A stretch of 64,000 nucleotides of DNA from an uncultured Litoreibacter sp. (GTDB lineage Bacteria; Pseudomonadota; Alphaproteobacteria; Rhodobacterales; Rhodobacteraceae). The position numbers and the translations under genes were made by a program. The notes beneath the pieces are model-generated. The model did no database searches and was not told the DNA's origin. It saw only the letters and a list, made by a program, of their open reading frames with translations. Positions 1-64,000 of the stretch are shown here, piece by piece; the stretch's first letter is position 1, and every line of letters begins with the position of its first letter. The stretch lies in contig CANLUY010000002.1 in the NCBI GenBank assembly GCA_947494435.1, forward strand, positions 930,001 through 994,000. Reading direction: 5' to 3'.

Positions 1-1
1 T

Positions 2-1531
2 GAGCCAACGACGGCTTTGGATGTCACGGTTGAGGCGGCGGTGGTTGAACTTGTCAAAGACCTTGGTAAGAAATACGGCACATCGATGCTGTTTATTTCC
101 CACAACCTCGGACTAGTCTTGGAAACTTGCGACCGGATTTGCGTAATGTATTCCGGCGAAACAGTGGAAACGGGCCGTATCTCCGATGTGTTCGACAAGA
201 TGCAACACCCTTATACGCAGGCGCTGTTCCGGTCGATCCCCTTGCCCGGCGCAGACAAAAACTCTCGCCCCCTCGTGGCCATACCCGGCAATTTTCCACT
301 TCCTCATGAGCGCCCGAATGGTTGTAACTTTGGCCCACGCTGCGACTATTTTGAAGCTGGCCGATGCGATCAGGGTGTTATTCCGATGGCAGATGTCGCC
401 CGAGGAGACCGCCACGAAACACGCTGTCTGAGATACGCTGAGATTGATTGGGGCGCGCCCATTGATGTCGGCAAACAGACCGAGAAACCCGAACCGGGCG
501 ATGTTGTCCTGAAGATGGACAACCTCAAGAAATATTATGAGGTTGCGGCCTCCGCCTTGTTCGGTGGGGCAAACAAGAAAGTTGTCAAAGCAAACGAGAC
601 ACTCAGCTTTGAGGCCCGCGAGTCCGAGACGCTGGCCATTGTCGGGGAGTCCGGTTGTGGCAAGTCAACCTTCGCCAAAGTGCTGATGGGTTTGGAGACC
701 GCCACTGATGGCAAAATTCTTTTGCACAACTCCGAAATCCAAGACGTCCCGATCGAAAGCCGCGACACAAAGACAATCGCAAATGTGCAAATGGTGTTCC
801 AAAACCCGTTCGACACACTAAATCCCTCTATGACGGTCGGGCGCCAAATTATCCGCGCGCTGGAAATTTTCGGCGTGGGCGAGACCGAGAATGATCGAGA
901 GAACCGGATGCTTGAGCTACTGGACCTCGTGAAACTGCCCCGTGAGTTCGCGGGCCGAATGCCACGGCAATTGTCCGGTGGTCAAAAGCAACGGGTCGGC
1001 ATCGCGCGCGCATTCGCGGGTGACGCGAAGATCGTCGTCGCGGATGAACCGGTCTCTGCGCTTGATGTCTCTGTTCAAGCGGCGGTCACCGATCTGCTGA
1101 TGGAAATTCAGCGCAAAAACAAGACCACGCTTCTGTTCATTTCGCACGATCTGTCCATCGTGCGCTACCTCTCGGATAGGGTCATGGTGATGTATCTGGG
1201 ACATGTCGTGGAACTGGGATCAACCGATCAGGTTTTCCAGCCACCCTATCACCCCTATACCGAAGCGCTGCTCAGCGCTGTGCCCATTGCTGACACCAGT
1301 ATCGAAAAAGAACATATCGTTCTGGAGGGTGACATTCCGTCCGCTATGAACCCGCCCTCAGGCTGCCCATTCCAAACGCGCTGTCGTTGGAAAGATCAGG
1401 TGCCCGGTGGGCTTTGCGAAAAGGAAGTTCCCGCCGTGCGCCACATGGCGGACGGGCATCAGGTCAAATGCCACCTGTCCGATGACATCTTTGCCAAGAT
1501 GACCCCTGTCATCAAAATCGCAGCAGAATAG
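2..1531 (+). CDS. Oligopeptide/dipeptide ABC transporter, fused double ATPase (5' truncated)
   Basis: This is the C-terminal part of a fused DppD-DppF type ATPase that powers peptide uptake at the inner membrane. The window opens inside the first nucleotide-binding domain, at its Walker B motif (EPTTALDV), so the true start lies outside. After the H-loop (SHNL) comes the oligopeptide C-terminal region with its Cys pattern. The second domain is complete: Walker A GESGCGKST, signature LSGGQKQR, Walker B VVADEPVSALD, H-loop SHDL, then a second Cys-containing C-terminal region. The permease and binding-protein genes are presumably upstream. The substrate cannot be read from the ATPase; peptides are the family default, but some relatives carry other solutes. 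Confidence 0.9.
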   Translation, partial: EPTTALDVTVEAAVVELVKDLGKKYGTSMLFISHNLGLVLETCDRICVMYSGETVETGRISDVFDKMQHPYTQALFRSIPLPGADKNSRPLVAIPGNFPLPHERPNGCNFGPRCDYFEAGRCDQGVIPMADVARGDRHETRCLRYAEIDWGAPIDVGKQTEKPEPGDVVLKMDNLKKYYEVAASALFGGANKKVVKANETLSFEARESETLAIVGESGCGKSTFAKVLMGLETATDGKILLHNSEIQDVPIESRDTKTIANVQMVFQNPFDTLNPSMTVGRQIIRALEIFGVGETENDRENRMLELLDLVKLPREFAGRMPRQLSGGQKQRVGIARAFAGDAKIVVADEPVSALDVSVQAAVTDLLMEIQRKNKTTLLFISHDLSIVRYLSDRVMVMYLGHVVELGSTDQVFQPPYHPYTEALLSAVPIADTSIEKEHIVLEGDIPSAMNPPSGCPFQTRCRWKDQVPGGLCEKEVPAVRHMADGHQVKCHLSDDIFAKMTPVIKIAAE

Positions 1532-1546
1532 AAAGTACGGGCTTTC

Positions 1547-3016
1547 TTAAAGGCCGTACAACGCGTCGAACTTTGTATCGAGATAATCGAGCAACGGCAT
1601 CTCGGACGGCTCAAAGCCGCACGCATGGCGGATCGTGTCACGCGGTTCGCGCAGTCCACCAAACGTCTGCAGATTATTTTTGAGCCAACCGGTCGCTTTC
1701 TTTGTGTCACCTTGCGCCAGTTGAGCGTCCAGCTGCGGAACAGCTTCGCGTAAAGCCTGATACAAACACCCGGCATAAACATTGCCCAGTGAATAGGTCG
1801 GGAAGTACCCGAATAATCCGAAAGACCAATGCACGTCCTGCAAGACCCCGTTGGAAGGTTTATCCACCGCGACCCCAAAATCAGCTTCGAACCGCGCATT
1901 CCACGCATCTTCAAGATCACGCACTTCCAGATCGCCGGAGATCAGTTGACGCTCCAGATCGAAACGCAACATGACGTGTAGATTGTAATGAATTTCATCC
2001 GCTTCCGTACGGATATATCCTGACGAGACACGGTTCACGACACTGTAAAACGCGTCTTCATTGGTCACGCCGAAATCGCCGAACTTGTCGCGCATCAAAC
2101 CATAAAGGTAACTCGTGAATTCACGCGAGCGGCCCAGCTGATTTTCATAAATGCGACTTTGGCTTTCATGCACGCCCATCGACACTCCGGACCCGAGCGG
2201 CGTTAATTCGTAATCGCGGTCGATATTTTGCTCATAGCAGGCGTGCCCGACCTCATGAATTGTCGAATAGAAGCAGTTAAACGGATCACGCGGGCTGGTG
2301 CGCGTCGTTATACGAACGTCTGTTCCTGACCCCGAACTGAACGGATGCACGGCCTTGTCGATCCGACCTATGTTCAGATCGTACCCGAAACACTGCGCCA
2401 ATTCTTTTGTCACGGCCATCTGGACGGTTTCATCGAACGCTTGATCTAACGGCTCAACCGAAGGGCCTGACAAGACACGTTCCCGCAAAGCGACCAAGCG
2501 CGGGCGCATCCGATCAAACATCGCTTGAAGATCGGCACCACTGGTGCCCGGTTCGTAATCATCCAAAAGCGCATCATAAAGATCGCCACCAGCAGCCAGA
2601 CACGCTGCCTCTTCTCGTTTTAAGCGGATCATTTCCTCAAGAACCGGTGCAAAGCTTGCGAAGTCGTTCTCAGCGCGTGCTCTCGCCCAGATCCCTTGGC
2701 CTTTCGAGGTGTGACGTGCGATTGCGGTCGCCAAATCTGCAGGAATTTTAATCGTCCGCTCATAACTGCGTTTGATGAGGCGTAGGTTCGCGGCACTCAC
2801 CTCATCAGTGCTTTCAGCACGCGCCAAAAGATCACCCGTCGTAGGGTTTGTACGCCGCGCATGCAGCACTTCCTCTAACGCTGCCATTTCCTCCGACCGC
2901 AAGCTGGCGGCTCCATCCGGCATAACCGTTTCCTGGTCCCACCCTGTGCGCCCCGCGACGGAGGACAATGCTTGCGTGACCCGCTCATAGGCCATCAAAT
3001 CGTCATAGGCTGTCAT
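1547..3016 (-). CDS. M32 family carboxypeptidase (Taq type)
   Basis: Cytoplasmic zinc metallocarboxypeptidase that removes C-terminal residues from peptides. The zinc motif HEVGH lies near residues 254-258, followed by the M32-typical HESQSRIYEN segment about 30 residues later that supplies the third ligand. The length of 489 residues fits the family. There is no signal peptide. It stands convergent to the peptide ABC ATPase with 15 bp between stops, so imported peptides are a plausible substrate; that link is inference. It starts 3 bp after the stop of the heme A synthase gene on the same strand, so the two are probably cotranscribed although functionally unrelated. Confidence 0.92.
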   Translation of the reverse strand: MTAYDDLMAYERVTQALSSVAGRTGWDQETVMPDGAASLRSEEMAALEEVLHARRTNPTTGDLLARAESTDEVSAANLRLIKRSYERTIKIPADLATAIARHTSKGQGIWARARAENDFASFAPVLEEMIRLKREEAACLAAGGDLYDALLDDYEPGTSGADLQAMFDRMRPRLVALRERVLSGPSVEPLDQAFDETVQMAVTKELAQCFGYDLNIGRIDKAVHPFSSGSGTDVRITTRTSPRDPFNCFYSTIHEVGHACYEQNIDRDYELTPLGSGVSMGVHESQSRIYENQLGRSREFTSYLYGLMRDKFGDFGVTNEDAFYSVVNRVSSGYIRTEADEIHYNLHVMLRFDLERQLISGDLEVRDLEDAWNARFEADFGVAVDKPSNGVLQDVHWSFGLFGYFPTYSLGNVYAGCLYQALREAVPQLDAQLAQGDTKKATGWLKNNLQTFGGLREPRDTIRHACGFEPSEMPLLDYLDTKFDALYGL

Positions 3017-3019
3017 CGA

Positions 3020-4156
3020 TTATCCCCTTACGGATTGAGCGATCGGATACATGGTCAGGAACCGTGCGCGGAGGATCAGGCAGATCAAAACGACTGCGCC
3101 CAGTTGGTGGACAATCGCCAAATGCACTGGTGCTGCATACATGACGGTCCCAATTCCCAGGACCATCTGGCCGAAAAGCATAACCGCCACCCAATCATAG
3201 GCTTGTTTCGTTTTTACATTTCCCGAACTGCGCGACCTGCGCCAGACGACTAGGCCAAAGATAACGACAATGTAGCCCAACACGCGGTGGTTGAATTGAA
3301 CGAGCGCCTCATTTTCGAAGAAGTTCGACCATAAGGGCGTCAACTCAAACGCGAGCGACGGAAATACATCTCCCCCCATCAATGGCCAGTCCGTATAGGT
3401 TCGGCCTGCGTCGATGCCTGCGACCAGTGCGCCAAGTATGACTTGCAAATAACAGGCATGCATCAGGCCGGAAACCATCCTCTTCAATCTCGGCTCCGCA
3501 CTGCGACGGGCCTGCATAAGGTCGGCCTCAGACCGTCCGAGAGCGAGCACGTACCAGCAGATCAGGCCGAGGATGACAAACGCCAGTCCCAAATGGGTCG
3601 CGAGTCGGTAGGAGGCCACGTCCAACCTTGTGCCTTCAAGCCCTGAAGACACCATCCACCACCCGATAAAGCCCTGCAAACCACCGAGCGCGCCAAGCAA
3701 GAGCAAGCGGCCTGTCCAACCCGATGGAATGTCACGGCGCAGCGCAAAATATGCAAAACCTAACGCCCAAACCAATCCAATCACGCGACCGAGTTGGCGA
3801 TGCCCCCATTCCCACCAATAGATGACTTTGAACTCTTCCAAAGACATCCCTTTGTTTTGGAGCTGATATTCCGGAATCGCTTTGTATTTCTCGAATTCTT
3901 CAGCCCAAACCTCTGCACTCATCGGCGGGATCGCCCCTGTGACAGGTTTCCATTCGGTAATCGAAAGACCGGAATCTGTCAGACGGGTCATGCCGCCAAC
4001 AACGATCATGACGACGACCAAAGCGAACAAAGCCATCAGCCAGCCGCGGATGGCACGGCGTGCACCCGGTTTCTTGGCGCGGTCAATCACACCAGCTTGA
4101 GCCGCTGGCTTTTCCGCCGTGTCGACCTCTTCGAAAATGGAACGTTTTTCTGCCAT
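3020..4156 (-). CDS. ctaA: Heme A synthase (COX15/CtaA)
   Basis: Integral membrane enzyme that oxidises the C8 methyl of heme O to the formyl group of heme A for cytochrome c oxidase. The 378-residue protein has about eight hydrophobic segments. The COX15-type pattern is visible: GGMTRLTDSGLS after the first membrane segment, then conserved histidines in EWGHRQLGR, RLATHLGLA, FNHRVLGY and AIVHQLGAV, which are the expected heme ligands. The N-terminal 40 residues are polar and cytoplasmic. It is separated from the other cytochrome oxidase assembly genes, as is common in this order. Confidence 0.93.
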   Translation of the reverse strand: MAEKRSIFEEVDTAEKPAAQAGVIDRAKKPGARRAIRGWLMALFALVVVMIVVGGMTRLTDSGLSITEWKPVTGAIPPMSAEVWAEEFEKYKAIPEYQLQNKGMSLEEFKVIYWWEWGHRQLGRVIGLVWALGFAYFALRRDIPSGWTGRLLLLGALGGLQGFIGWWMVSSGLEGTRLDVASYRLATHLGLAFVILGLICWYVLALGRSEADLMQARRSAEPRLKRMVSGLMHACYLQVILGALVAGIDAGRTYTDWPLMGGDVFPSLAFELTPLWSNFFENEALVQFNHRVLGYIVVIFGLVVWRRSRSSGNVKTKQAYDWVAVMLFGQMVLGIGTVMYAAPVHLAIVHQLGAVVLICLILRARFLTMYPIAQSVRG

Positions 4157-4209
4157 ACCTGCCTCTTCTGTATTGCGCTCAAGCTAGTGCGCTAACGACG
4201 GCCCGACAA

Positions 4210-4995
4210 CTAGTCCTCGCGCGATTTCCACCGCACGAATTGCCGCAGGATCCCATGAAAAATCTGCACATCTTGCGGCGTCAGCGGAAGGCGCGACAAC
4301 ATATTTCGCAGATGCAATTTCATACTGTCCGCTTTGGTTTTCGGGTAGAAAAAACCAGCCACATCAAGCCTTTGTTCGAAATGCTCATACAGCTTGTGAA
4401 TTTCGACTTGCGAGGCCATCTCTACATCTTGCAGCAATGCTTCGACAGCATCGGACTGCCTGCGCCACTCATAAGCGGTCAAAAGCACACATTGCGACAG
4501 GTTGAGTGACGCAAATCCTGGATTAACCGGCACAGAGACAAGCGCGTTCGCCTGCGCCACATCAGAATTCTCCAGTCCGGCCCGCTCTGGCCCGAACAAC
4601 ACCGCGACCTTCTGGCCATTTGCGATCTTTGCGCGGGCTTGTCCCATCGCTTCCTCCGGGGTGACGACTGGCTTGGTCATATCGCGCGCCCGCGCTGTCG
4701 TGGCGAAAACGTAATCGAATTCGCCAATCGCTTCTGCGGTCGTCGCGTATATGCTAACTGTATCAAGCACCTTTGCCGCGCCGGACGCCGTTGCTGTCGC
4801 TGCGGGGTTTGGCCAGCCATCACGCGGCGCCACAAGGCGCATCCGCTCCAGTCCAAAATTTAACATGCCTCGCGCGGATGCACCGATATTCTCGCCCATC
4901 TGAGGCGCGACCAACACCATCACCGGCTGCGGACCGCCCCACTCAGGCTGGGCGTCATGATTGGTTCCCGACATCGCTATTTCCCAATGTTTCAC
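4210..4995 (-). CDS. trmJ: tRNA (cytidine/uridine-2'-O-)-methyltransferase TrmJ
   Basis: SpoU-class (SPOUT fold) methyltransferase that modifies the 2'-hydroxyl of nucleotide 32 in tRNA anticodon loops. Motif 1 is visible as APQMGENIGASARGM, motif 2 as VLFGPERAGL and motif 3 as PVNPGFASLNLSQ, which build the knotted SAM site. A C-terminal extension of about 90 residues matches TrmJ rather than the shorter TrmL. The start shown gives 261 residues; an internal ATG seven codons later (position 4974) is equally possible. The gene stands alone between heme A synthase and a divergent ThiE-like gene. Confidence 0.88.
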   Translation of the reverse strand: MKHWEIAMSGTNHDAQPEWGGPQPVMVLVAPQMGENIGASARGMLNFGLERMRLVAPRDGWPNPAATATASGAAKVLDTVSIYATTAEAIGEFDYVFATTARARDMTKPVVTPEEAMGQARAKIANGQKVAVLFGPERAGLENSDVAQANALVSVPVNPGFASLNLSQCVLLTAYEWRRQSDAVEALLQDVEMASQVEIHKLYEHFEQRLDVAGFFYPKTKADSMKLHLRNMLSRLPLTPQDVQIFHGILRQFVRWKSRED

Positions 4996-5084
4996 GGCGG
5001 TTTAAGGCTCGAATGCGCCTGAAGCAATGCCCTTGTGAGGCAGAACAGCTCCGTCTATGAAGTTCGAAACAAAAGGCCAGCCGA

Positions 5085-5717
5085 ATGACCGATATCTCTG
5101 ATGCTCCGCAAACACCGCAAGTCTATCTTGTCACACCACCCACAATAGAATTGTCGAGTTTTAACGCGACCTTGGCAGGCATGCTTGATGAGGTGGAAAT
5201 AGCTTGTGTCAGACTGGCGCTGGCCGCCAGCGACGAAGATGATGTCAGTCGTGTCGCGGATGTATTGCGCGAAACCAGCCACGCCCGTGATATTCCGCTC
5301 ATTCTCGATAGCCATGTCCGCCTGATCGAGAAACTCGGCCTCGACGGCGTACATCTCACAGATGGCGCTCGCTCTGTCCGCTATGCGCGAAAAGAGCTTG
5401 GCGCCGACGTTGTGATCGGTGCCGCCTGTGGCGCATCACGACACGAGGGCATGAACGCCGGCGAAAGTGGGGCGGATTATATTGCGCTCGGCCCCCTTAC
5501 AGATACAGGGCTTGGTGGCGAAGAACTGGCAGCGTTAGATGATTTTCAGTGGTGGTCACAAATGATCGAACTTCCCGTTGTGGCTGAAGGTGGCCTTACG
5601 GTCGAAGCCATCGAAACATATGCGCCGTTTTCCGACTTTTTCGCTATCGGACAGGAGGTGTGGAAATCAGACGATCCGCTCGCGAGCCTTAAATCGCTGA
5701 TTGCACCTCTTTCCTAA
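5085..5717 (+). CDS. ThiE/TenI-fold protein, divergent thiamine phosphate synthase paralog
   Basis: A 210-residue (beta-alpha)8 barrel of the thiamine phosphate synthase superfamily. The pattern DGVHLTDGARSVR and the strand ADYIALGPL line up with ThiE, and VVAEGGLT with its phosphate-binding glycine loop. Differences are marked: the canonical GPxFxTxTK stretch is replaced by GPLTDTGLGGEE, and the N-terminal pyrimidine-binding residues are not evident. It may therefore not make thiamine phosphate. No other thi gene is nearby. Its last 29 bp overlap the end of the convergent olsA. I am sure of the fold but not of the reaction. Confidence 0.7.
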   Translation: MTDISDAPQTPQVYLVTPPTIELSSFNATLAGMLDEVEIACVRLALAASDEDDVSRVADVLRETSHARDIPLILDSHVRLIEKLGLDGVHLTDGARSVRYARKELGADVVIGAACGASRHEGMNAGESGADYIALGPLTDTGLGGEELAALDDFQWWSQMIELPVVAEGGLTVEAIETYAPFSDFFAIGQEVWKSDDPLASLKSLIAPLS

Positions 5718-6519
5718 AACCGCGGCGCACCTGCTCTTCCGCGCGCTGGGCAAGGGCTTTCCTATTTGCAAAGTCGCTCACTTTCAAAGGCTCATGAAAG
5801 ACGACTGTGATAGCGCCTTGTCGGGGTGCAGCCAGTGTCTGCAGTAAATGGGCTCCGAATTCCATATCGCCCCACCAGCCATAAAAATGGTCCGGCTCAC
5901 CATTGGGAGCGTGGTACGTGACAGTTGCAGTCTGAATATGGCAGTTTTCTTTCAGATCATCTGTAAAGAACGCCGCAAAAAGCGTTGATTTGAATTGTAA
6001 AACCCTCAGTCCATCACTACTCGTACCCTCTGGGAAGAAAAGCAAACGATGCCCTGCTAACAACCGTTCTTCAAACTGCGTTTTCTGCTCCGCTGCATCA
6101 CGACGATCACGCCTGATAAAGAGCGTTCCGGTCGCACGGGCAAGCCATCCGATGAAAGGCCACTTTGATACCTCTGCCTTGGAGACAAAATACACTGTCT
6201 GACACGCGTTAAGGGCAAAAATATCGAGCCATGAGGCGTGGTTCGCAACGACTGCACCTGAGTGACGCATCGGCTCTCCCTCGACGCGATACGAGATGCC
6301 AAGCAGCCGTAGTGCATTCCGGCAGACAAATTTGGTCATCATTGGCGTTATAGGTCGATGCAACCCAAATAGCGGCCTTTCAATCAAACGCAAAAGCAAA
6401 AGAATGGCCAACCCGCCAAAAACAAGAAGCCCAACGGGAATCCCACGCACCAACAGTCGTACCCACCCGGCCGCTTGAATAGGTTCCGGCTCAGCTTCTG
6501 GTATCTCATTCCATGTCAA
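5689..6519 (-). CDS. olsA: Lyso-ornithine lipid O-acyltransferase (PlsC family)
   Basis: Membrane-associated acyltransferase expected to add the second, ester-linked fatty acid to lyso-ornithine lipid; homologs can also acylate lysophosphatidic acid. The PlsC signature is present: NHASWLD (HX4D) and FPEGTSSDG, preceded by one strong N-terminal membrane segment around residues 22-45. It overlaps the upstream olsB by 4 bp (ATGA), so the two are translationally coupled, which supports the ornithine-lipid assignment over a housekeeping plsC. The 3' end overlaps the convergent ThiE-like gene by 29 bp. Confidence 0.88.
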   Translation of the reverse strand: MTWNEIPEAEPEPIQAAGWVRLLVRGIPVGLLVFGGLAILLLLRLIERPLFGLHRPITPMMTKFVCRNALRLLGISYRVEGEPMRHSGAVVANHASWLDIFALNACQTVYFVSKAEVSKWPFIGWLARATGTLFIRRDRRDAAEQKTQFEERLLAGHRLLFFPEGTSSDGLRVLQFKSTLFAAFFTDDLKENCHIQTATVTYHAPNGEPDHFYGWWGDMEFGAHLLQTLAAPRQGAITVVFHEPLKVSDFANRKALAQRAEEQVRRGFRKEVQSAI

Positions 6520-7292
6520 AGCGATCGTGCCTTCGCGTAAATATCGCGATGTTTTGCTGACATTTTTTGGGTGTCCATCACAAGACAGACATCTGTCGTG
6601 TTAAAGTCATGATCAATAAAAGCCCCGTCGCCAATCATGCCACCCAGACGCAAATACGCTTTAATCAGTGCAGGCATGGCGCGCATTGCAGCAGGGCGAT
6701 CTAAGTCCTCTGCGGGAACCAAATCCAAACTTTGATAAGCAAGCGATCTTGGGCGCAATTCTTCTGGGGCAAGATGCGCGGAGTGGAGGTAAGACAGCGC
6801 CTGCTCGAACTCCGAAACGTCAGTCCCGTGAAAACTTGCAACGCCAAAAAGCACGTCGATTTTGTGACGTTGAACATAATCCGCAAGGCCCTGCCAAAGC
6901 TGGAACATGGCCGTGCCGCCGCGATACTCCTGAGCAAGGCACGACCGACCAAGTTCGAGCAGGCGCCGACCAGAGCTTTTCAAAGCACTCAGATCGTACT
7001 CGCCCTCTCCGTAAAACCCTCCGGCAGCTTGCGCCTGATCTTCGCGCATCAACCGGTACACACCAACAATATGATCGCGGTTCACCGGATCCTGCGTCGT
7101 ATCAACCAAGACAAGCTGATCGCAAAAGGGGTCAAACGTATCCCGTTCAAAGCGATTCACGTGATCGACTTGGGTGCCCGCCCCGCCGAGCTCCTTAACA
7201 AACACGCGATATCGCAGTCGCTGAGCCCCTTCGATATCTTCTGGGCGTGTTGCAAGGCGGACGTCTGTGTGGGGCACAATTGGAACAGTCAT
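6516..7292 (-). CDS. olsB: L-ornithine N(alpha)-acyltransferase OlsB
   Basis: GNAT-like enzyme that transfers a 3-hydroxyacyl group from acyl carrier protein to the alpha-amino group of ornithine, the first step of ornithine lipid synthesis, a phosphate-free membrane lipid. The family pattern is visible in RYRVFVKELG near the N terminus, VGVYRLMRE, ELGRSCLAQEYRGG and the C-terminal region with LIKAYLRLGGMIGDGAF. The length of 258 residues is typical. It forms a two-gene operon with olsA. In marine bacteria this pathway is often raised under phosphate limitation; no Pho box was evident in the 117 bp upstream. Confidence 0.92.
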   Translation of the reverse strand: MTVPIVPHTDVRLATRPEDIEGAQRLRYRVFVKELGGAGTQVDHVNRFERDTFDPFCDQLVLVDTTQDPVNRDHIVGVYRLMREDQAQAAGGFYGEGEYDLSALKSSGRRLLELGRSCLAQEYRGGTAMFQLWQGLADYVQRHKIDVLFGVASFHGTDVSEFEQALSYLHSAHLAPEELRPRSLAYQSLDLVPAEDLDRPAAMRAMPALIKAYLRLGGMIGDGAFIDHDFNTTDVCLVMDTQKMSAKHRDIYAKARSL

Positions 7293-7409
7293 TCAATTCT
7301 TACCAAAAACTGACCCGCTAAGTTCCGACAAATCAACACCCTTGATTATTCCTAAATACATCTATTTCAATGTAAGAATAAGATTTTAGGACTCTCAAAC
7401 AGACGTATT

Positions 7410-7601
7410 TCACGTGCGATCTCCAATTTCGATCCGCAAAATGACATTTGAACCGTTAATCGTAACTTTGCCTTGGTGCTCAAAATTAACCGTAATTTTA
7501 CCATTTATGTTAGATTGAACTTGTCCCAGCCCCCAATCGGGCGCGTCCGGGTGGCGCACCAGCATGCCCGGCTCCAACAGAGAGTTCAATTCATCCATCA
7601 T
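7410..7601 (-). CDS. Small DUF3553 protein
   Basis: A 63-residue protein recognisable by PGMLVRHPDAPDWGLGQVQS, the core of the DUF3553 family, which resembles the small beta-barrel of UvrD/Rep-type helicase tails. Function is unknown. I prefer the ATG at 7601 because AAGGGG sits seven bases upstream on the coding strand; ATG at 7598 is the alternative. The start is interlocked with the divergent chpT gene, leaving at most 25 bp between them, so each promoter must lie inside or beyond the other gene. It is followed by 117 bp of AT-rich sequence before olsB, in which I see no gene. Confidence 0.8.
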   Translation of the reverse strand: MMDELNSLLEPGMLVRHPDAPDWGLGQVQSNINGKITVNFEHQGKVTINGSNVILRIEIGDRT

Positions 7602-7626
7602 GGCACAACCCCTTGGAAACGACCTT

Positions 7627-8223
7627 ATGAGCATTGACCTTAACGACACAGCATCTTTGCTTGGGTCGCGCATTTGCCATGACCTTATCAGTCCTTTGGG
7701 CGCAATCAGCAATGGGGTTGAGCTGATGTCGATGTCCGGTGTTGCTGACAGTCCTGAGATGAAATTGATCGAAGAGGCCGTTGAAAGCGCCAATGCACGT
7801 GTCCGCTTCTTCCGCGTAGCCCTTGGTGCGGCCTCTGGCAGTCAGATGCTCGCCCGCTCGGAAATTTTGCGTCTGTTAGATGGCTGCTATGGCGGCGGAC
7901 GCACAGTGGTCCGTTGGTCACCGCCGTCTGACCCGTCCCGAACAGAAGCCAAGACCGCATTCCTTGCCTTGATGTGCATGGAAGCTGCGTTGCCGCAAGG
8001 TGGGGAAGTGTCAATCAGCGCTGATCGTGGCAATTGGCAACTTCAGGCCTTTGGCCCAGCCGTGCGCTACGATCCTGACCTTTGGTCGGTTCTCACACGC
8101 AAAAACGGACAGGCCATAGCTTCGAGCCAAGTTCAATTCGCGTTGCTGCAAGAGGTTTTTGAAGCAACGGGTCAAACACCCTTGGTTGGACATTCCGACA
8201 GCGCGGTGTCCCTCCGCTACTAG
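7627..8223 (+). CDS. chpT: Histidine phosphotransferase ChpT
   Basis: Phosphorelay protein that passes phosphate from the hybrid kinase CckA to CtrA and CpdR in alphaproteobacteria. The dimerisation helix carries the phospho-accepting histidine in [16 protein letters not shown] (His18 with the start used here), followed by a degenerate ATPase-like domain without ATP-binding motifs, as expected for ChpT. The start at 7627 has GGAAA seven bases upstream; an ATG at 7600 would add nine residues and collide with the neighbour's ribosome-binding site. The stop codon overlaps the convergent gamma-carbonic anhydrase gene by 4 bp (CTAG). Confidence 0.9.
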
Positions 8224-8747
8224 AGCGGCCGCAACCCATCGCGAAAACGGCGCATATTTGCTTGGTACCCTAGCGCTGATCCAATCAGCGCGTCTTGCGC
8301 CGCTTGATCCAACTCACGCACCACCTTGCCAGGTGTGCCTAAAACCATCGCCCCATCAGGTATCTCTTTTCCTTCGGTGATAAGCGCCCCTGCCCCGATC
8401 AGGCATCCCGATCCAATCCGCGCATTATTGAGGATTGTCGCGCCCATCCCGATCAAGCTGCCATCCCCGATGGTGCAGCCGTGCAGCATGGCCTTGTGAC
8501 CAATCGTGCAATTCGCCCCAATGGTCAGAGGGTATCCGATATCGGTGTGTAACACACAGTTTTCCTGAATGTTGCTGCCCTCGCCAACGATAATAGGCTC
8601 GTTATCCCCGCGCAACGTAGCCCCGAACCAGATCGAGGCTTTAGACCGCAAGATCACCTGCCCAATGACATTTGCATCGGGCGCGATCCAGTAATCGCCG
8701 TCATCTGGCAACTCTGGCGCCATATCTTCAAGACTGTAAAGCGTCAC
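8220..8747 (-). CDS. Gamma-class carbonic anhydrase family protein
   Basis: A 175-residue left-handed beta-helix trimer protein built from hexapeptide repeats (for example [26 protein letters not shown]). Three histidines in the expected places, VLHTD and GHKAMLHG, would bind the catalytic metal between subunits. Relatives include YrdA and PaaY; some hydrate carbon dioxide while others are inactive or act as thioesterases, so the activity is not settled by sequence. It is the third gene of the yicC-gmk operon, its ATG overlapping the gmk stop by 4 bp. Confidence 0.88.
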
Positions 8748-9394
8748 GATTGCCGTCCTTCAAATTCCGCATTCAGCTCCCGCACAAACTGCACCAGCCC
8801 CGTCTGACGCGTGCGGCGCAGTCTTTCGGCACTAAGGATGGCTTTCAACTGCGCTTCGGTCTGATCCACGTCGGTATTCACAACGCAATAGTCATATTCA
8901 GCCCAATGGCTGATCTCATCCCGGCTTTTCGTCATGCGGTCTGCGATAACGTCGTCACTATCTTGCCCGCGGCTTCGCAACCGCTTTTCCAATTCGGCAA
9001 TGGAGGGAGGAAGAATAAAGATAGAGACGAAGTCGTCAGATAAAGTGGAGTTGCGGACCTGCTGGCCGCCCTGCCAGTCTATGTCAAAAATGACATCCCG
9101 ACCTTCAACCAATGCACGTTCAACGGGAGCCATGGGAGAGCCGTAAAAATTTCCAAAAACCTCGGCATGCTCCAGCATTTCGCCGTCATCAACCATTTGC
9201 TGAAACTGATCTTTGGTTCTGAAATAATACTCTCTACCGTCCACTTCACCACTTCGCGGCGCGCGCGTAGTGGCAGAGATCGAAAAGCTTAGCGTTGGAT
9301 CCCACGCCATCAATCGGCCTGCCAAAGTCGATTTCCCGGCTCCAGATGGCGAAGATAAGATAATCGGGATACCGCGCCGCTGTGCCATGCTCAC
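8744..9394 (-). CDS. gmk: Guanylate kinase
   Basis: Cytosolic kinase that converts GMP and ATP to GDP and ADP. The P-loop SPSGAGKST is near the N terminus, followed by the GMP-binding signature around [25 protein letters not shown] and the lid arginines RLRSRGQD. The length of 216 residues is normal. It overlaps yicC by 4 bp upstream and the carbonic anhydrase gene by 4 bp downstream. The yicC-gmk order is widespread in proteobacteria, which supports both calls. Confidence 0.96.
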
Positions 9395-10290
9395 TCCACG
9401 TTTTGGACTTGTTCGCGCATCTGATCGATCAGCGCTTTGAGGTCAAGGCCCACACGTGTGAGCTCTGTATTGCCGGACTTAGAACACAGAGTATTTGCCT
9501 CGCGGTTAAATTCCTGCATGAGAAAATCAAGTTTTCGCCCGATTGCGCCTTCGCTCAAAAGCAAGACTTGCGCCGCCTCAACATGCGCGTTCAATCTGTC
9601 GATCTCTTCTGTGATATCTGCCTTTACAGCAAGAACCGCCAATTCCTGCGCGACCCGGTCAGGGTCAGCACCGTCAGAATTGTCGAGAACGCGCGCCAAA
9701 TTGGTTTTCAAAGTCTCCGCAACCTGCTCTTTTCGCGCTTCGGCAAGATGTGCAGCTTGGGACACTAATGCGCTGACATCGCTCAAGCTGGTCTCCAGAA
9801 CGGCTTTCAACGCGGCGCCTTCTGCCGCGCGCATCGTGAGAAACGCCTGCAATGCGGTCTCAGATGTTTTCATGACCTCATCAGCAGATGGCACAAGTTC
9901 ACTGTCATCCCCAGATGCAATCACACCGCGCAACCCGAGAAACTCAGCGACACTAGGTGCTGTGACGTTAACGCCTGCTTTCTCGGCTTCTGCCTGAACT
10001 TGCTTTGCAGCCGCCATCACACCGGCCAAAACCGTTTGATCCAACCGTAACGCACCGCCTGCGCCTTCAGCTTCATACCGGACCGATACCGACACGTTAC
10101 CGCGCGACAGTGACTTTTGCAGATGCGCCTTCAAAACCTGGTCGAATCCAATCATACGCTCCGGCGCTCGCACGCGAATATCGAGGCCCTTTGCGTTCAC
10201 GCCGCGTATCTCAACCGTCCAGCTTAAGGAGCCAGCAGACGTGTTGCTTGATCCGCTTTCTGCCGCGAAACCAGTCATTGAATGAACCAT
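9391..10290 (-). CDS. yicC: YicC family endoribonuclease-like protein
   Basis: A 299-residue YicC family protein, beginning with the characteristic SMTGFA and carrying the conserved arginine in the strand [11 protein letters not shown] and the C-terminal [18 protein letters not shown]. In E. coli YicC has been linked to RNA turnover and reported to have endoribonuclease activity; the role here is inferred from family. It is the first gene of the yicC-gmk-carbonic anhydrase operon and is divergent from the PAS_5 gene across about 170 bp that contain a CtrA-like site. Confidence 0.92.
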
Positions 10291-10347
10291 GTCGGAATTA
10301 ACCTATTAACAGTTTAGCGGCCTGCAATTTGAGTAAAATGTGCCATA

Positions 10348-10362
10348 TTAAGACCACGTTAA
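10348..10362. promoter_or_regulatory. Candidate CtrA binding site
   Basis: The sequence TTAA-N7-TTAA (spacer gaccacg) exactly matches the core of the CtrA recognition consensus. It lies between the divergent yicC and PAS_5 genes, about 58 bp upstream of the yicC start and 100 bp upstream of the PAS_5 start. No binding evidence is available; a single short motif can occur by chance. Confidence 0.5.
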
Positions 10363-10461
10363 GATTTCGCAGTCAGGGTTAACAAAACCTAAAGGTTGCG
10401 GCAACTCTGACGGGCGTTTGTGGGGAACGCGGTGCAAGTAGTGATCGAGAGGGTGTTTGTC

Positions 10462-11169
10462 ATGCGAGGACAACAATCGGGTGGAACGCAGCGTTCCAAA
10501 AATGTGGTTTCATTTGGGACTTATCATATGGCGGCGACACAACCAATTCTGGCTCAGATCAGATCCTACTGGGAAGAACTGCGTGCTGGGCGCTTGATGC
10601 CCTTGCGCGCTGAAATTGATCCGCGCGAAATGTCACCCTTCCTCGAAGTCTGCTTCGTTCTTGAACGGCAAGAACCCGGGGACATCCGGTTCCGCCTCGC
10701 CGGAATGGGCGTCAACGACCTCATGGGGATGGAAGTCCGCGGTATGCAGCTTCGCTCGCTCATTGTGCCCGAAGGCCGCGCTCATTTCAGCAAGCAGATT
10801 GATACGCTCTTCACCGAACCCGAAATTCAGGAATACAAGCTTATTTCGGATGCGGATAATGCGCCGCACCTTAAGGCAAGCATGCTCATCCTGCCGCTCA
10901 AAAGTGAAGACGGCGAAGCAGACCGCGCCATCGGATGCCTGACAACAGACGGGATTGTGGGCGTGCCTCCCCGTCGTTTCCGTGTCGCGGAATTACAGCG
11001 CACGTCGCTGATAACGGGATTGTCGCAGTCAAACGCGGTCCTGACACCACAACCCGCCGCTTTAGCCCATGCGGGTTTCGCAGAAGCTGCTGCCGTGTTC
11101 GAAGAAAATCCACTTGATCAACCGTCAGCGAAGCCCACCGGCGCACCTTATCTTCGCGTCGTGAAATAG
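10462..11169 (+). CDS. PAS_5 family sensory protein
   Basis: A 235-residue protein whose first two thirds match the PAS_5 (DUF) family common in Rhodobacterales and Rhizobiales: ILAQIRSYWEELRAGRLMP, a predicted PAS strand FRLAGMGVNDLMG, and LILPLKSEDGEADRAIGCL. It has no kinase, HTH or cyclase output domain and no membrane segment, so it probably acts through a partner. The ligand is unknown. The ATG at 10462 is preferred because GAGAGG lies nine bases upstream; an in-frame GTG at 10420 would add 14 residues. It is followed by a strong terminator. The CtrA-like site upstream suggests a link with cell cycle or motility control. Confidence 0.75.
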   Translation: MRGQQSGGTQRSKNVVSFGTYHMAATQPILAQIRSYWEELRAGRLMPLRAEIDPREMSPFLEVCFVLERQEPGDIRFRLAGMGVNDLMGMEVRGMQLRSLIVPEGRAHFSKQIDTLFTEPEIQEYKLISDADNAPHLKASMLILPLKSEDGEADRAIGCLTTDGIVGVPPRRFRVAELQRTSLITGLSQSNAVLTPQPAALAHAGFAEAAAVFEENPLDQPSAKPTGAPYLRVVK

Positions 11170-11170
11170 C

Positions 11171-11207
11171 AAAAGCCGCCTGATCGATGATCAGGCGGCC
11201 TGTTTTC
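11171..11207. terminator. Bidirectional rho-independent terminator
   Basis: A perfect 11-bp stem (11175-11185 with 11189-11199, three-base loop) is preceded by AAAA and followed by CTGTTTT. It sits between the convergent PAS_5 and DAHP synthase genes and can serve both. Confidence 0.85.
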
Positions 11208-11221
11208 CAGATTTACCAAAT

Positions 11222-12589
11222 TTACATCGCCGCGCGACGGGCTTCCGCACGATCCGACAACTGCTCCGCCACAAGGAAAGCCAACTCAAGGGACTGAGAC
11301 GCGTTCAAGCGGGGATCACAAGCTGTGTGGTACCTATCCGACAGGTCTTCGTCTGTGACTGCACGGACACCGCCTGTGCATTCGGTCACATCCGCGCCGG
11401 TCATCTCGAAATGCACGCCACCTGGGACAGTGCCCTCAGCCTTGTGGACCGCGAAGAATTCTTGGACTTCACGCAGAACACTGTCGAAGGGCCGAGTTTT
11501 GTAGCCGGACGAAGACTTGATCGTATTGCCATGCATCGGATCACAGGTCCAAACGACTTTGGCCCCCTCTTCTTCGACTGCCTTGATAAGGCGTGGAAGG
11601 TGTTCACCGACAGAGCCCGCACCGAAACGCGCAATCAATGTCAAACGACCCGCTTCATTCTCTGGGTTGAGTGTCGACATCAACGACTTCAAGTGACCAG
11701 TGGTCATCGTCGGTCCACATTTCAGCCCAATCGGGTTCATCACACCTTTGCAGAATTCAACATGTGCACCGTCTGGTTGACGTGTCCGGTCCCCGATCCA
11801 CACCATATGCCCGGACCCTGCCAACCACTTGCCAGACGTCGAGTCGATACGGGTCAGGGCCTCTTCGTATTCCAGAAGCAAAGCCTCATGAGAGGTGTAA
11901 AAATCAACCGAGGCAAGCTCTGCATTTTTCTCTGGCGTCATGCCTGCGGATGCCATGAAATCAAGCGAGTCCTGAATTCGGTTCGCCATTTCGCGGTACT
12001 CTGCCGCTTGTTCGCCTTTGGTAAAGCCGAGCGTCCACGCATGCACTTGGTGCACATCCGCGTAGCCACCTTTTGAAAAGGCACGAAGCAAGTTCAATGT
12101 CGCTGCTGCTTGCGTATAGGCCTGCAGCATCTTTGCCGGATCAGGGATCCGCGCCTCTGACGTGAAATCCAACTCGTTAATGATGTCACCACGGTAGCTT
12201 GGCAATTCCACGCCATCCTTCGTCTCCGTCGGTGCGGAGCGTGGCTTGGCAAATTGCCCAGCCATGCGGCCTATTTTGACGACAGGTACTTTTGCGCCGT
12301 ATGTCAGCACCATCGCCATCTGCAGCATCACCTTGAACGTGTCGCGAATGCCGTCGGCAGAGAAATCATTGAAGCTCTCGGCGCAATCGCCGCCTTGTAG
12401 CAAGAAGCCCTCCCCACGACTGACCGCCGCCAGTTGCGACTTCAGCGTCCGCGTCTCACCGGCAAAAACGAGCGGCGGATACTTCGACAATTGGGCCTCA
12501 GCCGCAGCCAATGCTGCTGCGTCGGTATATTCAGGCATCTGGATGCGTGGTTTGTTGCGCCAGTCCGTCTTGGTCCAAGTCTGTGCCAT
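11222..12589 (-). CDS. Class II 3-deoxy-7-phosphoheptulonate synthase (DAHP synthase)
   Basis: First enzyme of the shikimate pathway, condensing phosphoenolpyruvate and erythrose 4-phosphate to DAHP. This is the plant-type (class II) form: [11 protein letters not shown] contains the metal-binding cysteine, and [16 protein letters not shown] and GVHFEMTG supply the phosphate and metal sites. The length is 455 residues from ATG 12589, which has GGAG eight bases upstream; an ATG six codons earlier is less likely. No other aro gene is adjacent. It transcribes towards the terminator shared with the PAS_5 gene. Confidence 0.93.
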
Positions 12590-12733
12590 GCTCTTTGCTC
12601 CGTGCATGTTAGCGGTCTCAATGAAGAATGCCTTGTTTAGTCTGCATTGCAGGGCTTGCCAATGTCGAAAACTCAGCTAAGGGTGAACTGATCTGTGTAG
12701 CACAGTCATCTATGTTTGGATTGGGAGGTCCAT

Positions 12734-13741
12734 GTGTCTACGCCTAGCACAATAACAGGACGCCCCGAGTCCGGTTCAGTCGCGACTACAGCGCGATATG
12801 TCTTTGTTTTAATGAACAATTTTACAATGCTCAGTTTCGCAGGTGCAATCGAGGCCCTCCGCATTGCAAATCGTATGGTCCCAGACAGCTACAATTGGCA
12901 ATTGGCCGGCGAAGGTGGCGAGTTCGCGACCTGTTCAGCCGGGATCAAATACAGCCTCGATATGGATCTTGATGAATTACAACGCGATGACATTGTTGTC
13001 CTGTGTGGCGGCGTTGATATCCAAGGCGCCACAACCAAACGGCTGATGAATTGGCTGCGCCGCGAAGCGCGCCGTGGTGTGAAAATTGGTGCGCTTTGTA
13101 CCGCAAGCTACACTTTGGCGCGTGCCGGTTTGCTTGACGGAAAACGCGCCACAATCCACTGGGAAAACCAAGACAGCTTTACCGAAGAGTTTGAAGAGGT
13201 TGAGCTGACAAAATCCGTCTTTGTTATCGACGGAAACCGCATGACAACGGCGGGTGGCACGTCATCCATCGACCTGATGCTCAAGATCATCGCAGACGAT
13301 CTTGGCGAAGAGGTCGCGAATATGGTGGCGGACCAACAGATTTATAGCTCCATTCGGACCGATCAGGATCAACAGCGCCTATCCATTCCGACACGAATTG
13401 GCGTGCGTCACCCAAAACTCAGCCGCGTCATACAAATGATGGAAATCAACATTGAAGAGCCGATCAGTCCGTCCCTTCTGGCCAAAGAGGTCGGCATGTC
13501 CACGCGCCAGCTCGAGCGGTTGTTTCGGCGCTATCTGAACCGCAGTCCGAAGCGCTACTACATGGAAATCCGTCTGCAAAAAGCGCGCAACCTGCTTATG
13601 CAAACAGATATGAGCGTGATCAATGTTGCGTTAGCATGCGGATTTGCGTCGCCTTCTCATTTCTCGAAATGCTATCGTGCGCATTACGACACAACGCCAT
13701 ACCGTGAACGCGGCGCGCATTCGACAAGACAAACGCATTAA
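12734..13741 (+). CDS. GlxA family transcriptional regulator (DJ-1/PfpI plus AraC domain)
   Basis: A 335-residue regulator with an N-terminal DJ-1/PfpI-like domain (ARYVFVLMNNFTMLSFAGA, then GALCTASYTLARAGLLDG) and a C-terminal AraC DNA-binding domain (SPSLLAKEVGMSTRQLERLF, then VINVALACGFASPSHFSKCY). The overall type is that of GbdR/ArgR-like regulators of glycine betaine, carnitine or arginine catabolism, but no such catabolic operon adjoins it, so the inducer cannot be assigned. The GTG start at 12734 has GGGAGG five bases upstream; a TTG at 12716 is an alternative. It is divergent from DAHP synthase and is followed by the ECF sigma gene. Confidence 0.85.
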   Translation: MSTPSTITGRPESGSVATTARYVFVLMNNFTMLSFAGAIEALRIANRMVPDSYNWQLAGEGGEFATCSAGIKYSLDMDLDELQRDDIVVLCGGVDIQGATTKRLMNWLRREARRGVKIGALCTASYTLARAGLLDGKRATIHWENQDSFTEEFEEVELTKSVFVIDGNRMTTAGGTSSIDLMLKIIADDLGEEVANMVADQQIYSSIRTDQDQQRLSIPTRIGVRHPKLSRVIQMMEINIEEPISPSLLAKEVGMSTRQLERLFRRYLNRSPKRYYMEIRLQKARNLLMQTDMSVINVALACGFASPSHFSKCYRAHYDTTPYRERGAHSTRQTH

Positions 13742-13799
13742 CAACACACTCTAAGAGGTTGATATTTCGATTTTTCGCAAATCGACACCAACAAACGAG

Positions 13800-14312
13800 G
13801 TGCGCGATGGACTACATTCCATTGCGCCGCGGCTTTGGCGGTATTGCGTTGTATTGTCAGGAAGCCGCGACATTGCTGATGACCTTGCTCAAGCGGCTTG
13901 CCTCAGAGCCATTGAGAAAGCGGACCAATTTGAACCTGGGACACATCTTGACCGATGGGTCTTCCGGATTGCCCAACGTATTTGGCTCAATGACTTGCGC
14001 GCAGCCGCTGTAAGGCGCGGCACTGGGGTCGTCTCTGTGCATGACACCGACCTTTCAACTGAGATCACCGGGACAAATATGACAGCTGAGGCGAATATTT
14101 TCGTCACTGAAGTGTTATCCCAAGTAGCGGCCCTTCCAGAGGCACAGAAGGAGGCTGTGATGCTCGTTTATGTTGAGGGGTTCAGCTACAAGGACGCCGC
14201 AGACGTTCTGGATGTTCCGATTGGGACAGTCATGAGCCGTTTGGCCGCAGCGCGCGGGAAGTTGAAAAAAGATATGGCGGGTACCGATCAAGGTGGCCTG
14301 GAGGCCGGATGA
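13800..14312 (+). CDS. ECF-type RNA polymerase sigma factor
   Basis: A 170-residue sigma-70 family factor with region 2 (SGSRDIADDLAQAACLRAI, then WVFRIAQRIWLNDLR) and region 4 (LPEAQKEAVMLVYVEGFSY, then VPIGTVMSRLAAARGKL). It would direct polymerase to a stress or envelope regulon. The only in-frame start, GTG at 13800, has a purine-rich stretch directly against it and so is uncertain; an upstream stop at 13752 limits other choices. The gene overlaps the anti-sigma gene by 4 bp. No ECF-type autoregulatory promoter was evident in the short gap upstream. Confidence 0.88.
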   Translation: MRDGLHSIAPRLWRYCVVLSGSRDIADDLAQAACLRAIEKADQFEPGTHLDRWVFRIAQRIWLNDLRAAAVRRGTGVVSVHDTDLSTEITGTNMTAEANIFVTEVLSQVAALPEAQKEAVMLVYVEGFSYKDAADVLDVPIGTVMSRLAAARGKLKKDMAGTDQGGLEAG

Positions 14313-15031
14313 CTATGACGACAGACATCACTGACGAAGAGTTGACGGCCTATCTTGATGGTGAAGCCGATACTGCGTTGCGCGCAAGAATTGACCAAAC
14401 CCTGACGTCCGACCCAGAGGTGGCCGCACGTCTGGACGCTTTAAGTATTGATACATCTTCGCTGAAAGCGGAGTTCGACGGCCTGCTTATGACTGCACCT
14501 AACAATCTGGTCCCGGCGGCTAACGACAGATCGCCCCCTCGGGCGTTTGGCGGGGCCATAGTTGCGTCTATGATCCTTGGCCTTACCATGGGCTACACAA
14601 TTTTCAGCCCGTCCACGCCTGCCAAACCGGGTTGGACACAGTATGTTGCGGCGTACCAAGCCCTCTACGTCTCGGAGACGCTGAACACAGTTTCGCCGTC
14701 CGAACCATCAGAATTGATCCGTTTATCCGAAGTGATCGGGCGCGACCTCAACCCAGCGACAGAGATTGACACGTTGAACTTCAAGCGCGGGCAGGTTTTG
14801 GGATTCAACGGCAAACCGCTGATCCAACTGGCATATTTGACCGAAGACGGAAAACCAGTCGCGCTCTGCGTCATTCGAAATGGTAGCCCTCAACAAGACA
14901 TAGAACACAGGGAGCTTGAGGGTATGCAGGCCGCAAGCTGGTCCGATGGGACATTCTCTTACCTTTTGATCGGCGGAGCAGATGCAGACCTGATCGCGGA
15001 AACCGCGACTAAATTCAAAGCCCGGCTGTAG
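14309..15031 (+). CDS. Membrane-anchored anti-sigma factor
   Basis: A 240-residue protein translationally coupled (ATGA overlap) to the ECF sigma gene. The N terminus begins DEELTAYLDGEAD, typical of anti-sigma domains; one membrane segment lies near residues 81-99, and the rest, about 140 residues, would be periplasmic. The HxxxCxxC zinc motif of ZAS-type anti-sigma factors is absent. This architecture fits a sensor that holds the sigma factor at the membrane until an envelope signal arrives. The signal is unknown, and the start could be MTT two codons later. Confidence 0.8.
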   Translation: MTMTTDITDEELTAYLDGEADTALRARIDQTLTSDPEVAARLDALSIDTSSLKAEFDGLLMTAPNNLVPAANDRSPPRAFGGAIVASMILGLTMGYTIFSPSTPAKPGWTQYVAAYQALYVSETLNTVSPSEPSELIRLSEVIGRDLNPATEIDTLNFKRGQVLGFNGKPLIQLAYLTEDGKPVALCVIRNGSPQQDIEHRELEGMQAASWSDGTFSYLLIGGADADLIAETATKFKARL

Positions 15032-15109
15032 ACTCTCAATTTGCATTTTTACTTAAATGAACGCGTTCTGGCCGTTTTCTTGCCCTAGTCCACTGTCATC
15101 CCGGTCTCA

Positions 15110-15364
15110 ATGAAACGACAATCGGGATGGATCATGGGACTGTTCAAATCAATCGTAGCACAGGCAGAGCCGGTCTTTATTGACCCTATTGAGACTAATG
15201 TTCCAACCTTTCGTAGCCGTCGTAGCCCGCGGGCACAAATGGATGCGGAGTGGGATTTCTCTGCAGAAGATACACAACCAGAAAAAGAAACCTCCGGCGT
15301 TCTGTTTGATGCTTTCGCTGACCGTCTAGCGTCCATGCGCAAACAAGGTGGAAAGATCGGTTAG
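15110..15364 (+). CDS. Small protein of unknown function
   Basis: I do not recognise this 84-residue ORF. It is hydrophilic, with an amphipathic N-terminal helix starting MGLFKSIVAQ, an Arg-rich stretch RSRRSPRAQ and an acidic middle. An internal ATG at 15134 may be the true start. It lies 78 bp behind the anti-sigma gene and could belong to that unit. The stop overlaps the convergent ketosynthase stop by 4 bp (TTAG), a tail-to-tail arrangement seen for real genes elsewhere in this window, which supports it being coding. Confidence 0.55.
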   Translation: MKRQSGWIMGLFKSIVAQAEPVFIDPIETNVPTFRSRRSPRAQMDAEWDFSAEDTQPEKETSGVLFDAFADRLASMRKQGGKIG

Positions 15365-16569
15365 ACCCGTTTGAGCGCTAGAACTGCGTTCAAACCACCA
15401 AATGCGAACGCATTTGACAACACGACATCCACTTTCGCCTCACGCGCTTCATTTGGCACGACATCCAAAGCGCATTCTGGATCGGGTTCTTCATAATTGA
15501 CCGTCGGCGCAATGATCCCGTCGCGCAATGCCATGATACAGGCTAACAGCTCAATCGCGCCAGTTCCGCCGATGACATGGCCATGCATGGATTTCGTCGA
15601 GGAAATCATCAAGTTATCGGCATGCGAGCCAAACGCATCTGAGACCGCAGCGCATTCTGTCTTGTCATTGGCCGCCGTGCCAGTCCCATGCGCATTGATA
15701 TAGCCGACCTCTGACGGGTGAATCTTTGCATCTTTCATCGCACCAGAAATCGCGCGCGCAGCACCTTGACGGGAGGGCATCACAATATCGGATGCATCTG
15801 ATGTCATCGCAAAACCAATGACTTCTGCCAGAATTTCCGCGCCGCGCGCTTTCGCATGCGCGTAATCTTCCATAACGAAGATCGCGGCCCCTTCCCCTTG
15901 CACCATACCATTTCGGTTCGCAGAAAACGGACGGCAAGCGTCTTTGGACATCACACGCAGGCCCTCCCATGCCTTTACGCCCCCAAAGCACAGCATCGAC
16001 TCGGATCCACCTGTGATCATCACCGTCGCCATACCAGAACGGATAAAGTTAAACGCCTGCCCCATCGCGTGATTTGATGAAGCGCAAGCCGTCGCAACCG
16101 TGAAGGATGGACCCTTCAAATTATATTGCATGGAGACATGGCTGGCCGCAGCGTTGTTCATGAGCTTGGGAACAACAAACGGATGAACCCGGTTTTTCCC
16201 TTCCTCATAAACGGCGCGGTAATTTTCATCCTGCGTGTTCAATCCACCGCCAGATGTCCCGAGAATGACCCCGGATTGCGCAGCAAGGTCCCCGCTAAAA
16301 CTCAGGCCTGATTGGCCGATCGCCTCTCGCGCCGCATGCAACGTGAACTGCGTGAACCGGTCATAAAGCGAGATTTCTTGGCGATTGAATTCTTGCTGCG
16401 GGTCATAGCCATGCACCTGGCCACCAATCTGGATCGCCAGACGATCAACATCTCGAATATCCAAAGGGCCGATCCCGCATCGCCCTTCGCGGAACGCTTC
16501 AAACGTCTCCCCGCTGGAGGTCGCAAGGGCGTTGATCGTCCCCTGCCCGGTGATCACAACGCGCCGCAT
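15361..16569 (-). CDS. Beta-ketoacyl-ACP synthase (FabF-like)
   Basis: Condensing enzyme of the KAS I/II family, 402 residues. The catalytic triad is intact: Cys162 in TACASSNHAMG, and two histidines in NAHGTGTAANDKTE and SMHGHVIGGTGA. It follows a dedicated acyl carrier protein gene by 3 bp and shares the operon with lpxD and an L,D-transpeptidase, so it is more likely to build a special acyl chain for the envelope than to be the housekeeping FabF. The chain it makes is unknown. Confidence 0.9.
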   Translation of the reverse strand: MRRVVITGQGTINALATSSGETFEAFREGRCGIGPLDIRDVDRLAIQIGGQVHGYDPQQEFNRQEISLYDRFTQFTLHAAREAIGQSGLSFSGDLAAQSGVILGTSGGGLNTQDENYRAVYEEGKNRVHPFVVPKLMNNAAASHVSMQYNLKGPSFTVATACASSNHAMGQAFNFIRSGMATVMITGGSESMLCFGGVKAWEGLRVMSKDACRPFSANRNGMVQGEGAAIFVMEDYAHAKARGAEILAEVIGFAMTSDASDIVMPSRQGAARAISGAMKDAKIHPSEVGYINAHGTGTAANDKTECAAVSDAFGSHADNLMISSTKSMHGHVIGGTGAIELLACIMALRDGIIAPTVNYEEPDPECALDVVPNEAREAKVDVVLSNAFAFGGLNAVLALKRV

Positions 16570-16572
16570 TTG

Positions 16573-16839
16573 CTAAGCCTTTTGCTCCGCAACAAGCTTT
16601 TCAACTGCACCAATAATGGCAGACACACTTGATATGTCGAACTCACTTTCGCTCGGCTCATTCGCATTGAACGGCACAGAGATATCAAACGCCTCTTCAA
16701 TCGCAAAAATGCTTTCAACGAGCCCGAGCGAGTCGATACCCAAATCCTCAAGAGACGCATCCAATTTGATATCGGACACCTCAAGCACTGCCTGTTCGGC
16801 AATGATTTCGATCACTTTTTCTTTTACGCTGGCTGACAT
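16573..16839 (-). CDS. Specialised acyl carrier protein
   Basis: An 88-residue carrier protein with the phosphopantetheine attachment serine in LGIDSLGLVES (Ser37). It differs from housekeeping AcpP by a longer loop (VPFNANEPSESEFD) and a lysine-rich C-terminal tail. Its place between lpxD and the ketosynthase suggests that it presents an acyl chain to one or both. It resembles in concept, but is shorter than, the AcpXL carrier used for very-long-chain lipid A acylation in Rhizobiales. Confidence 0.9.
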   Translation of the reverse strand: MSASVKEKVIEIIAEQAVLEVSDIKLDASLEDLGIDSLGLVESIFAIEEAFDISVPFNANEPSESEFDISSVSAIIGAVEKLVAEQKA

Positions 16840-16914
16840 GTCATCTGTCCTCGCGTTCTCTTCGTCTCAACTTAAGGGCAGGATGTACGCGGGATTGCCG
16901 CATATTACGAGGCC

Positions 16915-18000
16915 CTATTTACCGTTTCCATCCTCGGATGACTTTGCTGCCTGCGCCGCCTTCATGAAACGCGGTAATCTGCGTGCAGCCTTTTGCATCT
17001 CCAGATGCGTCTCCATTTTAACCGCCGGATAGCCAAGCAACACGCGACCTGCGGGTGCATTCGTGAAGATTTTGGTCGCACCGCCGGCGATCACGTCGTC
17101 GCCTACGAAAATATTGTCATTCACACCACATTGTCCCGCCATGACGACCCGATTGCCAATCCTCGAGGATCCGGCAATTCCAACCTGCCCACAGAGCAAA
17201 CAATCCTCACCGATCTGGACGTTGTGCCCGATATGCACGAGATTATCGAGCTTGGTCCCACTGCCAATCGACGTGTTACGTATGGTGCCACGGTCGATGG
17301 CAGCGTTTGCGCCGATTTCTACATTATTTCCGATAGTTACAGCGCCAAGTGAATGTATTCTTGTCCAGCTTTGCTGCGCCGCATCACCTTGATCCCCGAG
17401 GCTTTTGCGGACGTTCTCAACACCGGATTTTTCCGGCGTGACAAAGGAAAATCCGTCCGCACCGATGACACAACCGGGCTGCGCAATGAAATCATCGCCG
17501 ATCAGGACATGATGGCCAATACGCGCGCCCTGCAAAACAAGCGCACGTGCACCAATCACCGCCCCTTCTGCGATTGAAACATGCGATGCGATCCGTGCGT
17601 CCGGCCCGATCACAACATCGCGCCCAATAACCACGAAGGGTGCGATAGCGGCCCCTTCTCCAACGATTGCAGTTTCATGAACAACAGCAGTGGGATGAAT
17701 GCCAGACGCAATATCCGGCCCCGGATCCATAAGACTGGTCAATCCGGACATCGCGTAGCGGGGACGCGGGACGAAAATCGCAGCTTGCAGGCCTAACTCC
17801 TGCCAAGGCGCGCCATCCCAAAGGATTGCGGCTTTCGCCTTGCCCTGCTTTAGGCCGCCAGCGTATTTTTCGTCCATCGCTAATGCGAGCGCGTCTGCAT
17901 CAGCGGTCTGCGGCTCCGACGCGCGGGAAATGCGCAAAGTTCCATCGCCTTCCACCCGTGCACCAAGCGCGGTTGCGATGTCATTTACTGAATAATCCAT
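16915..18000 (-). CDS. lpxD: UDP-3-O-acylglucosamine N-acyltransferase (LpxD)
   Basis: Transfers a 3-hydroxyacyl group from ACP to the 2-amino group of UDP-3-O-acylglucosamine in lipid A synthesis. The 361-residue protein has an N-terminal uridine-binding domain (DALALAMDEKYA region) followed by about ten hexapeptide repeats; the catalytic histidine lies in LVHIGHNVQIG. The start is ATG 18000 with GAGG upstream rather than the longer ORF. The usual lpxD neighbours (bamA, fabZ, lpxA, lpxB) are missing, so this may be a second LpxD-like acyltransferase with another acceptor or chain. It lies 50 bp downstream of the transpeptidase gene. Confidence 0.85.
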   Translation of the reverse strand: MDYSVNDIATALGARVEGDGTLRISRASEPQTADADALALAMDEKYAGGLKQGKAKAAILWDGAPWQELGLQAAIFVPRPRYAMSGLTSLMDPGPDIASGIHPTAVVHETAIVGEGAAIAPFVVIGRDVVIGPDARIASHVSIAEGAVIGARALVLQGARIGHHVLIGDDFIAQPGCVIGADGFSFVTPEKSGVENVRKSLGDQGDAAQQSWTRIHSLGAVTIGNNVEIGANAAIDRGTIRNTSIGSGTKLDNLVHIGHNVQIGEDCLLCGQVGIAGSSRIGNRVVMAGQCGVNDNIFVGDDVIAGGATKIFTNAPAGRVLLGYPAVKMETHLEMQKAARRLPRFMKAAQAAKSSEDGNGK

Positions 18001-18050
18001 TAGAACGCCTCGTCTTTGCGGACGAAGGCTCATGCCTTCGTTTACAAGAT

Positions 18051-19661
18051 TTAGGCTCTAACGCTGCGCAACGTAACCCCTGCATTGCTCAAAGCTGCGA
18101 GAATTCGGCCGTCCCGGCCATAGACATCCCGCCGGTAATGCGGACGACCTTTTGCATCCACCCAAGCAGTGAAATACGCAAGATGCACAGGCAAGGGCTG
18201 CTGCAAGTCGACGCGGCGTTCAGAACCCGTACGCAAGATTTTTTGAAAATAGCCTTCGGCATCACGCTCTTGGGCAGACAACAGCGCATAGGCAAACTCG
18301 AACGGCTTGTGTACGCGCACGCATCCATGGCTATAAGCGCGCACTTCCCGGCCAAACAAGTTCTTGGACGGCGTGTCGTGCAAATAGATATTATATTTGT
18401 TTGGAAACATGAACTTAACCAAACCCAATGCATTTCTTTTGCTGGGCGGCTGCTTCATCGAAAACGGAAAATTCCGCTCGTTGTATTTCGAGAAGTCAAT
18501 CTTCGCGCGATTGATCGGACGACCATTAGACCCAAGGATTTGCAGCTGACTTTGCGCATTCCGGTTGCGCTTCATCAGGGGCAAATACTCCTTCGTGACA
18601 ATAGAGCGTGGGACGTACCAGCTTGGGTTGATCACCATGAATTCCATTGTGTCGGAAAACTCAGGCGTCACACGGTCCGACGTCTGTTTGCCGATGACAA
18701 CGCGGGAGCGGAACGTGGATTTGCCCTTTTCCATGATATCGACATGGAAATCAGGAAGGTTCACCCAAACGTGTTTCTTCTCAAGCGGTTTTGGCGTCCA
18801 GCGGTTACGCTCCATCGCAACTAATACCTGCCCCAACCGGTCTTGAACGTCTTTGTTGATTTCCGCGATTGTCCCCGCCCCGGCAACGCCATCCGGCGCC
18901 AACCCATGGGAAATTTGGAACGTCTGAACGGCAGCTTGCAAGCCGGCATCATAGGATTGTGCGGCTGATTTGCGCAGGTATCCCATCCGGATCAAGCGGT
19001 TGCGCAATTGCACAACGGCGTCACCTGATTGACCTGGCTTCAGTGATTTGGCGGCAACGCGACCGCCCCATCCACCTTTGCCAAGCAACTTTTCAAGGCG
19101 GCGCTTTTCTTTCTGCAGGCGCACGTATTCCGGCTTCGTCGGCGCCAGCTTTTTCAAAAAGCCATTCGCGTTCGATTTCGCGAACGCATCCAATGTAGCC
19201 ACTCGATCAAAACGCGGCACGTCCACAACAATCGCTGTATCAATTTTGCGCGGATTGACCACGCCGGAACGCAGATCATCAGCATAAGCCAAAAAGCGTT
19301 TCGCAGCTTCAACCTCAACCCGACCCCGATCTGCAGGCGTTCTCGCATCCCTAAACAGTGCTTTCATATCTGCGGCATCGTAGCGATTTAGCGGCAACCC
19401 GTGATCCGAAGCGCCACCAAACGCTTTCAGAATCGCAGAGCGACGGCGACCGTCACCCTTGGAGACAAACATCGGTTTGAAATTGCGAGAGCGGTAAAAT
19501 GCAGCGATATCAGCGTCTTTTGAAGCCGCCTCTGCGATGGATTGCTTCAAAGCTGTAACAGCCGCCTCTGCGCGCCCGGTTCCGAAGCCAGGCAATACCA
19601 GTGAGGCAATCCCAGCTGACATCAATTGAAGAGTTTTTCGGCGGCTGAATTTCAAAGTCAT
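18051..19661 (-). CDS. L,D-transpeptidase, YcbB type, Tat-exported
   Basis: A 536-residue periplasmic enzyme that forms 3-3 cross-links in peptidoglycan or attaches proteins to it. The N terminus has a twin-arginine signal (FSRRKTLQLMSAG). A scaffold domain follows, then a peptidoglycan-binding repeat (GDAVVQLRNRLIRMGYL) near residues 210-270, and the YkuD catalytic domain with YSHGCVRVHKP near residue 445, whose cysteine is the nucleophile. The start ATG 19661 fits the signal peptide; the upstream extension is unlikely. It heads an operon with lpxD, an ACP and a ketosynthase, and is divergent from a YcbK-like peptidase, as ycbB and ycbK are neighbours in E. coli. Confidence 0.92.
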   Translation of the reverse strand: MTLKFSRRKTLQLMSAGIASLVLPGFGTGRAEAAVTALKQSIAEAASKDADIAAFYRSRNFKPMFVSKGDGRRRSAILKAFGGASDHGLPLNRYDAADMKALFRDARTPADRGRVEVEAAKRFLAYADDLRSGVVNPRKIDTAIVVDVPRFDRVATLDAFAKSNANGFLKKLAPTKPEYVRLQKEKRRLEKLLGKGGWGGRVAAKSLKPGQSGDAVVQLRNRLIRMGYLRKSAAQSYDAGLQAAVQTFQISHGLAPDGVAGAGTIAEINKDVQDRLGQVLVAMERNRWTPKPLEKKHVWVNLPDFHVDIMEKGKSTFRSRVVIGKQTSDRVTPEFSDTMEFMVINPSWYVPRSIVTKEYLPLMKRNRNAQSQLQILGSNGRPINRAKIDFSKYNERNFPFSMKQPPSKRNALGLVKFMFPNKYNIYLHDTPSKNLFGREVRAYSHGCVRVHKPFEFAYALLSAQERDAEGYFQKILRTGSERRVDLQQPLPVHLAYFTAWVDAKGRPHYRRDVYGRDGRILAALSNAGVTLRSVRA

Positions 19662-19866
19662 ATCTTGAGTCCAAATACAAATACACATCCCAACACCACT
19701 ATATTTTGTAGGCCGAAGGGAGAGTCTATTCACAATAAGGTAAAAAATTCAGTTTTCGGGAGGCGTTGCGATTGGGTCACCCTTTCACCAAATTCGAACG
19801 CGCCGACTTCAATGCGCAATTTATTGCCTATTTGCACCTTCTTAAGACGCATCGCGCAAAGTGCGC

Positions 19867-19894
19867 TTGGTCAAAGAATCAACTTATGTAATAA
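19867..19894 (+). promoter_or_regulatory. Possible sigma-70 promoter for the YcbK-like gene
   Basis: TTGGTC and TAATAA are spaced by 16 bp, about 70 bp ahead of the ATG at 19963. The match is moderate. The rest of the 301-bp divergent region (19662-19962) is AT-rich and shows no gene. Confidence 0.3.
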
Positions 19895-19962
19895 GGGTGC
19901 GCATCTGGGGAGATAAGAACAGCTGCGTAAGCAGCACTTAGGGCTACGGGACAGGCAAACTC

Positions 19963-20532
19963 ATGAGTGAGATCAATACTGCTAAGCTAACGCGCCGCGC
20001 GTTGTTAGGGGCTTTCGCTGCAACGACTGTGACGGCAGCACCAGTATATTCCAGCGCATTCGGCTTTCTACGCGGCGCAGGCGATGTGCGCCGTCTGAAA
20101 ATGTACTCCGGCAGAACCGGCGAAAACATCGACATGATCTATTGGATCGAAGGCGAGTACATCAAAGAATCGTTGAAAGAGATCAACTACTTCATGCGCG
20201 ACTGGCGTCAGAACTCCGCGACGAAAATGGACACGCGGACCATCGACATCATGTCGGCAGCGCATAACCTCATGAAAACGACAGAACCTTACATGCTCTT
20301 GTCTGGGTACAGGTCCCCCAAAACAAATGCCATGCTGCGCTCCCGCTCCGGCGGTGTTGCTAAGAACTCGCTTCACATGAAAGGCCAAGCCGCTGACTTG
20401 CGCCTCAAATCGCGCTCCGTTGGTCAGATGGCGCGAGCTGCAGCTGCGTGTTCTGCTGGTGGTGTCGGACGTTACTCCAGATCAGATTTTGTACATATGG
20501 ATTGTGGCACAGTCCGCACATGGGGCCGCTGA
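19963..20532 (+). CDS. YcbK/DUF882 family peptidoglycan peptidase (M15 fold)
   Basis: A 189-residue exported protein with a twin-arginine signal (LTRRALLGAFAATTV) and the DUF882 domain related to D-Ala-D-Ala carboxypeptidases of family M15. Metal-ligand positions are visible in NSLHMKGQAADLRL (His and Asp) and FVHMDCG (His). It would trim peptide stems or cross-links in the periplasm. It is divergent from the L,D-transpeptidase gene, so the two probably act on the same material and may be coregulated. A terminator follows. Confidence 0.88.
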   Translation: MSEINTAKLTRRALLGAFAATTVTAAPVYSSAFGFLRGAGDVRRLKMYSGRTGENIDMIYWIEGEYIKESLKEINYFMRDWRQNSATKMDTRTIDIMSAAHNLMKTTEPYMLLSGYRSPKTNAMLRSRSGGVAKNSLHMKGQAADLRLKSRSVGQMARAAAACSAGGVGRYSRSDFVHMDCGTVRTWGR

Positions 20533-20555
20533 GCCATCCGTCAGATTGAAAACGC

Positions 20556-20587
20556 AAAGCCGTCCTGCAATCGGGGCGGCTTTTGTT
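20556..20587 (+). terminator. Rho-independent terminator after the YcbK-like gene
   Basis: A 10-bp stem with one G-T pair (20556-20565 with 20574-20583) ends in TTTTGTTATT. It separates the peptidase gene from ackA. Confidence 0.8.
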
Positions 20588-20622
20588 ATTTAATCAACCC
20601 CTTTTCAGTTTGAGATTTTAAC

Positions 20623-21789
20623 ATGACCGATGTCATCCTCACCATAAACGCTGGCTCCTCCAGTCTCAAATTCGCGCTTCACCCAGTTAATGCGCCATTG
20701 ACGCCAGTGTTGCGCGGCAAAGTCACGGGTCTCAAACGCAAACCGGTCTTCTCGATCTCGACGCCGCAAGAAATCAAAGCCGCGCTCCCTAAGCTCGCAC
20801 GAGATTGTACGCATGAGGCCGCCACCGAAATTTTGCTGGACTGGTTAGCGCAAAACGCCGCTGAGTATCACATCACCGCAGTCGGACATCGGGTTGTCCA
20901 CGGTGGGCAAGAATTCACAGGACCTGCGCGCGTTACGGATGACGTCATTGCAAAGCTCGACGCGCTGACGCCTTTGGCGCCCTTGCATCAACCGCACAAC
21001 CTCGCTGCAATCAGGTTGATCGCCGCAAGATCATCCGACATGCCCCAAGTTGCCTGTTTCGATACCAGCTTTCACACCACACAAGACCCTCTGGCTAAGC
21101 TCTTCGCGTTGCCACGGGAACTGTCAGAAGACGGTTTGGTCCGTTACGGATTTCACGGCCTTTCCTACGAGTTCATCGCCTCTGCCCTGCCGGACCATAT
21201 CGCAGACAAAGCACACGGCAATGTCATCGTCGCGCATCTGGGCAACGGGGCCAGTCTGTGTGCCATGAAAAACGGACACAGCGTTGCGACCACGATGGGG
21301 TTCACAGCCCTTGATGGTCTGGTTATGGGCAGACGATCCGGCCGAATTGACCCCGGCGTGATCCTGCATCTCGTTCAACAGCGCGGCATGAGCGTGCCCG
21401 AGATTGAGAAACTGCTTTATCAACAATCCGGCCTGTTAGGCGTCTCAGGCATCAGCAACGCGATGCAAGATCTCGAAGCCAGCGATGATCCGCAGGCCAA
21501 ACTGGCGATTGATTTATTCTGCTACCGCGCATCCGCCGAAATCGCGGCCTTGATCCCGGCTCTTGGTGGCTTGGACGCTTTGGTATTCACCGCCGGCATT
21601 GGCGAAAATTCCGCCAACACACGCGCCCAAATCTGCGACCGGTTAAAATGGATCGGCATAGAAATTGACCCGTCCGCAAACGCCTCAAGCGCGACCCGCA
21701 TCGCTGCAAAAGAGGCTCGTTGCGACGTGCTTGTTATCCCGACCAATGAAGACGCCGTGATCGCGCAAAGCACGATCAAACTGATCTAG
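20623..21789 (+). CDS. ackA: Acetate kinase
   Basis: Interconverts acetate plus ATP and acetyl phosphate plus ADP. The 388-residue protein has the ASKHA-fold motifs LTINAGSSSLKF near the N terminus, CFDTSFHTT, LGNGASLCA, MGRRSGRIDPG and FTAGIGENS. No pta gene is next to it, unlike the usual ackA-pta pair, so its partner (pta, or xfp/xsc-type acetyl-phosphate producers) must be elsewhere. Its stop overlaps the convergent dehydrogenase by 4 bp (CTAG). Confidence 0.95.
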   Translation: MTDVILTINAGSSSLKFALHPVNAPLTPVLRGKVTGLKRKPVFSISTPQEIKAALPKLARDCTHEAATEILLDWLAQNAAEYHITAVGHRVVHGGQEFTGPARVTDDVIAKLDALTPLAPLHQPHNLAAIRLIAARSSDMPQVACFDTSFHTTQDPLAKLFALPRELSEDGLVRYGFHGLSYEFIASALPDHIADKAHGNVIVAHLGNGASLCAMKNGHSVATTMGFTALDGLVMGRRSGRIDPGVILHLVQQRGMSVPEIEKLLYQQSGLLGVSGISNAMQDLEASDDPQAKLAIDLFCYRASAEIAALIPALGGLDALVFTAGIGENSANTRAQICDRLKWIGIEIDPSANASSATRIAAKEARCDVLVIPTNEDAVIAQSTIKLI

Positions 21790-22682
21790 TCATCGCCCGG
21801 CAAAGTGATCCCCGCATTGCGCGCATAGACCTTGGCCACAGCGGCATCATCTTCACGGCCTAGACCTGATCCGGACGCCGCAAGAAACTGCTGCAAAGCG
21901 GCCGCTGTTATTGGTGCGGAGAACTTCGCCGACTTCGCAATATCCAAAACAATCCCAAGGTCCTTCGGCCAGATATCAACCGAACTATGCGGCGTATAAT
22001 CACCTGCCACGATATGCGGCGCGCGATTTTCCAACATCCAGCTTGTACCAGCACATTTGCTGATAACTTCAACGAAGGTTTCTGGCTTCACGCCTTGCGT
22101 CATGCCAAAGGTCATGGCCTCAGCCATCGTTGCGATATGCACCCCTGCCAGCAACTGATTAACGGCTTTCATGGCAGAGCCGGCACCAGCTGCATCTCCT
22201 AACTCGAACACAGTCTCAGCCGTCGCGTCCAAGATCGGTTTGGCCGATGCAAAAGCTTCCGGCGTCCCCGACGCCATCGCTGATAACTGCCCAAGGCCAG
22301 CCTTCACCGAACCGCCGGATATTGGCGCATCAAGGTAGTGCACACCATATTCAGCGCACCGGCCTGCCATCTCTCTGGCGAATTCTGGTGGGACAGTGGC
22401 GCACGCCATGATGACAGCGCCCCGTGGCAAACGCGGGGCCAATCCATTGGCTCCAAACAAAACATCTTCAGTTTGAGCAGCGTTCAAAACAACTACAACA
22501 GCACCGGCCAAATCGCTGACCACATCGTCCAGGGCACCCGCGGCCCCGCCTTCAGCTTGGAAGCGCGTGACCGCACTCTCCATAACATCAAACCCGTGCA
22601 CGATATGACCCGCTCGCAACAAAGACGCGGCAATGCCGTAGCCCATCGAACCCAATCCGAAAACGGCTAATTTTGATGACAT
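21786..22682 (-). CDS. 3-hydroxyisobutyrate dehydrogenase family oxidoreductase, L-threonate dehydrogenase-like
   Basis: NAD(P)-dependent beta-hydroxyacid dehydrogenase of 298 residues. The Rossmann glycine pattern GLGSMGYGIA opens the protein, DAPISGGSVKA is the substrate loop, and the catalytic lysine is in GSAMKAVNQLL. Length and pattern are closest to LtnD, which oxidises L-threonate, but the partner genes for threonate breakdown (otnK, otnC) are absent, so a related substrate such as hydroxyisobutyrate or tartronate semialdehyde remains possible. It is transcribed alone; tRNA-Arg lies just upstream of it. Confidence 0.8.
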   Translation of the reverse strand: MSSKLAVFGLGSMGYGIAASLLRAGHIVHGFDVMESAVTRFQAEGGAAGALDDVVSDLAGAVVVVLNAAQTEDVLFGANGLAPRLPRGAVIMACATVPPEFAREMAGRCAEYGVHYLDAPISGGSVKAGLGQLSAMASGTPEAFASAKPILDATAETVFELGDAAGAGSAMKAVNQLLAGVHIATMAEAMTFGMTQGVKPETFVEVISKCAGTSWMLENRAPHIVAGDYTPHSSVDIWPKDLGIVLDIAKSAKFSAPITAAALQQFLAASGSGLGREDDAAVAKVYARNAGITLPGDD

Positions 22683-22705
22683 GAAAGCCCCCGCTGCAAA
22701 GGATG

Positions 22706-22782
<77 letters not shown>

Positions 22783-22836
22783 CTGACGTCTCTATATCCA
22801 GACAGCCCGCGCGCCGCAATCACCAATCGGCAGGCC

Positions 22837-24072
22837 TCATGCAAACAGCTCGTGACACAGCTCCAGCGCATCAATAAGCACATCGACTTCCGCCTCTGTG
22901 TTGTACATCGCGAAAGAGGCACGGCAGGTCGCCGACACGCCCATATGCTCCATCAACGGCTGAGCACAGTGATGCCCTGCCCGCACAGCAACGCCGCGTT
23001 TGTCGAGCACGGTTGATATGTCATGCGCATGCGCAGCCCCTTGCAACGTGAAGGAGAAGATCGCAGCTTTATCGGCTGATTGCCCTTGCACATTAAGCCA
23101 GTTCAATCCATCCAAACGGGTCCGCGCATAATCCCGTAGCCGCTGCTCATGCGCGGCAATCCGGTCCATGCCAATGCCCATCATATAATCCAGCGCGACA
23201 CCAAGCCCGATGGTTTGCACGATCCCCGGCGTCCCCGCTTCGAACATCATCGGGGGATCGTTATAAGTCACTACGTCCTTATGCACTTCGCGGATCATAT
23301 CGCCGCCGCCCATGAAAGGTTGCATCTCCGTCATCCGCTCTTGGCGTACATAGATCGCACCGGACCCGGACGGCCCATAAAGCTTATGCCCGGTAATGGC
23401 ATAAAAATCGCATCCGATATCCTGCACATCGACGGGCATGTGCACTGCACCTTGCGAGCCATCGACCAGAACCGCGACGCCTTTCTCATGCGCACCATCA
23501 CATATGGCTTTCACATCGACCACACTGCCAAGCACGTTGGAGAGCTGCGTCACCGCAATCAGCTTCGTCCGGTCCGTGATCGCACCAAGAACCTTATCAG
23601 CGTCCAGATCGCCGTTACTGTCGACATCAACCCAGACCAATTCCACACCCAAACGCTCGCGTAAGAAGTGCCAAGGTACAATGTTTGCGTGATGCTCCAT
23701 CACTGACAGAATGATTTGGTCACCCGCCTGCATCCGCGGCATAGCCCATCCATAGGCCACCATATTGATGCCCTCGGTCGTGCCGGAATTTAGGACAATT
23801 TCATCCTCGGATCCGGCGTTCAGGAACCGGGCAATCGTGCCACGGACAGCCTCATACTTTTCCGTCGCAACGTTCGACAAATAGTGCAGACCGCGATGCA
23901 CATTTGCGTATTCATGTGCATACGCAGTGGTGATTGCATCAATCACCACCTGCGGCTTCTGTGCCGAGGCCCCGTTGTCCAGATAGACCAAAGGTTTGCC
24001 ATTCACTTCACGCGACAGGATCGGAAAATCCGCGCGGATCGCGTCGACGTCATATGGGGTCTTTTCAAGCAT
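22837..24072 (-). CDS. sufS: Cysteine desulfurase SufS (type II)
   Basis: PLP enzyme that takes sulfur from cysteine for iron-sulfur cluster assembly on SufBCD. The Schiff-base lysine is in ITGHKLYGPSG, and the catalytic cysteine in VSATCRASFAMYNT, on the short loop typical of group II enzymes. The start ATG 24072 gives 411 residues and overlaps the preceding YIP1 gene by 8 bp. It is the last gene of the suf operon. The usual sulfur-accepting partner SufE or SufU is not seen in the window, nor is sufA. Confidence 0.93.
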   Translation of the reverse strand: MLEKTPYDVDAIRADFPILSREVNGKPLVYLDNGASAQKPQVVIDAITTAYAHEYANVHRGLHYLSNVATEKYEAVRGTIARFLNAGSEDEIVLNSGTTEGINMVAYGWAMPRMQAGDQIILSVMEHHANIVPWHFLRERLGVELVWVDVDSNGDLDADKVLGAITDRTKLIAVTQLSNVLGSVVDVKAICDGAHEKGVAVLVDGSQGAVHMPVDVQDIGCDFYAITGHKLYGPSGSGAIYVRQERMTEMQPFMGGGDMIREVHKDVVTYNDPPMMFEAGTPGIVQTIGLGVALDYMMGIGMDRIAAHEQRLRDYARTRLDGLNWLNVQGQSADKAAIFSFTLQGAAHAHDISTVLDKRGVAVRAGHHCAQPLMEHMGVSATCRASFAMYNTEAEVDVLIDALELCHELFA

Positions 24073-24661
24073 TGGGCAGATTAATTCCAAAAAGAATGGA
24101 CATGAAGACGAAAAGCAGGCTGAGCCCGAACACCACGCCGAACAACGAAAGAACTAGGCCGACAAAAACGTAAGTCAGGCTTTTAAAGCCATGCACCACT
24201 GCGACAAAATTGACGAAGATCCAAATCGACAGCAAGCCAAAGACCAACCCGATTATGCCTGAGATCGTTGGCGAGAACAGCGCCAGCACCAGTTGAACCA
24301 CTTGGATCACCAATAAAATTGTCTGCAGCCAGATGACCACAGTCAAGCTGTCATCAAATGCACCCGTTCCGCCAAACATTGCACCAATGTAATGCGTGCA
24401 GCACACCATCAAGACCAGCAGGCCCCACATGATAAGGGCGAACATCACCGGCGAGTAACGAAACGGAACCAAGACCTCCTGCTCTGCCGGGGCAGGCATC
24501 AGGTACGCCATGAACTGCGAAAGGATCACGCTAAGGGCTACTACCAATGCGAGGATCATCCACAATATTTCGCGTGACGGTTTTGCAGCCAAAACCATCT
24601 CGGCCCCTTGCTTGGGCGACTGCACAGAGAACTGCACCATCTGCAACAGTTGAGCGATCAT
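24065..24661 (-). CDS. YIP1-type membrane protein (second copy)
   Basis: A 198-residue inner-membrane protein with five predicted membrane segments, matching the general YIP1 pattern in bacteria. Function unknown. It starts at ATG 24661, overlapping the previous YIP1-type gene by 4 bp, and ends inside the sufS start. The tight coupling on both sides places it firmly in the suf operon. A role in cluster assembly or iron handling at the membrane is only an inference. Confidence 0.72.
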   Translation of the reverse strand: MIAQLLQMVQFSVQSPKQGAEMVLAAKPSREILWMILALVVALSVILSQFMAYLMPAPAEQEVLVPFRYSPVMFALIMWGLLVLMVCCTHYIGAMFGGTGAFDDSLTVVIWLQTILLVIQVVQLVLALFSPTISGIIGLVFGLLSIWIFVNFVAVVHGFKSLTYVFVGLVLSLFGVVFGLSLLFVFMSILFGINLPNA

Positions 24662-25158
24662 GCGACCTCTTCCTTTGGACGTTCCAGCGCTATCAGGCAA
24701 TTGACCCAAATCACGACGAAGACCACACCTGTGATCACTGTCGCGGCACTCAGACCACGCCCTTCACCAACAAATCCTGCGATCAATCCTTGGAACAACA
24801 CGAACGGCGTCACCGCCAGCAGTGACCAGAACAATGCCAAACGCGCATCTAGCCAAACACCCTGCCCGCCCAGTGCTTTGGCAATCAGGTGAGAGCCCGC
24901 CGCGATGAAAAGAAACATCAAAGGCGCAAGAAGCACGGTGCCATAAAACGTGGGCAAAGCGAGACTGGACAGCGGAACTTCCCCACCATCCAAATGCGAC
25001 TGTCGCGACAACTCCGGAAGTTCAGCAACGAAGAACAGCAAGCACGCCACGAAAAGCCACGTCAGCCCAGTCGCCTCATCCGCGCCGCTTGCACGATGCG
25101 TTCGGATCACCTCACGCGGTGCGCGATAGGTGCGCAATATGGCCGATACCGTCGACAT
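24658..25158 (-). CDS. YIP1-type membrane protein (first copy)
   Basis: A 166-residue membrane protein with four predicted hydrophobic segments and a short basic N terminus (YRAPREVIRTHRASG). It resembles the neighbouring gene in topology, so the two may be an ancient tandem duplication forming a heteromer. It follows sufD by 3 bp. No enzymatic motif is visible. Confidence 0.7.
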   Translation of the reverse strand: MSTVSAILRTYRAPREVIRTHRASGADEATGLTWLFVACLLFFVAELPELSRQSHLDGGEVPLSSLALPTFYGTVLLAPLMFLFIAAGSHLIAKALGGQGVWLDARLALFWSLLAVTPFVLFQGLIAGFVGEGRGLSAATVITGVVFVVIWVNCLIALERPKEEVA

Positions 25159-25161
25159 GAG

Positions 25162-26439
25162 TTATGCGCTGCGCCGTGACAGCCAGTCTTCCAAACGGGC
25201 ACGGATTGCCTCCGACAGCTCTTCGCTTTCGACCTCTTCCAAGGCCTCAGCCAAGAACGCCAAAACCAGCAAATCCTGCGCTTGCTTCAATGGAACGCCC
25301 CGCGACTGCAGGTAGAACAACGCATCTTCATCAATCGCACCACTGGTAGAGCCGTGAGAACACGCCACATCGTCGGCGTAGATCTCAAGCTCCGGCTTGG
25401 CGAGGAATTGACTGTCCTCATCCAGCAGCAAGGATTGACTGATCTGATATCCGTCTGTCTTCTGCGCTCCTTCTTTGACAAGAATTTTGCCTTGAAAAAC
25501 CCCGACAGCACCATTGCGCAGCACTTTTTTGAAGACCTGACGGCTTTCGCAATTCAACGCGTCATGGGTGATAAAGACCGTGTCGTCATGGTGGAAAACA
25601 CCATCCCCAACAGCGGCCCCCGCGACGGAGGCCGTCGCATCGTCACCTGTCAACTCAATCACACACTCATTGCGCGTAAGAACGCCATTGGCCGTGAGCG
25701 TGAAGGATTTGAACGTGCTCTCTGCGCCCAAACGCGCAAACATATGTGTCGCGGCCCGGCGCTCGTGATCGCGTCCCTGCGCGCGCACATGATGGAACGC
25801 GGCACCATCGGCGATGTCGACTTCCATGACCTTATTGAAGCGCGCAGCGGCTGGGCCATTTTCCGTGACAGTGATATCCCCGCCCGCTTCCACCTTGATG
25901 ACATGGTGCAAGATCGCGTCAGAAACCTCTGATTTATGGCGATAAATCAGACTGACAGGCTTGCTCACTTTACCAGTGACGCGCAGCAGGATACCGTCCG
26001 TTGCCATGGCGGTATTCATCGCAGCCAAGGGCCGCTTCACAGGCGTTTGCCCGTTCAATTCCAAAACACCATAAAGCGACTTTGCCCAGTGGATATCCGC
26101 ATTTGCCGTATCAGCCAGACGGGAAATCTCAACATTTTCAAGGCTGAAATCGTCGGACGCCTCGGCATCAAAAACGCCATCGACGAAAACGATCTTCAAC
26201 CGGTCCACATCGTCAAACAGCAGCGCCTCGCCCGGCTCAAACAACGCAGCGGATGGCGCGTCCGCAGCCGTCAAGGTCGCGGGATCGGTGTATTTCCAGT
26301 ATTCATCACGCTTGGTCGGCAATCCCATATCGCGCAGCCGCGCCAGAGCACTGGTGCGCGCATCCTGCGCCCAACCCGTGTCCGTCACCTGCAACCCATC
26401 AAGCACAGGCGCGCCGGTTTGAATGTCAGCGGCTCCCAT
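25162..26439 (-). CDS. sufD: Fe-S cluster assembly protein SufD
   Basis: Scaffold subunit of the SufBC2D complex, 425 residues. The SufBD core beta-helix shows in the C-terminal half, with the conserved CSHGSTSGAIDEDALFYLQS, LVLAFLAEALEEV and the region that contacts SufC. The N-terminal 120 residues vary, as usual. Its ATG overlaps the sufC stop by one base (TGATG), so the two are coupled and made in fixed ratio. Confidence 0.93.
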   Translation of the reverse strand: MGAADIQTGAPVLDGLQVTDTGWAQDARTSALARLRDMGLPTKRDEYWKYTDPATLTAADAPSAALFEPGEALLFDDVDRLKIVFVDGVFDAEASDDFSLENVEISRLADTANADIHWAKSLYGVLELNGQTPVKRPLAAMNTAMATDGILLRVTGKVSKPVSLIYRHKSEVSDAILHHVIKVEAGGDITVTENGPAAARFNKVMEVDIADGAAFHHVRAQGRDHERRAATHMFARLGAESTFKSFTLTANGVLTRNECVIELTGDDATASVAGAAVGDGVFHHDDTVFITHDALNCESRQVFKKVLRNGAVGVFQGKILVKEGAQKTDGYQISQSLLLDEDSQFLAKPELEIYADDVACSHGSTSGAIDEDALFYLQSRGVPLKQAQDLLVLAFLAEALEEVESEELSEAIRARLEDWLSRRSA

Positions 26440-27194
26440 CAGGCAACCTCTGCCAATAGATCGGCGTAGCCATTGTTCTCGACTTCCAAAGCCAGCTCCG
26501 GCCCACCAGATTTGATGATCTTACCGTTCGCCATAATGTGCACGACGTCAGGTTTAATATGGTCCAGAAGCCGTTGATAATGTGTGATAACAAGGAACGA
26601 ACGCCCCTCGTCCCGCAGCGCGTTAACCCCATGAGACACAAGCTTCATCGCATCCACATCAAGGCCCGAGTCCGTTTCATCCAAGATGCACATCTTTGGC
26701 TCCAACATCGCCATCTGCAGGATCTCGTTGCGTTTCTTTTCACCACCGGAGAAGCCCACATTTACAGGGCGTTTCAGCATATCCGCGTCAATCTCGAGGT
26801 CCTTCGCCTTCGCGCGGATCACTTTCAGGAACTCGCCAGCCGACAACTCATCTTCGCCGCGCGCTTTGCGCTGCGCGTTCACCGCCGTACGCAGGAACGT
26901 CATGTTACCGACACCGGGGATTTCCACAGGATATTGAAACGCCAAGAAAAGCCCAGCTGCCGCGCGCTCTTCCGGTTCCATTCCCAATAGCTCTTCGCCG
27001 TTCAACGTTGCAGAACCGCCCGTAACTTCATAGCCGTCCTTGCCCGACAGAACATAGGACAGCGTCGATTTACCGGAACCGTTCGGCCCCATGATCGCGT
27101 GCACCTCGCCCGCGCCAATCTTCAGGTCTACGCCCTTCAGGATCTGCTTGTCTTCCTCTTCAAGTCCGACAGCTAAGTTGTTGATCTCAAGCAT
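26439..27194 (-). CDS. sufC: Fe-S cluster assembly ATPase SufC
   Basis: ABC-type soluble ATPase of the SufBCD complex, 251 residues. Walker A is GPNGSGKSTL, the signature FSGGEKKRNEI, Walker B CILDETDSGLD, and the H-loop VITHYQRLL. ATP-driven dimerisation of SufC opens the SufB-SufD interface for cluster formation. It sits 51 bp downstream of the FkbM methyltransferase gene and overlaps sufD. Confidence 0.96.
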   Translation of the reverse strand: MLEINNLAVGLEEEDKQILKGVDLKIGAGEVHAIMGPNGSGKSTLSYVLSGKDGYEVTGGSATLNGEELLGMEPEERAAAGLFLAFQYPVEIPGVGNMTFLRTAVNAQRKARGEDELSAGEFLKVIRAKAKDLEIDADMLKRPVNVGFSGGEKKRNEILQMAMLEPKMCILDETDSGLDVDAMKLVSHGVNALRDEGRSFLVITHYQRLLDHIKPDVVHIMANGKIIKSGGPELALEVENNGYADLLAEVA

Positions 27195-27245
27195 TCTCTT
27201 TTCCTTCTGGTCGCATTCTCTTTCCGTACCAAGTTGTGCGTCATC

Positions 27246-27971
27246 TCAACGCTTCGGTACGATGAAGTAGTTTTCGTTTGTCTTGTAATGGCGCATTCTG
27301 CGCTGCACCTTGTATTCATGCGCCTCGACCCATGTGGTAAAAGCGTCTTCATTCTCGTCATCCACCTCAACCATCATCGTCGGTTGGTGGGTCGTCACGG
27401 TCTGTTCCAGCCCATCAAGGACATCCATCTCCATGCCCTCAACATCGACCTTGATCATCGAGGGCGCGACGCCCTGCAGCAGCTCATCCCCGGCGCGCAC
27501 GTCGATCTCACCCGCACCTGCCAGCATCTTTGCACCGCCCAGATTGCGCGCGCGTTCCTGCATCGCGTAACCTGATCCGGTCGCAGAAGCTACACCCAGC
27601 CCCAAATGGCTTAGGTCAAATACATCCTCAAGACCATTTAGATGAACATTGGCACGTAACAGATTGAATGCCAGAGGATTTGGCTCACACGGAATCACAG
27701 CAGCAGGCTGCAGAAAAAGCGCGGCATAAAGGCTATGATTGCCAACGTTCGCTCCGATATCCACGAAGACGCCGCCTTTCGGAAACCACCGGCCCATGAG
27801 CTTCAACTCTTTGGGTTCATAAAACTGCCCGCGACGATGGTTCCGCTGGATCGGGTCATTTTCCATATCCACGGCAAACAGCACGTGCTTGCCATCAATC
27901 TGGCAAGACACAACATCAATACCTGCAAAAATCACAGGCTCAGGCATTATATCGGTCGCGTGCTGCATCAT
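27246..27971 (-). CDS. FkbM family methyltransferase inside the suf operon
   Basis: A 241-residue SAM-dependent methyltransferase of the FkbM family. The SAM-binding glycine motif is visible in FVDIGANVGNHS, the acidic end of the second strand in IPCEPNPLAFNLL, and MIKVDVEGMEMDVLDGL is the family signature. FkbM relatives O-methylate sugars, polyketides or other small molecules. It lies between sufB (71 bp) and sufC (51 bp), in the same direction, so it is probably cotranscribed with them. No substrate can be assigned, and no link to Fe-S assembly is established. Confidence 0.87.
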   Translation of the reverse strand: MMQHATDIMPEPVIFAGIDVVSCQIDGKHVLFAVDMENDPIQRNHRRGQFYEPKELKLMGRWFPKGGVFVDIGANVGNHSLYAALFLQPAAVIPCEPNPLAFNLLRANVHLNGLEDVFDLSHLGLGVASATGSGYAMQERARNLGGAKMLAGAGEIDVRAGDELLQGVAPSMIKVDVEGMEMDVLDGLEQTVTTHQPTMMVEVDDENEDAFTTWVEAHEYKVQRRMRHYKTNENYFIVPKR

Positions 27972-28042
27972 TCCAATCGACGGGCTCCTTTAAGACGCGA
28001 TCACGTTTGACTTAGAAAGACCTTCGACCACTGTCACAACGA

Positions 28043-29560
28043 TCATCCTACCGACCCTTCAAGCGAGATTGCCACCAAAGCCTGCGCTTCCATCGCAAAT
28101 TCCATCGGCAGCGCTTGCAGCACTTCTTTGCAGAAGCCGTTGACGACCAAGGCCACGGCCTCTTCCTCGTCCATGCCCCGCTGTCGGCAGTAGAACAGCT
28201 GATCATCATCAACCTTCGATGTCGTCGCCTCATGCTCTACGCGGGAGGAGTTATTCTTCACCTCGATATAAGGCACCGTATGCGCCCCGCATTTGTCGCC
28301 AATCAGCAGCGAGTCACACTGGGTGTAATTGCGCGAATCCTTCGCACGCGGATGCATCGACACGAGCCCGCGATATGTATTCTGCGCCTTACCCGCGCTG
28401 ATGCCTTTAGAAACGATCCGAGATTTCGTGTTCTTACCCAGATGCACCATCTTCGTGCCGGTATCGGCCTGCTGCAAGTTGTTCGCAATCGCAATGGAGT
28501 AGAACTCGCCCTGTGACTCATCACCGCGCAAAATACAGCTTGGGTATTTCCACGTCACGGCAGAGCCGGTCTCGACCTGCGTCCACATCACTTTCGACCG
28601 CTTGCCGCGGCAATCCGCACGCTTTGTCACAAAGTTATAGATGCCACCCTTGCCGTCCTCATCACCCGGGTACCAGTTCTGAACGGTAGAATATTTGATC
28701 TCAGCATCATCCAAGATCACCAATTCAACCACTGCCGCATGCAGCTGGTTTGTATCCCGCATCGGAGCCGTACAGCCCTCAAGATACGATACATATGACC
28801 CCTCATCAGCAATGATCAGCGTACGCTCAAACTGTCCCGTATTCTCCGCATTGATGCGGAAGTAAGTCGACAGTTCCATCGGGCATTTTGTATTCGGCGG
28901 GATGTAGACAAAGGACCCGTCGGAGAAGACCGCCGAGTTCAGCGTCGCATAGAAATTATCCGATTGCGGCACAACGGAGCCCAAGTATTTCTTCACCAAC
29001 TCAGGGTGTTCCTTGATCGCTTCCGAAATCGAGCAAAAGATGACGCCGGCCTTCTTCAGCTCTTCCTGAAAGGTCGTGCCCACGGAAACGGAATCAAACA
29101 CCGCGTCTACGGCCACTTTACGGCCTTCCGCCGGGACGTCTTCGGCGCCTTCGACACCAGCAAGGATCATCTGTTCTTTCAACGGGATGCCGAGCTTCTT
29201 ATACGTCTCCAAAAGCTTCGGATCGACATCGTCCAGCGATTTTGGCTTTTCCGCCATGCTCTTAGGCGCGGCATAGTAATAGATGTCCTGAAAGTCGATC
29301 TTAGGATAATCGACCATCGCCCAGTCCGGCTCTTTCATCTGCTTCCAGCGCGCAAAGGCTTCGAGACGCCAATCGGTCATCCACTCAGGCTCATCATTCT
29401 TCTCAGAGATCAGCCGCACGATGTCCTCATTCACACCGATCGGCGCGTAATCCATCTCGATCTCGGTGTTCCAGCCGTATTTATACGCGCCGCCTACTTC
29501 GCGAACCGCGTCAACGGTTTCCTGATCCACACCGTCTTTGACTTCTGTGTCGAGTGACAT
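28043..29560 (-). CDS. sufB: Fe-S cluster assembly protein SufB
   Basis: Main scaffold subunit of SufBC2D, 505 residues. Typical stretches are [51 protein letters not shown] and [20 protein letters not shown], including the conserved cysteine on which the cluster is thought to build. AAGGAG precedes the ATG. It follows the NifS-type desulfurase gene by 12 bp. Confidence 0.96.
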
Positions 29561-29572
29561 CTCGTTCTCCTT

Positions 29573-30706
29573 TTAGGCCGCTTTGGCCTGAAATCTCTTA
29601 TGCGCTTTGATCCAGGCATCCGCGAACCTCAACACATGGTCTTCTGTCGTCTCGGGCCCGAGCGAGACCCGCACCGCGCTCGACGCGGTCACCTCATCAT
29701 ATCCCATCGCCCGCAACACTTTGCTGGCCTTGACCTTACCGCTCGAACAGGCCGAGCCTGCACTGATCGCAAAACCCGCCAAATCCATCGCCATCACTTG
29801 CGTTTCCCCCTTCCAGCCCGGGGTCGCAAAGCAGCAAGTATTCGGCAAACGGTCCGCGCCCTTGCCTATCAAAATAGTCTCCGGCGCCTCGGTCTCAATA
29901 GCCTTCTCTAGAATCTTTCTAAGTTCTGCAACCCGATCCCAGATACCTGCGTCCAAATCGCGCTTCGCCGCCTCCGCTGCCGCCCCAAATCCAGCGATCC
30001 CAATAATATTTTCAGTCCCAGACCGCCGCCCCATCTCCTGACCGCCGCCTTTCAAAACAGGCCGCATTTCAACGCCCGGTTTGACGTAAAGCGCACCCAC
30101 ACCTTTCGGACTGCCAAACTTGTGACCGGAACACAGAACGAAATCGCCGCCGGTCTTATCAACTGTCAGGGCCGTCTTGCCCCAAGCCTGCACGGCATCC
30201 ACAACGATCAATGCCTGACGCTTCGTCGCCCAAATTTCTTGCGCCAGTGAGAGCGTATTTTGCAGAACGCCTGTTTCGCTATTGGCAGATTGCATCGCAA
30301 CAACATCGTCCCACATACCATCGAAGATCGACGCACCATTGATCGTTCCAAGCAATCGGCCATCAGGCCCGACATCCAGCTTGAACTCCCGCACAGCGTC
30401 TTCCCATGATCCGGCCGCCAGCACGGCATCATGCTCAATATCCGCCATCATACTGCCGCTCATCTCAGGAAACGCCATTGCCGCCGCTTCGGTGGCACCT
30501 GAGGTAAAAACCAGATCATTACGGTCACAGCCCATCAGCTCTGCCACCTGCGCCCGCGCCCGCTCAATCAACCCTTTGGCCGAACGTCCCTCGGCATGCA
30601 CAGAGGACGGGTTGCCCACGACATCCATCGCCGCAATCATCGCCTCACGCGCCTCTGCGCGCAGCGGCGCGGTTGCGTTATAATCAAGATAAACCCGCTC
30701 TTTCAT
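29573..30706 (-). CDS. Cysteine desulfurase, NifS/IscS type (type I)
   Basis: A second PLP cysteine desulfurase in the same operon, 377 residues. The lysine is in LCSGHKFGSPKG, and the catalytic cysteine is on the long mobile loop ISAGSACSSGKVKAS, which marks group I enzymes that can hand sulfur to several acceptors. GRRSGTENIIG binds the cofactor phosphate. The start ATG 30706 (MKERVYLDYNAT) is where family members begin. It is the first structural gene after iscR, with a gap of 115 bp, and precedes sufB by 12 bp. Confidence 0.92.
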   Translation of the reverse strand: MKERVYLDYNATAPLRAEAREAMIAAMDVVGNPSSVHAEGRSAKGLIERARAQVAELMGCDRNDLVFTSGATEAAAMAFPEMSGSMMADIEHDAVLAAGSWEDAVREFKLDVGPDGRLLGTINGASIFDGMWDDVVAMQSANSETGVLQNTLSLAQEIWATKRQALIVVDAVQAWGKTALTVDKTGGDFVLCSGHKFGSPKGVGALYVKPGVEMRPVLKGGGQEMGRRSGTENIIGIAGFGAAAEAAKRDLDAGIWDRVAELRKILEKAIETEAPETILIGKGADRLPNTCCFATPGWKGETQVMAMDLAGFAISAGSACSSGKVKASKVLRAMGYDEVTASSAVRVSLGPETTEDHVLRFADAWIKAHKRFQAKAA

Positions 30707-30821
30707 GCGTCTTTTTGCCAGAAATACGCTGGGGAGCCTGCCCATGCGGCTGAGGGGCAAAGCCACTCAAAGAGCATAAAAGCATCGCGCGCGGCGCAGC
30801 CGCCCTTTTGGATCAAACGGA

Positions 30822-31280
30822 TCATTCGTCCACAACTTCAAAGAGGTTCGGAACGGCGGGGCACGGCGTCAACTCGTTGCCGACCACATCCGACAAGCGT
30901 GCCTGATGCAAAAACACATAGACATTTGCCGATAGGCTCTCCCACAACCGGTTGGTCATAGACTGCGCCCGCGATCCGGAGGACGCGCCCGACGCACCCG
31001 CACCGGTGTGCATCGCACTCACAGTCTCATCCACCGCTTCCAGAATTTCCGACACGCGAATGGCATCAGCGGTCTTGGCCAGCTTGTAACCGCCGCCCGG
31101 ACCACGCACGGATTCGACAAGCCCCGCACGACGCAGCTTCAAAAACAACTGCTCCAGATACGGCAAGGAAATATCCTGACGCTTCGAAATCTCACCCAGC
31201 GACACCAACCCTGCCCCGGATTCAATCGCAAGATCTGCCAAAGCAACCATTGCGTAGCGTCCTTTTGTGCTCAGTTTCAT
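30822..31280 (-). CDS. iscR: IscR-like Rrf2 family regulator with a single cysteine
   Basis: A 152-residue winged-helix regulator. The DNA-binding half is canonical: MKLSTKGRYAMVALADLA, ISLPYLEQLFLKLRRAGLV, GPGGGYKLAK. The cluster-binding loop of E. coli IscR (three cysteines after residue 90) is replaced by a Gly/Ser/Ala-rich stretch, and the only cysteine is Cys140 in LTPCPAVPN. Rhodobacter sphaeroides IscR is described as an iron-sulfur protein of this unusual type, so the difference is likely a clade trait and not decay. It leads the suf operon and probably represses it when clusters are plentiful. ATG 31280 is used. Confidence 0.92.
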   Translation of the reverse strand: MKLSTKGRYAMVALADLAIESGAGLVSLGEISKRQDISLPYLEQLFLKLRRAGLVESVRGPGGGYKLAKTADAIRVSEILEAVDETVSAMHTGAGASGASSGSRAQSMTNRLWESLSANVYVFLHQARLSDVVGNELTPCPAVPNLFEVVDE

Positions 31281-31386
31281 CGCGCTCTCCCCAGCACACA
31301 CGGCTCAAACAAGCCCGTTTTCGATTGACGCCAACACAAGTGCAGCTTAGGTCAGTTGGACCGTTCGGAGGGGCCTCCCCACCAAC

Positions 31387-31401
31387 TTAGAATAATTCTA
31401 G
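31387..31401. promoter_or_regulatory. Candidate Irr/ICE-type iron box upstream of iscR
   Basis: TTAGAA and TTCTAG are separated by TAA, forming a nearly perfect palindrome like the iron control element bound by Irr in alphaproteobacteria (TTTAGAA-N3-TTCTAAA). It lies 106 bp upstream of the iscR ATG and 63 bp upstream of the divergent hydrolase gene, so it could act on either. Confidence 0.6.
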
Positions 31402-31464
31402 ATTACCCGAGTGAAGTCGTCAAGATACGACCTTCACCCCGCAAGACCTAAGGACGTAGTGCCC

Positions 31465-32121
31465 ATGCCCGAAGTGATTTTCCCCGGACCAGAAGGCCGC
31501 TTGGAAGGCCGCTACCACCCGCATAAGGGCATGAAAGACGCGCCCATCGCGATCATCTTGCACCCGCACCCGCAATTTGGCGGCACGATGAACAACCGCG
31601 TCGTCTATAACCTGCATTACACATTCCACAATATGGGCTTCAACGTCCTGCGTTTTAACTTCCGCGGCGTCGGCCGCAGCCAAGGTGAATATGACCAAGG
31701 CATCGGCGAGTTGAGCGATGCCGCCTCGGCACTCGACTACCTGCAATCCATGAACCCCAACACAAAGCATTGCTGGGTTGCGGGTTTTTCCTTCGGGGCA
31801 TGGATCGGGATGCAGCTTCTGATGCGCCGGCCGGAGATTACCGGCTTCATTTCCGTCAGCCCGCCTGCGAATATGTATGACTTCTCTTTCCTCGCGCCCT
31901 GCCCGGCCTCAGGTTTGGTCATCAACGGCTCTGGCGACCGTGTCGCACCGCCCGCTGACACTGACAGCCTCGTTGCAAAACTGCATGAGCAAAAAGGTAT
32001 CACCATCACCCACCAACAGGTTGAGGGTGCAGGTCACTTTTTCGAAGAAGACCATATGGACACGCTCACAGGCTCGGTCGAAGACTACGTCAAACGCCGC
32101 CTGACGGAGAACACGCGCTAA
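31465..32121 (+). CDS. Alpha/beta hydrolase
   Basis: A 218-residue serine hydrolase of the family with HPHPQFGGTMNN near the N terminus (oxyanion region), nucleophile elbow GFSFGAW (serine), and the catalytic acid and histidine in SGDRVAPP and GAGHFFEE. Close relatives are widespread but their substrate is not known. The start at ATG 31465 is preferred, with AAGGACG upstream. It is divergent from iscR and followed after one base by a small conserved ORF, which suggests a bicistronic unit. Confidence 0.85.
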   Translation: MPEVIFPGPEGRLEGRYHPHKGMKDAPIAIILHPHPQFGGTMNNRVVYNLHYTFHNMGFNVLRFNFRGVGRSQGEYDQGIGELSDAASALDYLQSMNPNTKHCWVAGFSFGAWIGMQLLMRRPEITGFISVSPPANMYDFSFLAPCPASGLVINGSGDRVAPPADTDSLVAKLHEQKGITITHQQVEGAGHFFEEDHMDTLTGSVEDYVKRRLTENTR

Positions 32122-32122
32122 G

Positions 32123-32350
32123 ATGGGCATCACAGACGACATTGCAGACGAGTTGGCCATCAAAGCGCTTAAACTCGAGGAAGAAACCGGCGACGAAAAG
32201 ATCGTCACCAAAGTGTCTGAAATTCTGGGGGCCTCGTCGCAAACAACCCAAGAAGCCTATTTGACTTCAGTACGTGTCAGACGCGCAGAGCAGCGCGCGC
32301 GCATCTATTTGAACGGAATTGATCCGAAAAACCACACCCCGGCGAGTTGA
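32123..32350 (+). CDS. Small protein of unknown function
   Basis: A 75-residue, mainly helical and acidic protein (DDIADELAIKALKLEEETGD). Its ATG is one base after the stop of the hydrolase gene, so it is almost certainly cotranscribed and translationally coupled. No domain recognised, no signal peptide or membrane segment. The basic C-terminal half (VRVRRAEQRARIYLNG) contrasts with the acidic first half. A weak hairpin follows. Confidence 0.65.
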   Translation: MGITDDIADELAIKALKLEEETGDEKIVTKVSEILGASSQTTQEAYLTSVRVRRAEQRARIYLNGIDPKNHTPAS

Positions 32351-32394
32351 ATTTCCTCAAAGTTTCGCCCACATTTTGTCTCATACACTCTCTA

Positions 32395-32411
32395 GTCGTG
32401 ATGACCACGAC
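32395..32411 (+). terminator. Weak hairpin, possible terminator
   Basis: GTCGTG and CACGAC pair around a five-base loop; a short T4 tract lies about 10 bp downstream. It may end the hydrolase unit, but the T-run is too far away for a strong call. Confidence 0.35.
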
Positions 32412-32441
32412 CTAAACCCTTTTGCGTAAAGTGATGATGTT

Positions 32442-33944
32442 TTGACCCAACATACCAGATTCCTCGCCTCAACCGCCCTCTTCTCAATCCTTGCCTCCGG
32501 CTCTTTCGCTGACGTTACCGCAAAGGAAGTTTGGGACAGCTTCAAAATCCAGATCAGCGCTTATGGCGCGATCACCGCGCAAGAGGTCCAAGACGGCAAC
32601 ACGCTGGCCGTCTCAAACATCACGACCACATCCGACGTCGACGGCGTGGCCACTCAAACAACACTGTCGGGTACGATCAGCTTCATCGAACAAGGCGATG
32701 GCACTGTTTCCATCCAGCTCCCTAACCTCATGGATGTAAATGTCGGTGTCAGCGGTGAAGGTGCCCCACCGGTTAAGGTCACGATGGGCATTGCCCAACA
32801 AGGCATGACCGTCATCGCAAGCGGGACTGCGGACAATATCAAACACGACTTTAATGCACCGTCCTTGACCTACGCGCTGTCAGGCATTGACGTGGATGGG
32901 CAGAACGTCACTGGCGATCTGAACATCACAATGTCAGAGACCGTCGGTACGTGGACCAGTTCGGGCCAGACCACACAACGCAATGTGGCCGACTACACAA
33001 TGGCAGGCATGACCATCAAGGGTCAGTTCAAAGAGCCGGGAAGCTCCAACGGCTTCGTCATTGACGCCACAATGAAAGACCTCACGGCGAAAACAGACAC
33101 GACCATTCCTGAAGGCTTCGCAAACCTTGAGCCCGAAAAAATATTCTCCTCCGGTTTTGCGGTAGACGGCACCTTGGCATACGGCGCGACAGATTTCGCG
33201 ATGCAAGTGACTGACAAAGGCCGGACCACGAATGTTGATGGCAATATGGCCGGCGGCACGTTTGATTTCGGCATGGATGGCGACGCGATCCGCTATAATA
33301 CTGCAACCGACGCTATGACCGTCTCTGGCGTGATCCCCGGCATGCCCTTCCCGCCTGTTGAAATGAAGATGGACAGCTCGTCCTTCAACTTTGCAATGCC
33401 CTTGGGTAAAACCGACGCGGCTCAAGACTTCGGCCTTGGCGTCTCCATTAAGGGCTTCACTGTCTCGGACTTCCTTTGGGCCATGGTCGACCCGGCCCAA
33501 CAACTGCCGCGCGATCCGGCCACTGTAGTGCTTGATATCGACGGCAAGGCAAACTGGCTCGTTGATATCTTCGATCCAGCCGCCATGGCGCAGGCAGGCC
33601 CCACTGCAGGCAAAATCGAAAGCCTGACGCTGAACGACCTTGAGGTCACGGTGGCCGGTGCGTCGCTGACTGGGACAGGTGATTTCACCTTCGACAACAA
33701 TGACCTTCAGACGTTCAACGGCATTCCACGCCCACAAGGCGCCATTGATCTGGCAATGTCCGGTGGCATCACCCTGCTCGACAAATTAACCTCGATGAAC
33801 CTCGTGCCACAGCAACAGGCCATGGGTATCAAGATGATGTCAGGCTTGTTTGCAAAACCCGGCACAGGCCCCGACACCTTGACCAGCCGGATCGAAATCG
33901 ATCCGTCAGGCTCCATTCTGGCAAACGGACAGAAAATCCAATAG
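32442..33944 (+). CDS. DUF2125 domain protein, exported
   Basis: A 500-residue protein with an N-terminal signal peptide ending near SGSFADV, followed by a long repetitive beta-strand region rich in Gly, Thr and Asp, typical of DUF2125 proteins of Rhodobacterales. It is probably periplasmic or surface-associated; function unknown. The start is TTG at 32442, forced because an in-frame stop lies at 32427 and no ATG or GTG precedes the signal peptide. Its stop is only 5 bp before the -35 of the copA promoter, so it is not part of the copper operon. Confidence 0.82.
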   Translation: MTQHTRFLASTALFSILASGSFADVTAKEVWDSFKIQISAYGAITAQEVQDGNTLAVSNITTTSDVDGVATQTTLSGTISFIEQGDGTVSIQLPNLMDVNVGVSGEGAPPVKVTMGIAQQGMTVIASGTADNIKHDFNAPSLTYALSGIDVDGQNVTGDLNITMSETVGTWTSSGQTTQRNVADYTMAGMTIKGQFKEPGSSNGFVIDATMKDLTAKTDTTIPEGFANLEPEKIFSSGFAVDGTLAYGATDFAMQVTDKGRTTNVDGNMAGGTFDFGMDGDAIRYNTATDAMTVSGVIPGMPFPPVEMKMDSSSFNFAMPLGKTDAAQDFGLGVSIKGFTVSDFLWAMVDPAQQLPRDPATVVLDIDGKANWLVDIFDPAAMAQAGPTAGKIESLTLNDLEVTVAGASLTGTGDFTFDNNDLQTFNGIPRPQGAIDLAMSGGITLLDKLTSMNLVPQQQAMGIKMMSGLFAKPGTGPDTLTSRIEIDPSGSILANGQKIQ

Positions 33945-33949
33945 TGGCC

Positions 33950-33980
33950 TTGACCTTCCAGTAACAGGAACCCCTATATA
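33950..33980 (+). promoter_or_regulatory. CueR-controlled copA promoter
   Basis: TTGACC (-35) and TATATA (-10) are separated by 19 bp, the overlong spacer typical of MerR-family promoters. The spacer holds the inverted repeat CCTTCC-N7-GGAACC, which matches the CueR box. CueR bound with Cu(I) would twist this DNA and switch on copA and cueR together. Confidence 0.88.
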
Positions 33981-34004
33981 GCATGTCATATCAGCAGGAT
34001 TGGC

Positions 34005-36263
34005 ATGCATATGGGCTCCCAGACCACCACACTTTCCGTCACCGGCATGCACTGCGCGTCTTGCGCAGCGCGTGTCGAGCGTGAGCTGACAGCTGCCCCC
34101 GGTGTCGACAGCGCATCCGTCAACCTAACGACAGAGACCGCGACCGTCTCGTGGCATGCACCTCAGCAATCGGTCCAACGCCTTACCGACATCGTCACAA
34201 AAGCGGGCTTTCAGGCGAAACCCGCCAATGAAAACACCACGCAAGAGACCGACGCTCGCCATAAGCGCGAAAGCGCGACGCTCAAACGCGACACCCTTCT
34301 TGCCGCTCTGCTGACCCTTCCCGTCTTTCTGTTGGAGATGGGCAGCCATTTCATCCCCGGCGTCGGCAGTTGGGTCCACACCACGATCGGTCACCAAAAC
34401 AGTTGGTTGGCCCAATTCATCCTGATGTCCGTCGTCTTGATCGGACCGGGCCGCAGCTTCGCGCGCACCGGCTGGCCCGCACTTGTGCGCGGCACACCAG
34501 ATATGAACAGCCTCGTCGCGCTTGGCACCACTGCCGCTTGGGGCTATTCGACCGTCGCCCTCTTTGCCCCTAACTTTCTCCCCGCAGGGACGCGCGCGGT
34601 CTACTTTGAGGCCGTCGGTGTCATCATCACGCTGATCCTGCTGGGCCGTTTCCTGGAACACAACGCCAAGGCCCGCGCCGGAAACGCAATCCGCGCCCTG
34701 ATAAAGCTGCAACCCCAAACAGCCCTCGTCCACAAGAACAACACCTGGGCGGAACTTGACCGCTCCGCGCTCCGCCCCGGTGATCTGATCCGCATCCGTC
34801 CCGGCGAAGCGATTGCAACCGATGGCACGGTTGCATCCGGAAGCTCTTGGGTTGATGAAAGCATGATCTCCGGCGAACCCGTTCCGGTCACCAAATCCGA
34901 AGGCGACCCGGTGATCGGAGGGACCATCAACGGCACCGGCACGCTCGAAATCCGTGCGACTGCGACAGGCGATGACACTGTCCTCGCAAACATCCTTCAT
35001 ATGGTCGAACAGGCTCAAGGCGCAAAACTTCCGATCCAATCCACCGTCGATCACATCATCCGCTGGTTTGTCCCCGCGATCTTGAGCATTGCCGTCCTGA
35101 CCATCGCGCTCTGGTTGATCTTTGGCCCCAGCCCCGCAATCGGGCTCGCAATGGTCTGCGCCGTTTCCGTCCTGATCGTGGCCTGCCCCTGCGCGATGGG
35201 TCTGGCCACACCAACCTCCATCACCGTGGCCACTGGGCGCGCCGCAGAATTAGGCGTTCTTTTTCGCAAGGGCGACGTCCTGCAAACCCTGCAAAGCGCG
35301 ACCGTGATCGCCTTCGACAAAACCGGCACGCTCACCCAAGGCACGCCACATCTCACCCAGACGCTTACGCATGGCGGAATAGATCAAAACACACTGCTAA
35401 CCTACGCAGCCTCCGTCGAAGCCCTCTCCGAACATCCGCTCAGCGACGCCATCACCTCCGCCGCTGCACAGCGTGGCCTGCCCCTCCTTCCCACGACGGG
35501 TTTCAAAGCGATACCCGGCAAAGGCGTGGAAGCTTCTGTCGACCAAAAAACGGTTCTCATTGGCAATGCCGCGCACATGACCGCGCATAAGGTCGATATC
35601 TCTGCCCTCGCCTCAGACGCGCAGCACCTCAACGCTGAAGGCAACACTTGCGTCTTCATCGCCGTGGACGGTGCCCCAGCGGGCTTGTGTGCGATCTCCG
35701 ACCCGATCAAGCCAGAGGCCGCCGACACCATCGCCCAAATCAAAAACGCAGGGTTGCGCACCTTGATGCTGACCGGCGACACAGAAGCAACTGCGCGCAG
35801 CGTGGCAGACGCGCTTGACATCGACACGGTTCAAGCCGCCCTGCTGCCCGCTGACAAAGCTCAAGCGATCAAAGCGCTGCAAGACCAGGGCCAAATCGTG
35901 GCCTTTGTCGGCGACGGCATCAACGATGCGCCTGCGCTCAGCACTGCAGAGATCGGCATTGCAATCGGCACAGGCACGGATGTCGCAATTGAAGCGGCAG
36001 AGGTCATTCTGTCCTCCAACAAACTGACAGGCGTGACCCGCGCACTGCAGATCAGCCGCGCCACGCTGCGCAACATTCGCCAAAACCTGTTCTGGGCCTT
36101 TGCCTACAACACCGCCCTGATCCCAATCGCAGCGGGATTGCTGTATCCGCTGACCGGCACTCTTCTCTCCCCGATGCTCGCAGCCGGCGCAATGGCGCTG
36201 TCCAGCCTGTTTGTTCTTACCAACGCGCTGCGTCTCAAGCGGCTGACCGGAGATCTGACATGA
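34005..36263 (+). CDS. copA: Copper-exporting P1B-type ATPase CopA
   Basis: Cu(I) efflux pump of 752 residues in the inner membrane. One heavy-metal-associated domain carries GMHCASC near residues 14-20. About eight membrane segments follow; the metal-selectivity CPC motif lies near residue 394, phosphorylation motif DKTGT near 437, SEHPLSDAI (His-Pro of P1B pumps) after it, and GDGINDAPAL near 635. The ATG at 34005 has AGGA six bases upstream. Its end overlaps cueR by 4 bp. Expression should follow the CueR promoter immediately upstream. Confidence 0.95.
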   Translation: MHMGSQTTTLSVTGMHCASCAARVERELTAAPGVDSASVNLTTETATVSWHAPQQSVQRLTDIVTKAGFQAKPANENTTQETDARHKRESATLKRDTLLAALLTLPVFLLEMGSHFIPGVGSWVHTTIGHQNSWLAQFILMSVVLIGPGRSFARTGWPALVRGTPDMNSLVALGTTAAWGYSTVALFAPNFLPAGTRAVYFEAVGVIITLILLGRFLEHNAKARAGNAIRALIKLQPQTALVHKNNTWAELDRSALRPGDLIRIRPGEAIATDGTVASGSSWVDESMISGEPVPVTKSEGDPVIGGTINGTGTLEIRATATGDDTVLANILHMVEQAQGAKLPIQSTVDHIIRWFVPAILSIAVLTIALWLIFGPSPAIGLAMVCAVSVLIVACPCAMGLATPTSITVATGRAAELGVLFRKGDVLQTLQSATVIAFDKTGTLTQGTPHLTQTLTHGGIDQNTLLTYAASVEALSEHPLSDAITSAAAQRGLPLLPTTGFKAIPGKGVEASVDQKTVLIGNAAHMTAHKVDISALASDAQHLNAEGNTCVFIAVDGAPAGLCAISDPIKPEAADTIAQIKNAGLRTLMLTGDTEATARSVADALDIDTVQAALLPADKAQAIKALQDQGQIVAFVGDGINDAPALSTAEIGIAIGTGTDVAIEAAEVILSSNKLTGVTRALQISRATLRNIRQNLFWAFAYNTALIPIAAGLLYPLTGTLLSPMLAAGAMALSSLFVLTNALRLKRLTGDLT

Positions 36264-36649
36264 ATATCGGTCAAACAGCCAAACAAACCGGCCTGCCCGC
36301 CAAAACGATCCGGTATTACGAGGAAATCGACCTGATCGCCCCGCACCGCGATGCAAATGGCTACCGCGCCTTCTCCGAGGCTGATCTGCACAAACTGACT
36401 TTCCTCGCCCGTGCCCGTGCGCTTGGCTTTACCATCGAAGACTGCCGGACCCTTTTGGCCCTTTGGGAAGACACCACCCGCGCAAGCGCGGATGTGAAAC
36501 GGATTGCGGGCGAACATCTGGCTACGATTGAGCAAAAACTAACAGAGCTTCAAGCGATGCACGCGACCCTATCAACATTGGTCGCTTCTTGCGCAGGGGA
36601 CGACCGCCCCGAATGCCCGATCCTCGACGGCCTTGAGCCCCTCACCTAA
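36260..36649 (+). CDS. cueR: Copper-responsive MerR family regulator CueR
   Basis: A 129-residue MerR-type regulator. The winged helix begins [20 protein letters not shown], followed by the dimerisation helix. The metal loop has Cys111 and Cys119 (CAGDDRPEC), the CX7C spacing of CueR that selects monovalent copper, silver or gold. It is translationally coupled to copA (ATGA). It probably activates its own operon through the promoter at 33950-33980. Confidence 0.93.
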
Positions 36650-36679
36650 GCGGCACTCATCTACATCAAAAAAAGGAAA

Positions 36680-36769
36680 TGGCGGACAGACAGGGATTCG
36701 AACCCTGGAGACGGTCTCCCGCCTACACACTTTCCAGGCGTGCGCCTTCGACCACTCGGCCACCTGTCC
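36680..36769 (-). tRNA. tRNA-Ser (anticodon GGA)
   Basis: A 90-nt class II tRNA with a long variable arm. Acceptor GGACAGG pairs with TCTGTCC, the anticodon loop is CTGGAAA (anticodon GGA), the T arm has GGTTCGAATCC, and CCA is encoded. It reads UCC and UCU codons. The 120 bp beyond it (36770-36891) hold no gene that I can see. Confidence 0.97.
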
Positions 36770-36891
36770 GTGAGGTGCGGTGTACCCAAACCCGCCCCCT
36801 GAGCGCAAGCGCTTTTTGTACAGAGCAACCCATTCGATACGCGCGCACTCAGAGAACCGATTTCAGCTATGCGTTGCGCTCGTGATATCTG

Positions 36892-36914
36892 AAAAAACAA
36901 TGCGCGGTCGCGCA
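36892..36914 (-). terminator. Terminator of the trgA-trgB-cysK-channel operon
   Basis: Read on the minus strand, a 5-bp TGCGC/GCGCA stem with a four-base loop is followed by TTG and six T residues. It lies 27 bp beyond the stop of the mechanosensitive channel gene. Confidence 0.5.
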
Positions 36915-36941
36915 CAATTGGATCAGGACACACTTGGAAAA

Positions 36942-39347
36942 TCAGGTCTCCGATTTCGGCTTGCGCGCTTTTGCTGGCGGCTTGGCCCCCGGTAGAACTT
37001 CGGGGTTACGGATCCACAGATCGCGCTGCGCAAACGGGATCTCAATCCCTTCTTGTTCAAACCGGCGGACAATCTCGTGATTGATTTCTGACGAGGCAAC
37101 CAGACCGTAATTCACGTCCCTCAGCACTGCACGGATCTCAAAATCGAGCGAATCTGCCCCAAACCGCATCAGGAATACATTCGGTGGCGGATTCAAAATC
37201 ACCATCGGATGTTCCATCGCAGCCTCGCGCAGGATCGTCTCGACCTTGCGCGTGTCTGAGCCATAGGCGACACCAACAGGCAGAATGATCCGGCCATTGA
37301 GGTTGCCCTTCGTCCAGTTGGTCACCGAGGTGGAAATCAGATCAGCATTGGGGACAATCACATCGCGCCGGTCGAAGGTTTCGACCCGTGTCGCGCGGAC
37401 CGAAATATCGCGCACAACGCCCATTGTGCCCCCGACTTCGATCCAGTCGCCCTCGCTGATCGGGCGCTCCACCAACAAGATGATGCCGGAGACGAAGTTG
37501 GACACGATCGTTTGAAGCCCAAAGCCGATCCCGACCGACAAGGCGCCAGCAACAATCGCGAGTGAGCTCAGATCAATGCCGGCACTCGTGATGGCAATCA
37601 GCGCCGCAAGGAAAATACCGATATACCCGGTGCCGGCCACAATCGCATTGCGCCCGCCAATATCCATTTTCGTCTTCGGCAACACCTGCGTTTCAAGCGC
37701 ATTTTGCACCAGACGGGTCAGCATATAGCCGATGGCAAAAATGATGGCAAAGGTCAGGAAGACTGCAGGCGAAATCCGGCTGTCGCCCAGTTCAAACCCG
37801 GTCGAGATCATCGACCATGCCTCACTGATATCGGCGCCGCGTGCGCCCCAGATCAGGGCCAAAACTGGCAAGGCCAGCAGCGCAAGCGCAAAGCCGATGA
37901 GAACCGGGATCAGGCCGTTGGCCTTCTCTTCATCCCGCATCACCGCCGCATACGCGTCACGCACGAACCGCTGCAGCAGCGCGAGCACCGCCAGCAGTGC
38001 CAATGTCAGAGTAGAGGCAGAAATCAGCGTATTGCCCGCAACCGTGTAGCCAATCGCGGCCGCAATCGGCCCCGCAATCCCCACGGCCATCAGCGCCCGG
38101 CCTAAGCCCCCTGTCAGCAGGCTTGGCCGTGGTGGTGTCGCGCCCTCCTCAGCCGCCTCGGCTGCCGCTGCAGCGACGGCGCGCGTGGCCGATATCAGGA
38201 TTTGCCCAAAGCGGAAAAGCATCAGCCCCGCCAGCACTGTAACCGGCAAATACAAAACCGCCTGCGCATCCAGCGGGATATCGACACCGGGCAGGCTGCT
38301 GTCGCTCAAGATCGTAATGCTCGCTTGCAAGGCAAACAGAAGAGCGAGCATAACGGTGTAGAACCGCCCCTCCTTCAGCCCCGTGCCTTCAACGTTCAGC
38401 AAAGGCCTGGGCGGGTAGGCTTTTGGGAATACTTGCGTCGAAATCCAGCGTGCCACGGCAAGACTTGCCACCAAAATCGCAAGCGCTGTCAGAATTGCGT
38501 CGCCCACTTGCCCAGTCAGTTCCGTCGCTTCGATCGCGAAAATCAACGCGATCATCCCCAGAACCGGCAGGATCACCCCAAAGATCGAGGCCAGAAACGT
38601 GCCGACACGGAACGCAGGCCCCGTGCCGCTGCGCCGCACACGCAGCAAATTCAGCCCCCGCTCAATCCACGCCCCCGACCGGAATACGAGCACCAGCCCC
38701 ACGACCGCCAGTATCACTGTGACCGCAAGGCCCTGCGCTACGGAACTGCGCCGCTGCTCGTAATTCTCTACAACCTCGCGGCTCGCAACCTCGCCGATGC
38801 CGACCAGCGCAACAATCGCACTGGGCCAGGTCACAGGGTTCAACGGGGTTGGATCAAGCCGAAACGTCTCTTCCGCCTGCCGGTCCCGCATCAACGTATC
38901 AAGCTGCGTGATCAACCCGTCCGCGCGGGTGTAGGCTTCCTCCGCGCGCCGCACTGGCACAAGGTTCGTGTTCAACTGCTCCTGCAGCGTGCTGCGCCGC
39001 GAGGCAACTGTTTCATCCTCGGTCGCATCGCCTTCAGGCGCAGGCCCCAAAGCCGCCAATTGCTCGCGCAATGTCGCGATCCGGTTCTGATTGGTACCTT
39101 GCGCTGCCAAGAACCGCTCGCGCCACTCCGTTAACTGAACCCGAAGACTGCTCAGCGCTTCATCTGAGGCTAAGGCGCGCTCAAGCACCTCCTCCGCCCG
39201 TGTCGCGACCCGCTCCCATTCAGCATAATCTACCGCAGCCGACTGCGCAGCAGCCGGGGCTTGTTGCGCCACCCCTACTGAGGGAACAGAGACCGCAAAC
39301 AGAACGAACGACAGACAAATCAGCGCGAGGCGCAGCAAAGCCCTCAT
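36942..39347 (-). CDS. Mechanosensitive ion channel, MscS family with DUF3772 N-terminal region
   Basis: An 801-residue channel that would open under membrane tension to release solutes. After a signal-like N terminus comes a periplasmic helical region with coiled-coil character (about residues 35-170, DUF3772 type), then about ten membrane segments and the MscS core: pore helix region ALSVGIGFGLQTIVSNFVSG, then RPISEGDWIEVGG and the beta domain. The C-terminal tail is basic (PPAKARKPKSE). ATG 39347 overlaps the cysK stop by 4 bp, so it is coupled to the tellurite cluster, an unusual partner. Confidence 0.88.
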   Translation of the reverse strand: MRALLRLALICLSFVLFAVSVPSVGVAQQAPAAAQSAAVDYAEWERVATRAEEVLERALASDEALSSLRVQLTEWRERFLAAQGTNQNRIATLREQLAALGPAPEGDATEDETVASRRSTLQEQLNTNLVPVRRAEEAYTRADGLITQLDTLMRDRQAEETFRLDPTPLNPVTWPSAIVALVGIGEVASREVVENYEQRRSSVAQGLAVTVILAVVGLVLVFRSGAWIERGLNLLRVRRSGTGPAFRVGTFLASIFGVILPVLGMIALIFAIEATELTGQVGDAILTALAILVASLAVARWISTQVFPKAYPPRPLLNVEGTGLKEGRFYTVMLALLFALQASITILSDSSLPGVDIPLDAQAVLYLPVTVLAGLMLFRFGQILISATRAVAAAAAEAAEEGATPPRPSLLTGGLGRALMAVGIAGPIAAAIGYTVAGNTLISASTLTLALLAVLALLQRFVRDAYAAVMRDEEKANGLIPVLIGFALALLALPVLALIWGARGADISEAWSMISTGFELGDSRISPAVFLTFAIIFAIGYMLTRLVQNALETQVLPKTKMDIGGRNAIVAGTGYIGIFLAALIAITSAGIDLSSLAIVAGALSVGIGFGLQTIVSNFVSGIILLVERPISEGDWIEVGGTMGVVRDISVRATRVETFDRRDVIVPNADLISTSVTNWTKGNLNGRIILPVGVAYGSDTRKVETILREAAMEHPMVILNPPPNVFLMRFGADSLDFEIRAVLRDVNYGLVASSEINHEIVRRFEQEGIEIPFAQRDLWIRNPEVLPGAKPPAKARKPKSET

Positions 39348-40375
39348 TGCTCGAAGACTTCCGGCAAGCTGCGACCACTCTCTTCCAACCAATCGGGGCA
39401 AGGCAAACCCTTCTCTTTCAAGAAAGCCGGGTTCCAAAGCTTCGACTGATACCGCGTGCCGTAATCACACAGGATCGTCACGATCGTATGGCCCGGCCCC
39501 ATTTCTTTCGCCAAGCGCACGGCGCCGGCAACATTCACCCCGGACGATGCCCCAAGGCACAGACCTTCCGTCTCCAACATATCAAACACATATGGCAACG
39601 CCTCCTCATCAGAGATCTGGTAGGCATGATCCGGCGTGAGCCCCTCAAGGTTCTTTGTGATCCGAACCTGGCCGATACCTTCGGCGATGGAGCCGCCTTC
39701 CGTCGTCAATTCGCCATTCGTGTACCACTCATACAGCGCTGCTCCCATTGGGTCAGCCAGACCGATTTTGACGCCCTTCGGCTGCAAAGCCATGGCCACG
39801 CCTGACAAAGTCCCACCAGAGCCCACGGCACAGATAAACCCGTCAACTTTGCCTTCGGTTTGGTCCCAAATCTCAGGGCCGGTCGTCTCAATATGCGCCT
39901 GCCGGTTCGCAACATTGTCGAACTGATTGGCCCAGATCGCCCCGTTCGGCTCGCTCTCATTTAGCTTTTTCGCCAAACGCTCAGAGTAGCGCACAAAGTT
40001 GTTCGGGTTGCGATAAGGCGCGGCTGGCACCTGCACAAGTTCCGCGCCAGCAAGCCGCAACATATCCTTCTTTTCCTGACTTTGCGTCTCAGGGATAACG
40101 ATCACGGTCTTGTACCCCATCGAGGCCCCAACCAAAGCCAGCCCAATCCCGGTATTGCCCGCCGTGCCCTCGACAATCGTGCCACCCGGTTTCAGGGCGC
40201 CCGTCTCAATCGCGTTACGAATGATGGTCAGCGCTGGCCGATCCTTGACCGATTGGCCCGGGTTCATGAATTCACACTTGCCCAAAATCTCACAACCCGT
40301 CTCGTCTGAGACTTTGTTCAACCGGATCAAAGGCGTGTTCCCGATCAGGGCGGAAAGGTCGCTTTTTATTGTCAT
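39344..40375 (-). CDS. cysK: Cysteine synthase A
   Basis: O-acetylserine sulfhydrylase of 343 residues that makes cysteine from O-acetylserine and sulfide with PLP. The PLP lysine is in GQSVKDRPALTII, the substrate loop in EGTAGNTGIGLA, and the phosphate-binding glycine loop in AVGSGGTLSG. It is longer than E. coli CysK and close to cystathionine-beta-synthase-like forms. In Rhodobacter sphaeroides a cysK next to trgAB contributes to tellurite resistance; the same order (trgA, trgB, cysK) is found here. The upstream gap of 85 bp could carry a separate promoter. Confidence 0.92.
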   Translation of the reverse strand: MTIKSDLSALIGNTPLIRLNKVSDETGCEILGKCEFMNPGQSVKDRPALTIIRNAIETGALKPGGTIVEGTAGNTGIGLALVGASMGYKTVIVIPETQSQEKKDMLRLAGAELVQVPAAPYRNPNNFVRYSERLAKKLNESEPNGAIWANQFDNVANRQAHIETTGPEIWDQTEGKVDGFICAVGSGGTLSGVAMALQPKGVKIGLADPMGAALYEWYTNGELTTEGGSIAEGIGQVRITKNLEGLTPDHAYQISDEEALPYVFDMLETEGLCLGASSGVNVAGAVRLAKEMGPGHTIVTILCDYGTRYQSKLWNPAFLKEKGLPCPDWLEESGRSLPEVFEQ

Positions 40376-40460
40376 CGGGGGGGCCTTTCGGGGCAGCAAA
40401 TATTACACCCAAAGGTGTAGGCCGCTATTGCCGCGAACTCAACCTCGGAGCGCGGATCCC

Positions 40461-41591
40461 TTACGCCCGTAAATCAGCCCGTTTCCGCGCCAACCAAAGC
40501 GCCGACATGATCAAAGGCGCATTCTCCGCCTCACCGCTTAAGATCGCCTGCATCAGCGTATCGAAGCTCACCAGCATGGAACGGATATCTTCGGCCTCGC
40601 TTTCCAAACCACCGACCCCTTCAATGCCATCAGGCAGGTCCGCAATGCCCAGATAGGAGGTCAGGTATTCCGTGTTCGCCCCGGGCGAGCTGTAATAGCT
40701 CGCAATCTTATGCAGCGCGCCCAATTCTAGCCCCGCCTCTTCCAAAGCTTCCCGCCGGGCGGCAGTCTCAAGCGGCTCACCGACATCTTGCCGACCCGCG
40801 ATAACCTCTAATGACCACGGGTTTGGATCGCCGCGCATGTAGGTCGCAGCACGGAACTGTTCGATCAACAGGACACGGTCGCGACCGGGGTCATAGGGCA
40901 GTACTGTAACCGCATCCGCCGTCACAAACACCGCACGATCCATCACACTCGACATCTCACCATCGAATTGACGCGCTTTCACCATCACATCGCGCAACTC
41001 AAAGAAATGAGAGTAGGACTGTTTGTTTTCAATCAGTTCCACATCACTTCTCGTGTGCTTTTGACGCAAAACACTTGGGCTGAATTGCTCCCGCGCATTG
41101 CACCGCTGTTGCGCACGTGTGCGAATGACGCTGAAACGCTTGGCGATATCTTCGGGATCAGCGGTGCCAAACCCTTCCATGATCTCAGTGGCGGCTTCAG
41201 CCATCACATCACCAAAGAAATCCTGCCAGTCTTCCAAGTTCCATGCCCCATCTGGCTCCCATTGCCCGTCTGGCGGCATATAGACTTGCGCGCCTATCTC
41301 GCCGTCATCGGTCTGAACGGTGACATCTTTGCGGGTGTAGCCATAGGGCGCCTCATAGTAATCCACGCGCGCGGCTTGCTCTGGCGTCAAGTCCAACAGC
41401 AGCCCTTTCGCGCCTGTCGACCCGTCACGTGCTACGAGGATTGGAAAGGACTGACCTTTGGCCGTGGCCACGCGGTAGCCCGGAAGCACAGCCGTGCGAC
41501 CGCGCACAGGTCCGCCTGCTACAGTTTCAAGCAGTACAGTGTCGCGTAACGTTCCAAATACAAAGAGCGGTTCTTGCGCGTCTAATGCCAC
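40461..41591 (-). CDS. trgB: TrgB: gamma-glutamylcyclotransferase-like domain fused to a Nudix hydrolase
   Basis: A 376-residue two-domain protein. The N-terminal 150 residues have the AIG2/GGCT pattern LFVFGTLRD and YYEAPYGYTRKDV, where the Glu would be catalytic. The C-terminal half is a Nudix hydrolase with a full box GX5EX7REXXEEXG (ending REALEEAGLE), near residues 265-288, of the ADP-ribose pyrophosphatase type. The start is GTG at 41591, overlapping trgA by 10 bp. The order trgA-trgB-cysK matches the tellurite resistance locus of Rhodobacter sphaeroides, but how TrgB acts there is not known. Confidence 0.9.
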   Translation of the reverse strand: MALDAQEPLFVFGTLRDTVLLETVAGGPVRGRTAVLPGYRVATAKGQSFPILVARDGSTGAKGLLLDLTPEQAARVDYYEAPYGYTRKDVTVQTDDGEIGAQVYMPPDGQWEPDGAWNLEDWQDFFGDVMAEAATEIMEGFGTADPEDIAKRFSVIRTRAQQRCNAREQFSPSVLRQKHTRSDVELIENKQSYSHFFELRDVMVKARQFDGEMSSVMDRAVFVTADAVTVLPYDPGRDRVLLIEQFRAATYMRGDPNPWSLEVIAGRQDVGEPLETAARREALEEAGLELGALHKIASYYSSPGANTEYLTSYLGIADLPDGIEGVGGLESEAEDIRSMLVSFDTLMQAILSGEAENAPLIMSALWLARKRADLRA

Positions 41592-42022
41592 TTATTCTCT
41601 GCCCATTCCCCAATAATGCCGGTCACAATACCACCAATTAAAAGAGTGCCGCCAATGCGCGGGTCAAGGAACATGACGCCGTATTCCAGCGCGATACCGA
41701 ACATCCCCACAAGCGCGTCCATCGGCCCATCATACTGTAACCGCATGGAGCGTTTGATCATCTCAACAATCGAGAACAGGGTTGTGACGAAAAACATAGC
41801 AACTGCAATGGCATAGACGCCGGTATTGATACTGGAAACATAACCGCGTCCGATCAACCGGCCAAACACCTGCCATGCACAAAGCGCAGAAACAAACATC
41901 GCCCATGGCGTAAACACCCCTGTCGGCGTGCCTTCAGGCAACAGCGTCTTGGCGATACCACTGGTATAGAAAGCAAGGGCGGCGAATAGGACCGCCGTAA
42001 TCATTCGGGCTGCGGTTGGCAT
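41582..42022 (-). CDS. trgA: TrgA family membrane protein
   Basis: A 146-residue protein with four predicted membrane segments, recognisable as TrgA by its arrangement and by SALCAWQVFGRLIGRG and the C-terminal GIIGEWAENKWH. It was found in Rhodobacter sphaeroides as part of a tellurite resistance locus; the biochemical role remains unknown. It leads the trgA-trgB-cysK cluster here, with the cyclopropane synthase gene only 39 bp upstream on the same strand. Confidence 0.88.
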   Translation of the reverse strand: MPTAARMITAVLFAALAFYTSGIAKTLLPEGTPTGVFTPWAMFVSALCAWQVFGRLIGRGYVSSINTGVYAIAVAMFFVTTLFSIVEMIKRSMRLQYDGPMDALVGMFGIALEYGVMFLDPRIGGTLLIGGIVTGIIGEWAENKWH

Positions 42023-42061
42023 TGTGCTCGGGCCTCATGTTTTGGCCCCGCCTTTAGTGGC

Positions 42062-43285
42062 TTATTTGGGCCCCGTTGTGGGTCGTGTCATCGTGATCTG
42101 CGTCACGTCGCAGTTTCCACCCCAGAAGGTCCCCGCGCAAGAGGTCAGATAAAAATTCCACATGCGTTGAAAACGTGCATCAAATCCCAATGCAGCTACC
42201 TCGTCCCAGCGCTCATTGAATGTCTCATGCCAACGGCGCAACGTGTCCGAATAGCTTTGACCAAACTCAATGGAGCCTTTCAGTTGCAGCCCTGCCTTTG
42301 CGATCTCTTCACGTAGCGCGGTTGGGCTTGGCAACATGCCTCCTGGGAAAATGTATTTTTGAATGAAGTCTACGCCGCGTTTATAGACATCCCAACGCTT
42401 GTCCTGCACCGTAATGATCTGCAACGTCGCATGTTTGCCGGGTTTTAGGCGCTCCCTGACAGTCTCGAAATAGACGGGCCAGTATTTCTCCCCCACGGCC
42501 TCAAACATCTCAATAGACGCGATGCCGTCGTAAAGCCCTTTTTCATCGCGGTAATCCTGCATCTTGATCTCGACCATGTCGCTCAAGCCCAACCGCTCCA
42601 TCCGCGCGACCGCATAATCATGCTGCTCCTTAGAGATCGTCAGACCGGTGACCTTAATCCCACGCTCTTTCGCGGCATATTCAGCAAAGCCACCCCAGCC
42701 GCATCCGATCTCAAGCACATGGTCGCCCGCCTGAACGCCCATCTGATCGACCATACTCTCGTATTTATTTTCTTGTGCCTTCTCAAGGCTTTCCTGCCCG
42801 TTCTTAAACAAGCCAGAACTGTAGGTCATGCTGTCATCTAGCCACAACCCATAGAAATCATTCCCAAGGTCATAGTGATAACTGATATTCTTCTTCGCCT
42901 GCGCCTTGGAATTCGACTGCATCCAAAACCGCAGCTTCTCATAGGCTCGCACAAGCGCCATACCGGCATAGCCGTCATAGACCTCATCATTGTCGGCATG
43001 GACCAAATCCATGAACGCCTGCAAATCAGGCGTCGTCCACCAGCCATCCAAATAGGCGTCGCAAAACCCCAGATCGCCCTCACGGATCAGACGCGCGAAA
43101 AGATCGCTGTTATGAACGGTAAATTCAGCAACGGGGCCGGGCTCGCTGCCCTCCGCGCGAAAGACACGGCCATCCTCAAGGATCATATCCAACCGCCCGA
43201 ACCGCATCTTCTGTGCGACGGTGAACGCCTGCGCAAAATAACGTGGCAGGTCCTTTTGACCCTCAGTACTCGTCAGGACACTCAT
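42062..43285 (-). CDS. cfa: Cyclopropane-fatty-acyl-phospholipid synthase
   Basis: SAM-dependent enzyme that adds a methylene bridge to unsaturated acyl chains of phospholipids at the membrane. The SAM motif is VLEIGCGWGGFAEYA; the bicarbonate and active-site pattern appears in SIEMFEAVGEKYWP and the C-terminal YLTSCAGTFWGG. The length is 407 residues from ATG 43285. It precedes trgA by 39 bp and may belong to the same transcript, linking membrane lipid protection with tellurite resistance; this is inference. Confidence 0.92.
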   Translation of the reverse strand: MSVLTSTEGQKDLPRYFAQAFTVAQKMRFGRLDMILEDGRVFRAEGSEPGPVAEFTVHNSDLFARLIREGDLGFCDAYLDGWWTTPDLQAFMDLVHADNDEVYDGYAGMALVRAYEKLRFWMQSNSKAQAKKNISYHYDLGNDFYGLWLDDSMTYSSGLFKNGQESLEKAQENKYESMVDQMGVQAGDHVLEIGCGWGGFAEYAAKERGIKVTGLTISKEQHDYAVARMERLGLSDMVEIKMQDYRDEKGLYDGIASIEMFEAVGEKYWPVYFETVRERLKPGKHATLQIITVQDKRWDVYKRGVDFIQKYIFPGGMLPSPTALREEIAKAGLQLKGSIEFGQSYSDTLRRWHETFNERWDEVAALGFDARFQRMWNFYLTSCAGTFWGGNCDVTQITMTRPTTGPK

Positions 43286-43394
43286 GCCCGCTCCCCCCAA
43301 ATTAGTGAGTTATTCTAGACAGATACGTGGCGCGCGCTCAAGAAGTTTCAAATTCGTTAACGCAGAAGGCACAGTTAACGTAAGGTCACCCACC

Positions 43395-44807
43395 TCACCG
43401 CGCCTTATACGCATCCAAGGCCCGCTGCCTGCCCTCCGCCAGTGACACGATCGGACGTGGGTACTGATCCTCAATCGACAGGCCCCAACTGCGCGGCACC
43501 GCTTCATAATACGCCTCCGCCCGCGCGCCGTGATTGGAAAACAATTCCCCCAAATACCGCGCCCTATAGGCACGATCTTTATCGAACTTCTCCGCCTGCG
43601 TATCGGGATTGAACACACGAAAATACGGCGCCGCATCCGGCCCGGACCCAGCCGCCCATTGCCAGCCCATCGCATTGCTGGCCGGATCCCAATCTATCAG
43701 ACACTCATCAAACCACGCCTGCCCAATTTTCCAATGCGTCATCAAATGCTTGGTCAAGTAAGAGGCGACGATCATCCGCCCGCGATTATGCATATACCCC
43801 GTCACATACATCTCGCGCATCGCGGCATCGACAAGCTGAATGCCTGTGCGACCCTGCTGCCACGCCAGAACGTTTGCTGCACTGTCATCGTCAGACCATG
43901 GAAACGAGTCCCATTCAGGTCGCCAATTCTCCGTCAGGATATGCGGCGTGTGAAACGCCAGCTGATATGCAAACTCCCGCCAGACCAGCTCTTTCAGGAA
44001 CGTCTCCGCCCCAGCAGCCCCGCTGTCGAGCGCTGCCCACCCAGCATGCCAGCATTGGCGCGGCGAAATTTCGCCATAGGTCAGGTTTTCCGACAGGCAG
44101 GACGTGCCTTCCATCGCCATCATATCGCGCGCTTTCTCATAGGCGCCGATTTTCTCTGCGATAAACGCCTCAAGCCGCTCCGCCGCCGCTTGCTCGCCCA
44201 CCTTGACGAATTGCCCCACGACAGCCGCCCCGCGATCCATCGCGGCCCCCATCTGCCAAGACGCCGGATCATCGGAGGCAGGCCAGTCCTCAGGCGCGTC
44301 CAAAGCGTCTACCGTCGGCAAACACGCATCCAAGCTGCGCCCACGGACCGATTTCCACATCGGGGAGAAGACTTTGAAGAACCCGCCAGATTTATTCTCA
44401 ACCGTCCAAGGCTCAAACAGCAATAAACCCGCAAAGCTCTCCACCTCGAGGTCGTCTTCTTTCAAAGCCGCTTTCACCTCAGTATCGCGGGCGATTGCAT
44501 CGGGGTCATAGGAGCGCGACCAATAGACAGCCCCTGCCCCTGTTTCTGCCACCAGCTTGCGCAATTCCTCCAGCGCATTGCCGCGCCGCAGGATCAGCTT
44601 TGATCCGATCCCGTCCAGCACGCCCGCAAAATGTTCAACAGCCAGACCCATGCGCCATTTCGGGCACGCGCCATAGGCGTCAAGAAGATCGTCATAGATG
44701 AAGACCGGAATAACTGGGCGTCCGGTCTTCGCAGCGGCCGTTAGGGCGGGATGATCAGCCAGCCGCAAATCGCGGCGCAACCAAACGAGGATAGGTGTCT
44801 TACTCAT
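43395..44807 (-). CDS. phrB: Deoxyribodipyrimidine photolyase
   Basis: Light-driven repair enzyme for cyclobutane pyrimidine dimers, class I, 470 residues. The N-terminal antenna domain starts TPILVWLRRDLRLADHPAL; the FAD domain shows WREFAYQLAFHTP, GIQLVDAAMREMYVTGYMHN, RMIVASYLTKHL and WDPASNAMGWQWAAGSG. The three-tryptophan region looks intact. The start at ATG 44807 matches the family. It is the first gene of a run of minus-strand genes and is divergent from the redoxin gene over 243 bp, in which no other gene is evident. Confidence 0.94.
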   Translation of the reverse strand: MSKTPILVWLRRDLRLADHPALTAAAKTGRPVIPVFIYDDLLDAYGACPKWRMGLAVEHFAGVLDGIGSKLILRRGNALEELRKLVAETGAGAVYWSRSYDPDAIARDTEVKAALKEDDLEVESFAGLLLFEPWTVENKSGGFFKVFSPMWKSVRGRSLDACLPTVDALDAPEDWPASDDPASWQMGAAMDRGAAVVGQFVKVGEQAAAERLEAFIAEKIGAYEKARDMMAMEGTSCLSENLTYGEISPRQCWHAGWAALDSGAAGAETFLKELVWREFAYQLAFHTPHILTENWRPEWDSFPWSDDDSAANVLAWQQGRTGIQLVDAAMREMYVTGYMHNRGRMIVASYLTKHLMTHWKIGQAWFDECLIDWDPASNAMGWQWAAGSGPDAAPYFRVFNPDTQAEKFDKDRAYRARYLGELFSNHGARAEAYYEAVPRSWGLSIEDQYPRPIVSLAEGRQRALDAYKAR

Positions 44808-45050
44808 ACCGCGTGATCTAGCGCGCAACGCGCGCGGTCAAGATAAACCCACCATGTTGAATGAGACGACCGGACAGACCTGTCCACGGCAAAGAGCGCT
44901 TCGCGACAGACGCCAATGGAGCATTCACAAATGGCAACGTATGGTTCGAGTGTCAGGAATGGCTTGCGATTGCCCGTCTTTGTTGGACAGGTGGGTATAA
45001 ATGTTGGAACACAACGAACCATCGGCTCGAAAAACCCTAAGGAAATTTTG

Positions 45051-45569
45051 ATGACGACAGATAAACCCAAAGTTGGCGCGAAGATCGAAGAGATGAGTTT
45101 TGCGGTTGTAGGACGCTCCGAACCACTCTCGATTGGGCAGGAAAAGGACCGTTGGACCATGCTGTTTGTCTATCGCGGCAAACATTGCCCACGGTGCAAA
45201 CGCTTCCTGAACAAGCTGAACGAGCAATTGCCCGCATGGACGGCAGTGATGGATGTCGTGGTTGTTTCGGCAGATACCAAAGAAAAGGCGATGGCGGACC
45301 AAAAAGAATTCGGTTGGGATTTTGATCTCTGCTACGGGATGACAGAGGCCCAAATGCGCTCAATTGGTCTGTATGTGTCATCCCCGCTATCAGAGGCGGA
45401 AACCACAGGATTGTTCGCGGAGCCCGGTGCATTTGGCATTCGCCCGAACGGCACCTTGATGCTTGTCGACATTTCAAACGGACCGGCCGCTCGCCCTGAT
45501 CTCGAAGAACTTTTGGATGGAATGACGTTCAATATCGAAAATGACCGTCCTGAACGAGGCACGGCCTGA
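45051..45569 (+). CDS. Peroxiredoxin-like redoxin (AhpC/TSA fold)
   Basis: A 172-residue thioredoxin-fold protein. The active-site region YRGKHCPRCKRFLNKL contains CPRC in the place of the peroxidatic cysteine of AhpC/TSA proteins, and VVVSADTKEKAMADQ is the typical second strand. It may reduce peroxides or disulfides in the cytosol. The ATG at 45051 with AAGGA upstream is preferred; the open frame extends 45 codons further but without coding character. A strong terminator follows. Confidence 0.85.
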   Translation: MTTDKPKVGAKIEEMSFAVVGRSEPLSIGQEKDRWTMLFVYRGKHCPRCKRFLNKLNEQLPAWTAVMDVVVVSADTKEKAMADQKEFGWDFDLCYGMTEAQMRSIGLYVSSPLSEAETTGLFAEPGAFGIRPNGTLMLVDISNGPAARPDLEELLDGMTFNIENDRPERGTA

Positions 45570-45667
45570 CCTAAAGCCACTCAAGACAGCATCAACATCC
45601 GCTTTTCGTGGTATTGCAAAGCCGCGTCAAACCTATTGGGTTCACTGCGGACATTCACGACAAAAGA

Positions 45668-45700
45668 AAAGCCCCCGCCAAACTGACGGGGGCTTTCGTT
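45668..45700. terminator. Bidirectional rho-independent terminator
   Basis: A 10-bp stem (45668-45677 with 45687-45696, nine-base loop) is flanked by A-rich and T-rich sequence on the two sides. It ends the redoxin gene and the convergent BCCT gene. Confidence 0.88.
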
Positions 45701-45715
45701 AATTATCAGCGATGC

Positions 45716-47392
45716 TTACTCAGCAGGTGTCGCCTCGATATTGTCGATCGTGGTCGCAACGCCAGCAGCCTCGCGGCGGCCGTCGTTCCAGATCGCTTTG
45801 ATCAAAGCTACACACATCAGCGCCATCACGACTGAGAATGGCAAAGCTCCGATCACCATCGCGGTCTGGATGGCCCCCGTCCCGCCAGAGATCAGCAATC
45901 CGCCAACCACAAGCGCCAAGGCAGCGCCCCAGAACAGGATATGTGGACGTGCTTTCGGACCTTCGTCACCCGCCGCGTTGATCGTGTTCACGATCAAAAC
46001 CGCAGAGTCAGCGGACGTGACAAGGAACGTCAGCAGCAAGACCACGATCATCACCGCCATGGCCCAAGCCAAGGCTTCAGCGATTGGGGCCAGCATGAAC
46101 TCCGTCATCGCAAAGATCTTATCGCCATTGGCGGCATCAAGGATCACCCCGTTTGCATTGCCGTTCAGCTCCAGATCAATTGCTGTGCCACCGGCCCAAG
46201 CGAACCAGACAAAGCACATCAGCGATGGGACGATCATCGCGCCCAGCACGAATTCGCGAATTGTCCGGCCACGCGAAATACGTGCAAGGAACAGACCCAC
46301 GAATGGTGCAAATGCGATCCACCAAGCCCAGTAGAACACGGGCCACCAGCCCTGCCACTGCGTCAGCAAGAAGGCTTCGGAGCCCTCAACACCGTCAGAG
46401 GAGTACACGTTGAAGCTCAACCATGGCAGCGCCACGAGATAGTCGAAGATACCGACGAAGAACGCCGAGGCTCCGAACCAAGTCGCGCCGAAGATGATGA
46501 AGAAGCTCAACAGCACAATCGACAGAACCATGTTGATGTTCGACAGCCACTTGATGCCTTTACCAACACCTGACAACGCGGAAAGCGTTGAAGCCCCCAT
46601 AATCACCAGAAGCGCCACAACGATACCCAGCGTCGTCGCCGAGCCATCTTCAAGCACCAAGCCTCCGATACCGATCCGTGTCAGACCTGCCACGAACTGC
46701 TCCACGCCGAAGCCCAGCGTTTGTGCCACACCAAGGATGGTCGCAACCACAGCCACGATGTCGATCAGGTGGCCCAAGCCACCGGACAAGGACTTACCAA
46801 ACAGCGGTGTCAGCGAAGACCGGATCGTCAGCGGCAAACCGCGACGGTAGCTGAAGAAGGCCAGTGCCAGACCCGCAATCGCGTAACACGCCCATGCGCC
46901 CAAGCCCCAGTGCAGATAGGACCAGATATAGGCCTCCCGCACGTTGTTGGCATCCAGCGCCGTTGTCACGCCTTGGATTACCGCAGGGTTGTTTTTGAAA
47001 TGTGCCACCGGCTCAGCCACGGCCCAAGTCAACATGCCCACACCGATACCGGCGCCAAACATCATCGAGAACCATGAGAAGTTGGAGAATTCCGGCACTT
47101 CGCCGTCCTGCCCCAAATTCAGCTTGCCGCCCGCAGGCCACAGCGCCAGACCGATACACACGATCACGAAGGCCGTCACGACCCAGATATACCAAGCGGC
47201 AAATTGCGCCAGAATAGCCGTGTTCCATTCGCCAAGAATTGTTCCGGCCTCGGTTGGCCAGACGATACACCACACAACCAGACACGAGATGATGACCTTA
47301 CTGATCACCGCCACGTTCACACTGAACCCCCGATAAAAACCGCTATCAGCGGTCTTGATCGGGAGATCCGTTAAAGGAGGTTTTACAGACAT
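45716..47392 (-). CDS. BCCT family transporter (betaine/carnitine/choline type)
   Basis: A 558-residue secondary transporter with twelve predicted membrane segments that imports trimethylammonium or dimethylsulfonium compounds using the sodium or proton gradient. The family motif lies in FSWFSMMFGAGIGVGMLTWA, with the aromatic substrate box in helix 8 (LPWLSFNVYSSDGVEG, then YWAWWIAFAPFVGLFLARIS). Glycine betaine, choline, carnitine and DMSP are all possible. It is divergent from a LysR regulator that probably controls it. The dmdA operon lies 4 kb away, so DMSP uptake is an attractive guess but not shown. Confidence 0.9.
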   Translation of the reverse strand: MSVKPPLTDLPIKTADSGFYRGFSVNVAVISKVIISCLVVWCIVWPTEAGTILGEWNTAILAQFAAWYIWVVTAFVIVCIGLALWPAGGKLNLGQDGEVPEFSNFSWFSMMFGAGIGVGMLTWAVAEPVAHFKNNPAVIQGVTTALDANNVREAYIWSYLHWGLGAWACYAIAGLALAFFSYRRGLPLTIRSSLTPLFGKSLSGGLGHLIDIVAVVATILGVAQTLGFGVEQFVAGLTRIGIGGLVLEDGSATTLGIVVALLVIMGASTLSALSGVGKGIKWLSNINMVLSIVLLSFFIIFGATWFGASAFFVGIFDYLVALPWLSFNVYSSDGVEGSEAFLLTQWQGWWPVFYWAWWIAFAPFVGLFLARISRGRTIREFVLGAMIVPSLMCFVWFAWAGGTAIDLELNGNANGVILDAANGDKIFAMTEFMLAPIAEALAWAMAVMIVVLLLTFLVTSADSAVLIVNTINAAGDEGPKARPHILFWGAALALVVGGLLISGGTGAIQTAMVIGALPFSVVMALMCVALIKAIWNDGRREAAGVATTIDNIEATPAE

Positions 47393-47591
47393 AATATGTT
47401 CCCTGTTGCTTTACCCAGATCCTGTCCGCATCGGCTGCGACGGCCCGGGCCTTTCATATTGGGGTTGTTTTGAGTGATTGAGACCGTCTCCCCGGTACAC
47501 CGCTCTTCCCCCTGTTTACAGGAAAGCAGAAATAGTTACGTTTGATAAGTACGAACTTTCTGACCCATGGTTTCATAAACAGGCAACATAC

Positions 47592-48518
47592 GTGGTAAAG
47601 CGTGCACATCTCAAAAGCTTGGGCGATGTCGACATCCGCCTCGTCCGCGTTTTTGTTGCCGTCACGGAGTCAGGCGGCCTCGCCGCCGCAGAGCCCGAAC
47701 TCAACATCGGCCGCTCGACAATTTCGAAACATATTGCGGATCTCGAACTGCGCATGGGGCTCAAGCTATGCAACCGCGGTCCTTCCGGATTTTCGCTCAC
47801 AGTGGAAGGCGAACGCGTCTTAACATCAGCCCGCAAGCTCTTGTCTTCCATTGATGATTTTCAGTCATCTGTCGACAATATCCACACCAATCTCGCAGGC
47901 ACCCTGAGGCTCGGATTGTTCGACCAATCCACCACCAACCCCAACGCTTTCATCCACACCGCGATCCAGAGCTTTGACAGGATTGCGCCAGATGTCTCCC
48001 TCGAAATCTCGGTCGAGCCGCCCACTGGTATCGAGGGGCGCGTCATTGACGGGTCCATGGATATCGGCATCGTGCCCATGCACCGCCAGTCCACATCCCT
48101 CAGCTACGAAATTCTTTATGACGAGTGGATGACACTTTACTGCGGCGCGGGTCACGCGCTGTTTGAGTCGCCAAAGGGCGCATTGGCCGGCATTGACCTG
48201 TCGGAGCAGAAATATGCGGGCTTCGGCTTCAACTCCCCCAATATGAAAGCGGGCCAAGCCCTTGGCATGCGCCGTGCCGCCCGTGTGCAAGATGAAGAAG
48301 CGCTCTCCCTCCTGATCCAATCCGGCAGCTATCTGGGCTTTCTGGCCGACCACGTCGCCGAAACTTTCCTGTCAAAAGGCAAAGTCCGCCCCGTCGATGC
48401 AGAGCGGACGCGCTACGTCTCAACATTCGCGGCCATCACAAGAAAACAACCCGAGCCGGACCGCAAAACCCAAACCTTCCTAAGCTGCCTCACAGCTGCC
48501 CATGGCAAAGACCCCTAG
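47592..48518 (+). CDS. LysR family transcriptional regulator
   Basis: A LysR-type regulator with the winged helix IRLVRVFVAVTESGG, then RSTISKHIADLELRMGLKL, followed by a periplasmic-binding-like effector domain (GTLRLGLFDQST, then ISVEPPTGIEGRVIDGSMDIG). The start is unclear: the open frame begins with TTG at 47478; GTG at 47592 gives about 308 residues, close to the family norm, but the ribosome-binding site is weak. It is divergent from the BCCT transporter over 199 bp. The stop overlaps the next convergent gene by 4 bp (CTAG). Confidence 0.85.
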   Translation: MVKRAHLKSLGDVDIRLVRVFVAVTESGGLAAAEPELNIGRSTISKHIADLELRMGLKLCNRGPSGFSLTVEGERVLTSARKLLSSIDDFQSSVDNIHTNLAGTLRLGLFDQSTTNPNAFIHTAIQSFDRIAPDVSLEISVEPPTGIEGRVIDGSMDIGIVPMHRQSTSLSYEILYDEWMTLYCGAGHALFESPKGALAGIDLSEQKYAGFGFNSPNMKAGQALGMRRAARVQDEEALSLLIQSGSYLGFLADHVAETFLSKGKVRPVDAERTRYVSTFAAITRKQPEPDRKTQTFLSCLTAAHGKDP

Positions 48519-49216
48519 GCCTGACAGGCGCCCACATAGGTCTTGAAAGCGGCCCAAATCTCTTCACTGGCATCGCTACGCCGCGGATGAACCAAGACAA
48601 ATTCGACGGTTTGATCTTCCCGTGCTGGCAATTGGCCCGCAACTTCGCCTGCATACACATCCAAAGTCGCCCGCGCCGATTTGGAAGCAAACTTATTCTG
48701 GTTTGAATCCAATCCGACACCGCCAGACATCATCGCCGTTGCACCGTCTTTCAATACGCCACTCGATAGAGGCCCCGCACCACCTTGCGCTTTGATAGTG
48801 TCATATTGCAGATCACCGGCATCAAAACGCGCGCTGTATAAATCAATCGACGATACGTTGCGTCGGCTGATGTGGAAGTAATTGCCATAATAAGTCAGCT
48901 GGACTTTGCAGTCCTCACCACTGACCAGAAGCCCTGTTTCACTGTCTTGATAGGCCGCAACCTCGCGCAAGGCGTTCAAAGCGTCGGGAACTGACGCCCC
49001 GCCGCCTTGATCGCCGCCGCGCTTGGCGCTCAGCATCTCGGACAACGCTGTGAAGCAGGCCACCTGCGCCTCAGGCGCGCCGGTCATGCTTTTGCAGTTC
49101 TCCATCAATTCCGTGACTGTGTATTCCTTGCCGTCAACCTCGACTTTGACGACAGCCTGTGAGTCGCTCGCGACAACCCCGATTGACAAAGTCAGACCCC
49201 AAATCAGCGTTCTCAT
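48515..49216 (-). CDS. Exported protein of unknown function
   Basis: I do not recognise this 233-residue protein. It has a plausible signal peptide (TLIWGLTLSIGVVASDSQA) and four cysteines in the mature part (ENCKSM, VACFTA, EDCKVQ, GACQA), which could form two disulfides. A Gly-rich linker GGDQGGGASV divides a short N-terminal helical part from a beta-rich domain. It is downstream of the ammonium transporter gene with 145 bp between, containing a hairpin, and is convergent with LysR. Confidence 0.7.
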   Translation of the reverse strand: MRTLIWGLTLSIGVVASDSQAVVKVEVDGKEYTVTELMENCKSMTGAPEAQVACFTALSEMLSAKRGGDQGGGASVPDALNALREVAAYQDSETGLLVSGEDCKVQLTYYGNYFHISRRNVSSIDLYSARFDAGDLQYDTIKAQGGAGPLSSGVLKDGATAMMSGGVGLDSNQNKFASKSARATLDVYAGEVAGQLPAREDQTVEFVLVHPRRSDASEEIWAAFKTYVGACQA

Positions 49217-49235
49217 TTGCTTTACTCCGAACTAA

Positions 49236-49257
49236 ATCGTTGGATTTTCTCAACGAT
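49236..49257 (-). terminator. Hairpin between amtB and the exported protein gene
   Basis: ATCGTTG and CAACGAT pair around an eight-base loop and, on the minus strand, are followed by TTTAGTT. It may partly terminate amtB transcription. The T-run is short. Confidence 0.35.
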
Positions 49258-49361
49258 CTTACTTTTTACATGTTGGACAAAAGCCCATTTGCCGTCCTCG
49301 CCAAGGCACAACTCGTTCGGATGCCTTGGCTTTTGGTTTACACACGCAACGCCTTAGTGGC

Positions 49362-50675
49362 TTAGTTGCTCAGCACGAATGTGCTTTCATCAATCCCGGC
49401 CTCTTCGGTGTCAGATGTTACACGCAGACCCATGGTCTCTTTCAGCAACAACCACACAACACTGGTCGTCACGCCGACATAGGCAATGATGATCAAGACG
49501 GAGGAAAGCTGCCCAGGAACAGTCGCATCCGGGTTTGTGATCGCAACAGCAATCGTGCCCCAAACACCGCAGAACAGGTGCACCGGAATGGCGCCAACAA
49601 CATCGTCGATCTTGAAGTAATCAAGAACCTGATTGGCCCAATACAGGATCAAACCGCCCACCAGACCAATCGCAAACGCTGCGAATGGCGTCGGGAACAG
49701 CGGCTCCGCCGTGATGGCGACCAATCCCGCAAGCGCTCCGTTGACCATAAAGGCCAAATCAAAGCGATATTCCTGAAGGTAGGAGACGAAGGCCGCAGCA
49801 ATCACACCACCAGCAGCCGCCATATTCGTGTTCAAGAAAATGCGCGAGACATTCGCCGCATCCGCATCGGTTGAAAAACTCAGGTAAGACCCTGCGTTAA
49901 ACCCGTACCAACCCATCCACAAAATCAACGCGCCAACAGTGGCCAGCGGCAGGGAATAATTGCCCAGCGCCACTTTCTTGCCGTCCACGAAACGGCCTTT
50001 CCGCGTGCCGACAAAGAGCGCACCGGTCAGGGCAGCAACGCCACCAACAACGTGCACAACAGAGCTACCAGCAAGGTCTTTGAATCCAAGGTCTGAGGCC
50101 AAGAAACCGCCGCCCCATGTCCAAGACGCCTGAATTGGGTAGATAACGGCGGTCAAAACAGCCGTGAAGATAAAGAAAGAGGAAATCTTCACACGTTCAG
50201 CAATGGTTCCGGACACGATGGAGGCAACCGCGACGCAGAACATAGACTGGAAAAAAATGTCACCCGCGCCCGCATGGCCGCGTCCTATGAAGTCAGACCC
50301 GCCATCGACGACGCCTGTGACCTCGATTGCCCCGTTAAATCCAACGATCCCCGGCATGATCCAATTCCCATTCGGGAACATCAGGCCGTAACCGCTCAAG
50401 ACGAAGGCTGTCGATGCGATTGCAAACAAACCAATATTCTTCGCGCATTGGTTAACGACATTCTTCGCGCATTGGTTAACGACGTTTTTCTGACGAACGA
50501 ACCCTGCCTCAATCATCGCAAAACCTGCGGTCATCCACATGACCAAGACTCCGCAAAAGACGATAAACAGCGTGTTCACGACAAAGGAGGAGACGCCAAC
50601 AGACGCCTGTTGTGCAGCAGCAGGCCCAGCATACAGGGCGGCTAGCGTTGCGATTCCGATAAGATTTTTCTTCAT
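49362..50675 (-). CDS. amtB: Ammonium transporter (Amt family) with internal 8-residue duplication
   Basis: A 437-residue Amt/Rh channel with a cleaved signal peptide (ending AGPAAAQQA) and eleven membrane segments. Typical motifs include FAMIEAGFVRQKN, SWTWGGGFL, GSSVVHVVGGVAALTGA and FCGVWGTIAVA with the pore histidines. Residues 65-72 (VVNQCAKN) are repeated exactly at 73-80, an insertion of eight residues in the cytoplasmic loop before the second helix. Other Amt proteins have one copy. No glnK gene adjoins it, although PII proteins normally gate this channel. The 345 bp upstream carry its promoter, which I could not assign. Confidence 0.9.
   Translation of the reverse strand: MKKNLIGIATLAALYAGPAAAQQASVGVSSFVVNTLFIVFCGVLVMWMTAGFAMIEAGFVRQKNVVNQCAKNVVNQCAKNIGLFAIASTAFVLSGYGLMFPNGNWIMPGIVGFNGAIEVTGVVDGGSDFIGRGHAGAGDIFFQSMFCVAVASIVSGTIAERVKISSFFIFTAVLTAVIYPIQASWTWGGGFLASDLGFKDLAGSSVVHVVGGVAALTGALFVGTRKGRFVDGKKVALGNYSLPLATVGALILWMGWYGFNAGSYLSFSTDADAANVSRIFLNTNMAAAGGVIAAAFVSYLQEYRFDLAFMVNGALAGLVAITAEPLFPTPFAAFAIGLVGGLILYWANQVLDYFKIDDVVGAIPVHLFCGVWGTIAVAITNPDATVPGQLSSVLIIIAYVGVTTSVVWLLLKETMGLRVTSDTEEAGIDESTFVLSN
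50436..50483. repeat. Exact 24-bp tandem duplication inside amtB
   Basis: Positions 50436-50459 and 50460-50483 are identical over all 24 bases and keep the reading frame. The identity at third codon positions points to a recent event or to an assembly artefact at a short repeat. Confidence 0.95.
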
Positions 50676-51020
50676 TTTTACTCTCTACACAGCTTACTCC
50701 GTTCTCATTTTGATTAAATTTTAGGCAAAACAATGTTCGTAGATTAAAAATTCGAAAATCAAGAGCGTCCACCCCCATTGCATTGATAACAAACAGAATA
50801 AAAATTTAGCGCCCTTCGAAGGATGCTCAAAAAACACACTGATGCTGTAATTTTGGCAGCCTCAGGGCAGTTTATACCCCGAAAAACCACACCAAAACTC
50901 ACTGCCTCAACACGGCTTGGGTGCCGTAAGGGCAACTCACTCAATCGATTCTGAAATGCATCGGCAGTGCACTGTCTAGAAGGGTGCTGGAGTGTCAGGC
51001 GCGCGGGATTTCGATCCCTG
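50676..51020. other. Non-coding stretch upstream of amtB
   Basis: This 345-bp gap is AT-rich near amtB and more balanced further out. I see no convincing gene, no sigma-54 type GG-GC promoter and no NtrC box of standard spacing. A short hairpin with UUCG-like loop (51005-51018) lies next to the VOC gene stop and may help end that transcript. Confidence 0.5.
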
Positions 51021-51404
51021 TCAGATATCTTCGAGGCTCACCGAAACATTTAGTTTGTTGCCGTCGAGATCACGGACATAGGCCCCGAAATAATCAGGGT
51101 GATACCCACGCGGCCCCGGTGCGCCTTCATCCGTACCTCCGCATTGCAAAGCAGTTTCATGAAAGACCCGCACCGCGTCTGCATCTGGCGCATAGAACAT
51201 AAACTGTGTCCCATTTCCAAACGTAGCAGGCTTTTCATTGAATGGTAAAATCACAAAGACAGTGACCCGCCCATCCGCGCCCGCATAGCCAAGCTCATCC
51301 GCTTCGCTCAGCACACGTCGCATCCCAACTGTCGCCAAAACCGCGTCATAGAACGTTCCAGCGGCCTCGATATCATTCGTGCCAATACAGACGCCAGACA
51401 GCAT
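51021..51404 (-). CDS. VOC family protein (glyoxalase/bleomycin resistance fold)
   Basis: A 127-residue protein of two paired beta-alpha-beta-beta-beta units. The start MLSGVCIGTNDIEAAGTFYD and the end GAYVRDLDGNKLNV are typical for VOC proteins; metal-ligand positions cannot be assigned with certainty. It could be a dioxygenase, lyase or binding protein. The longer ORF upstream of ATG 51404 is not supported. It lies behind acuI but after a 125-bp gap with a GC hairpin, so it is probably separate. Confidence 0.82.
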   Translation of the reverse strand: MLSGVCIGTNDIEAAGTFYDAVLATVGMRRVLSEADELGYAGADGRVTVFVILPFNEKPATFGNGTQFMFYAPDADAVRVFHETALQCGGTDEGAPGPRGYHPDYFGAYVRDLDGNKLNVSVSLEDI

Positions 51405-51507
51405 GATGCCTCTCCTTGGAACAGCCTTTAGATCGGCCCAAAACAGGCCGATCTCCCGCAGCAAACAAAAACGTCCTTTTTGTTTTATTTCAGGGTCTTA
51501 AAGATTT

Positions 51508-51521
51508 CCCCGCATGCGGGG
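51508..51521 (-). terminator. Possible terminator of the dmdA operon
   Basis: The perfect palindrome CCCCGCATGCGGGG lies 9 bp beyond the acuI stop and is followed, on the minus strand, by AAATCTTT. The stem is strong but the T-run is weak. Confidence 0.45.
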
Positions 51522-51529
51522 CACTGCGG

Positions 51530-52519
51530 TTATGCGTTCACATCAACCACAACACGGCCCTTGACCTGACCTTTCAAGATGTCCTTCCCAAGACCCGGAA
51601 GATCGCTCAAAACCGCAGGCTGAACCATCGCTTCAAGCTTATCCATCGGCAGATCCTTCGCGATCCGCTCCCACGCTCTGAGGCGATTATCATAGGGCTG
51701 CATCACGCTATCAATGCCCAGCAAATTCACGCCCCTCAGAAGGAACGGAATAACCGTCGCAGGCAAGCCCGCACCACCAGCAAGACCCACCGCGGACACG
51801 GACGCCCCGTACTTCATCTGGCCCAAAACCCGCGCCAGCATGTCGCCGCCCACGGCATCAACACAGCCCGCCCAAGTCTCCGCTTCAAGCGGCCGCTTCG
51901 TGGTTTCATTCAGATCTTCACGCGCTACGATCTGGCTCGCCCCCAAAGACTTCAGATACTCACCCGTCTCAGGCCGCCCCGTCACGCCCGCGACCTCATG
52001 TCCAAGATTGGCCAGAATAGCCGTCGCAACGGATCCAACACCACCCGCAGCGCCCGTCACCAGCACAGGACCGTTCCCCGGCTTTAGCCCGTGATCTTCC
52101 AGCGCCATCACCGCCAGCATTGACGTGAAGCCAGCCGTTCCCACAGCCATAGCCTGCCGCGCATCAAGGCCCTTGGGAAGCGGAACCAGCCAATCGGCCT
52201 TCACCCGCGCTTTCTGAGAATATCCTCCCCAATGCGCCTCACCAACACGCCAGCCAGTCAGCACGACCTTGTCACCGGGTTTGTAGCGATCATCCGATGA
52301 CGCTTCGACCGTGCCTGCGAAATCAATGCCGGGCACATGCGGGTAGTTCCGCACCAGACCGCCCCCGGGCCCAATGCAAAGCCCATCCTTATAATTCACG
52401 GTCGAATACTCGACCGCCACCGTCACATCCCCGTCGGGCAATTGATCTTCCGAAATCTCGGTCACTGAGGCGCTCGTCTTGCCCTCGTCATCCTTCGTTA
52501 CAAGCAATGCGTTGAACAT
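51530..52519 (-). CDS. acuI: Acryloyl-CoA reductase AcuI (YhdH-type MDR)
   Basis: NADPH-dependent medium-chain reductase of 329 residues that turns acryloyl-CoA into propionyl-CoA and so removes the toxic acrylate arising from DMSP. The pattern VEYSTVNYKDGLC, then YPHVPGIDFAGTV, the cofactor glycine loop VTGAAGGVGSVA and SVSAVGLAGGAGLP fit the YhdH/AcuI group; zinc-binding cysteines are absent as expected. It follows dmdA by 12 bp, the arrangement known from Roseobacter strains in which the two are cotranscribed. Confidence 0.92.
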   Translation of the reverse strand: MFNALLVTKDDEGKTSASVTEISEDQLPDGDVTVAVEYSTVNYKDGLCIGPGGGLVRNYPHVPGIDFAGTVEASSDDRYKPGDKVVLTGWRVGEAHWGGYSQKARVKADWLVPLPKGLDARQAMAVGTAGFTSMLAVMALEDHGLKPGNGPVLVTGAAGGVGSVATAILANLGHEVAGVTGRPETGEYLKSLGASQIVAREDLNETTKRPLEAETWAGCVDAVGGDMLARVLGQMKYGASVSAVGLAGGAGLPATVIPFLLRGVNLLGIDSVMQPYDNRLRAWERIAKDLPMDKLEAMVQPAVLSDLPGLGKDILKGQVKGRVVVDVNA

Positions 52520-52531
52520 CTCGTTTTCTCC

Positions 52532-53632
52532 TCAAATCCAGAAATTTTCGTGCACGACAGCCTGCCTCGGCCCGTCTTGCGTTTCAACTTGAACCGTTGT
52601 GCCTTCATCCCAATGGGTCATGCGCACCATACCGATCGCGACATTCGTATTAAAGTCCGGACTCAACGCGGCAGATGTCACCTGCCCGATCAACTTCCCT
52701 TTCGAAGTAATCTGCCAAAGCCGGTCGCATGGCGGGATCACGCCTTGAATGGCCAAGGCTCTGACCTGCTTCACTGGTCCCTCCGTTGCGACGCGCAACA
52801 ATGCGTCCCGCCCCACACAGCCGATAGCCGTCTGTGTCGAACAGAACCGCCCCAGCCCACACTCATGGGGTGTGTTATCGCGAGTCATATCGTTGCCGTA
52901 GCTCAATAGCCCACCCTCGATCCGCTCGATCAGGTTTGGACATCCGGCATAGACATCCAAGTCCTTCCCAGCTTCCATAAGAGCGTTCCATAGCGGCATC
53001 CCATTCTGGCTGCCTTCAACATAGACTTCAAAGCCGCCTTGCTTTGAGTAGCCAGACCGCGCGACGAGCATTTGCTGGCCTTTGAAGTCGAAATATCCAT
53101 AGCGGAAAAAACGAAGGTCTTTGACGGCATCCCCAAAAATGCGCGCAGCCAACTCATCCGCCTTTGGACCTTGGATCGCCAAGGGCGACACATCCGGCTC
53201 ATCCACGATGACATCCAGATACAGGGCATGGGCCAGACCTTTGACCCACAGCAGCAAGTCGCTATCAGCAATCGAGATCCAATACCGATCCTCGGCCAGC
53301 ATCAATGCCACTGGATCGTTCAGCATCCCTCCAGTGCCGTCCACGGTCGGCAAATAATAACACATGCCAGGCAACATCGAACGCAGATCGCGTGGCGTGA
53401 GCATTTGCATCAACCGGCCCGCATCGGGACCACGCAACTCTACCTGCCGCTCGACTGAGACGTCCCAGACTTGAACAGCTGATTTCAGATGATGATAGTC
53501 TTCCTCTACCGAGCGAAACACGGTTGGAAGGAGCATCCGGTTGTAAACGGTATATCCTTTGACGCCTGCGGCTTCGACACCGTCAGAGAATGGCGTGCGG
53601 CGCACGCGGCGGGATGGAGCAATGCTTGCCAT
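52532..53632 (-). CDS. dmdA: DMSP demethylase DmdA
   Basis: Tetrahydrofolate-dependent enzyme that takes a methyl group from dimethylsulfoniopropionate to give methylmercaptopropionate and 5-methyl-THF. It belongs to the GcvT fold, 366 residues. The N terminus SRRVRRTPFSDGVEAAGVK, then YTVYNRMLLPTVFRS, LNDPVALMLAEDRYWISIAD and IERIEGGLLSYGNDMTRDNT closely match DmdA of Ruegeria as I know it and differ from GcvT. The C-terminal ATG-like barrel is complete. It starts 5 bp after the DinB-like gene and 12 bp before acuI. Confidence 0.95.
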   Translation of the reverse strand: MASIAPSRRVRRTPFSDGVEAAGVKGYTVYNRMLLPTVFRSVEEDYHHLKSAVQVWDVSVERQVELRGPDAGRLMQMLTPRDLRSMLPGMCYYLPTVDGTGGMLNDPVALMLAEDRYWISIADSDLLLWVKGLAHALYLDVIVDEPDVSPLAIQGPKADELAARIFGDAVKDLRFFRYGYFDFKGQQMLVARSGYSKQGGFEVYVEGSQNGMPLWNALMEAGKDLDVYAGCPNLIERIEGGLLSYGNDMTRDNTPHECGLGRFCSTQTAIGCVGRDALLRVATEGPVKQVRALAIQGVIPPCDRLWQITSKGKLIGQVTSAALSPDFNTNVAIGMVRMTHWDEGTTVQVETQDGPRQAVVHENFWI

Positions 53633-53637
53633 GGCTT

Positions 53638-54138
53638 TTATTCCGGCATGATGAACAGATCGGTATCATCCGGGTTTTGCCCAGCTGCGGTCAGCATGGC
53701 ATGCAATTGACCGCGATGATGCGTCTGATGGTTGAAGAAATGCGTGATGCACAGCGCTTTAGGTTTAGAAACCGTTTTATTCAGAGCACCGGAGTGCCAG
53801 ATCATTGGGCCGACCAGATCAAGCTGTCTGAGTTTGTTCGCCCAACGCATGATCCTTTCATCCGTGCGCAAACGGTCATCGAGCCAGAGCTGTTTATCAT
53901 CGTGTAAACTTGTGCTGTCAGGGATACCGGTGCTCGGCCCAACCCCACCGTCAAAGCGCGACATCCATAGTTGATCACCCCATAACAGGTGATTTGCGGT
54001 TTCCCAGATTGATCCGAAGAATGCCTTACGGTCTTTTCTCAGCTCTTTCATCTCGAGGTTTTTGACACATCTCGAGACGCTTTTGTTCTGCCACGCATTA
54101 TAGCGCGCCATGGTCTGACAATATTCGACCGTGATCAT
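53638..54138 (-). CDS. DinB family protein
   Basis: A 166-residue four-helix bundle of the DinB/YfiT superfamily. The metal-binding histidines are visible in ETANHLLWGD and THFFNHQTHHRGQLHAML. Members include thiol-dependent transferases that use mycothiol, bacillithiol or glutathione, and many of unknown function. It lies 3 bp after the DUF1326 gene and 5 bp before dmdA, so it is embedded in the DMSP operon. A thiol-transfer role in DMSP sulfur chemistry would make sense but is speculation. Confidence 0.85.
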   Translation of the reverse strand: MITVEYCQTMARYNAWQNKSVSRCVKNLEMKELRKDRKAFFGSIWETANHLLWGDQLWMSRFDGGVGPSTGIPDSTSLHDDKQLWLDDRLRTDERIMRWANKLRQLDLVGPMIWHSGALNKTVSKPKALCITHFFNHQTHHRGQLHAMLTAAGQNPDDTDLFIMPE

Positions 54139-54141
54139 CGG

Positions 54142-54840
54142 TTAAGGCCCCGACCACTCGATCGGACAAATCTCTGCTGATTTTCCACCGAAATCCCAAA
54201 CGCGGCCATAGTCGCGAATACGAGACTTTTTCCCGACCGCTGCGATAATATCCGGACCCATCCAGTATTTGGAGTTCGTTACCATCACAGGATGATCATC
54301 TGACTTACCAGAAATCATCTCAATCTCACCTTGGATTTTACGCCCGATATTGATCGACCGTTTCTTCCCTTCGCGAACGATTTCAACCGGAGCACGTTCT
54401 GCACCAATGATTTCTGACACCAGCATAGTGAACAATCCCGTTGTCCCACCAGCGGCACCGGAGAAGATTTTTAGGATACCGTTATAGGCTTTTTGTGTTG
54501 ATCTTTCATCGACATAGGCGGCGACCTTCCAGTCGCCCTCGCCCATCCGACCTGGAATATCTACGAGCAATCCAATATTGAGGCCCGACAGGTCCTCCCC
54601 TTCGAAATGCCCTTCATCAATCGCGATTGCCATCCACGCGTGGCAATGACCTTCGGTCGGAGGATGCGCACCAAGAGAAACCACACACGGACAAAACACC
54701 GTGCAAGAGCAATTCAAAAACAGCTCACCCTTGATTGACCAATCCGTAGGCTCTTTGCGTCTGCGCCGCGGGTTCATGCGCGCGTCGATCTTCTGCATGA
54801 CTTGCAGGCGATCAGATGGTTTGCGTTCCTTTTTGGCCAT
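54142..54840 (-). CDS. DUF1326 domain protein with cysteine cluster
   Basis: A 232-residue protein of the DUF1326 family. After a basic N-terminal tail (RMNPRRRRKEP) comes the family hallmark ELFLNCSCTVFCPCVVSLG with Cys44, 46, 50 and 52, then GHCHAW with Cys66. Such a cluster suggests metal binding, but no metal is established. No signal peptide is seen, so it is probably cytoplasmic or at the inner face of the membrane. ATG 54840 has GGGAGGG upstream. It follows the DUF2182 membrane protein by 11 bp, a pairing frequent in proteobacteria. Confidence 0.85.
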   Translation of the reverse strand: MAKKERKPSDRLQVMQKIDARMNPRRRRKEPTDWSIKGELFLNCSCTVFCPCVVSLGAHPPTEGHCHAWMAIAIDEGHFEGEDLSGLNIGLLVDIPGRMGEGDWKVAAYVDERSTQKAYNGILKIFSGAAGGTTGLFTMLVSEIIGAERAPVEIVREGKKRSINIGRKIQGEIEMISGKSDDHPVMVTNSKYWMGPDIIAAVGKKSRIRDYGRVWDFGGKSAEICPIEWSGP

Positions 54841-54851
54841 ACGACCCTCCC

Positions 54852-55676
54852 TTATCCAACGACGCCGTAAGCGGCGCAGCCTAGCCCTGCGAGGATTAAA
54901 ACAACCCCCATAGGTTTCGTAACATAGTGCCCGATTTGAGGCAGCTTTTCGATCACCATAAACACTGTGGCCAAACCCATCCATAAAAGGCTCATCACAC
55001 CACCAACAAAGCCCAGGGCCATGAAGCCCCAACAGCAACCGACGCAGAACGCACCAAGGCCCAAGCCCATGCGCAATCCACCGGCAAAACCAGTCTTCCA
55101 ATGACCGAGGAAATACATGCCGGGTGAGTGGCATACGCCGTGGCAAATCTCTTTTACACGCGTGAATTGAAATGCTCCTACGACCACAAGCAAAAGCCCT
55201 GCGAACCAAAGCGAATTTGAGATGCCCAGATCATCAATAAACCCGGATGCCATAAGGCCAATTTGCGCCACAGCGATCATTGCCGCGAATCCGACCCAAA
55301 CAACAAAATATCCGAGCAACACGCCAAGCCACCCTGCCCGTGTACCATTGGCTGAGACCATTAAATCTTCATAGGCCCGTAAAGTCGGAACCATTGTTGG
55401 CAACATCATTGCCGCCATCATAATCGCCCACATAGGAAATAATGCACCAAACGTCGTCATTTGCATCATTGGCATGCCTGCCATTGGGGCCATTCCCTCA
55501 GGCTTCATATCGCCTGACATAGACCCTGACATGGCACCGCCCACGTCCATCATACCAGTCGGGCGTCCAATCCAGTCCACACCCATCATTTGAGCCATGG
55601 AGAACATGACCCACCACGCGGCAAGAATTGCTGCGAAAAAAGACAGCCAGAGAACTGATCTGGTGATATGTGGCAT
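54852..55676 (-). CDS. DUF2182 membrane protein, Met/Cys-rich
   Basis: A 274-residue inner-membrane protein with about seven hydrophobic segments. Between the first and second segments lies a loop with eleven methionines in roughly 37 residues (for example MSGDMKPEGMAPMAGMPMMQ). Further on are CHGVCHSPGM and FCVGCCWGFM, both possible metal sites. The family has been described as predicted metal-binding but has no proven function. ATG 55676 has GGAGG upstream and begins MPHITRS. It is the first gene of the dmdA operon and divergent from a FadR-type regulator. Confidence 0.86.
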   Translation of the reverse strand: MPHITRSVLWLSFFAAILAAWWVMFSMAQMMGVDWIGRPTGMMDVGGAMSGSMSGDMKPEGMAPMAGMPMMQMTTFGALFPMWAIMMAAMMLPTMVPTLRAYEDLMVSANGTRAGWLGVLLGYFVVWVGFAAMIAVAQIGLMASGFIDDLGISNSLWFAGLLLVVVGAFQFTRVKEICHGVCHSPGMYFLGHWKTGFAGGLRMGLGLGAFCVGCCWGFMALGFVGGVMSLLWMGLATVFMVIEKLPQIGHYVTKPMGVVLILAGLGCAAYGVVG

Positions 55677-55697
55677 ACGTCCTCCCGACTCGACGGC

Positions 55698-55735
55698 TTG
55701 CCAATTCATTGTCAGGTTTTTAAATGTCTTACAAT
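55698..55735 (+). promoter_or_regulatory. Promoter and candidate operator between DUF2182 and the FadR-type gene
   Basis: TTGCCA and TAAATG are spaced by 17 bp and point towards the regulator gene. The inverted repeat ATTGT/ACAAT (55708-55712 with 55731-55735) overlaps it, and TTGTAAGACA on the minus strand resembles the TNGTNNNACNA pattern of FadR-type operators. With only 74 bp between the genes, one site could control both directions. Confidence 0.45.
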
Positions 55736-55750
55736 TAAAAAGGCAGCCAA

Positions 55751-56485
55751 ATGAAAATTGATCATACGTCAGACAAAGATCTTTCCGCGCAAATTGCCAC
55801 GGCAATCCGTGATGCGATTATCTCAGGTCAGCTGCCCGTCGACAAACGTCTTCCCTCGGAGGCCGAGTTAGCTGATCAGTTTGAAGTGTCCCGTCCGACA
55901 GTGCGCGAGGCTTTGAAACGCCTTGCTGCGCAATCCTTGATCCGAACGCAGCGCGGTGCAACCGGTGGGGCTTTTGTCAATCGGCTGACCTTCGAGGATG
56001 CGTATGGCCAGCAGATCACCACCTCAACATTATTGCTGTCCATGAATGCGGTCAGCTTTGAAACTGCGTGTGAGGCGCGCTACGCGCTTGAGCGCGCATG
56101 CGCCGTGCTCAGTGCCGGTCGGCGCGAAGCAGATCACCTTGCAACAATGCGCGCGGAAATTCACCGCCAAGCCCAGCCCGGCTTATCAGATGAAGCATTT
56201 TGTGCATCCGATGTGGCCTTTCATAGGGCGTTGGTCGATGGCGCGCGCAATCCGGTTCTGTCCTACCAATTGGCAGGCGCCGTCGAAGCGATGCAGCCGC
56301 TGATGAATATGATCACTTTTTCAGCGCGGTCACGTGAAGAAATTATCGCGCTTCACACCCGCATCGCGGATGCGATCGAAACGCAGAAACCCGATCTCGC
56401 AGATGCGGCATTGCGGGAATTGCAAGACTATACCATCGCATTGGCCAATGCGGTCATCGCAGAGCGTGCAGCGCAGCAAACTTGA
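55751..56485 (+). CDS. FadR-type GntR family regulator
   Basis: A 244-residue regulator with a GntR winged helix (LPSEAELADQFEVSRPTVRE, then RTQRGATGGAFV) and an FCD effector domain of helices with metal or ligand positions in DVAFHRALVDGA and IIALHTRIADAI. FCD regulators usually sense small carboxylates or their CoA esters. It is divergent from the DUF2182-DUF1326-DinB-dmdA-acuI operon and therefore the obvious candidate to control it, with DMSP, acrylate or a breakdown product as effector. This is inferred from position only. Confidence 0.9.
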   Translation: MKIDHTSDKDLSAQIATAIRDAIISGQLPVDKRLPSEAELADQFEVSRPTVREALKRLAAQSLIRTQRGATGGAFVNRLTFEDAYGQQITTSTLLLSMNAVSFETACEARYALERACAVLSAGRREADHLATMRAEIHRQAQPGLSDEAFCASDVAFHRALVDGARNPVLSYQLAGAVEAMQPLMNMITFSARSREEIIALHTRIADAIETQKPDLADAALRELQDYTIALANAVIAERAAQQT

Positions 56486-56663
56486 CGACGTGAACCTGCC
56501 ATGCAAGTAACGCGCAAGGGTCTGACCCCTGCCGTCCGCAAGCGTTCCGCTTTGGCGAAGTTAGTTATAACCTTAACATTCGCGCTCATGTGCAACATGT
56601 CGCCCGGATGGCAATGCGGACCCCATCTGATCAACGACATGTTCGAAAGATGTGAGATCGATC

Positions 56664-57089
56664 ATGCGACAATCGCAAACACTTGAGACCTACAAACAAC
56701 AAGCCAAAACCCTCCGCACCGAATTGGGGAGCACGCGCATTTCTCATGCCGAAGCTCTTGAATTGGTCGCCAAGCAGCACGGTTTCCGAAACTGGAATAC
56801 TTTGCACGGCGCGCTGGGCAACCGCCCTATCGTGTGCAGCTATACTCCTGGTGCACGGGTCAGTGGTTACTATTTGGGCCACAGTTTCAAAGGTACCGTA
56901 AAGTCTAGCGCGCGTTGGGGGCAAGACGGCCATACTCGATTGACAATCCGTTTTGATGAGCCAGTTGATGTGGTTGAGTTCGAGAGCTTCTCTGCGTTCC
57001 GGCAGCAGGTCAGCGCAGTCGTTGGACAAGATGGCATTTCCCCTCAAAGAACCTCAAAAGGCGTTGCCCATTTGGTGATTAGAGGCTGA
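56664..57089 (+). CDS. Glyoxalase_8-like small protein
   Basis: A 141-residue protein whose first 45 residues (YKQQAKTLRTELGSTRISHA, then EALELVAKQHGFRNWNTLHG) match the N-terminal helical motif found in 'glyoxalase superfamily' proteins of the Glyoxalase_8 type, also seen in phage and toxin-antitoxin contexts. The remainder, a small beta-rich domain (GARVSGYYLGHSFKGTVKSS), is not recognised. Function unknown. An ATG at 56664 is used; a GTG four codons earlier is possible. The 178 bp before it (56486-56663) show no gene. Confidence 0.65.
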   Translation: MRQSQTLETYKQQAKTLRTELGSTRISHAEALELVAKQHGFRNWNTLHGALGNRPIVCSYTPGARVSGYYLGHSFKGTVKSSARWGQDGHTRLTIRFDEPVDVVEFESFSAFRQQVSAVVGQDGISPQRTSKGVAHLVIRG

Positions 57090-57107
57090 TCATCGAAATT
57101 TAAATAT

Positions 57108-57138
57108 GCCTGAAAATAGAACGATTCTGTTTTCAGGC
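57108..57138. terminator. Long inverted repeat, probable terminator
   Basis: A 14-bp stem with one G-T pair and a three-base loop, beginning GCCTGAAAA and ending TTTTCAGGC, lies 18 bp beyond the Glyoxalase_8-like gene. No T-run follows on the plus strand, so it may stop transcription only partly or protect the mRNA end. Confidence 0.5.
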
Positions 57139-57254
57139 ACACCAATAGTGCGGCCTCCCGCATACCGTCCTTCCAATCAAATGAATTTACTTGTCCCCTC
57201 AGACGCTTGCGCCTAGTTTTTTGTCAGTTCGACAACCGCCTGGGAGGGCAATTC

Positions 57255-58304
57255 ATGAACCACGTCACAAAACTGTTGGGCAGCGCCGCATTGGCAATGA
57301 CTGCGACCACCGCTTTCGCCGCTGACCCCGATCTGCTGGTCTTTGACTGGTCCGGATATGAAGAAGAAGGTTTCTTCATTAAATATGCTGAGAAACATGG
57401 CTCTGGCCCGACCTACGCTTTCTTTGGTGAAGAGGAAGAGGCCTTCCAAAAGCTACGGTCCGGATTCAAAGCAGATGTGGCGCACCCCTGCTCACAGTCT
57501 GTGGATAAGTGGTATCAAGCAGGCTTGTTAGAGCCATGGGACATCACAAAAATTCCCTCCTACGACACGCTTGCCGAATTATACAAAACCGACCCGACCT
57601 TTGTCCGGGACGGTGATGTTTACTTCATTCCGGCTGATCTTGGGATGACGGGCATGGCGTATCTGTCCGACGACGTCCCGGCTGAAGATATCGCCTCCTT
57701 GCAGATCTTTGTTGATCAAAAATACGCCGGACGCACATCGCTGCCAGACAATGTGGATGACGCTTATGCGCTCGCCTATTTGGCGACAGGCGTTTCCGAT
57801 TGGACGCAAGCAACAGAAGAAGACTTCAAGACCGCATCCGCTTGGCTGCGGCAAGCGCATGCGAATGCGCGCGCTTACTGGGCTGATGGCGCTGAGTTGG
57901 CACAGCTTATGGCCACGGGCGAGGTCCAAATTGCATGGGCCTGGAATGAAACTCCGGTTCAGATGGTCGGTGATGGCTACAATGTCGGCTTCCAGCGCGA
58001 AGCGGCAGAGGGCTCCTCAAGCTGGTTCTGTGGCTATGTCAATTTGAAAGACGGCCCGGGCTCTGAAGAAAAGGCTCATGATTTCATCGAAAGCTTTTTG
58101 AGCCTGGATACCGCAAACTACATCGTGACAGAGTGGGGCTATGGCCATTCGAACACTGCTGCAATGGGCGGATTCGGCACAGACGCTTTGACCGAAGTCG
58201 GCCTGAACGACATCTCTGCACCGCAGTTGGCGCAACTGCCAATGGACAATGCGTTGCGGGAAATGATGATCAAAGAGTTTGAGCGCATCAAAGCCGGTTT
58301 CTAG
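57255..58304 (+). CDS. Polyamine ABC transporter substrate-binding protein (PotD/F type)
   Basis: A 349-residue periplasmic binding protein with a signal peptide ending TTAFAADP. The mature protein begins LLVFDWSGYEEEGFF and shows the PotD/PotF pattern (DVAHPCSQSVDKWYQAGLLE, ADLGMTGMAYLSDD, IAWAWNETPVQM), binding spermidine, putrescine or a related cation. ATG 57255 has GGGAGGG upstream. No permease or ATPase gene follows: the next gene is convergent. It is thus an orphan binding protein that must share a transporter encoded elsewhere. Confidence 0.9.
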   Translation: MNHVTKLLGSAALAMTATTAFAADPDLLVFDWSGYEEEGFFIKYAEKHGSGPTYAFFGEEEEAFQKLRSGFKADVAHPCSQSVDKWYQAGLLEPWDITKIPSYDTLAELYKTDPTFVRDGDVYFIPADLGMTGMAYLSDDVPAEDIASLQIFVDQKYAGRTSLPDNVDDAYALAYLATGVSDWTQATEEDFKTASAWLRQAHANARAYWADGAELAQLMATGEVQIAWAWNETPVQMVGDGYNVGFQREAAEGSSSWFCGYVNLKDGPGSEEKAHDFIESFLSLDTANYIVTEWGYGHSNTAAMGGFGTDALTEVGLNDISAPQLAQLPMDNALREMMIKEFERIKAGF

Positions 58305-58324
58305 TCACATCTTTCTATCAACGT

Positions 58325-58346
58325 GGCCCGCCAATCTCGGTGGGCC
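58325..58346. terminator. GC-rich hairpin between convergent genes
   Basis: GGCCCGCC and GGTGGGCC form an 8-bp stem with one G-T pair and a six-base loop between the binding protein gene and the convergent GGDEF-EAL gene. There is no clear T-run, so the strength is uncertain. Confidence 0.5.
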
Positions 58347-58366
58347 GCATCTTCGCGTTTAGGCTC

Positions 58367-60421
58367 TCAAGCCACTTGCCCATCCAGTTGCTGCGCTTTC
58401 CGTCCGACGATGACACGGGCATCCGCAAGTGACATCGGTTTGCCAAAGTAGAACCCTTGGACCGATGCACAATTCTCGCGTTGCAAGAACTGCAGCTCAT
58501 CCTCCTGCTCCACCCCTTCGGCCAACACAGGAATGTTTAACGCATCGCCAAGTAGAAGCGTTGAACGCACAATGGCTGCACGTTGAATATTTGAATGTAC
58601 GTCTTGGACAAAGCTCCGGTCGATTTTAATCTTGTCGAACGGAAAGGCCTGAAGCGTCGCAAGGGAAGAATAGCCAGTTCCGAAATCATCCATAGCGATC
58701 CGAATGCCCATTTGCTTGAGCTTGTGCATGACCTTCAGCGTGTTTTTCTGATCGTCGATAATACTTGCTTCCGTCACCTCAAGTTCAAGACGCGTAGGGT
58801 CCAGCGCGCTTTCCAGCAAAATATCTGACACATGCTCTAGGAACGATGGCTGAACCAATTGTTGGGGCGCAACATTGACGGCGATCCCAAACGGTTTTTC
58901 CCAACTTGCCGCTTCCATACAAGCGGTTCGCAACACCCATAGTCCGATATCGCGGATCAAGCCGGTTTCCTCTGCCAGAGGTATAAAGTTGGCGGGTGAG
59001 ATCAGACCTCTTTCCGGGTGGTTCCAACGAAGCAAAACCTCAAACCCTTCAGGTGCCAAGGTCTGAATATTGTTCTGTAACTGATAGACCAACTCAAGCT
59101 CGTTATTGGGCACGGCCTGCCTGAGATCATTGACCATAAACAACTTATCCCGGTTTTGTTTGTCCATCTCCGGATTGTAAAAACAGACCTTCTTATCGCC
59201 ACCGGATTTCGCCCGATACATTGCCAAATCCGAATAATGCAAAAGCTGGTCGGTATCGCTCCCATTATCGAGACTGCTGGAAATGCCAATGCTCGCCCCA
59301 ATGGAGATTTCGCCTTGTTCAATCTGGATCGGTTCGAGGATCTGCGCCCTGAGCCGATGTGCAAATGCTTGAACCTCGTCGAGGCGTCGAAACCTTGTCT
59401 TGATCGCCACGAACTCGTCCCCGCCCACGCGCGCAAGAAATTCATCCTGATCAAGAACGGACGTCATCGCCGTAGAAATATTAGTCAGAACGAAATCTCC
59501 AGCCCCGTGGCCGTACAGGTCGTTCACGTCTTTGAAAAGGTCCAGATCAATCGTCAAAATTGCCGCTCTTGCGCCGGGCTCAAGCTCAAGCAGCTCAGAC
59601 AAATCTGCCATCTTCTGCTTCAGTTTCAAGCGATTGGGCAACTGAGTCAGCGGGTCGTGCATAGCGGCATCCCGCAACTTTCCATCGGTCTCATATTCCA
59701 TCCCGGTCTCGATCAGCAGCGCGGCCAAACCGATGAGCAACACCGCAGCGGTTACACCAACCACAAGAAAGCTGAGGGTCATGTCGGAGATCACTTGTGG
59801 CGGCACAACAATCCGCGGATCGAGTTCAATCTCGATCGCTCCCATCGCGGTGAAATGCATGCTGCAAATCGTCAGAACCATAAGCGCAGCACCAATGCGC
59901 CACATGTAAGTCGGACGGGGTTGGCTGATGGCGAAAAACGCGCATGCCCCGAGACTCGCGCCAACAATGACCGACGCGACGACCAACGAGCCGTACCAAA
60001 CGATTTGTCCCGGAAGCAAATATGCAGACATCCCAAGGTAGTGCATCAGCGTCACGGTAAGCCCAAAAAATGCACCACCGACCAATCGCATCGCTGGGGG
60101 TTTGAAATTCACCGTTACAAAGATCGAAATGGCCATCCCCAAAATTGCCACCAGAAGTGACAGTGTCGTAATTCCCGGCTCATAGGCGTGTTCGAAAACC
60201 GGTTCATAGGCAAGCATGGCAATGAAATGCGTCGACCAAATCGTCGCGCCCGATATCATTGCCGTAAGCAACAGTTTAATCGTTCGTTGATGGCCCTTCG
60301 CGCGGCAGGTTCTCGAAAGAAGTTGCGCTGACAAACCCGACCCGACGATGCAAACCATTGCGGCAAGCAACACCAAGCCATGATTGTGCTCGTATCCTAA
60401 ACACTCAATAATCCGGTACAT
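58367..60421 (-). CDS. MHYT-GGDEF-EAL protein (cyclic di-GMP synthesis and breakdown)
   Basis: A 684-residue membrane protein. The N-terminal 250 residues carry seven predicted membrane helices with three MHYT-type motifs (STHFIAML, LMHYLGMS, SMHFTAMG), thought to bind copper and sense oxygen, CO or NO. The GGDEF domain is near residue 332 with an intact RVGGDEF, so diguanylate cyclase activity is possible. The EAL domain has EVLLRW near 462 and DDFGTGYSSL and AEGVE downstream, so phosphodiesterase residues also look intact. It stands alone between convergent potD and the tmRNA gene, and should affect biofilm or motility. Confidence 0.92.
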   Translation of the reverse strand: MYRIIECLGYEHNHGLVLLAAMVCIVGSGLSAQLLSRTCRAKGHQRTIKLLLTAMISGATIWSTHFIAMLAYEPVFEHAYEPGITTLSLLVAILGMAISIFVTVNFKPPAMRLVGGAFFGLTVTLMHYLGMSAYLLPGQIVWYGSLVVASVIVGASLGACAFFAISQPRPTYMWRIGAALMVLTICSMHFTAMGAIEIELDPRIVVPPQVISDMTLSFLVVGVTAAVLLIGLAALLIETGMEYETDGKLRDAAMHDPLTQLPNRLKLKQKMADLSELLELEPGARAAILTIDLDLFKDVNDLYGHGAGDFVLTNISTAMTSVLDQDEFLARVGGDEFVAIKTRFRRLDEVQAFAHRLRAQILEPIQIEQGEISIGASIGISSSLDNGSDTDQLLHYSDLAMYRAKSGGDKKVCFYNPEMDKQNRDKLFMVNDLRQAVPNNELELVYQLQNNIQTLAPEGFEVLLRWNHPERGLISPANFIPLAEETGLIRDIGLWVLRTACMEAASWEKPFGIAVNVAPQQLVQPSFLEHVSDILLESALDPTRLELEVTEASIIDDQKNTLKVMHKLKQMGIRIAMDDFGTGYSSLATLQAFPFDKIKIDRSFVQDVHSNIQRAAIVRSTLLLGDALNIPVLAEGVEQEDELQFLQRENCASVQGFYFGKPMSLADARVIVGRKAQQLDGQVA

Positions 60422-60580
60422 AAGCGCCCTATGTCATGAAACGAGCGATTAGGTAGCGGGGAGATGCCTAACAAACCCTGCATGTCAGGCGCATAAATCA
60501 TCGCAATATAATGCAAATTTTGCGCAAATTTTTAACGCTCTGCCATGACGAGGCCGTCTGACATCAGACCAAAGCTGTCA

Positions 60581-60609
60581 TTGTAACCTTAGCACCTTTG
60601 ACCTATATC
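60581..60609 (+). promoter_or_regulatory. Likely promoter of the tmRNA gene
   Basis: TTGTAA and TATATC are spaced by 17 bp, and transcription would begin about 15-20 bp before the acceptor piece. A second -35-like TTGACC lies at 60598 but lacks a good -10. Confidence 0.45.
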
Positions 60610-60629
60610 AGGATTGTCCCTCGGGACTA

Positions 60630-60692
60630 TGAACATAAACGCGCTCGTAATAAGCGGATCGGACCCGGGGGCGGTACCCGGCGACTCCACCA
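60630..60692 (+). ncRNA. ssrA: tmRNA acceptor piece (permuted ssrA)
   Basis: The T arm is CCGGG-GGCGGTA-CCCGG, and CGACTCC plus ACCA (ending at 60692) forms the 3' half of the acceptor stem. It pairs with GGGGTCG at 60716. The acceptor half lies before the coding half, the hallmark of the circularly permuted, two-piece tmRNA of alphaproteobacteria. The 5' end is estimated. The intervening segment 60693-60715 forms a small hairpin (ATCCT/AGGAT) and would be removed by processing. Confidence 0.9.
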
Positions 60693-60715
60693 AACATCCT
60701 TCGTTTGAGGATCAT

Positions 60716-60930
60716 GGGGTCGAAATAGGATCGACGAACGTCTAAAGGGGTTAGCTTTGTTTCGGTGAGTTACCACCGTTATCGGTACATTTTAAGCTAG
60801 TTGCAAACGACAACAAAGCTCCAATGGCTCTGGCTGCGTAAGCGGTCCGAAACATTGAAATCTTAAGCCCTTAGGCCTAGCCGCTTAAGGCGGGGTTTGC
60901 AGGTACCTGGCAACAGAAACCTGCGCTTTC
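60716..60930 (+). ncRNA. ssrA: tmRNA coding piece with tag reading frame (permuted ssrA)
   Basis: The piece begins GGGGTCGAAATAGGATCGAC, the conserved 5' end of tmRNA. The resume codon is GCA at 60803, and the tag reads ANDNKAPMALAA followed by TAA (60839-60841); the hydrophobic ALAA end is the usual degradation signal. Pseudoknot stems are visible (CGGTG/CACCG before the tag; CTTAAGC/GCTTAAG after it). A final stem GCAGGT/ACCTGC (60899-60924) with a short T-rich stretch marks the 3' end. tmRNA with SmpB rescues stalled ribosomes and tags the nascent chain. Confidence 0.95.
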
Positions 60931-60993
60931 CTTACCTTGTGTTTACGTTTGTCCATGTAAGAGTTCTGATACGCTTTGTGGATTGGACACCGC

Positions 60994-61422
60994 ATGAAGA
61001 ACGAAGACCTTTTACGGAATTGGCTGATACAGGTCTGGATCGAGAATGACTTTCGCGGTGCCGAAAAAGCGTTTTCACCTGAAACACAAACAGCGCATAT
61101 CGCTGGTGAGTTAAAGCTCCGCGCCAACGACTACGAAACGATGGTCGGCGCGATTTGCGCTAATTTCAGGCCTGAGAGCCTTGAATTGTCCAACGTCATT
61201 GAACAAGGCAACAAGATATCGGCACAGATGACTTTGAAAGGACGCCGCCTAGATAGCGAGGCTGAGGCTAGTCTTAACGTATATGTCTACCGCGAAATAA
61301 AGAACGGCAAATTCGTCGGATCGGCGTCCTACCCCGACTACATTGCTTTCTACACCGCGATGGGACAGTTGCCGCCAGATATGGTCTCTACACTTATGAT
61401 GGGCGGCAGCTTGCATGAGTGA
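60994..61422 (+). CDS. NTF2-like (SnoaL-type) protein
   Basis: A 142-residue protein with the helix-then-sheet pattern of NTF2-like folds (LLRNWLIQVWIENDFRGAEK, then ETMVGAICANFRPESLELSN). Relatives are polyketide-cyclase-like enzymes or simple binding proteins. No catalytic Asp/His set is certain. ATG 60994 is preferred over an ATG six codons earlier. The gene lies between tmRNA and a convergent ArsR-type regulator, with 15 bp between stops, and has no evident partner. Confidence 0.7.
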   Translation: MKNEDLLRNWLIQVWIENDFRGAEKAFSPETQTAHIAGELKLRANDYETMVGAICANFRPESLELSNVIEQGNKISAQMTLKGRRLDSEAEASLNVYVYREIKNGKFVGSASYPDYIAFYTAMGQLPPDMVSTLMMGGSLHE

Positions 61423-61437
61423 GTGTCTTGGAAGCTC

Positions 61438-62115
61438 TTAGCTGATACCAAACGCCGCCTTAAATTGACCAAGACCTTTGGGCTTAAAAGAAACGACCCG
61501 GCTGTCGGCAACACGCTCTGCCCAACCCTCGCTATAGAGGTGATCCAGTATCGCGCGACCAAGTCGACCCGCTAGATGTGAGCGCCGTTCTGACCAGTCC
61601 AAACATTCACGACACAGCGGTGCGCGTCCTTTCGGATCAACATGAATTCCAAGCGCGTCTATCTGTTGCTGCCCAGTCTGGGTTAATTCCAACCCATCCA
61701 CACCGACCATCAGTGCCTGGTCCCGTTTCAACGCATCAAACAGGGCCACGCCAAGATCACCTGCAAGATGGTTATAACAAACGCGGGCAAATCGCATTTC
61801 TGGATCGCGCGGCCCAGTGCGTGTGCGCAACTGACCGCGTTTGGCGGCAAGCCCCATAAGAGCTTCGAGAACGCGCGCAACGTCTTCATCCGCCAATACA
61901 AAATAATGATGGCGCCCCTGCCTGTTGCGCCGGATCAAGCCGCCTTCTTCCATCTTGGCAAGATGGCCAGACGCAGTTTGCAATAAAACCCCTGCCTCAG
62001 ACGCCAATTCACCCGCCGTCAACGCTTTGCCACTCATTAAAGCGGACAGCATGTTTGCACGACCCGGATCTCCGATTAACGACCCAATCCGCGAGATATC
62101 AGGCCCTTCCTTCAT
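61438..62115 (-). CDS. ArsR-type winged-helix regulator with C-terminal extension
   Basis: A 225-residue regulator. The winged helix shows LIGDPGRANMLSALMSGKAL, ELASEAGVLLQTASGHLAKM and GGLIRRNRQGRHHYFVLA. The second half includes RFARVCYNHLAGDLGVALFD and CRECLDWSERRSHLAGRLG, a conserved block of a sub-family of ArsR-like regulators whose cysteines may bind metal. The start at ATG 62115 (MKEGPDIS) is likely. It is divergent from the NIPSNAP-ABM-ChrB-ChrA operon and probably represses it. Confidence 0.82.
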   Translation of the reverse strand: MKEGPDISRIGSLIGDPGRANMLSALMSGKALTAGELASEAGVLLQTASGHLAKMEEGGLIRRNRQGRHHYFVLADEDVARVLEALMGLAAKRGQLRTRTGPRDPEMRFARVCYNHLAGDLGVALFDALKRDQALMVGVDGLELTQTGQQQIDALGIHVDPKGRAPLCRECLDWSERRSHLAGRLGRAILDHLYSEGWAERVADSRVVSFKPKGLGQFKAAFGIS

Positions 62116-62252
62116 AACGCCCTTACAATTCGCTTGATACCGAACCATGCCAGCAAAACCGGTTTCAAACAAGCGCAAACACTACGGCCCGTACCGAAGC
62201 ATTAACTGCCACCTAAGCACTACGTTTCCCTCAGACACATAAGGAGGGCCCA

Positions 62253-62576
62253 ATGCTCACATGCTTCATTCGCTACCAGATCGACCCAACCAAACGCGCA
62301 TTGTTTGAAGAATATGCGCGCAACTGGGGTCAAGCCATCCCAAGAAATGGTGCAGGCCTTATCGGATACTATGCCCCTCACGAGGGGTCGAGCACGCTGG
62401 CCTACGGCGTCTATACGATCCCGTCCCTTGCGGCCTATGAAACGTATCGGGCTCGCCTCGCAGAAGACCCCATCGGGAAAGCCAACTATGACTTTGCAAT
62501 ACAAGAGAAATTCATCTTGCGCGAGGACAGAACATTTCTGAAACTCGCCAGCACACCTCATGGAGCGCAAAAATGA
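62253..62576 (+). CDS. NIPSNAP family protein
   Basis: A 107-residue ferredoxin-like fold protein of the NIPSNAP family (MLTCFIRYQIDPTKRALFEE, then LIGYYAPHEGSSTLAYGVYT). AAGGAGG precedes the ATG. The function of bacterial members is unknown; the fold is related to dimeric alpha-beta barrels such as the ABM domain. Its stop overlaps the next gene by 4 bp (ATGA), so the two are made together. Confidence 0.85.
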   Translation: MLTCFIRYQIDPTKRALFEEYARNWGQAIPRNGAGLIGYYAPHEGSSTLAYGVYTIPSLAAYETYRARLAEDPIGKANYDFAIQEKFILREDRTFLKLASTPHGAQK

Positions 62577-62941
62577 TTGCTGTAATGTTTGAAGTCGAAC
62601 CTGCGGACGGGAAAAAAGAAAGCTACCTTGAAGTGGCCGCGAAAATGCGCCCGTTGCTGGATGAGGTCGACGGCTTCATTTCAGTGGAGCGGTTTCAGTC
62701 GATAACAAATCCCAACAAGATGATCTCCCTGTCATTTTTCCGCGACGAAGACGCCCTGAAAAACTGGCGCACACTGGCTGAGCACAGAGCCGCCCAGAAA
62801 GCCGGCCGCGGTGGTCTGTTTGCAGGGTATCGCCTTCGCATCGGGTCCGTCATCCGCGATTACGGGTTGGACGAGCGCAGAGAGCAAGCGCCACTGGACA
62901 GCAATGTCGCCCATGGGTGTCCCATGCATTCCAAGGCTTGA
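62573..62941 (+). CDS. Antibiotic biosynthesis monooxygenase (ABM) family protein
   Basis: A 122-residue dimeric alpha-beta barrel protein (MIAVMFEVEPADGKKESYLE, then VDGFISVERFQSITNPNKMI, SFFRDEDALKNWRTLAEHR). Members oxidise small aromatics or heme, or act as stress proteins. The C-terminal tail DSNVAHGCPMHSKA, with Cys, Met and two His, could bind metal and is not part of the core fold. It is coupled to the NIPSNAP gene and lies 106 bp before the rhodanese-ChrB gene. Confidence 0.82.
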   Translation: MIAVMFEVEPADGKKESYLEVAAKMRPLLDEVDGFISVERFQSITNPNKMISLSFFRDEDALKNWRTLAEHRAAQKAGRGGLFAGYRLRIGSVIRDYGLDERREQAPLDSNVAHGCPMHSKA

Positions 62942-63047
62942 TATTTTCGGCGACCCACGGCACAAGCTACGCATGGGGTGGCGCGAATACCCCGTGAGGC
63001 GACAGCCCAAGTTTCGCATCCCAACTCAAGTATAACGGGGTGCATCT

Positions 63048-63860
63048 ATGCCTGCTCTTAACGAAATATCTCAAACACAACTGATGCGTTTGATCGGAAC
63101 ACCAGACGCGCCCGCAATCGTCGACGTCTGCATGGCCTCAGATTTCGAAGACGACCCTCGGGTCATCCCGACGGCCCAGCGCTGCCCACACGATCACATT
63201 GAAATGCTGGGCCCTGATTTACAGGGCAAACGCGTCGTCATCATTTGCCAGAAGGGCAAAAAACTTAGCCAAGGCGCAGCTGCGCTTTTGCGGACACAGG
63301 GTTTGAAAGCGGAATACCTTGCAGGTGGGATACATGCATGGCGTGATGCGGACCTCCCCCTTATTCCTGCGGCAAACCTGCCGCCGAAAGGGTCCACTTG
63401 GGTCACACGTCACCGACCGAAAATTGACCGCATCGCCTGCCCTTGGTTGATCCGCAGGTTCGTAGATCCCGACGCAAAGTTCTTATACGTGCAGCCCGGT
63501 GAAGTCGCGAGAGTTGCTGAAAATTTCAACGCAATCCCCTTTGATATCGAAGGCGTTGAGTTGTCCCATCACGACGACGACTGCAGCTTCGACGCAATAC
63601 TGAAGCGGTTTGCGCTCGACACACCACCGTTACAAAAGCTTGCCACTCTGGTGCGGGCCGCGGACACGAACAGACATGATCTTGCCCCGGAGGCTGCAGG
63701 ACTGCTCGCCATCTCCGTCGGGCTAAGCCGTGCCCATAAAGATGATCTGGATCAGCTGGAGGCAGGGATGGTTGTTTATGATGCCCTCTACCGGTGGGCG
63801 CGGGATGGTCAGGGCGAGGGTCATGACTGGGCAGCTACGCGTAAAGATGTGCCATCATGA
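63048..63860 (+). CDS. chrB: Rhodanese-ChrB fusion protein (chromate resistance type)
   Basis: A 270-residue protein. The N-terminal 110 residues are a rhodanese domain with the active cysteine Cys67 in VIICQKGKKLSQGAAAL. The C-terminal part begins RPKIDRIACPWLIRRFVDP, the signature of the ChrB/chromate resistance domain, and continues with ELSHHDDDCSFDAIL and a final helical stretch. ChrB proteins accompany ChrA and take part in chromate response; the rhodanese part suggests sulfur transfer. It is coupled by 4 bp to chrA. Confidence 0.85.
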   Translation: MPALNEISQTQLMRLIGTPDAPAIVDVCMASDFEDDPRVIPTAQRCPHDHIEMLGPDLQGKRVVIICQKGKKLSQGAAALLRTQGLKAEYLAGGIHAWRDADLPLIPAANLPPKGSTWVTRHRPKIDRIACPWLIRRFVDPDAKFLYVQPGEVARVAENFNAIPFDIEGVELSHHDDDCSFDAILKRFALDTPPLQKLATLVRAADTNRHDLAPEAAGLLAISVGLSRAHKDDLDQLEAGMVVYDALYRWARDGQGEGHDWAATRKDVPS

Positions 63861-64000
63861 CACTTACAGAGCTGTTCAAGATATTCGCACGGATCGGAAT
63901 ATTGTCCTTCGGTGGGCCAGCGGCGCAGATCGCGCTTATGCATAAAGAATTGGTGGAAACCCGTCCTCTTCTGAAAGAGCAACAGTTTTTGCGGGCGCTC
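63857..64000 (+). CDS. chrA: Chromate transporter ChrA (3' truncated by the window)
   Basis: The first 48 codons of a ChrA (CHR family) inner-membrane protein that extrudes chromate. LFKIFARIGILSFGGPAAQI, then ALMHKELVETRPLL, is the family start. The rest of the gene lies beyond the window. The ATG overlaps the rhodanese-ChrB stop by 4 bp, so they form one unit. Confidence 0.88.
   Translation, partial: MTLTELFKIFARIGILSFGGPAAQIALMHKELVETRPLLKEQQFLRAL

Follow-up and report, generated by a model that had tools for sequence, protein, structure and literature searches.

The window analysed here is a stretch of 64,000 nucleotides from an uncultured Litoreibacter sp., in which a check of the open reading frames gave a five-gene run, all on the minus strand, in the order ppoB2, DUF1326, dinB, dmdA and acuI. 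DMSP is an algal compound, and acryloyl-CoA is toxic. The features of the locus are as follows.

55751-56485, plus strand: divergent GntR/FCD regulator gene (PF00392 and PF07729 matches)
55703-55740, unstranded: palindrome with consensus ATTTGTCAGACatTTAAAnGTCTGACAT, between gntR and ppoB2, located by its score in the window; probably the GntR operator
54852-55676, minus strand: ppoB2 (PF09948 match; the family's earlier name is DUF2182), coding for a membrane protein and opening the putative operon
54142-54840, minus strand: DUF1326 gene (PF07040 match), with the motif NCxCxVFCPCVxSLGxHxPTxGxC
53638-54138, minus strand: dinB (PF05163 match), DinB-fold protein with the His triad H50/H137/H141
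52532-53632, minus strand: dmdA, DMSP demethylase (NF009133 equivalog)
51530-52519, minus strand: acuI-type acryloyl-CoA reductase, YhdH subfamily (TIGR02823 match)

The coordinates and the intergenic gaps (11, 3, 5 and 12 bp in gene order) proved exactly as the preliminary description had them, and all five genes start with ATG (starts, stops and upstream bases were checked). None of ten terminator-like sites, against a mean of 6.2 in shuffled sequences, fell in the four gaps, and none of three promoter-like minus-strand sites fell in a gap ahead of dmdA, the three lying within acuI, DUF1326 and gntR; both scans are weak evidence, and a promoter next to dmdA is possible.

DmdA scored 656.5 bits with the DMSP demethylase equivalog NF009133 (cut-off 410), and AcuI 453.9 bits with the YhdH/acrylyl-CoA reductase model TIGR02823 (cut-off 297.25), falling 7 bits short of the AcuI equivalog NF051456 (432.9 bits, cut-off 440). 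The GntR/FCD regulator exceeded the cut-offs of both PF00392 (69.5 bits) and PF07729 (67.2 bits). PpoB2 (COG5486) matched PF09948 with 197.9 bits (cut-off 28.7), and its AlphaFold2 model, built like the other structure predictions from alignments of close relatives only, is all-helical with about seven long helices (mean pLDDT 77.3). Methionines 71, 73, 82, 86, 87, 90 and 91 and cysteines 178, 182, 211, 214 and 215 of this protein are invariant among 24 sequences. Similarly, DUF1326 (PF07040, 176.6 bits; cut-off 25) has invariant cysteines 44, 46, 50, 52 and 66 and an invariant His 59 across the 15 sequences compared from this pair type. The His triad is metal-binding in the DinB/YfiT superfamily; in the window's DinB (PF05163, 76 bits; cut-off 23) it is formed by H50, H137 and H141, each at least 90% conserved among 17 sequences. 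The DUF2182 protein had been called uncharacterised, a label that its family has outgrown, as the Pfam name is now PpoB2, copper chaperone, after the Marinomonas protein treated in part of PMC2855505. No publication naming DUF1326 or DUF2182 was found in the open-licence literature.

Conservation around dmdA

A search with DmdA gave 134 matches in 125 genomes, and 105 dmdA loci (the window and 104 others) were read. The remaining 29, mostly the most divergent, stand outside the counts; in nine of these, PF09948 and PF07040 genes both adjoin dmdA when viewed by eye. The genes upstream of dmdA were far from rare beside it, and the outcome that would count against the operon as first described did not occur: PpoB2-DUF1326 lies upstream in 87 of the 105 loci, and the five-gene order, sought across the same loci, is complete in 47. 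Given these two counts, the five-gene arrangement is far beyond chance. Further, acuI lies downstream of dmdA in 87/105, and a GntR relative is divergent in 77/105. Genes within the clusters are closely spaced (the median distances between a stop and the start of the next domain are below 100 bp), and order, short spacing and the site ahead of ppoB2 are kept in most dmdA loci. The proposed joining of all three upstream genes to dmdA thus stands for the PpoB2-DUF1326 pair and is weakened for dinB, which is optional (present in 53/105).

The order dmdA-acuI is that of the operon of Ruegeria pomeroyi DSS-3, which is induced about 14-fold by DMSP and about 12-fold by acrylate according to the relevant part of PMC3338564. 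The description of the DSS-3 operon there names dmdA and acuI only, whereas the present locus also has PpoB2, DUF1326, DinB, GntR and the palindrome. In Ruegeria sp. THAF57 and R. atlantica, gntR and the pair do stand ahead of dmdA-acuI. The AcuR-type operon, which is likewise linked to acrylate, also combines acuI with a regulator; AcuR, however, is of the TetR family as described in PMC3338564, and the regulator here is GntR/FCD with its own palindrome and other cargo genes. If two or three more genes regularly belong to a DMSP operon, the textbook pathway is incomplete.

GntR, the palindrome and acuI

The palindrome scored 39.2 in the window (maximum 62.6), the next best non-overlapping site reaching −2.6, and it occurs at one place in this genome with up to three mismatches allowed. 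It tracks gntR: among the survey loci, 76 of the 90 that have gntR carry it, vs 2 of the 70 that do not. It is probably the GntR operator, which makes palindrome and GntR a candidate operator and regulator for dmdA. Among the matches listed from the open-licence literature, no paper was by its title plainly on this GntR regulator with dmdA.

The palindrome was present in 27 of 115 genomes, where the gene behind it is ppoB2 (20), dmdA (2), acuI (2), dinB (1), an acyl-CoA dehydrogenase followed by acuI (1) or none of these (1); in two genomes (G044 and G075), gntR, the site and acuI stand alone without other cargo. None of the 27 has a second place for the palindrome at up to three mismatches, and therefore no further regulon target was found; a wider palindrome regulon was rejected at this threshold.

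Loci without a linked dmdA indicate which partner is the steadier. In 28 of the 33 same-type pair loci where dmdA is not linked, acuI was no more than 3 kb from DUF1326; the 33 comprise loci of dmdA-less genomes with a DUF1326 score above 250, out of all 31 dmdA-less pair genomes retrieved, and loci of genomes where dmdA lies elsewhere. A set of 40 loci picked for having the genes without linked dmdA shows neighbours, not frequency, and 80 named loci picked by DUF1326 were excluded from the counts. The best tree, made from 120 pair-bearing loci, shows at least 20 changes of dmdA, at least 13 of them on well-supported branches, and at least 34 of dinB. In addition, dinB lies beside acuI without ppoB2 or dmdA in six of the nine dinB-only loci retrieved. 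By its genomic neighbours, acuI is a steadier partner of PpoB2-DUF1326 than dmdA.

Because acuI is the steadier partner, dmdA comes and goes and the palindrome stands before various first genes, the reading that suits the locus best is a GntR/acuI regulon with dmdA and the three other genes as its cargo. Comparison of the loci shows gntR, the palindromic site and acuI as the commonest constant parts, with dmdA, PpoB2-DUF1326, dinB and sometimes an acyl-CoA synthetase as cargo gained or lost behind the same site. The earlier view of one unit with the DMSP demethylase survives in that the genes are conserved and tightly spaced with a site before ppoB2, but dmdA is not the centre of that unit.

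Proposed copper and thiol handling by the cargo

Metal or thiol handling is our best guess at the shared task of the operon, and PpoB2-DUF1326 most likely handles copper in DMSP, methanethiol or acryloyl-CoA metabolism. The full proposal, a GntR-controlled DMSP/acrylate operon with PpoB2-DUF1326 as its copper-handling pair and DinB as a helper, is one that we favour tentatively and that falls somewhat short of probable. Acrylate or acryloyl-CoA would relieve GntR repression, in keeping with the induction of R. pomeroyi dmdA-acuI by acrylate and DMSP; DmdA would demethylate DMSP, and AcuI would clear acryloyl-CoA. PpoB2, Met/Cys-rich and in the membrane, and DUF1326, soluble with its CxC...CPC...C cysteines, would act jointly on copper, either feeding Cu(I) to the pathway's thiol chemistry (methanethiol, glutathione and, where present, copper-dependent methanethiol oxidase) or guarding it from that chemistry. 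DinB may be a metal-dependent helper of the thiol-transferase type, dispensable at times.

The conserved Met/Cys and CxCx(3)CPC ligands, and SBP56 genes beside the cluster in several lineages, count for copper; counted against the full proposal are the lack of any copper enzyme encoded in the operon, the 65 of 137 pair genomes without a PF05694 match at E≤1e-60, the absence of the site from all 22 dmdA-less pair loci that have no gntR, and the pair without acuI outside the host's family. The tyrosinase model PF00264 had no match in this genome, and the control genomes gave none either. A PpoB2-family membrane protein also stands in an operon in Marinomonas mediterranea (PpoB1-PpoB2); its neighbour, as described in part of PMC2855505, is a copper tyrosinase, whereas here it is DUF1326.

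It is possible, if doubtful, that roseobacters dedicate PpoB2-DUF1326, as a co-regulated pair handling copper and thiols, to DMSP demethylation and the removal of acryloyl-CoA, with DUF1326 an unrecognised soluble copper-binding partner of PpoB2-type chaperones, so that copper supply limits, or is endangered by, marine DMSP turnover. A copper/thiol role, if true, would be the first role for DUF1326 and would tie DMSP turnover, and hence the methanethiol/DMS split, to trace-metal supply. A usual roseobacter operon with copper-chaperone-like and Cys-rich proteins points to an overlooked metal/thiol side of the marine sulfur cycle.

Competing readings and further neighbours

Defence against acryloyl-CoA and other electrophiles, in which the three proteins serve as a shield against acrylate and acryloyl-CoA for thiols and the metals bound to them, is somewhat unlikely. 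AcuI would remove the poison, DinB would conjugate it to glutathione and PpoB2-DUF1326 would handle freed metal, with no copper enzyme needed. The nearness of acuI in 28/33 pair loci without linked dmdA, the dinB-acuI neighbourhoods in six of nine dinB-only loci, the two loci of gntR, site and acuI alone and the mostly conserved DinB triad are consistent with defence. However, roughly half of the dmdA clusters have no DinB, two dmdA-less clusters have a DinB with an incomplete triad (L274 without H50, L292 without H137/H141) while a third, L293, keeps it intact, and outside the host's family the pair occurs without acuI, beside an acyl-CoA synthetase (L200, L215, L218) or dmdA (L214).

That the pair is a passenger, an unrelated copper module at a stable chromosomal address, seems improbable. 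Such a reading would suit the free movement of dinB, with its at least 34 changes, and the reverse-order divergent DUF1326-PpoB2 pair, which was seen in 12 loci, and in two further copies in L198, where the sequence read matched neither the acuI nor the dmdA model. Yet most dmdA loci keep the gene order, the short spacing and the site before ppoB2, and elsewhere, too, acuI, dmdA or acyl-CoA synthetases accompany the pair.

Dedicated copper delivery to an SBP56-type methanethiol oxidase (MTO), a putative copper client clearing methanethiol derived from demethylation, is decidedly unlikely. SCO1/SenC is a family different from PpoB2. In the mtoX-SCO1-mauG operon, a copper chaperone is encoded with a methanethiol-degrading enzyme and DMSP enhances transcription (part of PMC5739008), but most genomes have no SBP56 gene beside the present operon; that mtoX often has its own SCO1 and MauG genes, as the same part of the source states, tells against delivery by PpoB2. 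SBP56 lies beside the cluster in G043, G240, six Tateyamaria loci and L200 of another family, and beside dmdA in G066, where there is no pair. The three cysteine motifs of cluster-1 MTOs are matched exactly in eight of the ten, the exceptions being a cut copy showing two motifs (L104, in G240) and close variants in L200; the cluster-1 group of Rhodobacteraceae includes assayed methanethiol oxidases (part of PMC10936201). The SBP56 of this genome, encoded outside the window, has all the cluster-1 motifs (GWNACS, HTV/IHC and GGDCS/T), and it scored 130.6 bits with the MtoX equivalog NF052453, far under the cut-off of 650.

SBP56 is found in 73 of 125 dmdA genomes vs 20 of 170 others, within 10 kb of dmdA in 3 of the 73 vs 0.43 expected, and, in dmdA-less genomes, in 8/31 with the pair vs 11/137 without; among dmdA genomes, however, it does not go with the pair (64/106 where the pair is present, 9/19 where it is absent; P=0.32). 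These SBP56-pair counts omit G014 and G262, whose pair type is unknown, and take 12 genomes with only the reverse-order pair as lacking it. A PF05694 match at E≤1e-60 is missing from 65 of 137 pair genomes, and of 80 dmdA genomes tested just one has the MtoX equivalog, as do 3 of 80 dmdA-less ones. Since these 65 genomes lack such a match and the equivalog is rare, MtoX as the sole client of PpoB2 was rejected. There is little overlap between the PF05694 and equivalog searches: the E≤1e-60 cut misses the equivalog type, which two of the 65 pair genomes, G031 and G255, possess.

That DUF1326 is a pathway enzyme and not a metal carrier, with PpoB2 as its transporter or membrane anchor, is very unlikely.

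Further neighbours include M24 genes near L215 and L218, DddP-like with 387 and 398 bits and under the cut-off of 600. An acyl-CoA ligase lies in 12 of the 105 dmdA clusters. As candidates for dmdB, the ligases of L053, L200 and L218 were rejected with 294-332 bits for the 3-(methylthio)propionyl-CoA ligase equivalog (cut-off 822); the same three reach 773-877 bits with the acyl-CoA synthetase model PRK08162 (cut-off 677).

The operon and its surroundings

In this Litoreibacter DNA, the five genes lie as the preliminary description placed them, all starting with ATG and separated by 11, 3, 5 and 12 bp, and family-model searches of the five proteins agree with its naming. DUF2182, however, can no longer be counted as uncharacterised, as its current Pfam name is PpoB2, copper chaperone. 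The acuI product scores over the YhdH/acrylyl-CoA reductase subfamily cut-off and 7 bits below the stricter AcuI equivalog cut-off.

51530-55676, minus strand: ppoB2 (PF09948), DUF1326 (PF07040), dinB (PF05163), dmdA and acuI
55751-56485, divergent from the operon: gntR, a GntR/FCD regulator gene, 74 bp from ppoB2

The structure model of PpoB2 shows about seven long helices, and its sequence has a region rich in Met as well as invariant Met and Cys residues. DUF1326 carries the invariant motif NCxCxVFCPCVxSLGxHxPTxGxC, with no obvious signal peptide on inspection by eye. The structure model of DUF1326 (54142-54840) is poor (pLDDT 55.7), and the likeness of its fold to its best matches, acetoacetate-decarboxylase-like enzymes, is a lead only; we know of no link between that family and DUF1326. 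In DinB, H50, H137 and H141 are nearly invariant. Two dmdA-less clusters have lost some of these metal-ligand histidines: Roseobacter sp. GAI101 (L274) lacks H50, and Loktanella salsilacus (L292) lacks H137 and H141. A third such cluster (L293) retains them.

Glyoxalase-superfamily genes occur on both sides of the operon (51021-51404 and 56658-57089; PF00903, 22.8 bits, and PF20066 Glyoxalase_8, 177 bits). A gene for an MHYT-GGDEF-EAL signalling protein lies near the PpoB2 gene at 58367-60421; the MHYT domain is a proposed copper-based gas sensor. About 4 kb downstream of acuI, in the 45716-48518 region, a gene for a BCCT transporter (PF02028, 489.9 bits) and one for a LysR-type regulator are transcribed divergently.

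Conservation in the family and the place of acuI

Across the 295 Rhodobacteraceae genomes surveyed (294 genera), DmdA (E<=1e-100) was found in 125, PF09948 in 155, PF07040 in 151 and the DinB protein in 141. For 105 of the 134 DmdA matches, one per genome and the window included, the surrounding DNA was read; because contig ends cut some loci, the positive counts that follow are lower bounds. The joining of three further proteins to the DMSP demethylase, claimed from the window, recurs with all five genes in order at 47 of these 105 loci. PpoB2 and DUF1326 (the pair) precede dmdA on the same strand in 87 and are absent in 18, and acuI follows dmdA on the same strand in 87. Less constant are a divergent gntR (77/105), dinB within the cluster on the same strand (53/105, upstream in 51), BCCT-like genes, possible importers of DMSP or betaine, no more than 2.5 kb downstream of dmdA and on its strand (25/105), and an acyl-CoA synthetase gene within the cluster (12/105). 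By genome, the window-type pair, counted by presence and not always by adjacency, occurs in 106/125 with dmdA versus 31/168 others.

The partner of the pair is acuI as much as dmdA. Where the window-type pair has no linked dmdA, acuI lies within 3 kb of DUF1326 in 28 of 33 loci; a contig end is close by in three of the other five (L151, L184 and L186, not L139 and L197). Also, dinB adjoins acuI without ppoB2 or dmdA in 6 of the 9 dinB-only loci fetched. A tree built quickly from 120 concatenated DUF1326-PpoB2 rows, of which 87 have a linked dmdA and 33 do not, requires at least 20 changes of dmdA, 13 of them on well-supported branches, versus 29 with shuffled labels; the trait is therefore clustered, yet has been gained or lost repeatedly. 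For dinB, at least 34 changes are needed on the same tree.

A palindrome and a putative acrylate-responsive regulon

The gaps between gntR and the first gene share a palindrome with the consensus ATTTGTCAGACatTTAAAnGTCTGACAT. It scores 39.2 in the window (55703-55740), where the best score elsewhere in the 64 kb, overlapping hits aside, is -2.6. Among 160 survey loci, scores above 15 occur in 76/90 with gntR versus 2/70 without, partly by construction because the model was built from those same gaps. When 115 whole genomes were searched with up to three mismatches allowed, a more independent test, 27 had the pattern, each at a single place, and the reversed control hit one genome. These places precede ppoB2 (20), dmdA (2), acuI (2), an acyl-CoA dehydrogenase gene followed by acuI (1) or dinB (1); the one in genome G054 precedes none of them. 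Thus, the followers of the regulator vary, and acuI is their commonest shared element. From its pairing with gntR, we infer that the palindrome is a putative operator of the GntR protein. No second strong site precedes dmdA in ppoB2-bearing clusters among the best three sites per locus. Of the pair loci that lack dmdA, the 22 that also lack gntR have no palindrome; control by GntR and the palindrome therefore does not extend to every pair.

Both DMSP and acrylate induce dmdA-acuI in Ruegeria pomeroyi, which becomes acrylate-sensitive when acuI is no longer expressed (excerpts of PMC3338564). Given the gntR-palindrome-acuI core, the simplest picture would be a regulon responsive to acrylate or acryloyl-CoA, with cargo that may include DMSP demethylation and a metal- or thiol-handling set. 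The whole account, including copper handling by PpoB2-DUF1326, is tentative and in our judgement somewhat more likely to fail than to hold; its architecture part is much firmer than its copper part. The dmdA-acuI link, as the preliminary description said, and its acrylate control are already known (PMC5395565, PMC9769926). The excerpts of the cited dmdA-acuI literature mention neither the genes upstream of dmdA nor gntR nor the palindrome, which are to that extent new relative to that operon; a search by name of the open-licence literature found no paper on DUF2182 or DUF1326.

Methanethiol oxidase and the pair beyond the family

The genome of the window has one gene for SBP56 (PF05694, methanethiol-oxidase-like). 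Its product falls below the cut-off of the NCBI model for methanethiol oxidase (MtoX) and carries all three cluster-1 cysteine motifs; cluster 1 of the methanethiol oxidases includes assayed members (excerpts of PMC10936201). SBP56 adjoins the cluster in genomes G043 and G240, in six Tateyamaria loci and, in another family, in L200; the stretch read of a seventh Tateyamaria locus (L283) contains none, and in G066 it adjoins a dmdA lacking the pair. Across the survey, SBP56 occurs in 73/125 genomes with dmdA versus 20/170 without, and it lies within 10 kb of dmdA in 3/73 genomes against 0.43 expected (P ~0.01, rough uniform model). Paired comparisons of dmdA and SBP56 on the tree mostly run in the same direction and are not significant (median P 0.18). 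Among dmdA-less genomes, SBP56 goes with the pair (8/31 versus 11/137 without; P 0.0097), whereas among dmdA genomes it does not (64/106 versus 9/19; P 0.32), and 65/137 pair genomes have no PF05694 match at E<=1e-60. Methanethiol oxidase is thus a plausible client of PpoB2-DUF1326, not the only one.

In the Alphaproteobacteria, DUF1326 was found in 33/240 genomes, three of them in the family. Outside the family, 20 loci of 19 genomes were read, and in six DUF1326 is near the window type (score ~296 or more). One of these, L214, has ppoB2-DUF1326-dmdA-synthetase, with DmdA over its cut-off (503.9 versus 410); its upstream genes include a 3-hydroxyacyl-CoA dehydrogenase gene and what we take to be electron-transfer genes. 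The order is ppoB2-DUF1326-synthetase in L200, L215 and L218, the latter two with a DddP-like M24 gene nearby. Thus, in four of the six, the pair has genes for DMSP or acyl-CoA metabolism, though not acuI, beside it. L203 has DUF1326 without PpoB2, and L217 the reverse order. The other 14 loci show neither an acuI nor a dmdA match in the stretches read. The same holds for another type of pair found within the family, with DUF1326 first and then PpoB2; one example, L198, shows 36% identity over 107 residues with the protein of the window. This second, divergent pair of opposite gene order was seen in L163, L164, L185, L187-L193, L195, L196 and L198. Further, in L218 a gene of the glyoxalase fold comes after the synthetase gene, and in L200 (642-4671) ppoB2-DUF1326-acyl-CoA synthetase, SBP56 and a gene of 2Fe-2S ferredoxin type follow one another on the same strand.
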